A stretch of DNA of 64,000 bases from Picocystis sp. L7 (Eukaryota; Chlorophyta; Picocystophyceae; Picocystales; Picocystaceae): NCBI GenBank assembly GCA_020975725.1, contig QXJR01000008.1, positions 620,001-684,000 on the forward strand, written 5' to 3'. The position numbers and the translations under genes were made by a program. The notes beneath the pieces were generated by a model that was not told the origin of the DNA, searched no databases, and worked only from the letters and a program-made list of their open reading frames with translations. This document shows positions 1 through 64,000 of this stretch, one piece after another (positions within the stretch are counted from its first letter, which is position 1; each line of letters begins with the position of its first letter).

Positions 1-707
1 CTCTCCACCTGCAGCAACGGTTCCAGGTACGCGTGCATGTACGGGACCACTTGGATGGACGATGCAATCAGGTGTACGTTTGCGTCGCTATTCTTCAATT
101 CTCCTTCGAGCCACTTCCACTGCTCTTCTCCAAGCACGTCTCCGGTCGATCCTTCGAGTCCCGGAACGAGTGGGTCCCGAAAGGAGCGTGTGTCTAGGAG
201 GATGACTTTGACTTTTTTCCCTGCTGGTCCGAAGTCAAGAGAGGAGTACACTCCGTTCCTTTCCCTCTTTTTACTTCCTTCCGGTTCTTCGAAGAAATCC
301 CACATGAGCTTTTGCCTTTCAAGCAGGTCTGCACAGGTGCCCTTTCCGAAGTCATTCAAGCACCCGTCGTGATCGTCGTACATCCCTCTTACGAGCGTGT
401 TTCGGACCAGTCCTTCGTACCCTGGATTTCTCTTCTGCTTTTCGTAGCAATCTTGAAGCTCTTCCAGTGTGGGTGCGATCCACTTCCCGTCCACTTTTCG
501 ATCTGCATACACGTTGTCGCCAAGGAAGAGGAACAGGTCGGGTCGCTTGTCCTGCACGTCCTGCCAGAGCGGCTGGGCTTCGTCCTGGTCGTTGCACGAA
601 CCGAAGGCCATCTTTTCCATGGTCCATTCCACCTTCTCGTCCGCACCTCGCGACGCCTTCCACGTCCAGGCGATCCCCAGTGCGCCCAACAGGCGTGCCA
701 TGCCCAT
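1..707 (-). CDS. PhoD-like metallophosphatase, C-terminus beyond window
   Basis: About 235 codons are visible from the ATG at 707; the frame is still open at base 1, so the C-terminus lies outside the window. The N-terminus MGMARLLGALGIAW is hydrophobic and could be a short signal or anchor. The family marks of PhoD/alkaline phosphatase D metallophosphoesterases follow: FGSCNDQ near residue 36, then PDLFLFLGDNVYADR near residue 60 (metal-ligand Asp and Asn), then GMYDDHDGC and later VILLDTRSFRDP. Family members are extracellular or organellar phosphatases or phosphodiesterases using a binuclear metal centre. Substrate cannot be told from the sequence. It points away from the DUF1995 gene across a purine-rich spacer. 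Confidence 0.8.
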   Translation of the reverse strand, partial: MGMARLLGALGIAWTWKASRGADEKVEWTMEKMAFGSCNDQDEAQPLWQDVQDKRPDLFLFLGDNVYADRKVDGKWIAPTLEELQDCYEKQKRNPGYEGLVRNTLVRGMYDDHDGCLNDFGKGTCADLLERQKLMWDFFEEPEGSKKRERNGVYSSLDFGPAGKKVKVILLDTRSFRDPLVPGLEGSTGDVLGEEQWKWLEGELKNSDANVHLIASSIQVVPYMHAYLEPLLQVE

Positions 708-794
708 CCCTTCGTGTCGGTGGACCGACGCACCTTTCGGACCCCCCCATGGAATCTCCCCCTGGACCGGACGTCTTAACTTCGACTTAACACG

Positions 795-1042
795 GGATGG
801 AGAGGGATGGAGAGGGATGGAGAGGGAGGAGACAGGGAGAGAGGAGGGGGAGTCGAGAGGAGAGAGAGGGAGAGAGGGAGAGAGGGAGAGGGAGAGGGAG
901 AGGGAGAGGAAGAGAGGGAGAGAGGGAGAGAGGGAGAGAGGGAGAGAGGGAGAGAGGGAGAGAGGGATTGAGGGATTGAGGGAGATGGAGAGGGATTGAG
1001 GGAGAGGGAGAGGGAGAGAGGGAGAGGGAGAGGGAGATTTCG
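795..1042. repeat. Purine-only low-complexity tract, (GGGAGA)n
   Basis: About 250 bp of almost pure G and A on the plus strand, built from GGGAGA and GAGAGG hexamers. It lies in the divergent spacer between the PhoD-like gene and the DUF1995 gene. Homopurine tracts can form triplex or G-rich structures. Open frames through it (Arg-Glu or Ser-Leu-Pro runs) are an artefact of the repeat. Confidence 0.9.
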
Positions 1043-1073
1043 ACGAGGTGAACGGGAGGGGGAGTGCGGCAGC

Positions 1074-1886
1074 ATGGCAGGGAGCCTGCGATGGACAGGA
1101 ACGAAACCAACGCGGCGAGTGGGGAGGGAGAAGGGAAGGGAAGGGAGGTGCAGAGCTTCAGACAAATCGAGGACCGTGCCGGTGCCTGAACAGCCGGAAA
1201 TCCAGGTCTCCCAAGCCGTGGGAGCCGTACGGAGGGCGTGGGAAGAAGGGAACGGGAAACAAACCGTCGAGCTGCTGTTGCCAGTGACCGGAGCCACCGA
1301 ACTGGACGACTGGCCGGGTGGGATCAAGCAGCAGTTCAGGGCCGCACAACCCATGGTGGAAGGGATCCTCAAGGAGCTCAAGAAAGACGAGGGGTTGTCC
1401 GGTAGCCTGGCCGTGGACGTCCTCGACGAAGTCGACGCAGTGGGGGTGTGGTGCAACGAAACCATGCTTGCCGTCCTCTTTCCTACGGCAGAGGTGCTGC
1501 AGAAGGTTGCCGAAATGGCCCGAGGAAAGAGGTTGGTGCTCCTCATCAACCCGCAGTGGAGGTCCGGACAGGTCATCAGCGACTTCGGGCTCGGGAAGAA
1601 GAAGAAGCTGGCCGAACAGTTTCTTTCGGACTTCGTACTAAGCTATGGACTCCAACAAAGAAGAATGCTCGGTGAGGACATCCGAATGCTGCGATGCTTC
1701 CCGGGTGGGTGGCAAATATGCGTAAGAAACAGCAACGGAAACATGGAGTGCATCGCAACTCCCGAAGAACTACCATCGTACAAAGAGATAGAGAGCATGC
1801 TCAGAGGCCGCGAAGGGTCGATAGCTAGCAAAAGTTGGCTTGATAGAATCAAAATGGAAGCAAAGTTTTTGAAAGACAATCTGTAG
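1074..1886 (+). CDS. DUF1995 family protein, probably plastid
   Basis: 270 aa. The ATG at 1074 (MAGSLRWTGT) is chosen because the open frame upstream runs into the Arg/Glu-coding purine repeat. The first ~32 residues are basic and Arg/Gly/Ser-rich, like a transit peptide. The rest matches the DUF1995 fold: VELLLPVTG, GGIKQQFRAAQP, a Gly/Ala-rich middle (LVLLINPQWRSGQVISDFG) and the closing CFPGGWQICV segment. In plants and algae DUF1995 proteins are mostly plastid stroma proteins of unknown function, and the domain also occurs at the C-terminus of a plastid adenylate kinase. No kinase part is present here. Family assignment is good; function is open. Confidence 0.8.
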   Translation: MAGSLRWTGTKPTRRVGREKGREGRCRASDKSRTVPVPEQPEIQVSQAVGAVRRAWEEGNGKQTVELLLPVTGATELDDWPGGIKQQFRAAQPMVEGILKELKKDEGLSGSLAVDVLDEVDAVGVWCNETMLAVLFPTAEVLQKVAEMARGKRLVLLINPQWRSGQVISDFGLGKKKKLAEQFLSDFVLSYGLQQRRMLGEDIRMLRCFPGGWQICVRNSNGNMECIATPEELPSYKEIESMLRGREGSIASKSWLDRIKMEAKFLKDNL

Positions 1887-1914
1887 GAACGGCAACAAAA
1901 CTCAAAAAGATGAT

Positions 1915-2787
1915 TTAGGAGTGATCCTTGGTTACTTTCGGACGGGCCTCCAGAGAGGGTATGGCCACTCCCCGAGTATTTAACCAGGACAAGTCCAACT
2001 TCCATTCGTGCGCTGAGCGAGCCTTCCAAACCGCAAAAACTTCTCGGACGTAGGCATTTGAAAGTTCTTTCCCGATGCCATTGACCTTCTGCAAGTGCTC
2101 GATGGCATCATCCAGTTTTCCTACCGCCATGGTCCGGCCCAGGTGCTTTACCTGGTGGCAACGTGGGCATAGTGCAACTAAACCTACAAGCTTTTGCACT
2201 TGGTGCACGGGATCATACTCCCACCGTTCGTGACACTCTACCGGCCATTTGGCCCCCTTCCCCCCGCACACCTCACACCGGTGGTGCGCAATTTCATACT
2301 GTTCCTTCCTCAGTGTATCCCAGTCCGCTTTGGGAAGCCAGCTGCGCAGATTGCATCCCCATTGGGACTCCGGGACCATTTCCACGGGCAATCTCATTGC
2401 GGATACGGCTACATTCAAGCCAAGCAGGCCCTTTTCCGTTCGTCCGATGGAGTCCACTTGACCACACATGACGTCCTGCGCCACCTTGGAGGTGAGTTTC
2501 GCCGGTATGTATCCGACCTCCTCCCCTTGCAGCGTGTGTACGGACACGGCAAACGGGTCGTACTCGTTGTTCGGCTCCTTTACGAGCAATATATCGTCTC
2601 CAAGCTCCATGTGCTGGAGCACTTTCTGCCTCCCTTGGAACGACACGCCCACGACGTGGAAGATCATCCTCCACTCTGCGTTGGGTGTCCTTCCTGCCGC
2701 TCCCACGCACCCACGTGTTCTTCCCGTTCTTCCTCCGGGCTTCCATCCCCCCCTGGCGACGCGCACGAGTCGCACGCAGCTCCGCAT
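1915..2787 (-). CDS. HIRAN domain + HNH-like zinc domain protein
   Basis: 290 aa from the ATG at 2787. The open frame extends upstream to 3060, but that part is Pro/Arg-rich promoter-like sequence. Residues 1-38 are basic (MRSCVRLVRVARGGW) and could target mitochondrion or plastid. Residues ~41-105 form a HIRAN domain: FHVVGVSFQGRQ, LVKEPNNEYDPFAVSV and VGYIPAKLT. HIRAN binds DNA 3' ends in HLTF/Rad5. Residues ~171-215 carry CEVCGGKG, VECHERWEYD and ALCPRCHQVKHLGR, i.e. two Cys pairs (171/174, 207/210) and His residues arranged like an HNH nuclease zinc fold. No helicase or RING part is present. A small DNA-end nuclease is the inference. It is divergent from the F-box gene. Confidence 0.75.
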   Translation of the reverse strand: MRSCVRLVRVARGGWKPGGRTGRTRGCVGAAGRTPNAEWRMIFHVVGVSFQGRQKVLQHMELGDDILLVKEPNNEYDPFAVSVHTLQGEEVGYIPAKLTSKVAQDVMCGQVDSIGRTEKGLLGLNVAVSAMRLPVEMVPESQWGCNLRSWLPKADWDTLRKEQYEIAHHRCEVCGGKGAKWPVECHERWEYDPVHQVQKLVGLVALCPRCHQVKHLGRTMAVGKLDDAIEHLQKVNGIGKELSNAYVREVFAVWKARSAHEWKLDLSWLNTRGVAIPSLEARPKVTKDHS

Positions 2788-3227
2788 CCCTCGTGCGCGC
2801 CAGGACAGCTGGCACGTGTTCGTCGTCACGTGGTTTCGTCCACTTGTCCGTTGGGGATCGATCCAGCCTGGTTTCTTGGACGGATCCCCCCCGTTTCCTG
2901 TCCGTTCGAGACCCTTCCTTCCTCCTCGGGAAGCTGGTTCCCTTCGAAAAGGAAAGGGAGAAGGGGAGGAAGAGACCCGTTGACCCGACCCCGCCCTCTT
3001 CTCGTGTCCCGGGGGGATTCCCGGGGGGAGGTCCGAGAAACGCCCCGGACCGATCGGCAAGGGGACGCCTACCGATGCGACCTCTCCGATGGAAAGGGAA
3101 CCGTCTCGGGTCTGAAAGGAAAACGCCCTTCCTTTCCAGCGAAACGTACCTCACGACGGAGGTCCCGAGAGTGCCAGCTCCAAAAGGACCGTTTTCAAAG
3201 CGACAAACCGAGCCAAAGGCTGGTGCG
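2788..3227. promoter_or_regulatory. Divergent promoter with CCCTTTCGAA-type motifs
   Basis: The 440-bp spacer between the HIRAN-HNH and F-box start codons. It contains TTCCCTTCGAAAAGGAAAGG (about 2938-2958) and then GGAAAGGGAACC, TGAAAGGAAAACGCCCTT and TTTCCAGCGAAACG between 3090 and 3150. The same core recurs upstream of other genes in the window. No coding evidence is seen. Its role as a shared promoter is inferred from position. Confidence 0.45.
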
Positions 3228-4217
3228 ATGAAGCGGAAGCGTGGAGAAGATAAACGTGGTGGAGAGGTGCCACAAGATGTGCTGGTGGATATCATGAGAA
3301 GAATCGAGAGAAGGGACCAAATGCGAGCAGCTTGCGCCTGTCGGAACTGGAGAGAGGCCGTCCAGGAGGCCAGACAGCCGTTGAAGGACTTGCACGTCGA
3401 AGGACAATTGCTCAGCGATCGAAAGGAAAAATCCGTAGACGTGGGATTCTTTCCCAATGTAGGCAGATCTATCACAGTGTTCCGAGGCGACAACTTCTCG
3501 GAAAACACTCTGGAGATGATACACCGTGTGGCAGGAACCACCCTGAGGGGATTACACATCATCAACACTGGATGCGGGAGCATGAACGATCAGGAGGAAT
3601 CAAAGGATTTCCTTCAGCTAGACTTTTCACGATACAACTTTCCAGTGCTGGAGTACCTGCATTTGGAGAACCTAACCATTGCATCTCTTGGGCAAGAATC
3701 ATGCAGTGTGCCAGCACTGGAGCATCTCTCGGTGAAAGGTAGAAAACCTTCGACATCGAACTGGACCATCCTGAAGAGGCCTCTGTTGGACTTGGAGTGT
3801 TGCCTTCCAGAGCTCCGAACATGCTTTGTGGAAAGTGTGATGCTCCTAAGCCCAACACTGTTCGTCCAATCATTGCAGAAGAGCCCCCTGCTGTCACATC
3901 TACGAGTGTGGAATTCCACGGCCTTTCCTTTCCTATGGCCTTTCCCTTGCCAGTCCATTCACTTGAGAAACTGCAAGGTGCTGGAATGGATTGACGTTGC
4001 GTGGTTTCCAGCGAAATTCTGGCTCCCGAAGCTGAAGATGGCCACCATTGGCTCCATGCATCTACCCTCGGTGCCCGAGGTCGAATTCCTGGGCAATCCA
4101 ACGGACGGCACGGAAAGTACGCGATCGGGCAACGTCAAAGAGGAGCCTTCCCGGGGTGCATTTGTTCTCACTGTGTTGGGCAGAAACATGAAGGTCAGCA
4201 AAGGTGAGGTGGTATAG
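3228..4217 (+). CDS. F-box / leucine-rich-like protein
   Basis: 329 aa starting at MKRKRGED (ATG 3228). Residues ~13-48 form an F-box: EVPQDVLVDIMRRIERRDQM followed by ACACRNWREAV. The rest is an irregular leucine-rich region with repeated L..LHL/L..LSV elements (LEYLHLENL, LEHLSVKG, LSHLRVWNS, IHLRNCKVLEWI), as in F-box/LRR substrate receptors of SCF ubiquitin ligases. The substrate is unknown. The frame is clean and intronless. The acidic/Ser-rich end (NVKEEPSRG) precedes VLGRNMKVSKGEVV. It pairs divergently with the HIRAN-HNH gene. Confidence 0.7.
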   Translation: MKRKRGEDKRGGEVPQDVLVDIMRRIERRDQMRAACACRNWREAVQEARQPLKDLHVEGQLLSDRKEKSVDVGFFPNVGRSITVFRGDNFSENTLEMIHRVAGTTLRGLHIINTGCGSMNDQEESKDFLQLDFSRYNFPVLEYLHLENLTIASLGQESCSVPALEHLSVKGRKPSTSNWTILKRPLLDLECCLPELRTCFVESVMLLSPTLFVQSLQKSPLLSHLRVWNSTAFPFLWPFPCQSIHLRNCKVLEWIDVAWFPAKFWLPKLKMATIGSMHLPSVPEVEFLGNPTDGTESTRSGNVKEEPSRGAFVLTVLGRNMKVSKGEVV

Positions 4218-4857
4218 GCCTTGCCATGGTGTTCTGTATCCAGCGCATGCAAAGGGATTGGTTTTGGTTCCTCGTGCTACGGATCGAAAAATAATAATAA
4301 AGCGCTCGCTACGCTGTTCAGCACGTACAAGTGCTCTTGCAGCTTTCCCCCGCTCGCCTTGGTGTGGTCGTCGACCGCCATCGTCCGATGCCTTGCATCC
4401 TCGGCCGTTCGCGTTTCATCCGTCCACCTGACCGTCGGTTGCAGATCCGACTCTTGCGATCCTTCCTGGCCGAACCGCTCGAGGTGTCGCCTGCATCGCA
4501 GCGGCAGCCGTGGCGTGTCTTCCCGTCGGTTGGGCGACGTGTCGGAACCTGCCAGCTGTCTTCCTGAACTTCTTCGTTAACATCCGCCTTCCCCTTTCGT
4601 CCTCCCTCCCCCTTCCCGATTAACTTCGTGGCTTAACCTCCGGTCTTGCCTGGGTGCTGTCCCCACCCACCCGTCCCGTTCCGAAAGGAAGATCGACCCG
4701 GTCGTGCTCCCTTTCCCAAGGGCGTCGTGTCCGATCGATCCTCGGGTCTGTTCCTTTCCGAAAGGGAAGGGAACCCGGAGAAGGCGACGGAGACGTGGCC
4801 ATTGTGTCGATTCGACGTGTCCAGCACGACGAAGCGCGCACGTGCATCGCCACTTGC
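4218..4857. promoter_or_regulatory. Intergenic; PIMT upstream region with TTCCGAAAGG motifs
   Basis: 640 bp holding the 3' end of the F-box gene (an AATAATAATAAAG stretch near 4290 could serve polyadenylation) and the upstream region of the PIMT gene. Between 4675 and 4775 it carries TTCCGAAAGGAAG and the near-palindrome TTCCTTTCCGAAAGGGAA. I see no convincing gene here. Confidence 0.4.
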
Positions 4858-5847
4858 ATGCACTTGGTCCAGCGCCGGTGTGCCTGGAGAAGTGGACTGA
4901 GGAACAGGAACACGAGGAAAAGGACGAAGGTCGCCACGACGGTCGCCCGCGGACTGTGGACGACGAGCAACCAACTGTGGGCAGGGATCGTGGCCCAACG
5001 TCGTGTCCTGCCGCTGCTGGCCTTCGCGGTCTCGCTTGGGTTCCTGAACGCACCTGGAATCAAACCGAACATGAGCTGGAGAAGCCACGGGAAAAACAAC
5101 GAAGACCTCGTCCACCAACTCAAAAACAATGGGTTGATCCAATCGAACGAAGTGGAGAAAGCCATGTTGGCAGTCGACCGAGGTGATTACGTGCCGAAAG
5201 GCGCTTCTGCGTATGCAGACACGCCTCTTCCCATCGGACACAATGCTACGATCAGTGCACCCCAGTACGTGTCGGACGGATCCGAAATCGATGGGAAAAC
5301 ACACACGTCCGAAGGTGCGCGAATTGAAACTGACGCAATAGAACGACGGATCGAACGCAATTGCAGCATGCATGCAACCTGCCTGGAACTGTTGAAGGAC
5401 AGCCTGTTTCCAGGAGCTCGCGTGCTTGATGTGGGCAGTGGCAGCGGGTATCTAGTGGCCGTGATGGCCGAAATGGTAGGGAAGGAGGGACAAGTGACAG
5501 GGATCGAACACATCCCTGAGCTGACAGAGCAATCCAAGGTGGTGCTGGACCGCAAGAAAGCCCCGCACTGGCCGCCAATCAAAGTCCTTTGTGGAGATGG
5601 GAGATTAGGATATCCACCAAATGCACCATACGATGCCATACACGTGGGAGCAGCCTCACCAGAGGTACCAGATTCTCTCATCGAACAGCTCAATCCCGGA
5701 GGTAGAATTGTCATCCCTGTGGGTTCGGATTACCAGGGCCTCATGCTGGTGGAGAAGGATGAAAACGGGAAAGTGCACGAGAGAAACACCATGGGAGTCA
5801 TGTACGTACCTCTGACAGACAAAGCCAAACAGCTTTCAAGATGGTAG
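4858..5847 (+). CDS. Protein-L-isoaspartate O-methyltransferase; one in-frame intron
   Basis: Repairs isoaspartyl damage by methylating it with S-adenosylmethionine. I place exons at 4858-5264 and 5367-5847 (295 aa). The intron 5265-5366 is 102 bp, stop-free and a multiple of three, so read-through would insert 34 wrong residues. Splicing GTACGT..TTGCAG restores the family's invariant ISAPHMHA. The AdoMet motif I VLDVGSGSGYL and the later DAIHVGAA and LNPGGRIVIPVG are present. From ATG 4858 there is a ~70-residue basic leader with a hydrophobic run (VLPLLAFAVSLGFL), perhaps organelle or ER targeting. The ATG at 5071 (MSWRSHGKNN) would give the usual cytosolic length, so dual starts are possible. 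Confidence 0.88.
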   Translation: MHLVQRRCAWRSGLRNRNTRKRTKVATTVARGLWTTSNQLWAGIVAQRRVLPLLAFAVSLGFLNAPGIKPNMSWRSHGKNNEDLVHQLKNNGLIQSNEVEKAMLAVDRGDYVPKGASAYADTPLPIGHNATISAPQYVSDGSEIDGKTHTSEGARIETDAIERRIERNCSMHATCLELLKDSLFPGARVLDVGSGSGYLVAVMAEMVGKEGQVTGIEHIPELTEQSKVVLDRKKAPHWPPIKVLCGDGRLGYPPNAPYDAIHVGAASPEVPDSLIEQLNPGGRIVIPVGSDYQGLMLVEKDENGKVHERNTMGVMYVPLTDKAKQLSRW

Positions 5848-5941
5848 ATTCCGCAGAGAGATTGGTAGGGTAGAAAGCCAGGTCAGGTTTGCTTGTAAGC
5901 ATCTTTATTTCTGAAATCTGCCATTCACTGTTGCCTGCTTT

Positions 5942-7144
5942 TCACTGAATCCAATACCCACACAAGACGCCCAGGGCAGCGAGGAGGACGCTCAGAACAT
6001 AAAATACGGAAACCACCCGGGTCTCTTGAAGCCCACTCGGTGGAGCTGGCCACCCTCCCAACTCCAGATGGTGATGGAAAGGAGCCATCCTGAAAATGCG
6101 CCGCCCCTCACCGGTACTTTTTTTTGTGTGCTTAAAATACAGCACCTGCGCCATTACAGATAGAGATTCCATCGCGAATATGAACGTCGTGACAAAAAGA
6201 ACGAGGAGTGAATTTGTCGCCACTCCCACCATAGCGATACTACCTCCCAGTGCAAGAGATCCTGTGTCACCCATGAACACACGTGCTTTGTGACTGTTGT
6301 GTGCCAAAAACCCGATGCAAGCCCCAGCCATGCACGCACAAAACACTGCAATGCTATTGCACCCTTGTTGAAGGATAGCAATCCCCATGCCCGCAAAGGC
6401 AGCCGCACATGTACCGGCGGCTAGGCCATCTAGCCCATCAGTCAGGTTGACGCCGTTGCTTTCTGCAGTGAGTGTGAAAAGTGCGAGTGGCCAGAAAGCC
6501 ACTCCCACTGGAACTGTTAACCCCATGATTACAGGAATGTTCTGGAATGCTGCGGGTGCACTGTTGCACTTGAGCCAGACCAGATACGCCATGCCTACTG
6601 CTACTTGCAGCGCAAATTTGAGTTGCGGAGGAATCCCTCGATTGTTTTTCTTCACCAAGATCATCCGATCATCCACGAATCCCACGGCCGCGTACAGCAA
6701 AGTGGCAATTGACAATGCAATCACTCCCAGGGACCATTGAGCCATCACACAAGCTACCATCACTCCACACGGCACAAAGAAGCACCCACCCATGGTGGGT
6801 GTTCCGCTTTTGCTGAGATGAGCTTGTGGACCTTCTCTTCGAACAAACTGTCCCGCTTCCACTGCCTTCAGAATTGGGATTGCAAGCACACCGCAGGCCG
6901 CGGATATCAGCGAAGAAGTAGCAAATGCCCTGGCCATCGCACCTGTGCGATCGAAGAAAGAGAAGGAGGTCATCACTGCAGCTGCCAATGCGATCGACGC
7001 CTGTTTGCCTTCTCCAAACGTCGCGACCTTCGACGATGCCGACGCTTGCACGCGACACTTCGTGTGCGCGCTGGTGTGCGGGACACGCGAGAAGGACGCA
7101 CGAAGACGCGAAGGACAGAGGACTCTCGCTTTCGCTTGCACCAT
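5942..7144 (-). CDS. mraY: MraY, phospho-N-acetylmuramoyl-pentapeptide transferase, plastid-targeted
   Basis: 400 aa from ATG 7144. Makes lipid I by moving phospho-MurNAc-pentapeptide from UDP to polyprenyl phosphate, the first membrane step of peptidoglycan synthesis. All MraY signatures are present: catalytic DD at 158-159 (FVDDRMILVKKNNRG), NLTDGLDGLA at 233-242, FMGDTGSLALGG around Asp292, and the MraY-specific histidine loop PFHHHLELGGW at 355-365. About ten hydrophobic segments are seen. Residues 1-45 are basic and Ser/Ala-rich, a plausible plastid transit peptide; bacterial MraY is ~360 aa. In eukaryotes MraY is known from lineages whose plastids keep peptidoglycan. The gene is intronless, converges on PIMT and lies downstream of the 5-phosphatase on the same strand. 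Confidence 0.93.
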   Translation of the reverse strand: MVQAKARVLCPSRLRASFSRVPHTSAHTKCRVQASASSKVATFGEGKQASIALAAAVMTSFSFFDRTGAMARAFATSSLISAACGVLAIPILKAVEAGQFVRREGPQAHLSKSGTPTMGGCFFVPCGVMVACVMAQWSLGVIALSIATLLYAAVGFVDDRMILVKKNNRGIPPQLKFALQVAVGMAYLVWLKCNSAPAAFQNIPVIMGLTVPVGVAFWPLALFTLTAESNGVNLTDGLDGLAAGTCAAAFAGMGIAILQQGCNSIAVFCACMAGACIGFLAHNSHKARVFMGDTGSLALGGSIAMVGVATNSLLVLFVTTFIFAMESLSVMAQVLYFKHTKKSTGEGRRIFRMAPFHHHLELGGWPAPPSGLQETRVVSVFYVLSVLLAALGVLCGYWIQ

Positions 7145-7647
7145 CGCGACAGGACGGCTTCTCGCCGCCTGCGACACTCCGCTGGTCGACAACGACTGGG
7201 TGACTGGTGATCGATGCCAGAGAAGATGTTGTCGGTAGAACACACTGGCCAACCCAAACCAGGCCTCTGTCCAAAAATGGGAAGGAATGCAGAGAGTGGA
7301 GACGAGATGGAACACAAATGACCTCGTTTAGTCAAAGGAAAGTGCACGGGGATCCTTGAAAATTCAAGGCACCCACTGCAACGATGCATGAAGTGGATCA
7401 GCGCGGCCGATGATGCCAGGCGTCCAGTGCCAAGCTAAGCTAAAGGCGATGAGAAAGTACCCAAACAGCCATGATGTATACCAAGAACCAAGATGCCACA
7501 GAATTTCAGTGATACAATCAAAAGATAACGGCCTATTCGATCTCCTCTTCTCCTTGTGACAAGGGAGCGCGATGAAGAGAACGGAAAGTTGCAACTGACC
7601 GGCCAGGAACAACCTGCATCGTCCAAACCCAGAATGCGCCCGGGGCT
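7145..7647. other. Intergenic between INPP5 end and MraY start
   Basis: About 500 bp with no convincing gene. A short Trp/Leu-rich open frame on the minus strand (7364-7612) lacks family resemblance and lies where the 3' UTR of the 5-phosphatase is expected. Confidence 0.4.
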
Positions 7648-9415
7648 TTATTCTCTAAATAAGTGCAAAGTGATAATTGAGCTTCCCACCCGTGTGCCAC
7701 CAAGGCTGAGAGGGCAAGTTGCAACTACTTCACTTTCATCAAGATGATCAAAGACAGAAAAGACAGCATACCCAACCAACCCACGGCCGCTCTTCTTCCT
7801 TGCCTGAAGTATGATGTGTCCTGTGTAGCCCGCGCGCTTGTACTGCTTCTCTGCATCAGCAAATCCCACATCAAGCTCTCTGTATGAAAGTGTCAAGGTT
7901 TCATCTTCCGTGGATACTATCTTGTCAGGCTCCGGGAGGACTGTTCTGAAAGTTCCGGGTTCTCCCTTGCAGTATTCCATCGTGATAACGTACGGATTGT
8001 ACAAACCAGCCTCCGCATCCTTGTTGCACTCGAAGGTCACGGAGAGACCCAGCAGCTTGACAGAAGGGCAGCGAAGGTGAGCTTTCGAAATACCCAACTT
8101 GAGTGAAAAAAGGGATAGCACAGGCTTGTGGTCCGAGGACGTGACGCTTTGACAAGATCTGTAGTACTTGAGAGTCAGCTTGTTCTTCAGGCAGGGCAGA
8201 GAGTGGTACAGGACCCTGTCTGTGTAGGAAGGAACCCGCTTTGTATTGAATGGGTTGCCTTCTGTAAAGCCATCCTCGTCAGCATCCTTTTGTCTATTGT
8301 ACTTGAACGTCGGAGGCCACTGGAGAGGTCCTTCTTCGAAGCCGTACAAGGCTCGGCCACATTTTCTTTCAGCAGCTAACGTGTCTGCAGCACTTAGCTT
8401 CACCCATTCTCGTCTCTCGATGTAGGAGCAGACGAGATCGAACCCGGACAGGCCTCTGTATGATCCCACGGAAGCATCCAGTAGATATGGATCCACGCGA
8501 TAATTCAGATCACCGAGGAAGAAGACGTGGTCGTACACAGCCGGAATGTCGAGCGCATCCTCCTTGTCTTTGGTGCTGGAGAGAATGGCCTTGGCCGACT
8601 TGTTTCTAGCATCCAAGAAGTCCTGGCCTTCGTGTGCAGCTAGATGGCAGCAGCAGAAACACAGGCTCCTACCGTCAGCTTTGAAGGAGACGATGGTTGC
8701 CCCTTTATTCCCAATCATGTTGAGCACTCCCGTGGCCAGGGTGCTGGTTTCCACGTCTGTGATGATGTCGGACATCCCGCTGCTCTTCCTTGCAAATACA
8801 AACTGCCGGATCTGCAAGAGATTTGCCTGCCCCACCAGTACAAAGTCTTCTCCTAAGAACAATTGCATGGTTTGGTACAGATGGACTCTGCATTCGTTTT
8901 CTTTACCTGCCGCATCTGTGGCCATGTAAGCTCCTATGGCGAAGGGTACGAGGATCCCGGAGGACGCGACGCTCCCAATCACTCCTCCTACCGCAGCTGT
9001 GACCTACACGTGACAAAAAACCCGTCGGTGATCCATATCGTAGGGGGTCAGCGCACCTTCTACGACACATTCGGGTCCGTTCGACGCGAGGTCTCTCCTT
9101 CCTTCGACACCCACGCACCTTCATCATGTTCCGGAACCACGTGGCGTTGCGCAGTTTCCTCGTGGCGGACGATCCTCTGCCAAGCTCGGAGGACAGCTGG
9201 GCTATTTTCTCGAACGAGAGCGCGTCCTTCACGGAGTAGTGCGCTTCTTGAAAGCCAAGGCAGAGGATGTCGGCTTCGGAGGCGACGCTGAGGACGTCTC
9301 GGAAGTACTCTTCGTCCGGGGCTGCGTTTCCCAGGTTCCACGTGCCCACGAAGACGTCCAGAGGCGTCTCCATGTCCCGACGTGCCTCGCTGCGACACAA
9401 ACGTGCGCCTTTCAT
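7648..9415 (-). CDS. Inositol polyphosphate 5-phosphatase; two exons
   Basis: Removes the 5-phosphate from inositol phosphates or phosphoinositides. Exon 1 is 9415-9119 (99 codons) and exon 2 is 9003-7648; the intron 9004-9118 has GTGCGT..GTGTAG ends and a CTGAC branch site. The product is 550 aa. Exon 1 holds VGTWNLGN and LGFQE; exon 2 holds QANLLQIRQFVFAR, GNKGATIVSF, the HLAAHE loop, FLGDLNYR, SYTDRVLYHS and the catalytic SSDHKPV. All key residues of this Mg-dependent exonuclease-endonuclease-phosphatase fold are kept. The last ~150 residues look beta-rich and C2-like, as in SHIP and other 5-phosphatases, but that part is uncertain. No SAC or RhoGAP domain is visible. Confidence 0.88.
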
Positions 9416-10510
9416 GGCGCAAAGCGCCGCGTCGCGGCGCAATGTGGCGCACGTGTGAACGGATCTCCCACCGAAATACAAGGGAAACGCCTTCGGGTTC
9501 GAAAGGGAAGCCTTCGCGGGTTCGAACCCGGAAACCGAAAGGGTGGAAGTCCCTTGGACGTCTCGGAAACAGAGACATCCATTGGTCCGACCCCAGAAGA
9601 CGTCGAACGACCCTGATTCGGATCAAACTCACCCAGGTGAAGGCTGGTCCTGGATCAGAAGCCTGGGCGGCGAAGTTTGGGTGGAGCAAGTAGCCACGGA
9701 AGGAAGGATCGACCAAGACGCCAACGGAGTGGAGGGCGGCCTAGCCAGCTCGAAGGGAAGGATCCAAGGAACCCCATCCAAATGCCCTGCTCTTGCGTTG
9801 TACCTAACAACCGAGATGTTCGATTCGTAGCACGTGGGAAAAACGCACGGCAAAAAGTCTGAAAGGAAGAATCCTTTGGCATCGGTGCCATCCCCTTATG
9901 CGAATTCCATTTGGATATTCGTGTTGGAAGGGGGACATGGAGAAAAATCGGCATGTCTACACGCCACACAGTGATTCGAGGGATTCGCCCTGGGCTCGTG
10001 CTACGCCAAACCGAGCAGAGTGACTTGACATGCCGCCAAGGTGTGGCTCATCCGCACATTGCAATCTTGCTTCATGGAGGGAATGGGCGGAGACTCAAGT
10101 CTACCTCCTTGCTTTGCGTTGGTGACACGGATGTCACACTCCTTTATAGATCCGGGGAAATGACCAACCCATACAAATAGCATTGCGTTCTTCGCACACG
10201 AAGGGGTTCGACTTTGCTAGTGGTGCACGGCCTATTCTGATACTTTTGGTATGATTCATTGTAGGCAAGCGGGTATTACCCAAGGACATTCTTGCGAATT
10301 TCACTTTCGCGCCTTCGACGTCTACAGTACCAAAATGAAATTGCTTGTTGTAGCCTTCCAAGGTCCCTAAGAGACCCTGCTTCAACGGCCAAGACCAACG
10401 AGGCCCAAATTGGAAGGGGTTTGCGTTGTCCCCCACCTTCCAATTGTTATAGGCTCAGAACCGAGCTCGGTCCCCTTTGAGGTCATACGAAAGGAAGATC
10501 GCACGAGGTA
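9416..10510. other. Intergenic: INPP5 promoter and left flank of retrotransposon
   Basis: About 1.1 kb. The first 130 bp carry TTCGAAAGGGAAG and GGGTTCGAACCCGGAAACC (about 9496-9545), the motif type seen upstream of many genes here. The remainder up to the target-site duplication at 10511-10515 has short open frames only and no recognisable family. Confidence 0.4.
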
Positions 10511-10515
10511 AGGAC

Positions 10516-11270
10516 TGTTGCACAGGGCAGGATCCCCCCTACGATGGGACCCGGTGCTTGACAAGGATCCTTGTCAAGCAGTAGCTTAGATAAGCGAGCT
10601 TGGAGCTTGCTGTGAATCGCTGGATATCAAGTTAGGTACAGGACGGGCAACCCCTCCCCAACTGGACGAGTACGGTTCAGGACCTGGGAAGACGGGGGAT
10701 GGGAAGCCCTTGGTACCCCGGTCCGAGGGTACAAGGGATCTCCCCAATACCAGCCGTCCGGATAGACCCAGGGCGAACCCGATGAAGCCCAGGCTCAGTT
10801 CGGGGCAACCCTAGGAGACTCGGGCAGAAGGGGGGACCGGATCCCCCCGAATCTCCCGAGGTCGATCGAAGGGTGGGGAAGCACCCTGGGGATCTGGGTC
10901 ACGTGCTTGCCTGTCGTGCAACCGTCCGATGAGGGCGACAGGGCCACGTGACCACCAGGCGCCCCATGGAGATAAGGGTACCATCCTGAACCGCTGCTGG
11001 TTTGAGGGCCTACTAGAGGCCCCCCTCACTTGACTTGAAAATAGACTTTTGCCTTGACGACTTCTCAAGTGCGTGCCTCCACCAACCACGAGCTTGCTGC
11101 GGCTTCTCAACACCGCCAAGACTCGCACAAGTCAGCAGGAGCCGTCCCACACGGCTGACGCTCCACAAACGCGCCCTTCAAGGCATTTCCATCCTCTTCC
11201 CTTGGCATCTTGGCCGCCTTGAGGCCCAAACGTGTGTGAATTGGCAGTGTCTCCACGGACGCTGTGCAAT
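10516..11270 (+). repeat. 5' LTR (755 bp)
   Basis: Begins TGTTGCACAG and ends CTGTGCAAT; the inner TTGCACAG/CTGTGCAA forms an 8-bp terminal inverted repeat. Offset to the 3' copy is exactly 7,079 bp. The terminal dinucleotides read TG..AT rather than TG..CA if the AGGAC duplication is taken as the boundary. Confidence 0.92.
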
Positions 11271-11312
11271 ACTGTCGAAGCTGAAGCTCAACGACGCTAG
11301 GAAGCCTGAGGG

Positions 11313-12581
11313 ATGTCGTCCTTGGACGAAGAAGGGCGCGAAGAAAGATGGGAAGCCCTCGAGCGGAACCTCGAGGAGGAAAGGTCTCGGAGGGAGGGAC
11401 TTGAAGAAAAGTTGGCGGAGCTCCAGGAGCTCTTACAAGCCAAACAAGCTTCCCCACCTGATGATTTGAAGACAGCAACTGATGGGCTTACGCTCCCGGA
11501 AGTAAAGGGCAAGCCATCGGCGTCGGAAGAACAGCCCGTACCATCCCACACACCGTTGGAAGAAGAGGGGCTGCCTCGTCTTACGAGCCTCTACGGTTCC
11601 GCGCTCCAGGACTCCAAGAATTTGCAGAAAGTGTCGCTCGAACGACCAGAAAAGTTCTCCGGGACAGAACTCGAAGACAACCCATACGCGCTGTCCTACT
11701 GGTACCGCGATGTGTTGTGTTGGTGTCAAGCATATGCCTACGATCGCCCCATGGAACAACTGGTTCTAGCGATCAACCAAACACTGGCGGGTACGGCAAA
11801 GGCCATGGTCCAGAACTTGATCATGCGCGATGCCAACTCGCTACGATCAGTGGATGACCTTTTTGCGTACCTCAAGCGGACTTTCCAGAGTCATGACCCT
11901 GGACCGGAAGCGTGGCGAGAGTTCCACACTACCCGGATGCGCCGAGCAGAGAATGCAATACAGTTTCTCAATAGGCTGGTCCAGTTGAGCTTTGTAGTCA
12001 ATGCAAGCTATTCGCCGCTCTGCCGTACGCTGACTGAAGATGACATCGCGGCCAGGCTACAACATGGCCTACCCAGCTCCCTCCAACGAGCTTTGTACAA
12101 GCACCTGAATCACCTTATTGAGGTTGACAAGGTTCCAGATATGCAACCTGGAAGTTTGGCTGCTGTGATATTCAAGCTGGAACGCGATATGCATGAGCAG
12201 AATGGCAGGGAAACCAAGGATGCTGCTGGCAAGTGGATTAGCCGCAAGCCGTCTTCACGCACGGCTCATGGCACCCAGCATGCTGGCCCAACACCCACAG
12301 GTGGAGTGGCAGCTGCCCTACCGGCTCAGCCTCCCACTTTGTCAAAGGAAATGGCAGCAGCGAAGCGGCAGCGAAAACGCTTTGACGATCTCTCGGATGA
12401 ACAGAAGCAGTCCATTACAAAAGCTCAGCAACAGCTCGGAGGCAAGGCACTGGGAGCAAAGCTTACCCAAGAGGAGCAGAACTTATGCTTAGCTCATTCC
12501 CTGTGCCAACGATGCCGCCGTTACGGACATGACCAGTCCGGCTGCAAAATGGCATCCGTAATGGGAGCACCAAAAAACTGA
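11313..12581 (+). mobile_element. Retrotransposon gag
   Basis: A ~420-residue gag-type reading frame. A charged coiled N-terminus (Glu/Arg/Leu-rich, residues ~10-50) precedes a retrotransposon gag core (DNPYALSYWYRDVLCWCQAY, WREFHTTRMRRAENAIQFLN). The C-terminal part holds a CCHC zinc knuckle (CQRCRRYGHDQSGC). It would pack element RNA in a virus-like particle. Part of the Ty3/gypsy element. Confidence 0.85.
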
Positions 12582-15500
12582 TGGCTCTCCGTCCCGATAC
12601 TTCGGTCAGCGGGACGGAGCCGGGAGCGCAACAGGCAGCCGCCCCGGTTACCAAGCTGAAGGAATGCATCAACCTGAATTCTGTTGCTAGCAACAGACCT
12701 AGGGGAGAGTTCCTTGCTGCTGAAACATACTTTGGAAAAAAATCACAAAAAATTAGGACTCAAGCTTATTTGGACACCCTGGCCAGCTACTCATTCATCA
12801 GCGAGCGCTTGTACGATAGTTTGCGACAGGCCGACCCAGAAGGGGTGTCATGGGAGTGCACAACAGCGTCCTACGATTACAGCGTGGCTGTAGGCCAGAA
12901 GGTCCACACTGCCCCAGTAATCAGGGCTGCATTCTCAATCGACGGGTTCCGAACTCGCATCGAGTTCGGAGTGGCTCCGTTAGAAACCTTTGACTGCATA
13001 TTGGGGGCAAACTTTTGCCACCAGTACCTGGAGGCCTTGGACTGGCCCCAACATCGGATGATCCTGCGCGATAGCAACAGCACAAAACATACTGTCTACG
13101 GCGATCAGCAGTTCATCGCTTCTCGCAAACTGGACCTGATTGTGCCTCGAAGCGAGGCCCGACAAGCAGTCAAACATCCTGGTTGTCTATTGCTGATGAT
13201 GCAACCACTGGATGCAAGCAAAGAACTAGTTGAGGAAGAGACAGACTTGACCCACATGCGAAGTCAAGTCAGCGATGAATGTCCGTTGGACGAAACAGAC
13301 CAGGCACGTCTGGACGATCTCCTGAATGTACGCTACAAGCATTTGTTTGAACCACGTGTCGAACCGCCACCGGAGCGAGTACCCGGAGAAGCCTTTAAAA
13401 TACAGCTGGTAGAGGGGGCGACCCCGCAGTACAGGAACTACTACAGGTTGTCTCCACATCAACAGGCAGCCCTGAAGGAGCTGATTGCTGAATATGTGGA
13501 CGCCGGAAAGATGAATCTGTGTGCAGGGTCCAGTTGGGGGAGCTCCTGTCATTCTGGTACCGAAGAAAGACGGTGGCTGGAGGGTAGTATTCGACTACCG
13601 TTTGCTAAACAGCGTCACGGTTAAGGATAGATACCCTCTGCCCCGTATTGATGATTACTTGCAGAGCCTGCGCGGAGCAAAGTATTTTTCCTCTTTGGAT
13701 GCGTTGGACGGGTTTCACCAGATTCGCGTGGACCCAGCGGACATCGACAAAACTGCTGTGGTAACTCCATTCGGATCGTACGTATGGAAAGTCATGCCCA
13801 TGGGAGCAGCCAACGCCCCGGCAATGTTCCAGCGCATGATGAACAGAGTATTCGGACACCTCCTATTTCTGAAGGTGTACATGGACGATATCCTCGTTCA
13901 CTCGGAAACAAAACAGGAACACTTCCAACACCTGGAAGAGTTCTTTGCAACATGTGAACAAGCCGATATCCGCCTCAAACGATCGAAATGCCACTTCTTC
14001 AGAAGCACTTTGGAATGGGTTGGCTTTCGCATTCGCGACGGTCAGTTGGCTTGTACAGCCCACCTGGTGTCTAAGATCCAGCACTTTGCACGCCCGCAGA
14101 CCCAGCGAGAAAACATGGCCTTTCTGGGGCTGTGCCAGTTTTACATGCGCTTTGTGCCCCATTATGCTGAGCTCGCTGCACCGCTTACTGAATTAAATCA
14201 AGCATCGCTGAAGCATGCCTTCACTTCATACTGGAAACAGCCCCAAGAAGAAGCTTTCCGTAACATGGTCAAAGCTCTCACGTCCGCACCAGTTTTGGCT
14301 CTTTTCGATGAAGATCGATCCATTCGCATCGAAACAGACGCCTCCGACATAGGCATGGGTGCTGCCCTCATGCAACAGGCTTGCAATGGTGATTGGCGCC
14401 CCGTAGAATACTGGTCGAAGAAATTCAACACCGCTCAGCAGAATTATCACCCTGCTGAGAAGGAGACGTGCGCCATACTGTACGCACTGCAGCACTGGCG
14501 GCATCTCCTCTTTGGTCAGCAGTTTACCGTGCTAACGGACAACAAAGCCAGCCAGTTCTTGGGTAGCAAAGCTACCGAACAGCTATCGCCACGAGAAATG
14601 CGCTGGATCGAAAAGCTTGCGTACTTTGCACCCTTTACGGTTGAATACAGGCCTGGATCAGAAAACATCGGCCCGGACTATTTGTCACGGCACTCCGCAA
14701 AAGTGAAGGATGCAAACACCCTTTGTATCCTCGATCTCTGTGCTGGCATGGGAACCACACTGCGGGCATTGGAGCTGATCATTCCTACCACATCCGACGT
14801 GGTACTGGATTACATTGCAGTTGAATCCGATCCGGACTGTCGTAGCGTAATATCCCGCGTGTTCCACCAGGTTCGCCTTTCCAGGCCCGGCCTGTTTACC
14901 AGGAAGGATATTTTCCGCTATGGCAATGACGTCACAACTCTGGTGCACAGAAGAAAACTGCCTCAAGTGCATCTCATGGTCGCTGGCGTGCCGTGTCAGC
15001 CCTTCTCCAGGGCCAACACCAATGCATCAAAACCTTCATTGGGTCTGTACGACACGCGCGAACTCTTTACAGCCGTGGCCCAACTACACAACAAGCTGGG
15101 GCATCCAGATTATGTGCTGGAATGCACCCCCTTTGCTGCTCACCTACAACCTCATCTGGAACAGATCACCGATTGGTTTGGTGAGCCAATACTGGAAGAC
15201 ATGTCCCACTACAGTGCCCAAGCGCGCACACGATTGTGCTGGACTTCTTTCCCAAGTCAACGAGGAAATGCGCTGGACCTCGCCCCGCTTCCCGTTACTT
15301 GGCAAGACTGCCTGGATGATGGGGCGCGAGTACCCCTGGACGCAATACATCAGCCCCGCACCAAATGCCCAACGCTGATGGCTAGCGCACGGTCCCACAG
15401 CGACCGACTGCGCTCTACCTGGGTACGCGGAACCGACGGGAAACCACGCCCGCTGTCTACCGGCGAACGTGAACGTCTCGTTGGCATGCAGACTGGTGAC

Positions 15501-17567
15501 ACTGCTGCAAAGAATGTCAGTGATGCCGGTCGACGACGTATGTGCGGCAACGCCTTCCCTGTGGGATGGATTGCTCACATGCTGTCTCAATGGCTGAACC
15601 ACACACGGACGCTTCGACCGCTAGCTAGCCGCAGTCCTGCTGGGACTGTGTGTGGCTCTATCGCGTCTATCACAACTCCACAGCCAACGCAGTCCTCACT
15701 ACATTCTACTTCAGTTGACTCGCCCTCCATCCTGGAGCGTATTCGCCATGCTGCCCAAGCTGATTCCACGTACCAGGACATCTTACAACAGCCACCTGCA
15801 GGGTACAAGGTCCAAGACTCACTCTTGTTTGCCCCAACAGAGAACAAACAATGGTCATTGGTTATACCGGCAGATAACTCTGTGAGGCAGGAATTGCTGC
15901 ACATGATCCATGACCCACGACACTTTGGCGTGACACGTACACATGCTGACGCTGTTCGTCACTTTACATGGGACAACATGAAATCCCACATTGAACATTT
16001 TGTCGCCCGGTGTCCTGTTTGCCAGCTCCAAAAACCTGGGAATCGTTCACGACATTCTTCGTTATGTCCAGAATTACAATTTCACCCATACCCGCTCCAT
16101 ACGGTAGTAATGGACATGGTCGAGAATCTACCGCTTACAGCTCAGGGTCATAATGCTGTCCTGACGGTTGTCGACCGATTTACAAAGTATGCGATTTATG
16201 TGCCGATCCATTCAACCTGGAGCGCACATCGCCAAGCGCAGCTTCTGATGGATCACCTGGTTTATCGGTATCACACACCGGTACACATCCATACGGACAA
16301 TGGGCCTGCCTATCGTGCGCTGTTCAAAGCATTCTGCGCTGCATTGAACATCCGTCACGTTACAGGTACCCCTTATCACTCTCAGTCACAGGGAGGAGCC
16401 GAGCGTCAGCATCGCACGCTACTCCAAACTTTACGTACAACCTGTACTGATAAACATCAATGGGACGCATACCTTCAGGCAGCAGCGCACGCTTATAATG
16501 ACTCCGTGCATTCAGTAACCAAGCATTCTCCCTTTGCACTGCTTTTTGGATGTTCATCCAGGCTACCTTGGCACTTGCAGCTTCCTACTACAGGTGCTGC
16601 TGCTACAGATCTTACAGTTGACAGCTTCGATACGCGCATATCAGACCTGCTGGACCGCCATCGCAGAGTCTACGAAGCCGTCCTACAGGAACTGGTTCAA
16701 GGCGCTCGTCGCATGCAAACGGCCACTGCGAAGCGACGGATAAAATCCTTCCAACAGGGAGACAAGGTAAAAGTGCAGTATGGACTCAAAGGTCCTACTG
16801 ACAAACACAAATTAGATCCATACTATGTGGGGCCATACACAATCAAGAAAGTTCTACAGAATGGTGCTTATCAATTGGACTTACCACCTGGATCGGCGTT
16901 TTCTGATCGCATTCACGCTGACCGCATTGAACCTTGGGTGGATTCAGACCTCACCTTGTTTCCCATGGATGAACATCTGCAGCCTGCCCGTGCACCGTTG
17001 CCGGATACATTGGATATGCAGACCAATTCTGCAACGTATCGCATCCGCCGTTTTCTGCTGCGCGACTACGCAACCTTTCCCACACAACCGGTGCGGTACT
17101 GGGTCGAAAGCTCCCTGACTGATTCATCGCAACGCTTCTTTTGGATCGACGAAACTGCAGCCTTGCTTGAAGAATTTCTGCCACTGGAGGAAGCCAATGG
17201 ATGCATACCTGAACAGGGAATTACCCCCAGCAACTACAATGCTGTGTTCACACACAAGAAGACAGCTTACCTTCAATCACCCAGTCCCATCATGGTCAAC
17301 ACCTGGACCTTCACCAAATTGCCGTTCCAGACTCGGCGCCGCCCAAGATTTATCGTACCCACCGAGTTGGCAGGACAGGTGGTTCAGGAACTCTTTCATA
17401 CACCCGATCAATCGGATCCAGCCTACTTCCAAGGCTTGGTTGACAGCATTGACGACAGGCTGCACAAAATCATATGGACTGACGGTAAGATTGACTACTA
17501 CCTGGGAGAACAAGTACGAGCCATGGTCTATGACCCCGTGGCATACGTATATGACTTCCAACTGTGA
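12581..17567 (+). mobile_element. Retrotransposon pol region (PR-RT-RH-MTase-IN)
   Basis: Approximate parts: aspartic protease around 12.76-13.05 kb (LDTLASYSFIS); reverse transcriptase around 13.4-14.2 kb (FSSLDALDGFHQIRV, YMDDILVHS); RNase H around 14.3-14.7 kb (ETDASDIGMGAALMQQ); DNA methyltransferase 14.72-15.6 kb; integrase around 15.9-16.8 kb with a zinc-binding HHCC head (CPVCQLQKPG) and the D,D,E core (HTDNGPAYRALF, QGGAERQHRTL). A further ~250 residues at the end match nothing I recognise. The region uses more than one frame. Treated as part of a young but possibly defective element. Confidence 0.88.
14721..15600 (+). other. Cytosine-5 DNA methyltransferase domain inside pol
   Basis: About 290 residues between RNase H and integrase carry the ordered C5-methyltransferase motifs. 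Motif I is ILDLCAGMGTTLRALELI (AdoMet binding). Motif IV is GVPCQPFSRA (14,985-15,014), with the catalytic Cys. Motif VI is represented by LECTPF, keeping Glu but lacking the usual Asn-Val. Motif VIII is QARTRLCW, and motif X is CGNAFPVGW. Transfer of a methyl group to cytosine in DNA is the family activity. The PCQPFS form resembles bacterial and DNMT1-type rather than DNMT3-type enzymes. Retrotransposon-borne cytosine methyltransferases are known from a few algal and dinoflagellate lineages. Confidence 0.88.
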
Positions 17568-17594
17568 TGCGGCATTCGCCGGGAACCGGGAGAG

Positions 17595-18349
17595 TGTTGC
17601 ACAGGGCAGGATCCCCCCTACGATGGGACCCGGTGCTTGACAAGGATCCTTGTCAAGCAGTAGCTTAGATAAGCGAGCTTGGAGCTTGCTGTGAATCGCT
17701 GGATATCAAGTTAGGTACAGGACGGGCAACCCCTCCCCAACTGGACGAGTACGGTTCAGGACCTGGGAAGACGGGGGATGGGAAGCCCTTGGTACCCCGG
17801 TCCGAGGGTACAAGGGATCTCCCCAATACCAGCCGTCCGGATAGACCCAGGGCGAACCCGATGAAGCCCAGGCTCAGTTCGGGGCAACCCTAGGAGACTC
17901 GGGCAGAAGGGGGGACCGGATCCCCCCGAATCTCCCGAGGTCGATCGAAGGGTGGGGAAGCACCCTGGGGATCTGGGTCACGTGCTTGCCTGTCGTGCAA
18001 CCGTCCGATGAGGGCGACAGGGCCACGTGACCACCAGGCGCCCCATGGAGATAAGGGTACCATCCTGAACCGCTGCTGGTTTGAGGGCCTACTAGAGGCC
18101 CCCCTCACTTGACTTGAAAATAGACTTTTGCCTTGACGACTTCTCAAGTGCGTGCCTCCACCAACCACGAGCTTGCTGCGGCTTCTCAACACCGCCAAGA
18201 CTCGCACAAGTCAGCAGGAGCCGTCCCACACGGCTGACGCTCCACAAACGCGCCCTTCAAGGCATTTCCATCCTCTTCCCTTGGCATCTTGGCCGCCTTG
18301 AGGCCCAAACGTGTGTGAATTGGCAGTGTCTCCACGGACGCTGTGCAAT
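17595..18349 (+). repeat. 3' LTR (755 bp)
   Basis: Matches the 5' LTR base for base in every line I compared. It is preceded by the purine-rich GGGAACCGGGAGAG, a likely polypurine tract for plus-strand priming. It is followed directly by the AGGAC target duplication. Confidence 0.92.
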
Positions 18350-18354
18350 AGGAC

Positions 18355-19077
18355 CACTTTCTTGCAAGGTCACATAGGTTATCCGGAGCGGGACGGTTTG
18401 GTTATCGTGAGTGGATTCATATCTTCGTGTGCCTCTAGATGTTAGGGCAAGGGTGGATGGACGGTATTGATATAAGTGATAGCACGGGGTAGTCTCAACG
18501 TGAGTGGCATGGACGATCAGATGTGACTTCCGGTAGCACGTGGGTTGCGCCGGCGACACCTTGCGCCAATTTCCAACCGCCACGAAATGGTTGTGAGAGA
18601 GGTAAAGTTCTAGTCCCTCTTCCTTGAATTTTGAATCCTTTTCCTGCTTATCCTGCCGGACTTGGGGCTCCTCTCCTTCGCCTTTCGACAACATGGGCAC
18701 CTTTCGAAGATCCTACTCCCTTGTGGAGCGAGTGAACGTTGTCTCCGAACTCTGGTGGACGTAACGCTTGGTTGGTCCACGTTCCGCTTTCGAGCCTTCC
18801 CTCTCTGGTGCCGACCCCGGACGTTCCAACGTCTTACTCGGAACCCTTCTTTCCGTCTCCCTTCCATTGCAAAGGCACGGCTTGCCGTTCATCACGTGTC
18901 GGTTGGCGACCTCCTTTCCTACGAATGGGTTGTTGGTGTGGTCGCCCTTGACCCCTCCCTTCCACCTCCTTCAACCCAAGAGGGGAACCAGGATCCCTTC
19001 CCATCTGATTGGGAGCTGGGTTCCCTTCTGACCCAGTGGATGCCGACGGTTTCAGCATCGCGTCGGAAGGACGCGGA
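18355..19077. other. Intergenic upstream of the histone deacetylase
   Basis: About 720 bp. No gene recognised. ACCTTTCGAAGATCC near 18,700 and GCTTTCGAGCCTTCCC near 18,790 resemble the recurrent upstream motif of this window. Confidence 0.4.
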
Positions 19078-20724
19078 ATGGAAGGACGCGAAAACGAGGC
19101 CGCAGAAGAGCTTGCCGAGGCCTTGGAAAGGACCTTGAAGGTGGAACAGGAGGTGAAAGAAGTCACCGAAGAAGAGGTGGAGGTCGAGTGGCTGGGAAAC
19201 GCGAACCTGCCGACGGAACAAGTGCTCCAGAAACTAGCCGACACCTGCCGACACGCAACACAAGTGCCAGATCAAGTGCGAGATGAAGCACGAAGAGACG
19301 TGATGGTGGCGTGGGATGAAAGGATGCTGGAGCACAAACCGGAAAAAGCAGATGATCATTTCGAAAGACCCGCACGCGTGTCCTCCATCCTGGAGAGACT
19401 GGAGACTGTTGGCCTCAGCGAAACGCTGCTCAGAGTGCCATCCAGAGCGGCAACCGACGAAGAACTGCGCTTGTGCCATGACGAAGAGCACATAAAGAAG
19501 GTCGAAGAAAGCTTCGCTCTGCTTCAGGCCGAAGGGAGTGACGGAGAGGAAGACCCTGACATGTACTGGTCCCAGGGGACCGCCCTAGCGGCGAGGCTGG
19601 CAGCGGGATGCATGGTGGAAGTCACGAAGCAGTCCTTCAACGACGAGAGCAACAGAGGATTCGCGGTTGTGCGACCGCCTGGACACCACGCATGCCAATG
19701 CAAAGCCATGGGTTTCTGCTTCTACAACAACGTGGCCATTGCCGCGAGAGATGCTGTAGAGAACGGATTGGCAGAAAGGGTCGTCATCCTGGATTGGGAT
19801 GTGCATCATGGAAACGGAACGCAAGACATACTGCAGGAAGATCCAAGCATTCTTTACATATCCCTTCACAGGTACGGAAATGGTTTCTACCCGGGTACAG
19901 GCGACGTCACGGAAGTTGGCACAGGTGATGGGAGGGGTTTTTCTGTGAACATCCCGTTTGAGGAGATCGGTTCAAAGGGTGTCGACTACATAGCTGCAAT
20001 GAGATTGGTGGTGCTCCCTATTTGCCACAGCTTCAACCCGGACTTGGTCCTCATTTCATCTGGATTCGATGCTGCAAAGGGCGATCCATTGGGAGGGATG
20101 GAACTTAGGCCGGATGACTATGGGATCATGACGCACATGATGACCGAGCTCGCTGGTGGACGGGTTGTGGTTGCCTTGGAGGGGGGGTACAGCTTGGAGA
20201 ACTGCGCAAATTGTTCACATGCCGTGATCCAATCGTTGCTTGGAGAGAGGACATTTAAGTTGAGGCCCGTGTCCTTACGTCCCGGCACCGAGCCTACCAT
20301 ACGAAAAGTCATCAAGCAGCACTCGGAGTTTTGGCCCATTTTCAAAAGCAAGGAGTTCTTGCTTATGATGAAGAACTACTTTGATGAAGGCTTGGGCAGA
20401 AAAAATCGTAAGAGCATGGCTCAACAGCTTCTGGAAGAGTACAGCTCAGCATTTGGCCAGGATAACTTGCTCTCGCGTAGGACCAGGCAGTCCCCGGTCA
20501 CAACACGGACGTTTCCAGCAGAAAAAACTAAGGCAGATCGCATCGAGAGTGGGGAAGATCTGGACCAAAGGCTTGAGGCCACACTCCAAGAAACAGCTGC
20601 CCACTTGAGAGATGTAGCGAGCAGCATCAATGCCCTTCGAGAAAGCCTGGAGAATGGGGAGGAAGAACCAACTGGTGACACCACTGCTGCATCTTCTGAA
20701 TCCACAGACACAGCATTCAGCTAA
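19078..20724 (+). CDS. Class II (HDA1/HDAC6-type) histone deacetylase
   Basis: 548 aa from ATG 19078 (MEGRENEAAEELAEAL). Removes acetyl groups from lysine using zinc. The catalytic region covers residues ~80-420: VAWDERMLEHKP, RPPGHHACQCKAMGFCFYNN, DWDVHHGNGTQ (zinc Asp and His), SLHRYGNGFYPGTG, SSGFDAAKGDPLGG (second zinc Asp) and LEGGYSLE with the active-site Tyr. These are class II rather than class I signatures. The N-terminal ~75 residues are acidic and coiled-coil-like, and the C-terminal ~110 are Ser/Glu-rich without a zinc finger. Whether it acts in nucleus or cytosol cannot be told. It ends about 210 bp before the convergent SR-protein gene. Confidence 0.92.
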   Translation: MEGRENEAAEELAEALERTLKVEQEVKEVTEEEVEVEWLGNANLPTEQVLQKLADTCRHATQVPDQVRDEARRDVMVAWDERMLEHKPEKADDHFERPARVSSILERLETVGLSETLLRVPSRAATDEELRLCHDEEHIKKVEESFALLQAEGSDGEEDPDMYWSQGTALAARLAAGCMVEVTKQSFNDESNRGFAVVRPPGHHACQCKAMGFCFYNNVAIAARDAVENGLAERVVILDWDVHHGNGTQDILQEDPSILYISLHRYGNGFYPGTGDVTEVGTGDGRGFSVNIPFEEIGSKGVDYIAAMRLVVLPICHSFNPDLVLISSGFDAAKGDPLGGMELRPDDYGIMTHMMTELAGGRVVVALEGGYSLENCANCSHAVIQSLLGERTFKLRPVSLRPGTEPTIRKVIKQHSEFWPIFKSKEFLLMMKNYFDEGLGRKNRKSMAQQLLEEYSSAFGQDNLLSRRTRQSPVTTRTFPAEKTKADRIESGEDLDQRLEATLQETAAHLRDVASSINALRESLENGEEEPTGDTTAASSESTDTAFS

Positions 20725-20933
20725 ATACCTCTCCAAGTGAGCACTCTGCCACAGCAATGGCACAAGAGACAAACTGCTGCAACCCAAGTGCAATTAAATG
20801 TTTACAACGTCCTGCTTCCTTGAAACGACCACGTTGGGTCTTGAACAATTCTATTTCTTCGGGTTTCTGGAAAGGTTGGTTTGAAAATTGTCTGCACAGG
20901 CAGGGCTCAGAAAACCATTTCCTTGGCTGTCGC

Positions 20934-22010
20934 CTAGGCATCTGCCTCTGGATTGCTCGCCAGCCTGTCCGGCACAGGGCTCCGGTTCGCACCTGGACTT
21001 TCTCCTCCCCAACCCGTCGGGGACTGTCGAGGGGGAGAGCGCCTAGGGCTGCGACTGCGCGATCGCTCCCTCCTTGGCGAGGGGCTCCTGCGCCGAGGAG
21101 ATCTACTACGATATCTTGGAGATCGGCTACGTCTTCCACGCGGAGGCGAGCGGCTGCGCCGCCCCATGCGTGTGGTCATTTCTGTAGGATCCTTGCGACC
21201 TTGCTGCGCGAACAACACTGCCAGTTCTTTCCCTGCAAACATCATTCTGTCCAAAGAACGCTTTGCATCGCTGGCATCTTCAGGATGCCTGAATTCCACG
21301 AAGCCGAAACCACGAGGCTCCCTGTCGCAACAAGAATGAAGATCCCTCGTCAGCATCCTGGCTTTGTTGGTACATACAGAGCCATCATCTATGCCTTGCT
21401 CGCCCTTACGTTCGGGACTTCGATGGGAGAGCACAAGCATCTCGCTTCAAGCAACTTCGGAGCATGTGTTCGTAGACGGATGGACGCATATGTTCTTTGT
21501 GATCTGTCCGCATCGCTTGATCGGTTCTTCGTGTTCTCTTACTTTGTGTAGTAGTCCTTGGGGAGGTAGACGTCTCTCACTGATCCATAGCGCTCGAACA
21601 GCTCTCGGATTTCTTCCGCTCTGCATGTTTCGATCGTCGTTCGTCCTGGTCAGCTACACGTTTCTATCCCGGCGTGCCAGGACCTCTTACCTTCGGTTCG
21701 ATTCGCTTTCCTTCGTCGTGGTTCCAGGTGCTTTTCCCGATCCGTTCCGGATGCTTTCGCTCGCGTTCCTCGTCGTTCGGCCGGTTTGGCATCTGTTTTT
21801 CCTTCGTCCTCACCTGACGTCTAGGGCGAGGTTCCTCACGAGCAGCGAGGTCCCTTCTGGTCTTCCACCGCGTCGCGGCGGACCGTCTCTTCGTCCATGG
21901 TTCCTTCGTTCGTCTCCGTATCCACGTCTCTCGTCGTATCCTCTCCTCTCGGCCCCGTATCCGCGTCGTTCGTCCCGGTACCGAGGCGGTGGAGAGGTGC
22001 TTCGACGCAT
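20934..22010 (-). CDS. SR splicing factor (SCL/SRSF10-like); three exons
   Basis: One RRM plus an RS tail; promotes spliceosomal exon recognition. Exons: 22010-21814, 21620-21543, 21321-20934 (220 aa). Introns 21621-21813 (GTGAGG..ATGCAG) and 21322-21542 (GTAAGA..GACAG) both have CTGAC branch sites. Joined exons give an unbroken RRM: TSLLVRNLALDVR, AEEIRELFERYGSVRDVYLP, KDYYTKEPRGFGFVEF. The N-terminal ~45 residues are RS/RG/RY-rich, and the C-terminal ~75 have many SRSP and SPRR repeats, phosphorylation targets of SR kinases. The N-terminal basic extension before the RRM matches plant SCL30/SCL33 and animal SRSF10 order. Its presence fits a genome that still splices. Confidence 0.9.
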
Positions 22011-22054
22011 CTCGTGCACGTGAACGCGCAAAAGCGGCTCGAAAACAGCGCGCG

Positions 22055-22750
22055 ATGGCGATGACGATGGACGACGAACGGCCGACGCGAAACCCTAATG
22101 CACTCGGGAGTTTTTTCTCTCCTGGGGGATCCTCATCCTCATCGGGGTCCATCCATCCCCGAAAGGGGGCTTCGTCCATTGGAGGATGGAGAAGGAGGTC
22201 GGGACGAACCCAGGAGACAGTAGGGAGCCCAACCGTACGTGACGTGGAAGACCCGGAGGGGCCATCCCGGGCATGGACGCGCGAAGAAAAAGGGGGTGGA
22301 ACCGTGGACGAGGCAACCCAAAGAAATCGGAGGTGCGTGTGGTGGGTCGATCATGCCGAAGGCTGCGAGGTAAGAGCCCATCCCGTCGTTCAAAACAAGT
22401 GCCTCGAGGCCGCAACGGGGGGAGGAAAGCCACCTCCGACCTCGTGCATCCCGTGCGGAGCTTCGCATGGGGCAAGGAGAACCACCCCATCCACCACTTC
22501 CATCCGTCCGGTTTGCTCCGACCCGATACATGCAGCTCGACCCTGCCCTCGCACGCCCTTGACAATTGGTCGATCGAATGCAACCAAAGAAGACGAAGAA
22601 GAAAAGAGTTGGGAAGATATTTTGGTCGTTCGTACGAGGAAAGAGAACAAGCCCAAGCAAAGAGGAAAGAAACGCAACTCAACTGTGAACGATCGAAACT
22701 TTCGACTTTCTACAAGACATGGCTTTGCACGGCATTCGTTTCTAACATGA
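22055..22750 (+). CDS. Hypothetical protein, doubtful
   Basis: A 231-codon open frame from ATG 22055 that starts just 44 bp from the SR-protein start on the other strand. It has a Ser/Gly-rich N-terminus (MDDERPTRNPNALGSFFSPG) and a charged segment near the end (KEDEEEKSWEDILVVRTRKE). No family is recognised and composition changes along the frame. A GTGCGT donor-like site lies near 22,334, so it may be only partly coding and spliced. Evidence is weak; it could be chance in GC-rich sequence. Confidence 0.28.
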   Translation: MAMTMDDERPTRNPNALGSFFSPGGSSSSSGSIHPRKGASSIGGWRRRSGRTQETVGSPTVRDVEDPEGPSRAWTREEKGGGTVDEATQRNRRCVWWVDHAEGCEVRAHPVVQNKCLEAATGGGKPPPTSCIPCGASHGARRTTPSTTSIRPVCSDPIHAARPCPRTPLTIGRSNATKEDEEEKSWEDILVVRTRKENKPKQRGKKRNSTVNDRNFRLSTRHGFARHSFLT

Positions 22751-23821
22751 GGTTGATGCGTTCGCCGACCTCGGTCGTACAACGAAAGATGAAAGGATCA
22801 CCATGCGCACTTTACGGTGGTCGTGGCAATGACTGTGCTTGTTGGACTAGAGCAGGCAACAACTTCCTATGGGTAGAACTTCCCTCGCTTTGCAAAGTCT
22901 AAGTTTCCATGCCCTTGCGCGCTACCAAAGACCACCTAAAGTTACACGTGTGACCCATTGCTACAATTGCCTCTAGCGCATAGCTGTGTTGCCTCCTATC
23001 AGGCTCCACGTTTCAATTTCACTCTTGCAACAGTCGCTCCACCCCTTTTGTCGTAGGTATTGTACCGCAAGGTGTAATTGGTGGCATCGTGATGTATGCC
23101 AAGTTGTCCTTCCGTTCCAAGCGACTCTCGAACATCCTCCTTGTGAAGAATTCTAGGCAACGAGAGCTGTGCCAAAGCCGTCCTAAACACATAGTTTCCC
23201 TTGCCAAGTTGGTTACCCGGAGGGTGGGAGGAGAGGGGGGAGCATCGGACTCGTGCATTCAAAGGAGAAGTGTTGTGTTCTAAACAACGCAAACGGTGGG
23301 CGAGTTCCTCTCGTCCAAGGTTAGTTTGCTATGCCATAAAAAGGTTATGGGGTCTAAGAGGGAGATTAGTGTTGAGCGTGGTTGAGCACATGGTGAGGGG
23401 AGTCTTCGGGCATGATTGCAACAATTGGACGGAACAGATCCGCCACCAGCTTCATCGACGTTCACATGACCATCCTCGATTTTGCAACTTCTAGGACGAG
23501 GTCCGAGGTGCAATGGTGGAACACCGTGCCCGCTTGGGACAACTCCCCTGTGGATTCCGGAACCTGCATGCGTCCGAAGACATGATTGCCTTGGGATGAA
23601 GGCAGGTGTGGAGATCTGCAGACATGGTGCATGCTGCCAAGATGGTTTGGGCCCTGCCTGTAGTTCCCTACTGCATGGGAAGAGGGCAATGGAGTGGTTT
23701 GGGGATGCGCGTGGCCGAGGTAGCAAAGGGACGCCTTCGAGCGACCTCCCAGGCGTGCGCGAGGAGGTGGTGGTGCGAGAAGGAAGGGGGGAAGAGGATT
23801 GAAGCACGTGCGGTGGGAAGC
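22751..23821. other. Intergenic, no gene recognised
   Basis: About 1.07 kb before the Nudix gene. Several short open frames exist on both strands, but none shows a family motif. Could include decayed mobile sequence; I see no termini. Confidence 0.35.
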
Positions 23822-24346
23822 ATGAGCCAAGCCTACGCCTACGCCTATCCCAGGCCCAGCGTCACCGTGGACGTGGCAGTGCTGGCCAAGGAAGCAAGGG
23901 AGAAACAGGCCAAGCTGCTGCTCATCAAGAGGAAGAGGGAACCCTACCAAGGTGCATGGGCGCTTCCTGGAGGATTCGTGGACGAAATGGAACCCTTGGA
24001 AGACGCCGCGAAACGAGAGCTGCAGGAAGAGACCTCGCTCGGAGGGGACCGTTGCGACCTCTGGCAAGTCGGTGCGTTCGGAGATCCTGGACGAGATCCA
24101 AGAGGTTGGACGATCACAGTCGCGTACACGTGCGTGGTGCGGGATCCCATCTCCTCTCTGGGGACGAAAGCGGCCGACGATGCCGCCGATGCGCAATGGT
24201 TCGACATCAACCAACTGCCTGCCCTTGCCTTCGACCACCAGAAAGTCATCCTGAGCTGTTTCCTCCACATCCTCAACCGACCAGAAAGCCAAGAGGACAA
24301 TATGCTCCGCTTGAGGCTTTCGGAAGCCATCGAAATGCTGCACTGA
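23822..24346 (+). CDS. Nudix hydrolase
   Basis: 174 aa from ATG 23822 (MSQAYAYAYPRPSVTVDVAVL). It hydrolyses a nucleoside diphosphate linked to another group. The Nudix box spans residues ~54-76: GGFVDEMEP, then REL and EET within AAKRELQEETSL, with all metal-binding Glu residues present. The flanking KLLLIKRKREPYQGAWALPG and RGWTITVAYTCVV patterns are like ADP-ribose/NADH pyrophosphatase-type Nudix proteins related to those of cyanobacteria and NrtR. The substrate is inference. No targeting peptide is obvious. Confidence 0.87.
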   Translation: MSQAYAYAYPRPSVTVDVAVLAKEAREKQAKLLLIKRKREPYQGAWALPGGFVDEMEPLEDAAKRELQEETSLGGDRCDLWQVGAFGDPGRDPRGWTITVAYTCVVRDPISSLGTKAADDAADAQWFDINQLPALAFDHQKVILSCFLHILNRPESQEDNMLRLRLSEAIEMLH

Positions 24347-24786
24347 GTGCATGGATGACTCGTGATGCGTCCCAAGCACCCTTGTGAAAGGAGTTGCAGG
24401 GGACACCAAGGTGTTGGACATCGTCGCTCCTGCATGGACACGCATTCACGATCCATCGATCGGTTATCCCGGCATGCATTCATTCATCCTTCTTCCAGCA
24501 CACTGGAACACAATCTGCGGCCACTCCTTCGCCTGGGCGAGTGCGCACCTCTTCTCTTGCCTTCCAGGCTTGGTCATCCTGTGCGCACCGCCGCCAACAG
24601 CGTGCCACATCGACTACCGCACGTCGAGCGATTCCATGGCTGCTTGCATTCTTCGGAGGAGAGGCGTTTCCAATGGAATGGAGAGGCTTTGGCAGCTTTG
24701 GAGAAGCCATGGAGGTCCCCATTCACACGTCCAAGGGTCCCACACCCATGGAAGAGAACGTGGGAAACCGAGGCGAGATGGAGCGA

Positions 24787-26124
24787 ATGAGCGCATGTTC
24801 ACGCGTCGCAGCGACCGCTCGACGCTCCGCGAGCGCCTGTCGAGCGTCCAGCCACGACCAGGCGTCGCGTGCTACGCAGGGAAGGTGCTGCTGGATCGAA
24901 ATCGACGGGAGGCGGGTCGCACGCGCCGTCGCCAAGGCAGGAGGAGTCCCAAACGCGCGATCTCTGCGAACGTGCAGAGTCGCCGCGAGCCACTCGGCGC
25001 GCTTTCACGTGTTGCTGGGAGGTGTAGAGGAAGAGGATCATGCGACGAGGATCGTTGGGAGGGCCGTTCTCGCGTACATCGCGGCGGAGATGGGAAGCTT
25101 CGTGTTCCTGAAAGAGCTGGTGGCCGTGGTCCACCGCGCCTACGACGATGGCGTGCCGCTGCTGCGGCTCAAGGTAGAAGCGGCTGCGTTGAACATGGAG
25201 AGTGGATTCGTGGAGCCAGTGTTCACCCAGCAGCAGCTCGAAATCTTCACGTCGTGGATGGCAATCATCTACGTCACCATTGCACTGCGCACAGGCGGAT
25301 CGGAAAGAAACAACCTCGTGGATAGAAGCGACCGACAGATTCAAGGAGTGTACTCGTTCGTGGAATCCACGCTTGAAGTGTTGGGTCAGGGATATGACTT
25401 GGAGCGGTTGCAGCTTCAGCAGAGTTTCGCACGAGCGGAGGAAAAAGACATACTCCCAGAGAGCTCGCCAGCCATGGAACTCATGAGGCAGAACACCAGA
25501 TTGATCCTTCTTACTGCATCCATGACCAATGCTTGCCAATCTGAACTGTTAGAAGACGAAGGAAGCCATGTGCGCTCACTGGCAATGCAATTGCTTGCTG
25601 GTTTTATCGGAGCTGTGAGCGGCTCTGAGCATTGCCTTCGGTGTTTTGCTCGCTCGGCTTTGATTGCCTATCGCTCGAATGTTCCTGTCTCTGCACTCTG
25701 CGAAGCCTTGGACACAACAGAGTTTGCCCAGGACGGAGATGTCATTCCTGTGGGTCTGAGCAGGGACAGTTCGAGCGTTTACTTGAAACTCTCCCTCTTT
25801 GCTAGGTGGTTGACCGTTTCGTACTTGGCGCAGGAATCAGATCTGAGCGATGACCTGTTGGAGTTTGAAGATGCATTCTGGCAGGGAGACAAATCAGTGG
25901 AGAAGGTGACCTCGCTTGAGGCAGAGAGGCAGGGAATCCTACAATTTGTACGCAATGCAGTGAAGGAGGATTGGGACAGTGAGAACATGGGAAAAATGGA
26001 GGCGTTTGAGCGCTCCATCTCGAACCCGTTCTTGGAGGCTGACTCGCCGACGGTCCTGTTCATGAGGCAGCAGGCCACCCTGGCCATCCTGGCACGCGAC
26101 TTTGGGCGTGGGACTGGGCAGTAG
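24787..26124 (+). CDS. Unrecognised 445-aa protein with transit-like N-terminus
   Basis: The frame is open from 24394. I choose ATG 24787 (MSACSRVAATARRSASACRA) because the next ~75 residues are Ser/Ala/Arg-rich like an organelle transit peptide; ATGs at 24748 and 24778 are alternatives. From residue ~90 the sequence is mostly helical, with segments FVFLKELVAVVHRAYDDGVP, FTQQQLEIFTSWMAIIYVTI, LEVLGQGYDLERLQLQ and LSLFARWLTVSYLAQ. No transmembrane run longer than ~15 residues and no catalytic motif that I know is seen. The steady codon use and length make it a real gene; a soluble plastid or mitochondrial protein is the most I can infer. Confidence 0.7.
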   Translation: MSACSRVAATARRSASACRASSHDQASRATQGRCCWIEIDGRRVARAVAKAGGVPNARSLRTCRVAASHSARFHVLLGGVEEEDHATRIVGRAVLAYIAAEMGSFVFLKELVAVVHRAYDDGVPLLRLKVEAAALNMESGFVEPVFTQQQLEIFTSWMAIIYVTIALRTGGSERNNLVDRSDRQIQGVYSFVESTLEVLGQGYDLERLQLQQSFARAEEKDILPESSPAMELMRQNTRLILLTASMTNACQSELLEDEGSHVRSLAMQLLAGFIGAVSGSEHCLRCFARSALIAYRSNVPVSALCEALDTTEFAQDGDVIPVGLSRDSSSVYLKLSLFARWLTVSYLAQESDLSDDLLEFEDAFWQGDKSVEKVTSLEAERQGILQFVRNAVKEDWDSENMGKMEAFERSISNPFLEADSPTVLFMRQQATLAILARDFGRGTGQ

Positions 26125-26155
26125 ATCTACAGCATATGTGGTGCATTTATGGAAT

Positions 26156-26731
26156 TTAATTAAGTCTGAACATGTCGTTCTGCACGAAGAAACTATTGCC
26201 TGCCGACATCAATTGGAACACCTGGCTGAACTTGAGTGGCCTTTCCTCGTTTTCTACCATGAGATGGCCCACGACGAACACCAGGATACCTCCACTGGGG
26301 GAAGGCTGGACATCCATCTCGACGACGCTGTGCTTGCATTGCTGGAAGGGCAGTGCCATCAGCTTCTGCCCAATGGCTTGTTGCCCTTGGAACTCCTGTC
26401 CCTCAAAGGACATCATCGAAGAATCCTGATACAGCCCCGCCAACCCCGGTCTGTTCGTGTCGAACGTCGAGTAGTAGTACTCGACGAATTGCTGCATGCG
26501 TTTGCAACCATATTCTCACGCAAGTCAGTCCACTGTCTCTCCGCAGGGCGTCTCCACCGTCCAAGCACTGTCCACGAAAACCCTAGTTGAACCTCGTTCG
26601 ACGACCACGTTCGCGTGTGGAAGCCTCTCCCCTTCCGACGTTCCACCCACGCCTTCCATCCATCCGTTCCAGCCTTTTCGTTCCTTCGGATCCAAGTCTC
26701 GCACCTTCGCCACCGCTTTCGGGTCCGCCAT
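26156..26731 (-). CDS. NTF2: Nuclear transport factor 2; two exons
   Basis: Imports RanGDP into the nucleus by binding Ran and FG nucleoporins. Exon 1 is only 27 bp, 26731-26705, coding MADPKAVAK. Exon 2 is 26491-26156. The 213-bp intron 26492-26704 has GTGCGA..GCATGCAG ends with a CTGAC branch site. The 120-aa product is close to plant NTF2 throughout: FVEYYYSTFDTNRPGLAGLY, MMSFEGQEFQGQQAI, LPFQQCKHSVVEMDVQPS and FSQVFQLM near the end. A methionine codon at 26497 gives a false short start; it lies inside the intron. Divergent with PheRS beta across 423 bp. Confidence 0.93.
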
Positions 26732-27154
26732 CGCGAACGCACACGTCTCGAGGTGTTCCCACCACTTCTGTCTCTTCGGGACTCGTTTGGGTTCTTGACT
26801 GATCCCCACCAACTTCCCTTTCGAACCCGTTTCCCTTTCCCTTTCATCCCCAACACGCCTTCCCTTTCGTTTTCGTCTCCCAGACCCGCTCCCTTTCGGC
26901 ATCGACGCGGTTCCTTTCGAACCCCTTCCCTCTCCTTTCAGATCCTCCCAATCCTCCTTTCGACCGTCCCCTTTCGAACCCCCAAACGTCCGCATCCACG
27001 TCCCCATCGATATCTTCCGAAATCATATCGATTCATCATCGAGATCTTTCGAGGTTCCCAGGCGGCAGAGGGAGGCAACTGCAACAGTGTCGGCTGCGCG
27101 CCGCCGCGACGCGCGTCGCACCGCGCCTCTTGCATCGAACGCGCACTCGCGAAC
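26732..27154. promoter_or_regulatory. Bidirectional promoter NTF2/PheRS, dense CCCTTTCGAA motifs
   Basis: The 423-bp spacer between two start codons. From about 26,815 to 26,990 it carries at least six copies of the core: CCCTTTCGAACCCG, TTCCCTTTCG, CTCCCTTTCGG, GGTTCCTTTCGAACCCC, CTCCTTTCGACC and CCCCTTTCGAACCCCC. This is the densest cluster of the motif in the window. Regulation by it is inferred from position and repetition. Confidence 0.55.
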
Positions 27155-29097
27155 ATGCCAGTGGTGGGAGTGGGTCGAGATCGACTCTTCGAAGCGCTCG
27201 GAAGGGTGTACAGTGCGTGCAAGCGAGGAGAGACGACGCGAGAGCGGCGAGGACGGCGTGTGTCGGACACGTTGCTAACGCGAAGGCCAACGTCTTGGTC
27301 TGTCAAACGGACCTTCCAACAGCCGAAGAAGAGTTCGAAGAGCTCTGCTTCGAGTATGGGATTGAACTGGACGACGTGACCACCGAGTCGCAGATGCTGC
27401 GTAAGGAACATGGAATCAAGGACAACGACATGGTGGAAGACGAAGAAGTCATCTACCGCGTGGACATACCCGCCAACCGATACGACATGCTGTGCCTCGA
27501 AGGGATCGCCAGAGCATTGAACATTTTCAACGAAAGGGAAAAGTTGCCGAACTTTCGAATCTCCGATGCGCCCAAAGAATCCTTGCAGCGAATGACCGTC
27601 AAGCCGGAAACCGTACTCGTCCGACCGTTCGTGGTCTGTGCGGTGCTGCGTGGCGTCACCTTCAACGAGTCACGATACAACTCTTTCATTGACCTGCAGG
27701 ACAAATTGCATCAAAATCTGTGCCGGCAGAGGTCGCTGGTGGCCATCGGGACCCATGATCTAGACACACTCCAAGGACCCTTCACCTACGAAGCACGTAG
27801 GCCATCACAAATCAGGTTCATGCCTCTGAAGCAAGAGAAAGAGTTCAATGCGGACGAACTGATGCAGCACTACAAAGAACACGATCAGAAGCTGAAGAAA
27901 TTCGTGCCAATTATCGAGGATAGCTTGGTCTACCCTGTCCTCTATGACGCGAAGGGAACAGTGCTGTCGCTACCCCCGATCATAAATGGAGCTCATTCAG
28001 CCATCAAGCTGTCCACGAGAAATGTGTTCATTGAATGCACTGCCACGGACTTGACCAAAGCTAAGACTGTCCTCAACACAGTTGTCACTATGTTCTCACA
28101 GTACTGCGAGGACCCGTTTGTCGTGGAGCCTGTCCTAGTACAGGACGCCTTGGGAGAAACTACCATGTACCCAGAACTAGAGATGAAGCAGCTTGACGTG
28201 AGCTTGGAATTCATAAATAAAAGCATTGGGACATCTCTTGGTGCAGAGGATGTCTGCAAACTCTTGACCAAGATGCAGTTGCCTGCGAGTGTTTGCTTAG
28301 AGGACAGCTCCGTCTTGAAAGTCTCCATTCCACCAACGCGCTCGGATGTACTTCATGCTTGCGATGTCATGGAAGACGTAGCTATTGCCTACGGTTACAA
28401 CAATATCCAAGAAAAAATACCAGACACGGTATGCAACGGCAAGGAGCAGCCGTTGAACCAACTGACGGACATGCTGCGGTTTGAAATGGCCATGGCTGGG
28501 TACACAGAAGTGCTTACCTGGTCCCTGCATTCGCACGATGAGAGCTTCAAGTTTTTGCGACGAGAAGATGACGGACAAGTGGCTGCGAAGATCAGCAATC
28601 CAGCCACAGTAGAATTTGAGGTCTGCAGGACCACATTGGTCAGCGGGCTTCTGAAGACGATTGGGGCGAACAAAGACTCGCCTCTTCCCATTCGATTGTT
28701 TGAAGTACAGGACGTTGTGCTTCTCTCTGCGGAGGACATTGTTGGCGCAAAGAACCACCGCAGGCTCGGGGCGGTGTTTTGCGCCAAGGAATCTGGTTTC
28801 GAAGAGATCCATGGTTTGCTAGACCGGACCATGCAGGTGTTGGGAGTCCCTCTTGCAGGCACGAATCAGAAGCTGGAGCGGCGTTACGGAGGTGGATACA
28901 GCATCCGTCCGGGCAGCGACGGGATGTTCTTCCCGGGTCGACAGGCGGAGGTGGTGTGCAAGGAGCAGGTGGTGGGTCGATTTGGCGTGGTCCATCCGGA
29001 CGTCCTGGCATTTTTCGGCATCCCTTTCCCGTGCTCTGCGGTGGAAATGGACGTGGAACCCTTTTGCTTCGATCAGTTCTACCGTTCGTTGGTGTGA
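27155..29097 (+). CDS. Phenylalanyl-tRNA synthetase beta subunit, cytosolic; two exons
   Basis: Charges tRNA-Phe as an alpha2-beta2 enzyme. Exon 1 is 27155-27212 and exon 2 is 27323-29097, giving 610 aa (animal and plant forms are ~590). The intron 27213-27322 is 110 bp, GTGCGT..CCAACAG with a TGCTAAC branch site. Joining restores GRVYTEEEFEELCFEYGIEL, the conserved family N-terminus. Later marks include VEDEEVIYRVDIPANRYDML, the B3/B4 region (FAYEAR-like FTYEARRPSQIRF), the B5 DNA-binding-like domain (KVSIPPTRSDVLHACDVMED) and the core-like C-terminal domain (CRTTLVSGLLKTI, PIRLFEVQDVV). This is the archaeal/eukaryotic cytosolic type, not the organellar fused type. AATAAA at 29135 may be the polyadenylation signal. 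Confidence 0.93.
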
Positions 29098-29445
29098 ACC
29101 ACTTGCACTCCTCCTCTCCTGGCTGATTGTACCTGAATAAACTTCCTCGCCAACGTTTCAGAAGCACCATCGTCCCGGACCGTTCCGGTGTGCCGTGGTT
29201 CTCACACGCCTCCACACGCTCCATCCACGTCGGATTCACCCTTTCCATGCACAACCAGGCCTCCATTGGCACTGCTTGGGACACGCACCTGTCCTTATGT
29301 GTTCCCTTCACACCTTCCTGTCCTCGAATGCCCTCCATCGGGGAGGATCCCCCCCTCCTTCTTTTTAAGCTCCGAGTTAACCTCCTGGTGGGTGTTCGAG
29401 TTTCCCACCGACATCCTCGCGCCAAGCGCACAGGCGTCGGACACG

Positions 29446-30360
29446 ATGCGCACGCAGTTTCGCACAGGGACGAGGAACGACGGCCTGGCGCATTGGCCGC
29501 CGAACGTGCGTCGTCTGCCACGCGTGGAGGACGCCTGGAACGAAACCAGGGCCAGGGACGTGGCGGCCTTCTGGATGCATCGCGGCGTGGATGCCACCAC
29601 GGCCACGCGCTTGGCAGGAATGGGAAGGAACGTGGCGCTCTTCCGAGATCGAGAAAGGCTGATGCAGAGGTTGGAAGCGCTGCAGGAACTGCTACCCGAC
29701 AGCAGGGCCGAAAGGTTGGCCGCACGTGCACCTGTGCTGCTGAAGCTGTGGGGAGGACACCTGGCCACCAAGTACAAGCAGCTGGGAGACCTGCTGCCAG
29801 ATGCAGACGTGGCGAAGATGGTGGACAAGCAACCTTCCCTGCTGTGCATGGACGTGAAACGGAGCGTCTCCAAAACACTGTCCGACCTGGAACACGTGAT
29901 GGGTCCGGACACCTGCGTGCAAAAGATGGTCGAGAGACAGCCAGGGATACTCATGTACACCAATGCTGGCAAACAGATCGTGCCGAAGATCTACGCCCTC
30001 AAAAAATTGCTGCCCAAGTGCAACGTAAACCTCCTTCTGGAGAAGAATCCGTCCTTGCTGACCATGAACGTCGAAGTCAGCGTGGCAAAGAAAATCCACA
30101 GGCTCCGCCGACTGACCTCCGAGAAGCAAATGCACGATTGGTGCCAAAGACCTGCCACTCTAGCACGCATCCTGAATTGCAGCCACAGCGTTATCGACAG
30201 GCTAGAATACTGCAAACAACACTGCCCCGAACACTTGGCATCTGCCAGCGCCTTTCTTATCATGCCCAAGTCCTTGTTTGACGAGAAATTCCCCGAGTTC
30301 CAGGATTGGAGAGAGAAGAGAACAGCACCGGCAGCCCTCCATGAAACAAAGAGGAAGTAA
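29446..30360 (+). CDS. mTERF family protein
   Basis: 304 aa from ATG 29446 (MRTQFRTGTRNDGLAHW). Contains about six degenerate mTERF repeats, each with the ..LL..NP/QPSLL.M pattern: LAARAPVLLKLWGG, MVDKQPSLLCMDVKRSVSK, MVERQPGILMYTN and LLEKNPSLLTMNVEVSVAK. mTERF proteins bind organelle nucleic acids and affect transcription, ribosome assembly or RNA metabolism in mitochondria and plastids. The basic N-terminus would suit either organelle. The gene is intronless and lies between PheRS beta and NIPSNAP on the same strand, with ~350 bp before it and ~300 bp after it. An AATAAA lies about 100 bp after the stop. Confidence 0.83.
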   Translation: MRTQFRTGTRNDGLAHWPPNVRRLPRVEDAWNETRARDVAAFWMHRGVDATTATRLAGMGRNVALFRDRERLMQRLEALQELLPDSRAERLAARAPVLLKLWGGHLATKYKQLGDLLPDADVAKMVDKQPSLLCMDVKRSVSKTLSDLEHVMGPDTCVQKMVERQPGILMYTNAGKQIVPKIYALKKLLPKCNVNLLLEKNPSLLTMNVEVSVAKKIHRLRRLTSEKQMHDWCQRPATLARILNCSHSVIDRLEYCKQHCPEHLASASAFLIMPKSLFDEKFPEFQDWREKRTAPAALHETKRK

Positions 30361-30663
30361 CGACGCGCCTTCAGCTTGGCAATCGAACCAAGCCATGCGC
30401 GCATGACATTGCATGCGCCAGAACCCACACCACCACCATGCACCACACCTGCACCTGCAATAAATTCAGCCCTCGCTCGTCGCGTGAAGAAGCTCGCCAT
30501 CCACATCGTCGATTCTATCACTGCAGTATTGTTTTTGTCCTCCTTCGCTTTATTCCTGACACTCGCGAAGTTGGCCATCATCGATGCAGATTCGATGGAA
30601 AGGGGGGAGGATCACACCTGAGAATACGGTGCAATCGAGGAACACCGACGACGAGACTGCACG

Positions 30664-31461
30664 ATGGCGAGCGCCACACGCCGCGCGTCCGTGGTGGCAC
30701 GTGCGGCCGTTTCCTGGGCGCGTCGCGGCATGTCCAGTGTGGGAGCTTCGCCTTACGACACCGGATTTCTGGAGGTGCGACAGTACACGTTGGTTCCGGA
30801 GAAGATGAAGGAGTACATGCAGCTGGCCGGAGCAACCGCGGAGCTACGAAAGCGCCTCAATCCGGGATTCCTGAGCTTCTTCACGTGCGATACAGGGAGC
30901 GTGTTGAATCGCGTGACGCACTTTTATCACTACAAGGATCTGGACGAGAGGGAACGAGTGCGCAAGACGATGGCGGAGAATCCAGAATGGCAGGAATTCA
31001 TCGACAAGAGCAGGCCTGGACTGCAGATGCAGGAGTCCATGCTCTTCCTGCAGGCCGTGGAATGCCACAAAGCGGCTGGTTCTTGCAACGTGAACGAGTT
31101 CGAGTCGCCTCCGAAACCTGCACCTGGCCAACCGACACCAATCTACGAGATAAGGACGTACCAGTTGGATCCAGGATACGGGAGTGCCCCGAAGCTGAGA
31201 AAAATATTTGCCAAAGGATTGCCAGCCAAGGTTGCCGCAGATTCTGATGGAAAACTTGTGTTTCTAGGATACACAGATGTGGGAAAACTAAATTACGTGA
31301 TGGAGGTGTGGCGTTACAGCAGCGCCCAAGCGAGCATCGAGGCGAGGAGAGCAGCCAGGGCAGTGGAAGATTGGCGACAAGCAATTGCAGCCGTCACACC
31401 CATGGTGCAGGTTTTTGAAACAAGAATCATGGTGCCTGCTATTTTTTCTCCGTGGCAATGA
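30664..31461 (+). CDS. NIPSNAP family protein, mitochondrial
   Basis: 265 aa from ATG 30664. The first ~25 residues (MASATRRASVVARAAVSWAR) form an amphipathic basic presequence. Two tandem NIPSNAP ferredoxin-like domains follow: FLEVRQYTLVPEKMKEYMQL at ~36 and YEIRTYQLDPG at ~160, each with the later W.Y/W.F element (THFYHYKDLDER, VMEVWRYSS). In animals NIPSNAPs are mitochondrial matrix proteins used in mitophagy signalling; in algae the role is unknown. The gene is intronless, and ATAAA follows the stop within 10 bp. Confidence 0.87.
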   Translation: MASATRRASVVARAAVSWARRGMSSVGASPYDTGFLEVRQYTLVPEKMKEYMQLAGATAELRKRLNPGFLSFFTCDTGSVLNRVTHFYHYKDLDERERVRKTMAENPEWQEFIDKSRPGLQMQESMLFLQAVECHKAAGSCNVNEFESPPKPAPGQPTPIYEIRTYQLDPGYGSAPKLRKIFAKGLPAKVAADSDGKLVFLGYTDVGKLNYVMEVWRYSSAQASIEARRAARAVEDWRQAIAAVTPMVQVFETRIMVPAIFSPWQ

Positions 31462-31598
31462 GCATAAATTCTCCCGTGCCCGGGCGCAAAGAACAGAGGA
31501 GCACCCGTCCCTCTTTATGTCGGCACCGCCACCATCACTGACTTCGGAAAGGCAAGCATAGATCGTCGTTTACTCACTTTTCTGGCATCGGATTCAAT

Positions 31599-32498
31599 TC
31601 ATCTAGCAGATTCGCTTTCCTCCTGTCTACTTGGACGCTGCCCCGTGATACCTAGGCCCTCTAGCCAGGAACCCTCTCCTACCGAATGCTTTACCCAACT
31701 CAAAAATGTCGTGTCTACGAGGGAGGCGATGTTCACTGCAAGCAATTGGTGCTGGACAGGAATAAGCTTAAAATTGAACCATTGGACAGGTGGCCAGAAC
31801 ATACACTCGGCCGCGAAGGTCGGCAGGAGGTCTGTTTTGATCTTCTTCTTCAACGTGTCCAAGCTACCCCCTTCCAGGACGTGCATACATGTGAAGTATT
31901 CCAGAATGTGCAGAGGTCCAAAGACTACTGTATCAACGAACACTTTGGCGCCAATGAACCTCATGGAACCTTTCACAAACTTCTTCGATGCCACAGCATG
32001 GAGCCACTTGTACCACAAGTGGCCCAGTGGCGCGGCAATACCAGCCGCATATAGCGCAGTGAGTGCGGTCCGCTTGAAGTCATGCTGATCAACACAATCC
32101 TTCGTTTTAGGGACGCACGCAGATGGATCGAGGATCGGGAGCACCTTGCACGAACCGTCTGCTGCACTTATTCCCACCTTGCTTTCCTGCAGGACGGGTT
32201 GGGAGTCAAGGTCTCGTGGTTCGGATACCTTGTCCCACATTCCCGAGGAGGAAGAGGCTCCTGCATGGGAATCCATCCTCTTTTTGCTCGCCACCACGCC
32301 GTCTCCACGACGCAGCTCGTCGGGAACCGGGTCTTCCTCGTCGCTGCCCACGTCGGTGTGGTGCTGCCACCGAGAAAGTCGCTGGGCCGCCGTGTCGCCG
32401 ACACTCCATAGCGTCGCCGACTGCAGCGCCTGCGCCACCAATGGGCGTCGGGCCAGCAGGTCGGTGTAACGGCGCCACGCTTCTCGCACGATTCGCAT
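31599..32498 (-). CDS. Mpv17/PMP22 family membrane protein with long insertion
   Basis: 299 aa from ATG 32498 (MRIVREAWRRYTDLLARRP). Integral protein of mitochondrial inner membrane or peroxisome. The N-terminal TM (QSATLWSVGDTAAQRL) and the C-terminal three-TM signature (GPLHILEYFTCMHVLEG, WPPVQWFNFKLIPVQHQLLA, FLSWVKH) match the family, whose members are usually 170-220 aa. The extra length is a Ser/Asp-rich insertion at residues ~45-130 between TM1 and the DFKRTAL element. I see no CTRAC branch site there, so it is more likely a real loop than a hidden intron. It is the last host gene before a transposon-relic zone. Confidence 0.83.
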   Translation of the reverse strand: MRIVREAWRRYTDLLARRPLVAQALQSATLWSVGDTAAQRLSRWQHHTDVGSDEEDPVPDELRRGDGVVASKKRMDSHAGASSSSGMWDKVSEPRDLDSQPVLQESKVGISAADGSCKVLPILDPSACVPKTKDCVDQHDFKRTALTALYAAGIAAPLGHLWYKWLHAVASKKFVKGSMRFIGAKVFVDTVVFGPLHILEYFTCMHVLEGGSLDTLKKKIKTDLLPTFAAECMFWPPVQWFNFKLIPVQHQLLAVNIASLVDTTFLSWVKHSVGEGSWLEGLGITGQRPSRQEESESAR

Positions 32499-33249
32499 GG
32501 TGTGCGACCTTGTCCACACTTGTTCGTGCAAGGCACAACTGCACTGCCCACCTCACCATTCCAGGAACCACACCCTCCCCAAGGACATGTACTTGTTCCA
32601 CACAACCAAAGGGAAGAATGGTGAAAGATAAACACAGGGTCCACCCGATGCTCAATGAGGCACGGCCTTCCTTCGCCACCCGATGTCATCCTTGTGTGGG
32701 TTCAAGCATGTACGTGTCGGTGCTTCACGCGTGCCGGCACGGAGTTGAAGCACGAACAGCAAGGACATGGTCATCGCTTTCCCGTCCACTCTTGTCTAGT
32801 TTTCGCGGTTGTGAATGCATCGTTCGCAAAACTCCACGGACCAGATGCTGCTTCAATATGTGGTAGCTCCGGTGTGAAGTGGCACTACGAAGAAGTGTGT
32901 TTTGAAAGTTCAGACAAAGATAGCGCATCTCAAAACTCGACAACCAATGCAATTCTACGGAGAGATATTCAAACCGGAGCTTGATGCAATGATTCGTGCA
33001 TGGTAGTAGAATCTAATTCGTGTTGGAGAGACCCAATGAAGGTCTATACTACAAACTTTACAACTAAGCTCTACACCTTTGTAAAGCTATGATGAAGGTC
33101 GACTATGCAAACACGAATTCGCGTCCCTCAAGCATGAAAGCCAAGCAGGGAAATAGCATATTTGTGCTTCGATGGAAAAGTTGGGCATAAGGGCGTTCGG
33201 ATGAGACAAACTTGCGGGGCTCCATTGTTGTGGATTTAGGTGGCGAAGA
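32499..33249. other. Intergenic, AT-richer, probable old mobile DNA
   Basis: About 750 bp after the Mpv17 start. Only the left ~100 bp is likely promoter. From ~32,880 the sequence is richer in A and T and leads directly into the transposase remnant, so it may be decayed transposon sequence. No terminal repeats found. Confidence 0.35.
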
Positions 33250-33480
33250 AGATTTTCCTCAAAGCCGATTGCAAAAATAGCAAGTGACGATTCACCCCGC
33301 CACGAGGTTGCATTTGCAATATGGTAGTGCTCCGACCTTGATCCCAACAGTATTTGTTCATACCGCCCTGCTCCCCATGGTTCAACCCCACCGAAGGTGT
33401 GCTCTCCATCAAGGAGAGGCACTATGACGCTTTTCAGGACGTGGAAGATGCCTTTCGATCCTTGCAAGGGATGTACCTAC
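33250..33480 (+). pseudogene. Tc1/mariner-IS630 transposase fragment
   Basis: Contains FIPPCSPWFNPTEGVLSIK, the conserved end of the Tc1/mariner/IS630 DDE domain (usual form PPYSPDLNPIE). Just upstream in another frame is DDSPRHEVAFAI, resembling the DNAP.H block around the second catalytic Asp. The two parts are out of frame with a stop between them, so this is a dead fragment of a plain DNA transposon. Inverted ends are not visible. It lies ~90 bp before the first Fanzor copy, in the same orientation. Confidence 0.6.
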
Positions 33481-33565
33481 ACGCATTTTCTTCGCAAAGT
33501 TTGTCGATGCGATGCATGTCAGAGATGCAAATAATAACCTAAGAAGATAGGAGACTTTCTTTCAC

Positions 33566-35620
33566 ATGGACCTCAACGATGTCTCGGAAGCACCGACCGG
33601 CGAAAAGCAAAGGTGTCCAAATCGCTTCCCTAAACGCGAAGATCAGAATATCTTGCAAGGAACTCTCCTCGAACGCGCATTGGGCGGTCTGGAGCGTGGG
33701 GACGGTCCTTCCAAAGAGAACGTCAAATGGGCTGCACAAAACTGGGTCAACGCGTATTCCAAACGCATGCATTTGGCGAGCATGCGTTTGAAGTTGCTGC
33801 TTCGGGAAACGTGTCGCGACAAAGGTAGGCGCAATTTAGATGTTCCGAAAGTTCTCAACATCTTTGATAAACCGTTTCTCCGCCAATTAGTGTTGGATGT
33901 GAACGAGAAGGACAAACCGTTTGCGGACAAAATCGTGTTTCGCAACAAACACCCCGATTTGTGCGCCGTAGTAGATGCGTGCAAACGCTGTGCGGGCTAA
34001 AGTGGACTTTACTCGTTCCGTGCCATCAAGTACTTGGCCGACCTCGAGACCCGCCACTTGGTGGGATTGAAGTGCTTTATCAGCCAATATGTTTATTGGT
34101 CGGCTGTCAAGAAACGATTTCAAATGACAATCTTTTCCTCGGAACACAGAAGAGCGATCAATGCGTTGGTGTATTATTTGCACAACTGGACATTGCTAGA
34201 AGAGCCTCATATCGTTCTTGATGCCATGCCTCCCGATTTGCCATTGGGTACTCGAGTTCGGGAACACGACCTTGACAAAGAGGTTCCATTTAACGAAAAG
34301 TGGTTCTTCGACCTAACATCCGAGAAGATGGCCATGTACGGGGTCTTTAACAGCCATCACCTCGAAACTTACTCATAAGGTCAACGGTTCTACCTTGCAT
34401 CTCTCTTTCGAGTCCGTAACCTGTTTGCGACTTTTGATACCAATGTTATGTGCTTGGAATTTCGTGAGCCGGGATGGACGAGCACCAAACACCTCTCCTT
34501 CGACAACGTGAGCAAAGAGCACTGCTCCTCCGTGCTGGATGTGGACAAGGTGTGCGGAAAGATTGTGACTTCCACGAGGACGGCGGAAACGGATGGAATC
34601 TCCGGGTGCCTTCACTTCAAACTGCCCAAAATCTCCGCAAAGCCTCTTCGTTAATCCCTCGTTTGTTCGGGTCCAAACGACATGGGCGTGGCAATCGATT
34701 TGGGAAGGTTTAACATCTAGTATTGCGTTTGGCGTGTCCGTCGCGCTCATCGCTTGATGATTCTCTCGAAGAAACATTGCAAATTGGAATAAGGAATCGA
34801 TTGCGCCAACCGAAAGGTCGCCATGTGGGAAAACCAAGAGGAAGTCCAATCAACTTTGCTAACGCTTTCTCGAGCCTCGTCCAAAGGAGCCAACCTTGAT
34901 GTTTTTCTGCGGTATATGAAGGCGATGAAAGCCACCTACACGTGCCTTTGGTCAACGTACATACCAAGAAAATGGGCCGGCCAACTGTTGCGTTTGATCG
35001 GAGGAAGCTAGCGTACGTTTGCCGAATCCCTTGATCGTATGCAAACAACCATCGAAAAGGGCAAGAAGTTTAAAGTGTCCTACAAGTTGGCGAAATTTGC
35101 ACCTAGAGGAAAAGGCGGGGTTTAAGAGTCGCCAAGTCATGCCTTATAAGAATTCGCGTACCTTTTGCTCGCATGCATCACGAGCAAGTTTCGGTCAATG
35201 GATGTCCATCACGAAACAATCGCGTTCATGGAAAGTGTAAAACAACGCAATACGAAATGAAGGGTCCAAGGCTTGGTGTGGTGTCTTTCCACCATTCATA
35301 CGGAATGCAAGTTTGTCGCTTGGGATCACAACACTACGTTCAACATCTTGAATTGCATGCTCTGGGAGCGCTTCGTTGTTTTGCGTAGGTCGAACGGATG
35401 TGCAGTGGTATGCAAACGGGTCGGGCGTTGGATACCTAAATAAAAGGAAGGTCGTGGAACCAGGAACAGATGCAGGGAGAACTTTCCCAATGCAAGGTCC
35501 ACGGTGCAGGAACGCTGAACCCATAGCAAGCTGGTTTTGGAAAATGTGTGGGCGCTTCCCCTTTGTTCTATACACAAACGTTCAAGGCCAAGGTGTCCCA
35601 TTATACCCTCGGCCGAGTGT
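33566..35620 (+). pseudogene. Fanzor (TnpB-like RuvC nuclease) relic, copy 1
   Basis: A broken ~2-kb copy. The first 144 codons are open (MDLNDVSEAPTGEK...). The helical middle region contains ALVYYLHNWTLLEEP. The RuvC-I block is VAIDLGRFNI at 34,688-34,717 and the RuvC-III block is WDHNTTFNILNCM near 35,320-35,358, matching RDxNAxxNI of TnpB/Fanzor. The order of blocks and the spacing fit Fanzor, the eukaryotic relative of RNA-guided IS605 TnpB. Several stops and frame changes separate the blocks. It is clearly homologous to copy 2 from the start codon to CCGAGTGTA near 35,620. Confidence 0.68.
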
Positions 35621-35793
35621 ATTAAGCACTGAAATGTTAAACGGACAGACATGACAGTTCCATCCATACAAGACACAGCCACCTCGACTAGCTGGACGTA
35701 AAAAATCAAAAGTTGTCGAAATTATTCCAAAGAGAATATGCGCTCCAGATCATTCGAGAAGCAGACACTTGTGCCTCCCCGGAAAGCGCAAGG

Positions 35794-36639
35794 TCATCCC
35801 ACCAGCCTTGAAAGCAGAGAATATGTGCCGCCACTGAGGAGAAGGAATCCGCTCGCTGGAGTGATCCAACCAGAGAACTTCCGCAGTTCCATGATCTGTT
35901 TCAACGCTCCCGTGGCCGAAGCAGCGGCAAGGAGCGGTGCCACATATCCCGTGCTGTAGGACATCAGTAGCGCTCCCCCGGTGAATGGCTCCTGTGACGT
36001 CGCTACGTATCCAAGGAGCGTCGCGAGCACTGGCGTGCTGCATGGCGACGCCGCAAGGGCAAAAATCAAACCCGCGGCGTACGATTTCAACAGCGGTGGC
36101 AGGTTTGCTTTCTTCACGTCCCATTCCGTCCCGAAGCTTGGCAGCTGCAGCGGCAGCACCTCCAGCAGGTTCAGCCCCATTGCAATGGCCAGGAAGCTCA
36201 CGACCATCGGCAATCCCTCTCCCACTTGTCCGTAGGTCTTCCCCAGTTCGGCTGCGAACACTCCCATGGCTGCCATGGTCGTGGCGAGTCCGAGTGCGAA
36301 GGCCGCAGCGTCGGAAGCCACCGATGCTTTTTCGTTCCCTTGCGTTCCTCCACGTCCTCCCTCGGCGTGTCCAGCGATGTATCCGATGGTCAAGGGAAGC
36401 ACGGAGAGGGTGCACGGCGAGCAGCTGGTGAGCAGTCCTGCCGTCCACGCCGCGAAGAACGTCCATGGACCGACGTTGGACAGTTGGCTGTTCACCAGTG
36501 CGTCGGCTGCGCGGCTGGCCTCGAAGAGGAGCACGTCCGCCGACGCCGACACCCGCAGTTGCCTCCTGGCGTGTCCCTGTCGCCTCCTCCACCTTCCCTG
36601 GGACGCCAAGGTCCGAGGTGAGATGCGCAGCGCCGGCAT
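35794..36639 (-). CDS. ccdA: CcdA-type thiol-disulfide transporter, plastid
   Basis: 281 aa from ATG 36639 (MPALRISPRTLASQGRWRRR). Carries reducing equivalents from stroma to thylakoid lumen for c-type cytochrome haem attachment. Residues 1-35 are basic and look like a plastid transit peptide. Six membrane segments follow. The two redox cysteines are in the expected places: TM1 LLTSCSPCTLSVLPLTIGYI and TM4 ALAASPCSTPVLATLLGY. The length after transit removal (~240 aa) fits plastid CcdA. It is an intact host gene lying between two Fanzor relics, with its start codon ~290 bp from copy 2. Confidence 0.9.
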   Translation of the reverse strand: MPALRISPRTLASQGRWRRRQGHARRQLRVSASADVLLFEASRAADALVNSQLSNVGPWTFFAAWTAGLLTSCSPCTLSVLPLTIGYIAGHAEGGRGGTQGNEKASVASDAAAFALGLATTMAAMGVFAAELGKTYGQVGEGLPMVVSFLAIAMGLNLLEVLPLQLPSFGTEWDVKKANLPPLLKSYAAGLIFALAASPCSTPVLATLLGYVATSQEPFTGGALLMSYSTGYVAPLLAAASATGALKQIMELRKFSGWITPASGFLLLSGGTYSLLSRLVG

Positions 36640-36926
36640 CTCGTGTCTTTCCTGGTCGATTCGCGTCGAACAAGGACAACTGGATGATGTGGAAGGACAG
36701 CAAGATCCTCCCCTGGGTCCTCGGCGGCACACGTCCTTGTGATCGAGGAAGGAACCGAGGGCGAAGAGGGACGGGAGACGGAAGGGAAGGAGTGGAGAGG
36801 AGGAATCGGCCCCGGTGGTGCTGCAGGGGCGGAATCGAGGGGCACAGGAGGCACCCTGGTGCATACCTGGAAGTTGCACGAAGATATTGGTTGGGATGCA
36901 GGATGTCCTTATCCAGTCTCTCACAC

Positions 36927-38990
36927 ATGGACCCCGACGACGGTGCGGAAAGGCCGATCGGTGAAAAGCGGAAACGACCCGATTGCTCTCAAAGAATCAA
37001 ACTTCGGAAAACCGTGCAAGAGAACGTGATGAAGTGCGCGTTGAGCGGTCTTTTGCGTGGAGATGGACCGTCCTAAGAAAGCGTGACACGAGCCGTTCAA
37101 AATTGGGTCATGGCGTATTCCAAACACATGCACTTGGCGAGCGCGCCTTTGAACCTCTTGCTTCGGGAAACCTTCCGCGAGATAGACACGAGCAAATTGG
37201 GCGACGCTTACGTTTCCCGAATGTTCGATCAAACGTTCCTTCGGCATTTGATGTTCGGTGTGAACCGAACGCACAAACCGTTCGCGGAGATTGCCCGGGT
37301 CAGAAACAAACACCCCAATCTGTGCGCCATGCTGGACGCGTGCGAGCGGTACATGGGTAATAGGAACTTTTACTCGATCGGTGCAGTCAAGTACCTGACC
37401 ACCCTCAAAAACAATTACGCGACGGGGTCGACGCGTTGGATCAAACGTTGGGTCTACTTGAAGGTTAAGAAACAACTGGCAACGACGATCCCTCCTTGGG
37501 ATTACAAAATGGCGACCAAGGCGTTGGTGTATCATTTGCACAATTGGAAGCTTTCGCATGAATTGGGGACCGTCCTCGATGTCCTCACCCTAGATTTGGT
37601 ATAGGACGTCAAAATTTAGAACCGGATCCTCGGTCAAGACGCACCTTTGAAGAAAAAATGGTTTTCGGACCCGGAGTCTCTAGAAAAGATGGTCAATTGC
37701 GCGGTCTTTGTCAGCCGCCCCCTTGAGACTCACTTAGAAGGTCAGATGTTCGACCTTGCATCGCTCTTTTCGAGTCCGAAACCAATTCAAGACCTTTGAC
37801 TCCAACGTTTTGTACGGGGTGTTTTGAGGATTGGGATGGGCGAATGCCGATGATCCCTCCTTCGTCGAGATGAGCGAAGAGCATTGGTCCTCCGTGTTGG
37901 ACGTGGACGAGGTGTGTGGGAAAGACATGAAATTCACGCAACCGGTGGAAACGGATGGTACGCCCGTGTGTGTTCATTTCAAACGATCCGAAAAAACGCG
38001 TGCAAAACCCGTTGGATCTGCCGCACTCGTACGTTTGGGACCGAATGACGTCGACGTGGGGAACGATCCAAGTAGGTTGAACATCTCGTGTTGCGTTTGG
38101 CACGACGGATGCGACCACCGCTCGATGGTCCTCACGAGACGAAGGTACTAGGTGGAATTGGGATTCGACCGGGCCAACCGAAAGGTCGTCGCTTGGCAAT
38201 CGCGAGAGGACGTGAGGACGGATTTGCAGATGCTGTCTTAAACATCGAGCATGGGTGTCAATCTCGACGCGTTCCTTCGGTACGTGCGAGCGATGAAAAA
38301 CACCTATGAATGCCTTTGGTCGGTCTACACGCGACGCAAGTGGGCCCGATCAAGTGTTGCGTTTGTAAGGAGGGATGAAACGCACATTAGCTAAATTTTT
38401 TGTTCGCATGCATGCGGCGGGCAGAAAGGACAGAACGTTCAAAGTGTCCTACGGGTCGGCGAAGTTCATAACCAGTGGAAAGGGGGAGGTTTGCGTTCCG
38501 ACGAGTCGCGCCCACAAGGAGTGCGCGTATCGTTTTCATATGCATTGCACGGACGATTTTCGAATGACGGCGGTCCACCGCGAAACGTTCACGATCATGG
38601 GAGGGGTTGGGAAACTCCATACCAAACAAAAGGTCAGAGGCTTGCAATGGTGCTATTCCACCAACCAAACGAAATAGAAGTTCACCAACCGGGATCACAA
38701 CGCAACGATCAACATCTTGAACTGCATGCGTCGAAAGCGAGCTGGCGTGATGTGTTGCTCGAACAAAGATGTAGTTCGAAAACGGATCAGACATTGATTA
38801 CCCAGAGAAAGAAAAAGACATCGCGGGATCGGGAATGGAACCATAGAAGGCTTTCCCGATGCAAAGTCCACGATGTAGGAACTTCAAACCCATGGCTCGC
38901 GGGTTTTGGGATACGCGCATACGTTTGCTTGGCGTTCCATACACGAAAGGTCAAGGCAAAGGTGTCCCATTATTGCCTTGGCCGAGTGTA
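36927..38990 (+). pseudogene. Fanzor (TnpB-like RuvC nuclease) relic, copy 2
   Basis: Second broken copy, homologous to copy 1 over its full length. Start MDPDDGAERPIGEKRKR; then NWVMAYSKHMHLASAPLN (copy 1 NWVNAYSKRMHLASMRLK); ALVYHLHNWKLSHE; the VCGKDMKFTQPVETDG block; RuvC-I region NDVDVGNDPSRLNI near 38,045-38,085; the RuvC-II-like DDFRMTAVHRETF; and RuvC-III RDHNATINILNCM near 38,689-38,727. Several stops and frame changes break it. The copies differ throughout, so they are old relative to each other. No inverted repeats or target duplications were recognised. Confidence 0.68.
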
Positions 38991-39098
38991 TCCAATCATT
39001 CACGTCGAAGAACGATGAATCCTTCCCAAACCAGCCAAGACAGGGAGCATCCATTCTCTAGCCTGGTACAATCCTCCACAAGATGGAGCAAGACCAAA

Positions 39099-40556
39099 TC
39101 ATCCAGACACAGGACAAAGGGACCCGGGCATTTCAAACTTGTTCAAGGTGTAAACAGGCAGCTCCTCCTTGCCTTGAACAGGCGACCCCCATAGGGGCGC
39201 AAGTGCACCCCTCCATAACTCTGCTTCATTGACGAGCGTAACTGCTAGAGCAGCCAGACCCGCAGTCACGCGCTGGAATGCAATTCGGTCCATCACAATC
39301 AAAGATGCGCTTGAAAAGTCCACATCGGAATTGAATAATGGGCTACCCCTCAGTCGTGCCTGCCTTTGGCTAGCGATGAGCTTGGTGGGACAAAAGTCCC
39401 AGTTGCTCTCCACCACATCTGAACGCATTAGTTGGTGCTTGTTGGACAAGACAGCCACAGACTCGGGACCCACTGGTCTGAAATCAATGTCGGTATTGAA
39501 CTCAGGCTCTTCCAAGGCTCGTCCACAAGCCTCGGACACAAGCAGGAGCTCAGACTGCATCTTCTTGATGGCAAAGGAAACGTCCCATTCCATTGAAGAT
39601 GGCAAGTAATCAGTTCCAATGAATCGATGTATATCCCTCTCAAAAGAAGAAACGGGTTGAAGCAAGGAGGAGTTGACCGAAGCGTCCCACTCCATCCCTT
39701 TGAGTTCTGCTTGAGCTGTATTAAAGCTCTGGTCTGCTGTGAATTCATCCACTAGATCTGCGCTCACAGAGGCTTCCCATTCAAGCCCCTTCAGCTCAGA
39801 CCCAGCCTCTCGGAAGCTCCGATCCGCCAGGATCTCGTCCACGAGATCGGCGTTCACCATGGCGTCCCACTCCATCCCTTTGAGTTCTGCTTGAGCTGTT
39901 TTAAAGCTCTGGTCTACTGTGAATTCATCCACTAGATCTGCGCTCACAGAGGCTTCCCATTCAAGCCCCTTCAGCTCAGACCCAGCCTCTCGGAAGCTCC
40001 GATCCGCCAGGATCTCGTCCACGAGATCGGCGTTCACCATGGCGTCCCACTCCATCCCTTTGAGTTCTGCTTGAGCTGTATTAAAGCTCTGGTCTGCTGT
40101 GAATTCATCCACTAGATCTGCGCTCACAGAGGCTTCCCATTCAAGCCCCTTCAGCTCAGACCCAGCCTCTCGGAAGCTCCGATCCGCCAGGATCTCGTCC
40201 ACGAGATCGGCGTTCACCATGGCGTCCCACTCCATCCCTTTGAGTTCCGCTTGAGATTCCGAGTAGCTTCTTCCTTCCATGATGTCATCCACAAGGTCCG
40301 AGTCCACTAGGCTCTCCCAGTCCCTCCCGTTCCCTCGGAAACCGTTGGCGGCCATGGTGTCTTCTTGGGTTCCCGTGCGTTCGCTCCCAAGCGTTTTTCC
40401 CAAGCCGAGTAGTTCGTCCACCAGTTTCGCGTTGACAGCGGCTTCCCATTCGATTCCTCGCAGTTCTGCGACGGACCGAACGTATCCTTCTTCGTTCATC
40501 GTTTCTTCCACGAGATCGCGGTCGATCTTCTCCTCCCACCGTTCGGCCGGCTTCAT
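39099..40556 (-). CDS. Unrecognised protein with 30/60-residue tandem repeats
   Basis: 485 aa from ATG 40556 (MKPAERWEEKIDRDLVEETM). Built of a ~30-residue unit with consensus LKGMEWDAMVNADLVDEILA followed by DRSF..A..E. About nine units run from residue ~5 to ~310. In the middle, pairs of units form a 60-residue block present three times almost identically (39,682-40,221). Units near the N-terminus are more divergent (IEWEAAVNAKLVDELLGL, WESLVDSDLVDDIM). The C-terminal ~150 residues have two NTDIDFRP/NSDVDFSS-like motifs and one hydrophobic segment (FQRVTAGLAALAVTLVNEA). No family recognised. Helical, acidic units suggest a repeat scaffold. Intronless. Confidence 0.75.
   Translation of the reverse strand: MKPAERWEEKIDRDLVEETMNEEGYVRSVAELRGIEWEAAVNAKLVDELLGLGKTLGSERTGTQEDTMAANGFRGNGRDWESLVDSDLVDDIMEGRSYSESQAELKGMEWDAMVNADLVDEILADRSFREAGSELKGLEWEASVSADLVDEFTADQSFNTAQAELKGMEWDAMVNADLVDEILADRSFREAGSELKGLEWEASVSADLVDEFTVDQSFKTAQAELKGMEWDAMVNADLVDEILADRSFREAGSELKGLEWEASVSADLVDEFTADQSFNTAQAELKGMEWDASVNSSLLQPVSSFERDIHRFIGTDYLPSSMEWDVSFAIKKMQSELLLVSEACGRALEEPEFNTDIDFRPVGPESVAVLSNKHQLMRSDVVESNWDFCPTKLIASQRQARLRGSPLFNSDVDFSSASLIVMDRIAFQRVTAGLAALAVTLVNEAELWRGALAPLWGSPVQGKEELPVYTLNKFEMPGSLCPVSG
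39682..40221. repeat. Three tandem 180-bp repeats inside the repeat-protein gene
   Basis: Copies at 39682-39861, 39862-40041 and 40042-40221. By eye the middle copy differs from the others at two positions only, including silent sites. Each unit is exactly 60 codons, so copy-number change keeps the frame. Confidence 0.92.
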
Positions 40557-41166
40557 CTCTTCCCTTCCTCTTCGGCACCTCTCCCAGGCACCTTCAGGTG
40601 CTTTTTCCTGCGCCTGGCTGTACGCCTCCGCGCGTGCAGGTGGCTGCGAAAGGCCGAGCACGTGGCGGCTCGATCCAACGTTCGTCCAGGGAATCTGACT
40701 CCCTTTTCGTCCAACCCGGTCGATCCACCCCCAACACGTGTTTCGTAGGATTCGAGGACCGACCACACGGATACAAGCGATAACCGCATACGGTTGTGGT
40801 TGTGGGTGGGGGAGGACGGGCGTTTCCACTCTCTCAAGGGATGGTTTGGGAGTGGAGGGGTGCACCCATCTGCCAGGACACCAGTTGGAGCTGGTGCTGG
40901 ATCGAACGGTGGGACGTGGACGAGCGAGAGAAGGATGGGATCGTATCCTACGCATGGAAGTGGACTCCAGGCGGTCGAAACACCACCCCAACGTCGATGA
41001 ACCTCGATATGGGGAACGGAATTCCCCATGCAACCAACCGGGAGATAATACACGGATCTGTATGAGGTCACCCGGAATCCAAACATACGTGAAAACAAGG
41101 TAGGAGCGAGGCAAAGGTCGAACAGGTAAACCTCACGTTGAAATCATGCGAGGAAGGAACAAGGGA
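40557..41166. other. Intergenic between repeat-protein start and IMPDH end
   Basis: About 610 bp. It should hold the repeat-protein promoter and the IMPDH 3' UTR; open frames through it carry no family motif. Confidence 0.4.
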
Positions 41167-42711
41167 TTACCAGAGCTTCTTCTCGTAGCTGTGCATGTCA
41201 TGGACCCCCCCTTCTTTCTGGGCCGCACCGCTTCGGCACTCCAGGCGCATCGCACCACGCTGAAGAAGCTGGTGGGCATGTGGCAGGCTGCGAGCACCCA
41301 AGTCCTGAAACCCGTGCCTCGCGCCATGCACGAGAAAGGGGATCAAACGACGGATGGACCCTTTGTCTTTCACCGTTCCAGAGACCCCCTGTGCAATCTT
41401 GATCCGGGTATCGCTGCCAAGGTAACGCGTATCGCTTCCTTTCTTCATGGCGTCCAAAGATCCCATGCCGCGATATCTCTTCACCCGCACACCGTCTGGA
41501 GCCACCACATAGTCTCCTGGGGCTTCGGTGGTTCCAGAAAACACGCTTCCGCACATCACCGTACTGGCACCAAGAGCCAAAGCCTTCACGATGTGTCCAG
41601 AGTTCTGAATGCCGCCATCCGCGATGATCGGTACCCCAAACTTGGCAGCGTACCTCGAAACTTGGTACACTGCAGTGGCCTGGCCGCGTCCCACGGCGCA
41701 GACCTCTTGGGTGGTGCAAATGGAACCTGAGCCCATGCCTACTCGAAGCGCATCCGCGCCCGCCTGGATCAAACGATGTGCCTGGGAGGCGGTCACCACG
41801 TTCCCCGCGATCACCTCTATCCGTGGAAAGTGCTGTTTGACGTACTCAATCATGCGGATTTGGTAGATCGAATCTCCTTGGGATGAATCCAAAATGATAG
41901 CATCGATCCCTGCTTCTGCAAGGCACGCTATTCTCTCCTTGTCGTGTTCCCGCGTTCCCACCGCCGCTCCACACAGCAACCGGCCATCTTTGGACAAGGA
42001 AGGCTCACCCGGTGGAGGACAAGACCGAGCTTCCCGCAGCTCTTCAAAGGTGGTAAAGGCTACGAGATTCCCTCTTGCATCCACTACGGGTAGCTTTCCT
42101 TTCTTGCTCTTTTTCAGCAGATTGAATGCACCGTCCAGGTTCACCTCATTGTCGGCAGTCACCAGCTCCTTGGCAGGGACCATGATCGTAGACAGCTGCG
42201 ACTGTGGGTCTTCCACGAAATCTGCATCTCTGGCAGTGACAAGGCCCAAAAGTTTTCCACCCAAACTGCCTGTGTCGGTGATGACGGCATAATCCACTCC
42301 TTTCACCTGTCGGATCTGTTGGAGGTCCGACAGTGTGTTCGTCGGCTTCAATACGACTGGACTGGGCACAAATCCAATTTTGTGCGCTTTCACTTTCTTG
42401 ACTTGCGCCAATTGCTCCTCCAATGTGCAGTTGTAGTGGATGAAACCGCAGGCTCCAAGCTGCGCCATTCCGATGGCCATGTCGGCCTCGGTGACGGTGT
42501 CCATGGGAGAGCTGATCAGCGGCACTCGGATCTCGATGTTTTTGGTGAGGTGTGTGGTGAGTTTAACCTCGTCCACGGAAAAGTCGATGTGTCCAGGATG
42601 GAAGATCACGTCGTCGTAGGTGTAGCACACGCCTTGGGTGAACAGCTTGGCCGCATCGTATCCTTTCAGAGCGTCGGTCCCGTATCGGTCAGCTTCCCGT
42701 CCGCCTTCCAT
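41167..42711 (-). CDS. Inosine-5'-monophosphate dehydrogenase
   Basis: 514 aa from ATG 42711 (MEGGREADRYGTDALKGYDA), the same length as the animal enzyme. Oxidises IMP to XMP with NAD, the committed step to GTP. The TIM-barrel start TYDDVIFHPG, PLISSPMDTVTEADMAI, a CBS pair in the middle (~residues 120-225), the DSSQGDS loop, catalytic GSGSICTTQEV (Cys ~330), IADGGIQNSGHIVKALALGA and the flap RYRGMGSLDAM are all present. The C-terminus HSYEKKLW is typical of the eukaryotic enzyme. The gene is intronless and divergent from an MFS transporter. Confidence 0.95.
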   Translation of the reverse strand: MEGGREADRYGTDALKGYDAAKLFTQGVCYTYDDVIFHPGHIDFSVDEVKLTTHLTKNIEIRVPLISSPMDTVTEADMAIGMAQLGACGFIHYNCTLEEQLAQVKKVKAHKIGFVPSPVVLKPTNTLSDLQQIRQVKGVDYAVITDTGSLGGKLLGLVTARDADFVEDPQSQLSTIMVPAKELVTADNEVNLDGAFNLLKKSKKGKLPVVDARGNLVAFTTFEELREARSCPPPGEPSLSKDGRLLCGAAVGTREHDKERIACLAEAGIDAIILDSSQGDSIYQIRMIEYVKQHFPRIEVIAGNVVTASQAHRLIQAGADALRVGMGSGSICTTQEVCAVGRGQATAVYQVSRYAAKFGVPIIADGGIQNSGHIVKALALGASTVMCGSVFSGTTEAPGDYVVAPDGVRVKRYRGMGSLDAMKKGSDTRYLGSDTRIKIAQGVSGTVKDKGSIRRLIPFLVHGARHGFQDLGARSLPHAHQLLQRGAMRLECRSGAAQKEGGVHDMHSYEKKLW

Positions 42712-43121
42712 CGTCTTCCTTCGCAGCTGCACTTGACGCACCGTCCATCCATCCTTCTTCGAACGCTCCGTTCGCCTGTTCCATCCTTTCCTGAATTCGG
42801 TGTTTCCTTCGTGGGATTCGCGTCCAACTGTTGTCATCGAAAGTGCGCCGACGCCCACCCCACCCCGAAGGAAGAACACAACTCGATATCTCTCCTCATC
42901 GAATCGACATCTTTCCCCAAGGTATCGATGGGGAAGGAGGGAGACCGTCCATGGACCGTCGATGGACCGTCGATGGACCGTCGATGGACCGTCGTGGGGT
43001 TCGAGGGGACCAGGAGAGACGATGGAAGAGGCGCATTGTCAGGCGAGACCACAGGCGCAGATGGGCGTGGCGAAGAGCGCACACCAGAAGTTCGGTTGCT
43101 GAAGGGAAGGGGTTCGAAACG
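42712..43121. promoter_or_regulatory. Divergent IMPDH/MFS spacer
   Basis: About 410 bp. Holds CTTCGAACG near 42,755 and GAAGGGGTTCGAAACG just before the MFS start, both like the recurrent motif, plus a short tandem repeat at 42951-42994. Confidence 0.4.
42951..42994. repeat. Tandem repeat, 4 x ATGGACCGTCG (11 bp)
   Basis: Four exact head-to-tail copies of an 11-bp unit, with a partial degenerate copy just upstream. It lies in the spacer shared by IMPDH and the MFS gene. Confidence 0.9.
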
Positions 43122-44663
43122 ATGGCGAAAGGAACCCTCAGAAACGTGGTGGAGGAGGTCCGAGCGGGCTTCGGCAGCCTGCGCGACGCACCCCAAGAGT
43201 TGTGGCTCATCTTCGCCTTGAAAGTGGCCGAATCCTTCGCCTACTTCTCCATGAGCACCGTACTCACGCTCTACCTCACTGAAGAATTCGGATTGACAGA
43301 CTTGCAAGCTGGAACCGCCTACGGATGGTGGGGAACGCTCACGTCGCTCTTCGGGTTCGTGATGGGACCTGCCATCGACTTGCTCGGCGTGCGAAGGTCC
43401 CTGCTCCTGGGATTCCTCATATCTGCGTGTGCAAGAGTACTGTGTGCAATCACCCAAAGCATCGGCGTCATGTATTTGATGCTTATGGTGGCCTTGCCTG
43501 TGGGTGGTGCGCTGGGAATCCCCGTCATGGTCATTGGAATCAAACAATGCACTACCCCTGGCAACCGCGGATTTGCATTTGGCCTCTTTTATACCGTCAT
43601 GAATGTTGCGGCATTGGCATCTGGACTTGTGCTTGATTTCTTCCGGGTGAGAATCAGGCACGGATTCGACAGGGAAGGCTTCTCCGAGCATTCGGTGTAC
43701 AACAATGGCCTGCGTCTCCTCCTCCTATTGGGCGGTGTCGTTTCTGCAGCGGGGGCGATTGTAGCCTTGAGGTTCCGGGAGCTGGGCAAATTGGAAACCG
43801 ATCACGAAAGTGATTCAGGAGGCGAAGAAAAGCATTTGAACGTGAAGGAAGTCATGGGAGGGGCGCTGAAGACTACTTACCAATCCGTGAAGTCTTTGCT
43901 TTCATCCAAGGAGTTCTTGAAGTTCCTGATAGTCTGCTTGATAACAGTAAACCTGAAGACCATATTCCGTCATTTGGATGCAACCCTTCCAAAATACCAA
44001 ATACGGGCCTTCGGTTGCAACACTCCTGTGGGACTCATATACTCTATCAACCCCTTCATGATTATTATTCTGGTCCCCATTGTGTCTGCGATGACGAGGA
44101 ATTTCAATCATTTTGACATGATCCATAAGGGCTCTTATGTGTCAGCGCTGAGCCCTTTCTGGATGGTATTCATTCAAAAAGAATGGGCACCGGTTCTCTT
44201 TGTGGTGTTCCTTTCGTTTGGAGAAGCTATTTGGTCACCCCGCTGGTATGATTACTCAATGAGCGTTGCTCCTACTGGACAGGAAGGAGCTTTCAGCGCA
44301 TTATCGGCAGCTCCTGTGTTCATGGCCAAACTACCGACTGGAATTCTGTCAGGTTATCTTCTGCAAACATTTTGCCCAGAATCATATTCTTGCGATGACC
44401 CACCTCCAGAACCAGTGGAGACGTTCGATATGGGGACATGCAATGGGAAATCTCTGTGGTATATCATAGGAATGTTGACCTTGACCAGCCCACTACTTCT
44501 ACTGGTGTTCCAAAAATGGCTCAGACCTACTCCCAGTGAGCGCCCTCCTGATTACGACTCTGTCAGAAGCCAAGATCCGCAGGATACTCCTAGCTCTGCA
44601 AAAGCTATTTTGGGAGTCGAGGATGGGGAATTTGAAATACGGCACTTCATGCACCACACCTGA
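43122..44663 (+). CDS. Major facilitator superfamily transporter
   Basis: 513 aa from ATG 43122 (MAKGTLRNVVEEVRAG). Twelve hydrophobic segments in two groups of six with a charged loop (LETDHESDSGGEEKHLNVK) between them. The MFS loop-2 signature appears as GPAIDLLGVRRSLLLGFLIS. Other marks are FALKVAESFAYFSMSTVLTL in TM1 and LPVGGALGIPVMVIGIKQCT in TM4. The overall pattern is near POT/peptide-type or uncharacterised protist MFS proteins; the substrate cannot be read from it. The cytosolic acidic tail ends in FEIRHFMHHT. Intronless; its 3' end converges on MSH4. Confidence 0.82.
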   Translation: MAKGTLRNVVEEVRAGFGSLRDAPQELWLIFALKVAESFAYFSMSTVLTLYLTEEFGLTDLQAGTAYGWWGTLTSLFGFVMGPAIDLLGVRRSLLLGFLISACARVLCAITQSIGVMYLMLMVALPVGGALGIPVMVIGIKQCTTPGNRGFAFGLFYTVMNVAALASGLVLDFFRVRIRHGFDREGFSEHSVYNNGLRLLLLLGGVVSAAGAIVALRFRELGKLETDHESDSGGEEKHLNVKEVMGGALKTTYQSVKSLLSSKEFLKFLIVCLITVNLKTIFRHLDATLPKYQIRAFGCNTPVGLIYSINPFMIIILVPIVSAMTRNFNHFDMIHKGSYVSALSPFWMVFIQKEWAPVLFVVFLSFGEAIWSPRWYDYSMSVAPTGQEGAFSALSAAPVFMAKLPTGILSGYLLQTFCPESYSCDDPPPEPVETFDMGTCNGKSLWYIIGMLTLTSPLLLLVFQKWLRPTPSERPPDYDSVRSQDPQDTPSSAKAILGVEDGEFEIRHFMHHT

Positions 44664-44747
44664 GTTGAATCAATGTGTACATATTACAGTCTATCTCTAC
44701 TGTCACATCCAAAAAGACGTCAGACCGTCTCCATAAAGAGCACTATT

Positions 44748-47279
44748 TCAAAGTTTCAGCATGTCAGGAGTGTCCCTCTCAATCTGGATTCTGAGTTCCT
44801 CGAGAGCCTGATGAAGTTGAGTCTCTTCCATATTACCCAATGCCTCCTTCAACAGAAGAATCTTCTGTCTGAGAGAATAACAAGAGCGCATGGTGGCCAT
44901 CTGAGGGAGGTTGTGGTCCTTGCGAACTCGTGATTCTTCATGTCTCAAAACATTTAAAACACGTTGGGCGTTGAGGATGACTTCGTCGGGGAAAGCAGCA
45001 ACTTCTGCAAGACGAATGCCATAATGGTCAATCGTGGACACAACATCCGTGGCAATCTTCCAAGAATAGTTCATCCTCCCTTCTTGAGCAGACACTTGCA
45101 TACAAGCCTCCGCGCAATTGGGGTAGAGCCCTGCCAACCCACTGAGCACTGTCATGTGGGTTGCGAAAACAGTTAGACAGCCCACGGATAAAAAGTGCTC
45201 AGCCACAGCCCAGCTGATACCCGCACCATCAGCCGTGCTCGTTGCCCTACCAAGCTCATCAATAAGCACTAAAGATTGTTCTGTAGCATTTCGGACTATG
45301 TAGTTCACTTCTTGCATCTCTACCATGAAGCTGCTCGAATTGGTCTCAATGCTGTCTGCTGCTCCCATCCTGGCATGGATCCTGTCCAGCACTCGAAAAG
45401 ATGCAAAATCAGCTGGTATAAAGCAGCCAACTTGTGCAAGAATAGAAAGAAGGCCAGCTTGTTTCAGAAGGGTCGATTTACCACTCATGTTGGGCCCGTG
45501 CAGAATCATAGTGCTGCAAGAATCTGAAAGGTACAGGGAATTGGGCTGGAGCGTATCTGGTTGCAATGCTAGCAAAATGGGATGCCTTCCGTTTTCTACA
45601 ACATGGGGTCCTCCTTTGGAAAGCTCTGGCCTTGTACAACTCCCAGTCTCCAAGGCATAGCAAGAGAATGCAAACAGTAAATCTAGTAAAGACACTGACT
45701 CACACAGCTTTTGAAGATACCCCATGTTTAGCCTTATATTATCATATATCTTCTCATCAATCACTTTTTCAGTCAAAAGATAGCAATCATTCATGGCATC
45801 CTTTAGTCTCATATTCATTGATGTGATTTCTTGTGTACAGTAATGAGACTGCTTCCCCTTTCTGTCAAGAAGTGTTAGGTCGATATCCTCTGGCAAATCA
45901 TCTGCGTCGACATCCTGTGCAACTGTAAGATAGAACCCTCTGCGTGAAGTGTATGACAACTTAACGTCACAATTGAACATCGCTTTGTACTCTTCGAAAA
46001 GTCGGTGGATTGCATCAGTAGTCTCAATGAGCACTTTCCTTGCAACATCAAGGAAACCATCCACGCCACAAGCAACTGCAAAGCAATGTTGGGTCTTGTT
46101 TACAAAGGGAAGCTTGGATGACTGTGCATTCTCATCCAGTGTTGAAGTGATAGAGTCTAGGATGCTTGCCAGTTCTGGGCGACCAAACTCGTTGCCCAGT
46201 GCTCGGAGGAGAACGCTCTGTGCTGATTCCAATGCATGAAGAAGGAATGGAACGGACTGCAGGGCATCCCTCAAGTCTAGGATAGATGCAACAAGGTCTG
46301 CTAAACGCTTTGATGGCTCTGAGGAGGAGCTCCGACGCTGAACAAGCCCAAACTTGAAAACAGCATCCTCTATCTTCGGAGGTACCTTTGCCAGGGCATC
46401 GTCAATCGTGCTTAGGAGAGACGTATCTTCATTGAGTTCTTCCACGGCGTCATACCTTGCATTGATGGTAGGAATATCTGTGAGGGGTTGCAACAAGTTC
46501 ATACGAAGGAGGCGCTTGCCCCCTTTCGTCTTGCTAAACCTAGAAAGAAGACCCAAAAGACAGGCATTTCGAATGGTCGAGCTTCTTTGACTCAAGAACA
46601 TGCTGCCACAAGCTTGCACAACTTCCAGGGAGTCGATAGTGGCCATGTCCATATGCATTCGGCCTTGTGAACCGCCAAAAGAGAACTCGAGCGATCCAGG
46701 AGCCAAGCGTTCATTGCGCTTGATGTCCATATAGCGCATCACAGCAGCCAACGCAGCAAGCGCTAGGTAGAACGATTTGGCTTGCACGTCGGGCAGGTTA
46801 GCCGCATCGCTATCGAGCTTGGAATACTTTTGAAGGAGCAAGAGACCCTGGCTATCATTGAAAGCGCCCCTTGGAACAGCCATCACCGCAGTATTCAGGA
46901 CCGATCCTTGCAGTCTGACAGCGCTTTCAACACATCCCAGGTCTCCAAGGGACTTGTTGGACACTTTGAGCAAGACTTCAGGCTGGTAGATGCCAAGCAA
47001 CGTGACGGTTTCCGTCGGGACACGTGCTGAGCATTCCACATATTGGTGCAAGTAACACGTCAGGTTGGATAAATCGACCACAGCCATTCCTACTTCCATG
47101 GCCCTGTTTTCGATGCAGGCAGCGAGGCAGCATTCTCCAGTGACTTTGTCTGCTGCAGTCCTCTTGGTCCACGTGCACGCGCTCCCGGTCCCCGTCTTGG
47201 TCCTTGGCGTATCGGCCCTGGGTTCCACCGCGGAATGCTCCACCCGGTGGCTTCCCAGATCGCGCGTTTGCGCCGCCAT
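44748..47279 (-). CDS. MSH4: MutS homologue MSH4 (meiotic)
   Basis: 843 aa from ATG 47279. Partner of MSH5 in meiotic crossover formation. Lacks the MutS mismatch-reading N-terminal domain, and begins with the connector region typical of MSH4 (GMAVVDLSNLTCYLHQYVEC, ETVTLLGIYQPEVLL). Lever and clamp helices follow (RLLRMNLLQPLTDIPTINAR). The ATPase has Walker A GPNMSGKSTLLKQ (~residue 590), a signature loop ETNSSSFMVEMQEV, Walker B LVLIDELGRATSTADG and the conserved FATHMTVLSGL. The C-terminal helix-turn-helix dimer region is present. All catalytic residues are intact, so the organism probably has meiosis. No intron. Confidence 0.9.
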   Translation of the reverse strand: MAAQTRDLGSHRVEHSAVEPRADTPRTKTGTGSACTWTKRTAADKVTGECCLAACIENRAMEVGMAVVDLSNLTCYLHQYVECSARVPTETVTLLGIYQPEVLLKVSNKSLGDLGCVESAVRLQGSVLNTAVMAVPRGAFNDSQGLLLLQKYSKLDSDAANLPDVQAKSFYLALAALAAVMRYMDIKRNERLAPGSLEFSFGGSQGRMHMDMATIDSLEVVQACGSMFLSQRSSTIRNACLLGLLSRFSKTKGGKRLLRMNLLQPLTDIPTINARYDAVEELNEDTSLLSTIDDALAKVPPKIEDAVFKFGLVQRRSSSSEPSKRLADLVASILDLRDALQSVPFLLHALESAQSVLLRALGNEFGRPELASILDSITSTLDENAQSSKLPFVNKTQHCFAVACGVDGFLDVARKVLIETTDAIHRLFEEYKAMFNCDVKLSYTSRRGFYLTVAQDVDADDLPEDIDLTLLDRKGKQSHYCTQEITSMNMRLKDAMNDCYLLTEKVIDEKIYDNIRLNMGYLQKLCESVSLLDLLFAFSCYALETGSCTRPELSKGGPHVVENGRHPILLALQPDTLQPNSLYLSDSCSTMILHGPNMSGKSTLLKQAGLLSILAQVGCFIPADFASFRVLDRIHARMGAADSIETNSSSFMVEMQEVNYIVRNATEQSLVLIDELGRATSTADGAGISWAVAEHFLSVGCLTVFATHMTVLSGLAGLYPNCAEACMQVSAQEGRMNYSWKIATDVVSTIDHYGIRLAEVAAFPDEVILNAQRVLNVLRHEESRVRKDHNLPQMATMRSCYSLRQKILLLKEALGNMEETQLHQALEELRIQIERDTPDMLKL

Positions 47280-47463
47280 GGCCACGTGCTCGACCGCAGC
47301 ACGCGCAGCACGAGCGCAGCACGGTCGATGTGGGATTTGGCTCTTGCCCCTCAGTTTCCCCCACTCAAACTCTCTGCCAACACCTCTCAAACGGACCCAT
47401 GGTCGTGTCTTAGGTTAACTTTGGATATAAACATCCCCGAGGCATGGCAAGGGGAAGCTTGCT

Positions 47464-48873
47464 TCACCGATGGTCTGGTAGGTGTTGGTGCATGGACGTG
47501 ATCTCCAGTTCGTCTTGCACGTCTTCGTCTTCCTCCGAGGACCCGAGGGCTTGCATGGCAGAGTAGCCCACCTCAGCATGTGTGTGCTCGAATGTGAAGG
47601 AGCCACGCTCCCACAAATGGGAGATGGCCATGTAAATGCAGAGCAAGGTCATCAGGCCCGAATAAACCGTCACGACCCCAAAACCGAAGTTTATCGGATT
47701 GCCTATCAACTGGATCGTGAGCTGGAATAAACTTGTGAGGGCCAAGGCGCATGTTGTGTTGATGCCAAAGAGGAAGGAGTACATGTCATTCTCCACGCAA
47801 TGTCCGCACTGGGCATAATTGATGCACAGCACCAGCTGCCATCCAGACATAACTACAACAAAACCAGACCAAGAGGACCAAAGCGTAGGAAAAATCATCA
47901 TAATCATCAAATTCGCAGTGAAAATTGCTTGCATGATGGCATAGAACATAAAGCCAAGCCTGAGTGCCGGAACTTCCAGATAGATTGCCAAAATTGAAGC
48001 GAATGCAGACAGAACACATGCGGCTGCTCCAACGTGCCCATTCATGTCTGTATTTGGACCTCTGGCCTGGAAGAGAACAGTGCCATAGTTGTCCGTGAAA
48101 TAATACACATTCGATGCAAGAACCCATATGATGGAGAGCTTGAGGAGCGGGAAGTGCTTATACAACTGGCGAATCGAACTCCACTTGACATGTCCCCATC
48201 GCACCATGCCCGCATGAAGCAGTTGCGCCTCCTCCTCTTTGTATGGATCTCTGAGCTCTCTTTTGTCGTATTGAGGGCTGGGGAGGAAAAATGCAAGTGC
48301 TGTACCCATGGAAACTGTGACGAGGGAGATGTACATCAATGACGTCAAAGACGTACCTAGGTGCAACATGATCTGGCCTCCCTCCGACGAAAGCAACTCG
48401 CTCACAAACTTTGCTGCATGCACAACGGATACAATTTGCTGGAAGCATATTGGATCTACCATACAGAACATGTAAGCCCCAAAGACCACGTTCAGGTCTG
48501 TGGCATTCGCTATCCCATAGACGACCTGCATAAGCTGCATCTCAGACAGGGTGTTGCCGTAGAGGAGTAGCAACCGCGTGGACAACCTGCAAAACGTTCC
48601 GAAGAGGATCACCCATTTGTATCCAAATATTTGCACGGCCGGTGTGGACAGTGCCGTGGCCGTGAAGTACGTGTAGGTGAGGTAAGGAAAAATGTCGCGA
48701 TTGACCTGTTGGTTGGTGAACCCCTTGACGTCCACGAGGTAGGGTGCAACGTGCGGTTCGGAAGGCTTAAAGTTGATGAGGAACTGATATATGCAGAACA
48801 ATAGACTAGGACCCGGAAAAATCTTCTCCATCCTCGCTTTCCAGCCGCCATCGCGCGTCGATTCAGCCTCCAT
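47464..48873 (-). CDS. SLC19-type (reduced folate/thiamine carrier family) transporter
   Basis: 469 aa from ATG 48873 (MEAESTRDGGWKARMEKIFP). The family opening is clear: FLINFKPSEPHVAPYLVDVK, then FTNQQVNRDIFPYLTYTYF and TRLLLLYGNTLSEMQLMQVVYGIANATDLN. Twelve hydrophobic segments; a charged loop (LPSPQYDKRELRDPYKEEEA) separates the halves. SLC19 proteins carry folates or thiamine across the plasma membrane; which one applies here is not decidable from sequence. The tail is acidic (GSSEEDEDVQDELEI). Intronless. Confidence 0.83.
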   Translation of the reverse strand: MEAESTRDGGWKARMEKIFPGPSLLFCIYQFLINFKPSEPHVAPYLVDVKGFTNQQVNRDIFPYLTYTYFTATALSTPAVQIFGYKWVILFGTFCRLSTRLLLLYGNTLSEMQLMQVVYGIANATDLNVVFGAYMFCMVDPICFQQIVSVVHAAKFVSELLSSEGGQIMLHLGTSLTSLMYISLVTVSMGTALAFFLPSPQYDKRELRDPYKEEEAQLLHAGMVRWGHVKWSSIRQLYKHFPLLKLSIIWVLASNVYYFTDNYGTVLFQARGPNTDMNGHVGAAACVLSAFASILAIYLEVPALRLGFMFYAIMQAIFTANLMIMMIFPTLWSSWSGFVVVMSGWQLVLCINYAQCGHCVENDMYSFLFGINTTCALALTSLFQLTIQLIGNPINFGFGVVTVYSGLMTLLCIYMAISHLWERGSFTFEHTHAEVGYSAMQALGSSEEDEDVQDELEITSMHQHLPDHR

Positions 48874-49498
48874 CGTTGCCTGCGACCTCACGTGCCGACG
48901 CTTCAGGCATCCTTCGTGAACCGCCCCCCCCCAAAGCTTGCAAAGCCACCCTTTCCGGTTTCGAAACGACACATTGGTCGGGTTCAGACCGAAAGTCCAA
49001 CCTTTGTCCCTCCGGGTGTCGAATTCGCCCCCCTTCCTGAGAAAGTTCCAGTTGTGACGGGTGGGCGATCGGTGGACCTCGCTTCACAACCCGACGTGCG
49101 GCGACGTGTTCGTCCGCTGCACGCTTTCCTGGGCAAGAAACGCGGAAACGGAGATGCGCACGAGGTAGACCGTTTCAAAACACATCGAACCATACCCATT
49201 CTGGACGGCGCTGCGAAGAAGGAGGCTGAAACCGACGCCTGGGAACGCGGATTCCTGGCGAAGCTGGTGGCACTGGCGACGTGTCCAGACCAGTTTCGTC
49301 CTTCTTTCGAGGCATTAAGACGCGTTCAAGGGAACAAGGTGTCTTCCAGTGCGCCACAACGAAGGCTTCAGGACGTCAAGAGCTGGTTCTGGACGGTCCA
49401 GAACCACGACAAGCGCCTCGTGGGCGGATCTGGAGTGCAGAGCACGAACGAAGGCCGCACCAACGTAGCACGTGCGCCTCGCAAGACTCCGCGAGACC
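48874..49498. other. Divergent spacer SLC19/SEC-C
   Basis: About 625 bp. CCCTTTCCGGTTTCGAAACG lies at ~48,950, 75 bp from the SLC19 start. A long plus-strand open frame runs through this region into the next gene but holds no start methionine and no family motif, so I treat it as non-coding. Confidence 0.4.
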
Positions 49499-50116
49499 AT
49501 GTATCGGATAGGCCACGTGCTTTTATTTGGGAGGGGGACGCATTCAACGCCTCTGCCTGCTGCTTTCCATGTTCGATCCATGGCGAGCGGATCCTGGTCC
49601 GATCGTTTGAAGTCCATGCTGGGCTTGGCCGAAACGCGGCCGGAAGCTGCATCCAGCTTGGAATCTATCGACGGAAACGTCTATTTGCAGCAAATGAAGA
49701 CGGCAGCAAAGATGGGAGGATTGGCCGGATTCGCAAGAGGACAAGTGGCCCAGGCCACGGCCAAAGCACTCCACCGACAGGTGGAGATCCTGGAAGGATT
49801 GTCCGCGCAAGAGAGGGAACGCCTGCACGAGCTCGAACCACGAGCAAAGACACGCCTCGTGCAAAACCTTGGATGTTCGCCGAAAGAGGTTGAAGACGTT
49901 GTACGAAAATTCATAGCCACAAGAAATGTGTTTGCCAAGGTTGGCCAACTGCGAAAGGAAGGGAAGCCAATGCCACAGTCTTTTGAGGAGCTCAGCAACT
50001 TGGTCGGGCTTGAGCCTCCCGCAGACACCGGACAACAAAAGGGTGTGGGGATCTCTAGGAATGCACCTTGTCCTTGCGGGTCGGGCAAAAAGTTCAAACG
50101 ATGCTGCGGTAAATAA
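49499..50116 (+). CDS. SRP54 M-domain-like protein with SEC-C zinc motif, organellar
   Basis: 205 aa from ATG 49499; ATG 49580 (MASGSWSDRL) is an alternative. Residues 1-27 (MYRIGHVLLFGRG) are basic-hydrophobic, like an organelle presequence. Residues ~95-165 follow the SRP54 M-domain pattern: ILEGLSAQERERLHELEPRA, then GCSPKEVEDVVRKFIATRNV, then FAKVGQLRKEG. The C-terminus is a complete SEC-C metal-binding motif, RNAPCPCGSGKKFKRCCG (C-x-C..C-C). SEC-C binds zinc and links SecA to SecB in bacteria. There is no GTPase domain. A role in protein export or ribosome contact in mitochondrion or plastid is inference. The stop overlaps AATAAA. Confidence 0.75.
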   Translation: MYRIGHVLLFGRGTHSTPLPAAFHVRSMASGSWSDRLKSMLGLAETRPEAASSLESIDGNVYLQQMKTAAKMGGLAGFARGQVAQATAKALHRQVEILEGLSAQERERLHELEPRAKTRLVQNLGCSPKEVEDVVRKFIATRNVFAKVGQLRKEGKPMPQSFEELSNLVGLEPPADTGQQKGVGISRNAPCPCGSGKKFKRCCGK

Positions 50117-50171
50117 AGACGGAATCGAGAAGTTGGCTTGTTAATTAACAACATTGGAACGATTTCGAAAC

Positions 50172-52202
50172 TCAATCAAGCCCTGGGAGCCGATGGCAAT
50201 CGGCAGTGGCCTGCCTGGAGCGGCTTGTGTACGAAAGCATGACTGCTGCATGCAGGACGAGAATGTAGGCAATCACCATGGCAGCCCTGCATCCTAACTT
50301 ACCCAGCACCGGGTGAGAAGAAAACCTTTGGCGGAAGTTTGCACCTCCACCGGCCATTTTTGAGTCACTTGAGAGGCCAAGAGTATCATTGGTTGACTTG
50401 TCCAAGCCCAAACTTCCCAAAAAGTCTGTTCTAGTGGACGAAAGCAGGCTGAACGGCTTGCGCAAATTTGCCTGGATTTTCAAATCACTGATTTGCCGCT
50501 CGGATTCTGCAAGCTTCTGCTGGAGCCTCTCCACCTCTTCCCTCTTTTGTCTTTCCATCTCTTCTAGCTTCCTTGTCACTTCCGTGCAAGAGGTTGCACT
50601 TTTCTCAGCCAGACCGGCTTCTTGCTGGACTTGCTGCCTCCACTGCTCTGCTTCATCAGTGATTTCTTGCACACGAGCATCGAAGGACTCTCGTTCGTAC
50701 TCCAGGTTCTGGCTCAGTTCGGCTATCTGCCTTTCTGCGCGCCCTGCACGATCTGTTACGAGTTCAAGATCCCTCTTCAGGTTTGTGTACTGTTCCTTCA
50801 TGTCTGCTAGACTTTTTTCTGCTTCATTCGCCCTTTTGACCTGTGCATCTCGCGAGGCGGCTACTCTTTGAGCGTATTCTTCTGCTGATGCTGCAACAGT
50901 TCCAGCAGTTTGGGCATCTTTAAGACGGGCCGCGGCTTCGAGGCGCGCATCCTCGGCATCCCGCAGAGCTTGGGCCTGTTCTTCGCGAGCATCCTGCAAG
51001 GCTGCCTCCACTTCTGTCAACCTATGTTGCAGGGCAAGGTTTTCCTCATTGAGACCCTCTTTGGTTCTAGCCACAGCAGCATTGACAGCCGATTCAAATT
51101 GCTTAGCTCTGCGTTCCTGATCACCTTTCAGTTGTTGAGAAGCTGCAAGGGCTTCCTCTCGTATCTTCCTTTCTTCCGCAACAGTCTCCTGTGCTTCAGT
51201 AGCTGCACGGCGAGCATTGTAGGCTTCAGAAGCTGCCAATTCTCTGGCCCTTTCAGCTTCTGCCTTTGCCTTCTCCAACTTGCTTTCCCTTAAAAGGGCC
51301 TGAGACAAATCTTCCTGAATGCGGTCAAGGTCTGCCTCTGTGCTATTAAGTTTGGCTTTCAGGTTCTCAACCTCTTCTTCAAGACGGGCGCTTTTCTGGT
51401 GCATTGCATCCACGTCGGCATCGGGACGTCTGTCACTCAGAATCTGGGCTGCGTTCCATTTGGCCAAAGGCTGTGGTGGTTTTCCCTTGGTGAGTGGAAT
51501 TTCAACAGCTTCTTCTTGCCATTCTTGGTGGGCAGGACCCTGTCGATCCTGCACAGCAGCATCTACGTAGCTCTTTTCACTGCCTTTCGAGGCTAGTCGT
51601 TCACTTTCTCGGGCTCCATTATCGTCCTGTTGGTATTCCTCGTTTGCCCTTTTTTTCGACTTGTTTCCACCACTCTTTCTTCCTTTTTTCCCTGAAAGTC
51701 CTGAAGATGACTTCTTCCCACCGCGTTGTCGAGGACTCTTAGAGGCCCCATCGTGTAATCTTTCTTCTTTGAGATCCACTTCCTTCTCCTGGAAACCTCC
51801 GACCCAGGACGAATCTTCGCCTCCTTGTTTCTCCGAAGTGTTGGTTTCGTCTCGGATTTGGCTTGGATCTTTGATGTCCCATTGCGAAGAATCCCCGAGT
51901 CGGTTTCGGCTCTGTCCCGTGCTTGCGTCGGATAGACTCATCCTCGAGTTGGAAGGAAGTCCGTCGGGTTTCTCCGCGCTCGTCCGACTGCCCGATTCTT
52001 CTTCGTTTTCTCCAAGCAGCTGTTCAGGCGTTCGGTCTGTAGGACGCTTCTGGTTGAGGTTGTGTTTCGTTTTGTCCACTGCAGCCAAAGCCTCTTGCAG
52101 TCCTTCCTTGACCAGACCTCCGCCTTCCTTGGCGAACTCCTGCGTGAATTCCTGGACGCCTTCGCTCAGGTTGGCCCTGAAGCTGTCCAATCTTCCCCAC
52201 AT
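50172..52202 (-). CDS. Golgin-84-like coiled-coil protein with C-terminal anchor
   Basis: 676 aa from ATG 52202 (MWGRLDSFRANLSEGVQEFT). A disordered, charged N-terminal third contains a Lys/Ser-rich patch (KKSSSGLSGKKGRKSGG). Residues ~270-600 are uninterrupted heptad coiled coil (Glu/Ala/Arg/Gln). Near the end, FSSHPVLGKLGCRAAMVIAY and ILVLHAAVMLSYTSRS form a single membrane anchor with a very short lumenal tail. This layout is that of golgin-84/CASP tethers of the Golgi. Sequence identity in coiled coils is poor evidence, so the exact golgin type is uncertain. Intronless; divergent from the tail-anchored gene. Confidence 0.65.
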   Translation of the reverse strand: MWGRLDSFRANLSEGVQEFTQEFAKEGGGLVKEGLQEALAAVDKTKHNLNQKRPTDRTPEQLLGENEEESGSRTSAEKPDGLPSNSRMSLSDASTGQSRNRLGDSSQWDIKDPSQIRDETNTSEKQGGEDSSWVGGFQEKEVDLKEERLHDGASKSPRQRGGKKSSSGLSGKKGRKSGGNKSKKRANEEYQQDDNGARESERLASKGSEKSYVDAAVQDRQGPAHQEWQEEAVEIPLTKGKPPQPLAKWNAAQILSDRRPDADVDAMHQKSARLEEEVENLKAKLNSTEADLDRIQEDLSQALLRESKLEKAKAEAERARELAASEAYNARRAATEAQETVAEERKIREEALAASQQLKGDQERRAKQFESAVNAAVARTKEGLNEENLALQHRLTEVEAALQDAREEQAQALRDAEDARLEAAARLKDAQTAGTVAASAEEYAQRVAASRDAQVKRANEAEKSLADMKEQYTNLKRDLELVTDRAGRAERQIAELSQNLEYERESFDARVQEITDEAEQWRQQVQQEAGLAEKSATSCTEVTRKLEEMERQKREEVERLQQKLAESERQISDLKIQANLRKPFSLLSSTRTDFLGSLGLDKSTNDTLGLSSDSKMAGGGANFRQRFSSHPVLGKLGCRAAMVIAYILVLHAAVMLSYTSRSRQATADCHRLPGLD

Positions 52203-52721
52203 GGCACCACGACGTTGCGATGGCGAGGTGACCTTGTGCTGATGCGTCCTGTCCGAATGCCAGGAAGCTCCACCCCATCCCTCCCCGACCCGACCCCACC
52301 CCGGAAAATCCGAAGGTACGGGGTCCCATCTCCCATTCGGGGACCGTTTCATGGGACCGGGGTTCCCCATGGCGGGTTCGATCCCGGCCTTTGAAAGGGG
52401 ATCCTTCGGGGCAGGGGACGCGGTCCCAGGGATCCTTGACCCGTCGAACCCGAGGCTTCAAAGGGAGAACTGCCAACCCAACGGTTGAAGTCCAATGGTG
52501 GTTCGAACGGGGGGAGGTTCGCTCATGCACCTCGTTTCACCCCGATCGAAACCGGACCCGACCTGGGACAAACTCCCTTTCGTCCCCCTTTGGATTGGGA
52601 ACCGCCCTCGGTTCCGTTTCCCTTTTCATGGAGATCTTCCGCAACTTGGCCATTGCCACGAGTTGGTGGCGGAGACACGCGACGAAGCACGCGCCAAGGC
52701 GCACGTGCTCGACCGAACGCC
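52203..52721. promoter_or_regulatory. Bidirectional spacer golgin/tail-anchored protein
   Basis: About 520 bp. Contains GGGTTCGATCCCGGCCTTTG with AAAGGGG at ~52,373-52,400, CTTCAAAGGGAG at ~52,459 and GGTTCCGTTTCCCTTTT at ~52,610, variants of the window's recurrent motif. No RNA gene: the GGTTCGATCC box has no cloverleaf around it. Confidence 0.42.
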
Positions 52722-53508
52722 ATGGAGGACGAGGTGCGTGCAGGGAAATGGCAACAAGAGGACGATGGGAAGCCGGCTCGGGAGGAGCGAGGAGGATGCC
52801 TCGGAGAGGAACGCGACGAGGACGCGGATCCCGATCGACAGCGATCGCGCTCCTTCAAGGCTGACTCGAGGACCGTGCTTCGTGGACGTGCAGGCGTATC
52901 CTTCTCGCGTGGTGTTCGTGTCCGTCCTTGGACCGAACAAGGTGAGGCGGAAGGCGGCCATCGGGATCGCGGAAGGGATGGACTGGAACGGGTTCTTGCG
53001 AGTGATCCAAGGGAGGCTCAAGGTCCCCTCCGTCAAGGCAGTGTACATGAAAGAGTCCATGTCGCCTGTAACTACCCTCGAAGTCCTCCAAGACATCGAC
53101 GACCTCGTCATCGAAGCAGGAGAAGCGCCTCCGCCTGCCCCTGAACCTTCGGGCGACCATGGGGGAGGCCTCCTAGGAACCGCGAGTCGGTTCATCCGGA
53201 GCAGCACGGCGGGCAGTACAGACACAGCCATAGAGATAGAGGACGGAGGTAGGGACGCACGGGAGAAGAGCAAGTACGGGAGGCGTACGTCTTACCTTCG
53301 TCGTTTAGGGATGAGTCTGTTCGGGGGGGAAACATCGGTTCCAGAGCTACCACGGGTGGGTAGTTCGACCAATGGCAAGGACGGCGTGAAGCGTCGGAAG
53401 CGCCGGGCCCCGATGCAGCCTCACAACCTGATGTTTTTGGCCGCCATCCTTCTGTGCACGGCCACGTTGATTCTGCTGTACTTGAGGATCTCGTCTTCCA
53501 CGGATTGA
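52722..53508 (+). CDS. Tail-anchored protein with ubiquitin/DCX-like N-terminus; two exons
   Basis: Exon 1 is four codons, MEDE (52722-52733). The intron 52734-52893 has GTGCGT..GTGCAG ends with a CTGAC branch site. Exon 2 is 52894-53508. The product is 208 aa. Residues 5-78 look like a beta-grasp fold of DCX/ubiquitin type: RVVFVSVLGPNKVRRKAAIG, then WNGFLRVIQGRLKVPSVKAV, then VTTLEVLQDIDDLVIEAGE. The middle is Ser/Gly/Pro-rich. Residues ~182-204 (HNLMFLAAILLCTATLILLY) are a single membrane span at the extreme C-terminus, so it should be inserted post-translationally into ER or an organelle outer membrane. Function unknown. The longer unspliced frame from 52495 has no methionine that fits as well. 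Confidence 0.68.
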
Positions 53509-53917
53509 GGTCGCACCTGGCTGTCTTGGCGGTTCACCACCACGCGCACCTTTCCCACCCTATGCTGTGGGCATGTATGCTTCGTATCGCTCTCCTGGGC
53601 TGCACTGCGACCAATAATGCATCCAAAGAGGTTCCCTTACGCCTGCTTCACCTCTCCTTTTCCCGCCCCTCGGTTCAAAACCTTTTCGTTGGGTTTCCCG
53701 GGAGATTCGAGCATCGGAGGAGCACCCCACCCCCTCGCCCCTCCCACATGGACGGTCAGGATCGTTCCTCCCCGGATGGACGTGGGATCTGCCCCGAAGA
53801 TCGCACCCTTCAGGGGAAGGGAGGGACGTGGGAAATGGACTGGGACACAAAGGCGCACCGACGAGCACGCACACGCGCGTCGCACGAGCGCCAAAAGGGA
53901 GGGAAAGGAGCGAAGCG
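53509..53917. other. Intergenic upstream of Ycf45-like gene
   Basis: About 410 bp, no gene recognised. AAAACCTTTTCGTTGGG at ~53,680 is a weak match to the recurrent motif. Confidence 0.35.
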
Positions 53918-55480
53918 ATGCGTGCCAGGACCAGCACGAGGTACTGGAAGCGACAAGGGAGAAAAGAGGCGAAGATCGCGGATGGAAGGCGCGAAAACGC
54001 CGGCGTGAAGGCCGTATCGGGGAAGCGGAACACGTGGACGAGCACCGAACGATTCGTCTGCAGTGCAACTGCCGGCGAGAAAGAAGGAGAAAAAGGCGTC
54101 GTGAACGAAGCAGGAACCGCGAAGAAAGACTTGGATGCTGCCTTTCCTTGGCTGGAAGAGGAAGGATGCAGACCCAACGAAGACGGTTGCGTCGTAGTCA
54201 GCGACGACCTGGACGCACTGCTCGACATCTTGCCGCCCAAAGTCATGCAACCGCTCGTCTCCCATCCAAGGAGAAACCAGCTGCTTGAAGTCATCATGGA
54301 TCTGGGCAGAAGGCCAGAAGCACGCTTCTTGGGAGGGGTGGGAGGGGAATTCCTCCACGACGAACCCATCAGCCATGAAGACCTCTTGACCGCCTCGCAG
54401 AAAGTGGGTCAATTCGGTGGAGACAACCGTGCTGGCATCACGAGTACCCTACACCGCATCAGTGCTATCCGGAATCGAGGGAAGGAGGTGGTCGGTCTCA
54501 CTTGTCGTGTGGGCAGGGCTGTGACCGGCCACATTGATATGATCCGAGATATGTTGGATACTCCTGTCCTGCCCTCCCTACTTTTCCTCGGGAGACCGGG
54601 AGTTGGCAAAACCACCGTCATCAGAGAATTGGCAAGGACTCTCTCCGATGACTTCCACAAGCGCGTTGTCATTGTGGATACGTCAAACGAAATTGGTGGG
54701 GATGGGGACGTGCCTCACCCCGCGATCGGAGGGGCCCGCCGAATGCAGGTGGCTGATCCAACACAGCAACACTGCGTGATGATCGAGGCTGTGGAGAATC
54801 ACATGCCGGAGGTGATCATTGTTGATGAGATTGGGACAGAAGCTGAAGCTCTTGCTTGCAGGACCATTGCAGAGCGTGGTGTCATTCTGATCGGCACAGC
54901 ACATGGGCAGTACCTTGAAAACCTTATCAAGAACCCGACCCTCTCAGATTTGGTGGGTGGAGTGCAGACCGTCACCCTTGGAGATGATGAAGCACGCTTT
55001 CGAGGTACTCAGAAGAGCGTGATGGAAAGAAAGGCACTGGCCACCTTTCCCATCGTGATTGAGATGCGCGAGCGGAGCCATTGGGTGGCACATCTTGTCG
55101 AACAGTCAGTAGATGCTCTCTTGGTGGGAAAGCGCCCCACCGTCCAAATGCGGACACGGGGGGCGAAAGGAAAGGTGGTGAAAGAGAAGATACCCTATGA
55201 TGTTTGTACAGAAGACGACGAGGCAGAATTCTTCAAGCATTCGGAAGCATTTGACTTTGGCAGCATGCCTTCGGACGAGGATGATCCCTACAGCTGGGTT
55301 CAGAGGCTAGGCAATATTCCTGACAAAGATTCAGCGCAGGAGGGATCGTTCCTGTCTATGAGTGACAGTAGCGGGTCTACAGATTCGGATATGTTTCACA
55401 ATGTGAGCCGCAGGGGTGGCAAGAGAGGCGCCCGCAAGGTTCGCGTGCGTGTCGCCCAAGGCAAACGCCGCAGCAGTTGA
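53918..55480 (+). CDS. Ycf45-like P-loop ATPase, plastid
   Basis: 520 aa from ATG 53918 (MRARTSTRYWKRQGRKEAKI). The first ~65 residues are basic with Ser/Thr, a likely transit peptide. The ATPase core has Walker A FLGRPGVGKTTVIRELA (~residue 226), VVIVDTSNEIGGDGDVPHPA, RRMQVADPTQQHCVMIEAVE, Walker B VIIVDEIGTEAEA and ERGVILIGTAHGQYLENL. This is the Ycf45 family, related to sporulation protein SpoIIIAA and found in cyanobacteria and, as a plastid or nuclear gene, in algae and plants. The C-terminal extension is acidic and Ser-rich and ends in a basic block (RRGGKRGARKVRVRVAQ). Possible nucleic acid binding is inference. Molecular role unknown. Confidence 0.85.
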   Translation: MRARTSTRYWKRQGRKEAKIADGRRENAGVKAVSGKRNTWTSTERFVCSATAGEKEGEKGVVNEAGTAKKDLDAAFPWLEEEGCRPNEDGCVVVSDDLDALLDILPPKVMQPLVSHPRRNQLLEVIMDLGRRPEARFLGGVGGEFLHDEPISHEDLLTASQKVGQFGGDNRAGITSTLHRISAIRNRGKEVVGLTCRVGRAVTGHIDMIRDMLDTPVLPSLLFLGRPGVGKTTVIRELARTLSDDFHKRVVIVDTSNEIGGDGDVPHPAIGGARRMQVADPTQQHCVMIEAVENHMPEVIIVDEIGTEAEALACRTIAERGVILIGTAHGQYLENLIKNPTLSDLVGGVQTVTLGDDEARFRGTQKSVMERKALATFPIVIEMRERSHWVAHLVEQSVDALLVGKRPTVQMRTRGAKGKVVKEKIPYDVCTEDDEAEFFKHSEAFDFGSMPSDEDDPYSWVQRLGNIPDKDSAQEGSFLSMSDSSGSTDSDMFHNVSRRGGKRGARKVRVRVAQGKRRSS

Positions 55481-57897
55481 CTGGTTCTTTCGGTTGATGC
55501 ATCGTATGCATGAAGGTGGCAAAATGTACATTAGCAGGAAGATAGCCCCACGATGAAGCGGAGCTATGGAAGAGAGGAGAGGGGAGACGTGTCGCACCCC
55601 TGCGTCGTTCTAGGATCTCTCCATTGCCTCTGAACATCTCTCCTGAGAACGAGAAAAAGTCGGCGCTTGCAGGGATGATATGACGTGCTAGGGTCGTTCC
55701 TTGTGCCTTGGACATGTCTTTCCCTTTCTCCTCCCTCGATATGGCATGTATTATAACGTTAATTCAGGCTTGATACAAACATTGTGGCTGATCAAGCCAG
55801 ACCCAGCCGTACAATTCCTCCAACGAGCCATTGCTATGTCTTGCATTGCTGTAGGGAGTCTCAGTCAGGAGGAATGATTTGTTTCGCTTCCCGTCTCTGG
55901 CCAGCCATGCCTTTCCTTGGAAGCGCTTCGACTGCTCCTATTAGAGTTGCTTGGTAGAGGATACTCTGGGTGGCATTGATGCCTCCATCAAGAATCTCCT
56001 GCCCCCGCTGGTGAACACATAGGAATTGAGGCCCCTCGAAGTGCTTCGTCATGCTTGTCCTCGTCGTTGACAAATCATGCCTTCTACCACGTACTCCATG
56101 GTGACAAGATGGACTAATTCATCACATTTTTACACAAGAAAAATGTGATGAATCGGCTTGACACGAAACATGGTTCGAGGTTGACTTCACGAATCTTCCA
56201 GGAGGGGCAAGAATTTCTGATCGCGTAATTGAGGAACATACAAAGGCACACAGTTATGCACCACTCTTCAGTTACTTCTTCGACTTTTCATCAATCTCTC
56301 TTAGAGCTACAAGTTTGGCCATCTTAAACGAGCTAAGTTAAGCCTTCGGTTATTGGTCTACCTCTTTTCCAAGGCTCGCTTTCTCATTTCACACCTTGAA
56401 AGACATCCGTAGCACGAGTAAGCAACACAAAAATATTGTTCGCGGCCACATACGATGTCAACGCAATTTTTATCATTTTTTTTCTCATGACTTGATTTCG
56501 AGTAATTCGTTTAAGGGATTGACACCTAACAAAGTCGAGTACCTCTTGCCATCAACGATGCCAAACAGCGATATAAGAGGCTTATTGGTCACAAGAGCCT
56601 GTGTTTACATGCGGCCCGCCTTGTTTAAAAGAAGGAGACCCATTGTTCTCATGTCTTCGCTTTGTAGATTGTATGTTTTCATCCGACGATGAAGCATCGA
56701 AAGGTTCACGAAAATTTTTCTTGTTCCTTACCGTAGTATTCTTGTCGAGACAATCTCCAACACCCTTGTAGCACCACGGTGCTAAGAACAAGGTCCCTAC
56801 GAGCCCCTGCCCCTATCTTACCGTTGAGGGGACTCGAAGGGATACATGCCGTAGAGGAATGGGAATTGATACCCCTTTCAAACGCAGTCGCCCGGTACAG
56901 CCTCATACCACGGTAAGAGGCCACCCGACTCGGAACCCGCGACTTTCGAGATCAGAGTCCGACCACACCAACCGCACCGGCGCGAGGCCTCGAGAAGGTA
57001 CCGTCGAGACCGCCTGGACGATTGTTCAAGCTCGTAGAGCCCTCAGATCGGTACGTGGGTCCCACGTGCGTGCCCTAGGGCGTATGAACTTGTCATAGAC
57101 GGGGCGTGATAGGCTGTCAGCCGCCTTGCCAAGCCCGGAGATGGAGTGCAAAGGGAGTCCTCCTAAGCGAGACCCCGTCATGTAAAATCACTTTCCACTT
57201 GCGCCAAGTTCGTTTGCACCACCCATCTTGACGCCTCCAAGCCCATGCTTCTAAGGCCTCCTCCTCTTCCTCGTGTATCTCGTTCAACAATGGATAACGC
57301 ATCACTTTTGACTGTCTCATCGACCCTCCCTAACGGCTTGCGATCGCTTTGTGATGTTTAACTTGGGTAGGATGCTAGAGTCACCAATAGAATCCACATG
57401 TGGACCGTCGCCATTGCTAATCTCGAGGTTAGAAAGTATCATGGCTTGGTACCTTGTCACATGCATTTGTTTCCTACCGTTACGGGTTGTATCCTTGACT
57501 TCCATTGGCCACTGACTCTCGAATCACATGCCATTGACAAACCTGCAGAACGTGGGGATCAAGCAGCCCTTTTCTTGCAATTCTTTTGCTAGATGCGGGG
57601 GCTCATTCTCCCTTACTCCCAGCAGCAACTTTAGTTTCGCATACAGAGAGACGTGGTCAATCATAGCATCGTGCAATGCCGAGATTGCCTAAGGCTGGCG
57701 GTTGAACGTCTTGCTGTTATTGGATAGATTATCCCATTTCGCAAGTTTATAGAGGATGACGAGCATCCCTCATTTGCGAAAGTCCTCCCCAAGCCTTGAA
57801 TCTAGATGGTTGATGGAACTTCGAGGATTCGCATGAGTTCCAACACCTCCTACACCACAAGTCCGCGATTCCGCCCCGCCCACTCGTCATCGGAGCT
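55481..57897. other. Gene-poor, AT-richer 2.4-kb block
   Basis: No recognisable gene. A purine-poor 3' UTR-like segment follows the Ycf45-like stop. ACATTTTTACACAAGAAAAATGTGATGAA near 56,122 forms a short hairpin-like palindrome. Base composition is closer to the Fanzor-relic zone than to the genes, so old mobile DNA is possible, but no family motif, terminal repeat or target duplication was seen. The longest open frames (~70-100 codons) show no resemblance to known families. Confidence 0.4.
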
Positions 57898-58128
57898 TTA
57901 GTCGGTTCGCAGGACATTTGCAAGGACTCCTCGGTAGTTCCAGAGGCGCTCTCCATTCGGTAAGTCCTCCATGCGCTCCTCCTCGTCCTGCACGATCACA
58001 TGGAGGAGGATGTGATCGCCATCCACGCATTCCTGAAACTGGCCGATCTTGGCGTAGCGCACAACCGATTCGTCGAGCTCTGCACGGAACTCTCTTCGCT
58101 CCGGCGCGCTCCCCGGCCGTGATGGCAT
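57898..58128 (-). CDS. Small hypothetical protein (76 aa)
   Basis: From ATG 58128 ([20 protein letters not shown]). The sequence is not low-complexity and looks folded: [54 protein letters not shown]. The frame is open further upstream without a better methionine, so a short upstream exon is possible, as for NTF2. It is divergent from the transhydrogenase gene across 296 bp. No family recognised. Confidence 0.42.
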
Positions 58129-58424
58129 GCTCGTGTTGGTGTCTTCCAACGTGTTCCTGGGTGATCCGCTCTCGCATCGAACCACACCACGCCCTTCGAG
58201 GACCCACCCCCCTTATCGGAGGGACCTGCCTCCACGGCCATGGCCAGATTCGAAACTTTTGTCGACCCATCCGGGTACGAAACGCCCCCCGATCGACCAT
58301 CCAAGTCGGCCCGAAGCTCGTCCTCCTCCTCTTCGGGGTTCGTAACGCCCTGTCTCTCCCTCCCAGTCCGTCTCCCACCAGGATCCCTCCTGTCTGGACG
58401 AGTCGGATCGAATTGGTCGAGAGG

Positions 58425-61400
58425 ATGCGTGCGCAGCTGTGGCGCACGTCGCGCCTCGTGCGCACGCAAATCCGACGGATTGCCGACGAATCGGATGCCA
58501 AAAAAGGCGTGCCGTACGCCCAGCTGCGCGTGGGGGTGCCTACGGAGACGTGGGAGTCCGAACGGCGCGTCGGAGTCACGCCTGCGTCGGTGCAGAAGCT
58601 GCTCAAGGCAGGAATCGGATCCGTGGTGGTGCAAAAAGGAGCGGGTGAAGCCTCCTCGTTTCACGACGAAGAGTACCGCAACGCAGGAGCCATGCTGGCG
58701 TCCAAGGAAGAGGCCTTCGGATGCGAAGTCGTCCTCAAAGTTAGACCTCCTTCCATGGACGAGGCCGATCTCTTCCAAAGGGATGCCAAGCTTTATGGAT
58801 TCTTCTATCCGGCGCAGAATCACGAATTGATGGAAAAGTTGGCGAAAAAACACCTCACGGTCATGGCTCTGGATTGCGTGCCCCGCACACTGAGCAGGGC
58901 CCAAAAGTACGATGCGCTGAGCTCCATGGCCAACATCTCTGGATATCGTGCCGTGCTAGAGGCAGGAGCCCACTTTGGCAGAATGTTCCCCATGCAAATG
59001 ACTGCCGCAGGAAAGACTCCGCCGGCCAAGTTCTTTGTTGTGGGGGGTGGAGTCGCAGGACTCTCCGCAGTCCAAACGGCGAAAAATTTGGGTGCAATCG
59101 CCAAGTGCTTCGACACACGCCCAGCAGTGAAAGAGCAGGTCGAATCTCTTGGAGGGGAGTTCTTGCAAGTGAAAGTCCACGAGAGCGGTGAAGGATCTGG
59201 GGGTTACGCAAAAGAAATGTCAAAGGAATACCAGGAAGCCCAGCTGGACCTGTTTCGGAAAGTTGTGAAGGACATGGATGTGGTGATTACCACAGCGTTG
59301 ATACCTGGAAAACCAGCTCCCAAGTTGATCACCGTGGACATGGTTGAGAGCATGCGTCCAGGAAGTGTTATCGTGGACCTGGCTGCAGAGAATGGCGGAA
59401 ATTGCGAGCTAACGGTAAAAGGGAAAGAGTATGTGCACAATGGCGTCACTATCCTAGGCTACAACGACCTACCATCCAGGTTACCCACTCAATCAAGCAC
59501 GCTTCTTTCCAACAACTTGGCCAGTCTTTTCCTCGATACCGGAAAGGGCGGGCAGTTTTTCATCGACCACAAAGACGATGCCGTCCGTGGATGCCTTGTG
59601 CTGGAGAATGGAGAAGTGATGTGGCCACCGCCCCCTCTTCCAGCCCCACCAAAGCCAGCGGCGCCACCTCCGCCTCCACCCAAGTTGGAGGATACTGCTT
59701 CACAGCCAAGTAAGTACCAAGAAGCTCTCACTCGCAGCCTTGCAACGACGGCAGGTGTGGGTTCCCTCATGGCCGTTGGGCTGACAGCGCCCTCCGTGGC
59801 CGTGAGCAGCATGATGACCAAGTTTGGATTGGCATGCATTGGTGGCTACCAGACTGTGTGGGGAGTTACCCCAGCCTTGCACTCGCCATTAATGTCAGTT
59901 ACAAACGCTATATCAGGACTCACAGCTGTGGGAGGGCTCTGCTTGATGAATGGTGGTTTGGCTCCAGCCTCGGCCTCTGGTGCATTGGCTGCTTCTGCTG
60001 TGCTTGCATCAGCAGTCAACATTGCTGGAGGGTTTGCGGTGACACAAAGAATGCTGGACATGTTTAGAAAGAAGGGCGGTGCGCCGGACCACAATTACCT
60101 GATGGCCATCCCAGCTGCAGTGAGTATGGGCGGATATGCACTCTCTGCCTTACAAGGGAATACTGATCCGGCCATGGCTTATCTGGTGAGCAGCGGGGCG
60201 TGCATTGGGTCTATTGCCTGCTTGTCGTCGCAGGAAACGGCACGTCTGGGTAATGCACTCGGTTTGATTGGTGTGTCCACCGGAGTGGTGGCAACTCTGG
60301 GGATGCTCGGTGATACGTATACTGCAGGAACGTACATGCAGGCTGCTGCTTGTGGTCTTGTTGGCAGCGGAATAGGAGCTGCCATAGCAAAGAGGATGGC
60401 TATTACTGATTTACCCCAACTAGTTGCTGGCTTTCACTCCTTGGTGGGTCTAGCAGCTGTGAATACTTCCGTTGCCGCGTACATGCATGCATGTGAAAGC
60501 GGCCACCTCGATCCGATGCATATGGCTGCTGCGTTTGGAGGAACCTTTATTGGTGCAGTGACTCTCACTGGCTCACTTGTAGCTTTTGCAAAATTACAAG
60601 GCCTCATGAAGTCGAGCCCATTGAGCCTTCCAGGTAAAAACCTCTTGAATGTTGGCATGCTTGCAGGCAACGCAACCTGCGCTGCAGGCTTCATGGCAGC
60701 CGGCGATGTAACGACTGGCACTGCCATGCTTGGCACTACAACCGGATTGTCCGGGCTCTTGGGATGGCACTTGGTGTCTTCCATTGGAGGCGCAGACATG
60801 CCTGTCGTCATTACTGTTCTGAATTCGTACAGCGGATGGGCACTCTGTGCAGAGGGATTCATGCTCAACAATGACTTGCTGACAGTGGTTGGAGCCCTCA
60901 TCGGCTCTTCTGGCGGAATTCTCTCTTACATCATGTGCAAGGCTATGAATCGTAGCCTTACAAACGTGATTTTTGGTGGAATTGGAACATCCGCAAAGCC
61001 TAAAGGAGAGGCAATGAAGGTGAGTGGTGAACACAAGGAGGTAGACCCAGACGGAGCGGTTGCCCAACTGTTGGATGCGAAAGACATTATCATCGTGCCT
61101 GGATATGGTGTGGCAGTGGCTCATGCACAGTATGCCATTTCGGAAATGGTTGACAAGCTGAGGGAGCATGGGGCAAACGTTCGCTTTGCTATCCATCCTG
61201 TGGCAGGACGCATGCCGGGCCAGCTCAATGTTCTACTAGCAGAGGCTGGAGTCCCATACGATGTCGTCCACGAGATGGAGGAAATCAACGAAGATTTTCC
61301 CAAGGCTGATCTTGCACTGGTAATCGGTGCCAATGACACCATCAATAGCGCGGCAATCGAAGATCCAAACAGCGTTATCGCTGGTATGCCAGTTTTGGAA

Positions 61401-61571
61401 GTGTGGAAGGCTAAAAGCACAATTATTGTGAAGCGATCCATGGGTACAGGATATGCAGCGGTGGAGAACCCAGTGTTCTACAAGGATAATACACAAATGC
61501 TTTTGGGGGATGCGAAAATCATTAGCGAGATGCTTCGTGATAAGGTAAATGAGCACTACCACTATGCCTGA
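58425..61571 (+). CDS. NNT: Proton-translocating NAD(P) transhydrogenase, single-chain mitochondrial type
   Basis: 1048 aa from ATG 58425. Uses the proton gradient to pass hydride from NADH to NADP+. Residues 1-25 ([20 protein letters not shown]) are an amphipathic presequence. Domain I (NAD-binding) is residues ~33-390, with [20 protein letters not shown] near 200 and [17 protein letters not shown] Pro-rich linker lies at ~400-422. Domain II has 13-14 membrane spans (~450-850). Domain III (NADP-binding) starts at ~884: [18 protein letters not shown], then [20 protein letters not shown] and [19 protein letters not shown]. The dI-dII-dIII order in one chain matches the animal enzyme. Intronless and complete. 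Confidence 0.95.
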
Positions 61572-61712
61572 ATGCACGTGACTGCATCTTCTGTCTCCTG
61601 TGACAGCATGCTTAAAGAATTTAATCTTTATTGATGTAAACTTGCCCGCAGCAAAGCGCGCAGAAAGAAACGGCACCATCTCCTTCCTTTCCTATGAAAA
61701 ATTGCCTGCTGG

Positions 61713-62725
61713 CTATACTTTGCTCTCTTCTTGCCTCTTGTCTATCCCCTCTTGTTTCGGACTTGCCTCCTTGGTTTTGCAGACCACATACCACAAACTG
61801 CCAACAGCGCTCACCGCGAGACCCGTCGCATTCGCCGTGTTGAAGATGTAGTCTCCGAAGGCTACTGCACCAAGCAGAGTTGCGAGCAGATTCTTTATGC
61901 TGCCTGTGACGGTCGTTGTGAGCGGTTCGTTTACCCTAGTGCACAGGAAAATTGCGTGTCCTACTGCTAGACCTAAACACGTGCTGCAGAAAAGGGAGGT
62001 CAGGAAGGACATGGATCCCCAATGCGGATACGCCATGGCCTGGTGGAAATCTCCTCTTGCCCAACAAAACAGGACCAGGGGAAGGACAGAGATTCCGCTG
62101 TTGTAGAAAAGCAGTCCATTGGTACCTAGGTTGTCCACGTCTTTGACGTATTTGACGATCACGAGGTATGCGGCCTGTAGCAGATCGTTGACGAGCACGG
62201 CTGCATATCCTCTGGCATTAAAGGTCAGGTCGGTGACCGAAGCAATTAGCGCTCCAGAAATCATGATTCCAACCGCGGAGAGGGTGGGAGCACTCTGTTT
62301 TCTGCTGAACATGAGGAACTCTACGATCACGGTGAACAGTATGGTGAATCTCCTGAGCGCCACGAACATGGGTATGTTGAGTCCTTGGGTTCCCATGAAT
62401 CCCGCCGAGATGCTGAACAGGTTGACAATGCTCAGGGGGAGCACGCTCTTGGCGATGCGCAATTCCAGCCTGGGCCTTGCCACCAGGTACATGACCACGG
62501 TGGACAGCACGAGCTGCAGCACCACCAGCACGAGTGGGAAATCAAACTTCCACACCGCAAACATGCCCTGGTTCCCTCCGTGTCGGGTCAGCCGTCGGTT
62601 CTTCCATCCTCCCCGGTCGCACCTTCGCCCTTTCCAGCACCCACCTTGGTGGCAAACTGCACCACGATCGAGACCACGCCGTAGTAGGCGGCGGCGGCCA
62701 GCCGCTTCCCGCGGCTCACGCTCAT
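61713..62725 (-). CDS. SLC35D-type nucleotide-sugar transporter; two exons
   Basis: Golgi/ER antiporter of nucleotide sugars. Exon 1 is 62725-62645 (27 codons, MSVSRGKRLAAAAYYGVVSI) and exon 2 is 62567-61713. The intron is 77 bp (62568-62644), GTGGGT..AACCAG with a CTGAC branch site, the shortest in the window. The product is 311 aa with ten hydrophobic segments. Family marks: KFDFPLVLVVLQLVLSTVVM, NLFSISAGFMGTQGLNIPMF, FVALRRFTILFTVIVEFLM and GSIKNLLATLLGAVAFGDYI. These fit the UDP-glucuronate/UDP-GalNAc/GDP-mannose branch of SLC35; the sugar is not predicted. The C-terminus is basic and charged. Confidence 0.88.
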
Positions 62726-63150
62726 GTTCGCCGTTTCGACCGTTCCGAACCGCTTCTCGGACGGTCCGAAAATGAAAGATCTCCCGAAAAGGGTCCCTTT
62801 TTGCCACCCCCCCAACCCCTCGTTTCTTCCCCCCACCTTTCCAGGCCTGGATCCGGCAAGGGAGTTTCTTCTCTCGGGAGGGGGGGGGGGAACGAGGACT
62901 CGGACGTGGTCGTGTGGGTGGGATGGGTGTTGTACTTGTGTGGTGGTGTGGTCGAGGCGGAGACGGTGCAGGAACCATGGATAGCAGAGGATGGAGGCGA
63001 TGGGAAGGAGGAACCCAGACACGGTCGTGGTCCGTTTCGCGAAAGGAGGGATGCAGGAGGGGAGGGGAACCAGGAGATGACAAACGCAATGGCGTAGGAA
63101 GAAACGTAGGAAAAAAAACTCAACTGCAGGACCAGGAAAAATGCAGTGGT
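62726..63150. other. Intergenic, SLC35 promoter side
   Basis: About 425 bp. Near 62,757-62,800 lies GGTCCGAAAATGAAAG and CCCGAAAAGGGTCCC, variants of the recurrent motif. A run of thirteen or so G bases occurs near 62,878-62,891. No gene recognised. Confidence 0.4.
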
Positions 63151-64000
63151 TCAGCCATAGCAACGGATGGGATCGGAGCACTCCTTCTCTGCAGACTGGC
63201 CGCCTTTCTGGAGGTACTGCTGGTGGTAGTCCTCCGCAGGATAGTACACAGAAAGATCCTCCACCTCGGTCACGATGGGCTGCTTGTGCTTGGCCTGTTC
63301 CTCTTCCAAGGAACGAAGCGCAATCTCGCGCTGCTCCGGGGTGTGCACGTAGATGCCCGTGCGGTACTGGGTGCCGGTGTCGTTCCCTTGACGGTTGAGG
63401 GTGGTGGGATCGATCCGGTCCCAAAACAGGCGCAGCAGCTGTTCGTAGCCCACGGCCTTCGGATTGTAGGTCACCTGGACCACTTCGGCGTGCCCGGTGT
63501 CGCCGGAGCACACCTCCTGGTAGGTCGGATCATCTTTGGTTCCGTTGGCATAGCCCACGCTCGTCGACAACACGCCCGGAAGGCGCTGGTACGCCAGTTC
63601 CAAGCCCCAGAAGCATCCTCCTCCGAAAGTGGCCAATCCCAAGCTGCTTGCTGGCACCAAATCCAACAGCTCCACTTCGAAGGTCAAGGCCATGCCGGCC
63701 AAGGGATGGTTGGCATCGATGGTGATGGCATCGTCGGTGATCGAAGTGATGCGTGCCGTCATCCCGTTGGACAACTGCACCACGTTGCCCACTTCCAAAC
63801 CATCTGGTGCGGACTCTTTCGGCACGTCCGCCACGAGGTCCGACCTCGGACTGCCGTACGCCTTGTCGGGTCCCACCTGCAACATGCGGCTCTCGCCTGC
63901 CTGCAGGCCCATCACGGCATCGTCGAATCCGGCGATGACCTTTCCTCCACCCACCACGAAATCGAGCGGTTCGCGCTCACGCGAGGTGTCGAACACGGAT
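63151..64000 (-). CDS. SlyD-type FKBP fused to methionine sulfoxide reductase A; N-terminus beyond window
   Basis: About 283 codons visible; the frame is open through base 64000. The first ~110 residues are the end of an FKBP prolyl isomerase of SlyD type: [33 protein letters not shown], the inserted-flap region ([20 protein letters not shown]) and [20 protein letters not shown]. MsrA follows directly: [19 protein letters not shown] (catalytic Cys), [31 protein letters not shown], and [14 protein letters not shown]. The C-terminus ends CSDPIRCYG, and its two Cys may resolve the catalytic disulfide. Pairing an isomerase with a methionine repair enzyme suggests a chaperone-repair protein of oxidised client proteins; that role is inference. 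Confidence 0.88.

What the first reader, a model, noticed from the sequence alone, without database searches (positions are those of the whole stretch)
14721..15600. Cytosine-5 DNA methyltransferase captured inside a gypsy pol, between RNase H and integrase
The motifs read in order I, IV (PCQPFS), VI-like, VIII (QARTRL) and X (GNAFPV) within a pol frame whose flanking domains are normal for Ty3/gypsy. A retrotransposon carrying its own DNA methyltransferase could methylate its cDNA or target sites, to escape host sensing, mark copies, or couple integration to methylation. Retrotransposon-borne cytosine methyltransferases are established in a few algal and dinoflagellate lineages. The site within pol, the PCQPFS rather than DNMT3-type motif, and the changed ENV motif may make this a separate capture.
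Basis: partly seen in the sequence, partly recalled or inferred. Interest (0 to 1): 0.88.

Follow-up and report, generated by a model that had tools for sequence, protein, structure and literature searches.

The report
Retrotransposon carrying its own DNA methyltransferase
In what looks like a small green alga, a large old family of jumping genes carries an apparently intact DNA-methylating enzyme inside the protein that copies and inserts them, so these parasites may put the host's silencing mark on their own DNA.

The parts
10512..10515 (.). left copy of target-site duplication GGAC (AGGAC if the LTR ends one base earlier)
10516..11271 (+). 5' LTR, 756 bp, TGTTGCACAG...CTGTGCAATA
   Evidence: no mismatch to the 3' LTR
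11313..12581 (+). gag-like ORF, 422 aa (no Pfam family over cut-off)
   Evidence: position in the element
12572..12578 (+). A AAA AAC heptamer in the gag frame just before the gag stop; candidate -1 frameshift signal, followed by TGATG stop-start overlap
   Evidence: function inferred
12581..13624 (+). protease ORF (weak aspartyl protease matches), out of frame with pol in this copy
   Evidence: several sibling copies have one open frame of 1677 aa
13521..17567 (+). pol ORF of this copy, 1348 aa
13557..14033 (+). reverse transcriptase PF00078
   Evidence: E 3.8e-37
14310..14627 (+). RNase H PF17917
   Evidence: E 1.2e-32
14718..15632 (+). DNMT3-like cytosine-5 DNA methyltransferase domain, 305 aa
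14991..15008 (+). motif IV PCQPFS, catalytic Cys
   Evidence: invariant in 24 of 24; position checked
15120..15137 (+). motif VI ECTPFA (ENV Glu kept, Asn replaced by Cys)
   Evidence: Glu in 23 of 24, Cys in 24 of 24
15219..15233 (+). motif VIII QARTR (QxRxR)
   Evidence: Q, R, R invariant in 24 of 24
15546..15563 (+). motif X GNAFPV
   Evidence: G, N and P invariant in 24 of 24
15873..16037 (+). integrase H2C2 zinc finger PF17921
   Evidence: E 1.3e-14
16092..16382 (+). integrase core PF00665
   Evidence: E 3.9e-12
17595..18350 (+). 3' LTR, 756 bp
18351..18354 (.). right copy of target-site duplication GGAC

Best explanation
This is one recent copy of an old Ty3/gypsy lineage that gained a DNMT3-like cytosine-5 DNA methyltransferase once, between RNase H and integrase of Pol, and has kept it as a regular, selected domain. 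Being part of Pol, the enzyme should be packaged with reverse transcriptase and integrase and meet the element's double-stranded cDNA before insertion. The most likely role is de novo methylation of that cDNA, perhaps at CG, so that new copies arrive already bearing the host's mark, as protection or camouflage. Shown here: identity, place, intact motifs, predicted fold, copy number, shared ancestry, purifying selection. Inferred: catalytic activity, substrate, timing and benefit.
For: PF00145 over cut-off. DNMT3A/3B best among solved structures by profile and by fold (model pLDDT 87.8). PCQ, QxRxR, GN..P invariant in 24 of 24. 132 window-type places, 117 of them without an in-frame stop by my count of the table; 103 of 109 RT-RNaseH copies followed by the domain: by my count, 81 of 81 stop-free copies and 22 of 28 with stops. 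MTase-after-RNase-H elements plus L066 are one clade, 98/89 with 43 rows, 100/99 with 35 rows. Median dN/dS 0.097 over the 25 of 435 pairs usable in all three regions. LTRs identical. The genome has other DNMT genes: BAH-type, chromodomain-type, PWWP-type and DRM-type, so 5mC probably means something in this cell. Precedent: SymbioDIRS-Dnmt3 domains methylate CG de novo in yeast (PMC5890265, section 10 read in full).
Against: No activity data. KnitGypsy-Dnmt3, the closest described case, showed no methylation in yeast; the authors call it inconclusive. CpG o/e of the element (0.784) lies inside the range of 82 overlapping 7.8-kb stretches of the rest of the window (minimum 0.737), and seven host genes show a codon-corrected CpG ratio of 0.67-1.07, as the elements do. 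Among transitions between the window copy and seven near copies (23 or more transitions each), 22-33% lie at CpG where 22.5% is expected; none of the excesses reaches p 0.05. Motif VI Asn is replaced by Cys. dN/dS is higher than for RT-RNaseH (0.018) and integrase (0.047). The L066 family has spread without an intact enzyme at that place.
Confidence: 0.5

Rival explanations
1. The domain works mainly as a DNA-binding or structural module next to integrase (handling cDNA or target), and methylation is secondary or lost.
For: It sits between RNase H and integrase; 122 of 150 H2C2 places have it upstream. The L066 family keeps a segment of about 190 aa at the same junction with no catalytic motifs, and 26 full-length matches are 90-100% alike, so something there may be useful without catalysis.
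Against: Catalytic Cys, QxRxR and GN..P are invariant in 24 of 24 copies, down to 32% identity to the window, which a pure binding module would not need.
Confidence: 0.2
2. The enzyme acts in trans on the host genome or on sibling copies, reshaping host methylation or limiting new insertions, rather than on its own cDNA.
For: High copy number (155 places) and a host with its own BAH- and chromodomain-type DNMTs could propagate marks; PMC5890265 suggests such effects for Symbiodinium (parts 1-2 of 7 of its text read).
Against: No methylome is available here; CpG composition of the elements is not distinguishable from seven host genes.
Confidence: 0.15
3. A passenger: captured by chance, spread with successful elements, no benefit.
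For: Elements without an intact domain exist: 28 of 150 H2C2 places lack an MTase match upstream, 20 of them of the L066 family, the other 8 not examined.
Against: dN/dS about 0.10 across subfamilies and retention in clades only 32-36% alike to the window in this domain do not fit neutral drift.
Confidence: 0.07
4. An RNA methyltransferase acting on genomic RNA or its tRNA primer, as DNMT2 acts on tRNA (recalled).
For: RNA is the first nucleic acid in the particle; the DNMT2 precedent shows that the fold can act on RNA.
Against: Closest fold and profile are the DNA enzymes DNMT3A/3B; DNMT2 comes far lower in the profile search (E 1.2e-4 against 1.4e-10).
Confidence: 0.08

Closest known systems
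KnitGypsy-Dnmt3 of Klebsormidium nitens (de Mendoza et al. 2018, PMC5890265; passages read, Fig. 4c not held)
   Same: LTR gypsy element with a Dnmt3-type C5-methyltransferase inside the Pol ORF, several copies, purifying selection, unrearranged domain.
   Different: Other host, to judge by the compact genome; PCQ motif IV and ECTPFA/ECVPFA motif VI seen here could not be compared; exact place of the domain in Pol and sequence kinship not tested.
SymbioDIRS-Dnmt3 and SymbioLINE-Dnmt of Symbiodinium (PMC5890265)
   Same: Retrotransposon-borne DNMTs in hundreds of copies; SymbioDIRS domains active on CG in yeast.
   Different: Different element classes (DIRS with tyrosine recombinase, LINE); independent captures.
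DNMT3A/DNMT3B catalytic domain
   Same: Best profile and fold match among solved structures, linear motif order, QDCL/QECL stretch.
   Different: PCQ instead of PCN in motif IV, ECT/ECV instead of ENV in motif VI; 22-24% identity over the aligned fold.
Host DRM-type DNMT (L064, C20)
   Same: DNMT3-clade enzyme with PCQ in motif IV in the same genome.
   Different: Rearranged motif order; the retrotransposon domain is linear, so it is not a simple copy of this gene.
PHROG 116, phage DNA methyltransferases
   Same: Sequence match E 3e-20 to the window domain, 4.2e-18 to L005.
   Different: Cellular and phage enzymes are not embedded in a Pol; not pursued further.

Membership tests
Ty3/gypsy LTR retrotransposon | paired LTRs with target-site duplication | tested here: met
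   756-bp identical LTRs, GGAC/AGGAC duplication
Ty3/gypsy LTR retrotransposon | RT and RNase H upstream of integrase in one Pol | tested here: met
Ty3/gypsy LTR retrotransposon | aspartyl protease upstream of RT | tested here: inconclusive
   PF13650 E 0.027 and PF13975 E 0.042, below cut-off
Ty3/gypsy LTR retrotransposon | RT placed in the gypsy branch against copia and BEL | not tested
   trees held only rows found by similarity to this element
C5-cytosine DNA methyltransferase | PF00145 over curated cut-off | tested here: met
   30.6 bits against 22; matched by 24 of 24 members at E up to 1
C5-cytosine DNA methyltransferase | catalytic Pro-Cys of motif IV and Glu of motif VI | tested here: met
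   PC 24 of 24, Glu 23 of 24; the Asn of ENV is Cys in 24 of 24
C5-cytosine DNA methyltransferase | complete methyltransferase fold | tested here: met
C5-cytosine DNA methyltransferase | catalytic activity on DNA | not testable with these tools
   needs expression and methylation assay
DNMT3 subgroup | DNMT3 the best match among solved structures | tested here: met
DNMT3 subgroup | PCN motif IV as in DNMT3A | tested here: not met
   PCQ in 24 of 24, PCN in the DNMT3A chain; therefore filed as DNMT3-like, not as DNMT3
DNMT3 subgroup | inside the DNMT3 clade in a tree | tested here: inconclusive
   one search had one DNMT3 fragment and one bacterial-type row; these two joined each other (96/89) and the retrotransposon rows stood apart
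KnitGypsy-Dnmt3 lineage | sequence kinship with the Klebsormidium elements | tested here: inconclusive

The most novel reading that the evidence does not exclude
DNA methylation is a built-in replication step of a widespread algal Ty3/gypsy clade: a DNMT3-like enzyme gained once became a near-universal Pol domain, and one daughter family (L066), which has lost the intact enzyme, carries a Dam-type adenine methyltransferase domain near the end of its polyprotein, which may stand in for it.
Probability: 0.25. Interest if true: 0.8.

Novelty: new variant of a known kind. Interest (0 to 1): 0.6.

Why it matters
Transposons normally suffer DNA methylation; these carry the enzyme. With about 150 copies in a 20.5-Mb genome, a member with identical LTRs, and a sister family that lost the intact enzyme, this genome offers a natural comparison to test whether self-methylation of cDNA helps a retrotransposon, a question left open by the 2018 report.

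Tried and rejected
Rejected: chance motif match; one-off insertion; non-methyltransferase Rossmann fold; a simple copy of the host's rearranged DRM gene, because the motif order is linear.

Led nowhere or against the reading: CpG depletion as a sign of self-methylation (a slight, non-significant CpG excess among transitions). A viral donor: 13 IMG/VR loci at 25-38% identity, with ordinary PCQPFS motifs; none has EC[TVA]P[FY] in six frames of the stretches held. A close stand-alone relative: of 22 hits, P0049 (27% identical, a plain methylase) is the only one that does not read as a piece of these elements; I looked at the sequences of 8 of the 22 and judged the others by Pfam labels and profile scores. 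Klebsormidium sequences. Phycobilisome linkers, to test a red-algal host (none). The host's 18S rRNA search failed twice. Foldseek against viral structures was never run (queue busy).

The L066 remnant. The second structure job came back with mean pLDDT 38.4, too low to use; its order of strands and helices resembles the start of the methyltransferase model, but I put no weight on it and did not search with it. The remnant thus rests on a profile score reached by 4 of 2000 shuffles, hhalign P 0.0064 with probability only 5.9%, its place in the polyprotein, and the tree. An unrelated segment at that junction is not excluded; the loss of an intact enzyme in this family does not depend on it.

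Limits: the genome search scores only its best candidates, so counts are lower bounds; the RT list ends at 67% identity. In one search I entered 24 rows picked from 129; a full comparison later gives the same 23 new places, two of which are pieces of one copy. In one search I added five PF00145 places to the methyltransferase list. Of the six RT copies without a match, the one at the end of contig C20 has a PF00145 piece. Searches left out P0060 (short); one search also left out eight long-branch rows (P0028, P0062, P0064, P0067, P0068, P0073, P0074, P0077). The place of P0028 is unsure (end branch 4.46). dN/dS pairs share copies and are not independent; single pairs reach 0.71 (RT-RNaseH) and 0.74 (integrase), while the methyltransferase pairs span 0.07-0.164. 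In one search the RT stretch ran over the frame break of the window copy; one search replaces it.

Not in print: I saw no chlorophyte gypsy-DNMT in the search listings; subscription journals and preprints are not held.
Full report
What is there. The window lies in a 20.5-Mb genome of 30 contigs. TTTAGGG repeats lie at contig ends (15 contigs in the listed part), and the genome has 18 matches to the chlorophyll a/b-binding family, the first of which finds chlorophyll a-b binding proteins as its best solved matches; no phycobilisome linker was found. I infer a small green alga; no call names it. EukProt entries labelled Pavlova lutheri carry related elements, one piece 98% identical to the window (P0040, 47% of the query).

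Element anatomy. LTRs at 10516-11271 and 17595-18350 (756 bp, no mismatch) flanked by GGAC enclose a gag-like ORF, a protease ORF and a pol ORF. The gag stop overlaps the next ATG (TGATG) just after AAAAAAC, a candidate -1 frameshift site. In this copy protease and pol are out of frame near 13.5 kb, while several sibling copies have one frame of 1677 aa, so this copy is probably broken although young.

Distribution. The window domain finds 132 places in its own genome, 49-100% identical; 15 rows show in-frame stops by my count. A search with L005 (33% identical to the window) adds 23, giving 155 places, two of them pieces of one copy. Of 109 RT-RNaseH matches, 103 are followed by the domain at 27-56 nt on the same strand. 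By my count, 81 of 109 have no in-frame stop and all 81 are followed by the domain; the six without it all have stops, and one of these lies at a contig end with a PF00145 piece. Of 150 H2C2 integrase places, 122 have an upstream methyltransferase match; of the 28 others, 20 belong to the L066 family and 8, in frames of 296-698 aa, were not examined. Contigs C3 and C4, with 11.6% of the bases, hold 67 of 155 places. Three protein searches returned 28, 22 and 56 proteins, partly the same; those with the domain come from environmental assemblies or the EukProt entries, and no organism other than the EukProt label is named for them. P0028 aside, hits that show both RNase H and the domain have it after RNase H.

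History. In an RT-RNaseH tree of 43 rows every element with the domain after RNase H falls in one clade, with L066 inside it (98/89); without eight long-branch rows support is 100/99. Forcing L066 outside is rejected (AU p 0.000185). The L066 family has frames up to 2672 aa and 33 matches in the genome, 26 of them full-length and 90-100% identical. At the RNase H-integrase junction it has a segment of 188 aa without PC, QxRxR or GN..P that weakly resembles the N-terminal half of the domain (4 of 2000 shuffles score as well; hhalign P 0.0064 but probability 5.9%); its structure prediction failed (pLDDT 38.4). I read it as a degenerate methyltransferase; only the loss of the intact enzyme is firm. 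The same polyprotein carries a Dam domain (PF05869, 45.3 bits, cut-off 28.1) near its end. One environmental element, P0028, has the same methyltransferase family (profile E 2.6e-47) between protease and RT, and its RT falls just outside the clade on a very long branch, so a second insertion, a move or a transfer of the domain are all open. The methyltransferase tree keeps most of the same small groups but its deep order is not firm.

Selection. Among 30 copies, 25 of 435 pairs had usable dS in all three regions; median dN/dS is 0.097 for the methyltransferase, 0.018 for RT-RNaseH, 0.047 for integrase. It is constrained, but less than its neighbours.

Does it methylate its own DNA? No direct evidence. 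The element's CpG o/e is 0.784, the rest of the window 0.893, but 82 overlapping 7.8-kb stretches reach down to 0.737. With codon usage and protein held fixed, CpG at codon junctions is 0.79 in pol and 0.61 in gag, 0.61-0.98 in ten other methyltransferase-bearing loci, 0.90 in L066, and 0.67-1.07 in seven host genes. The signal is not element-specific. Between the window copy and seven near copies, 22-33% of transitions lie at CpG where 22.5% is expected; the smallest one-sided p is 0.07, and the pairs share one copy.

Host context. The genome has a DNMT with BAH domains (L001), one with a chromodomain (L003; its BAH match is just below cut-off), one with PWWP (L004), a DNMT2-like one by eye (L002) and a DRM-type enzyme (L064; E 7.5e-38 to the DRM chain 4onq and 9e-29 to DRM2). 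PMC12344493 (passages) calls DRM restricted to streptophytes and names PWWP-bearing ChloroDNMTs; PMC9998398 (passages) found no DNMT3 in green-algal MMETSP data.

Comparison and verdict. De Mendoza et al. (PMC5890265; parts 1-2 of 7, section 10 and passages read) described Dnmt3 inside the Pol of a gypsy element of Klebsormidium and DNMTs in Symbiodinium elements, with purifying selection and CG activity for SymbioDIRS domains in yeast; the Klebsormidium domain gave an inconclusive negative. PMC6338049 (passages) proposes an antiviral role for such domains, which I did not test. The present family is a new variant of a known kind: probably another host, fixed ECTPFA/ECVPFA motif, one gain after RNase H with near-universal retention, and a daughter family without the intact enzyme. 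Mechanism: a packaged enzyme methylating cDNA before integration is the best guess, at about 0.5.

Noticed in passing
L066 (G000:C19:154000-163500), minus strand; 33 matches: Gypsy family with frames up to 2672 aa, a possible dead methyltransferase remnant at the RNase H-integrase junction and a Dam-type adenine methyltransferase domain (PF05869, E 9.9e-12) near the end.
   Followed up: partly
P0028 (environmental protein, 1504 aa): Related methyltransferase placed between protease and RT, plus a weak Dam-like match at the N-terminus (E 0.0025, below cut-off).
   Followed up: partly
G000 contigs C3 and C4: 67 of 155 methyltransferase places lie on these two of 30 contigs (11.6% of bases): transposon-rich chromosomes, reminiscent of outlier chromosomes in other picoalgae (recalled).
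   Followed up: no
L064:1137-2342:-: DRM-type rearranged DNMT with PCQ in motif IV in what looks like a chlorophyte, although DRM has been called restricted to streptophytes (PMC12344493, passage); or the host is not a chlorophyte.
   Followed up: partly
P0004, P0025, P0027, P0030, P0032-P0034, P0038, P0040 and others (EukProt, labelled Pavlova lutheri): A dataset labelled as a haptophyte carries many relatives of these elements, one piece 98% identical (P0040), the others listed less so: mislabelled, contaminated, or horizontal transfer.
   Followed up: no
P0019, last 68 residues: Agenet/Tudor-like end of Pol (best E 0.0012, below cut-off), possibly a chromatin-reading tail; the matching end of the window Pol (about 17.36-17.56 kb) gave no match.
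   Followed up: partly
window 12572-12583: AAAAAAC followed by TGATG at the gag end: candidate -1 frameshift or stop-start coupling.
   Followed up: no
8 of 28 H2C2 places without an MTase match (C4:802353, C20:19565, C4:884381, C26:805898, C12:672643, C13:666799, C4:1081157, C3:123458): Integrase pieces that belong neither to the L066 family nor to a copy with a detected methyltransferase: truncated copies or a gypsy family without the domain.
   Followed up: no
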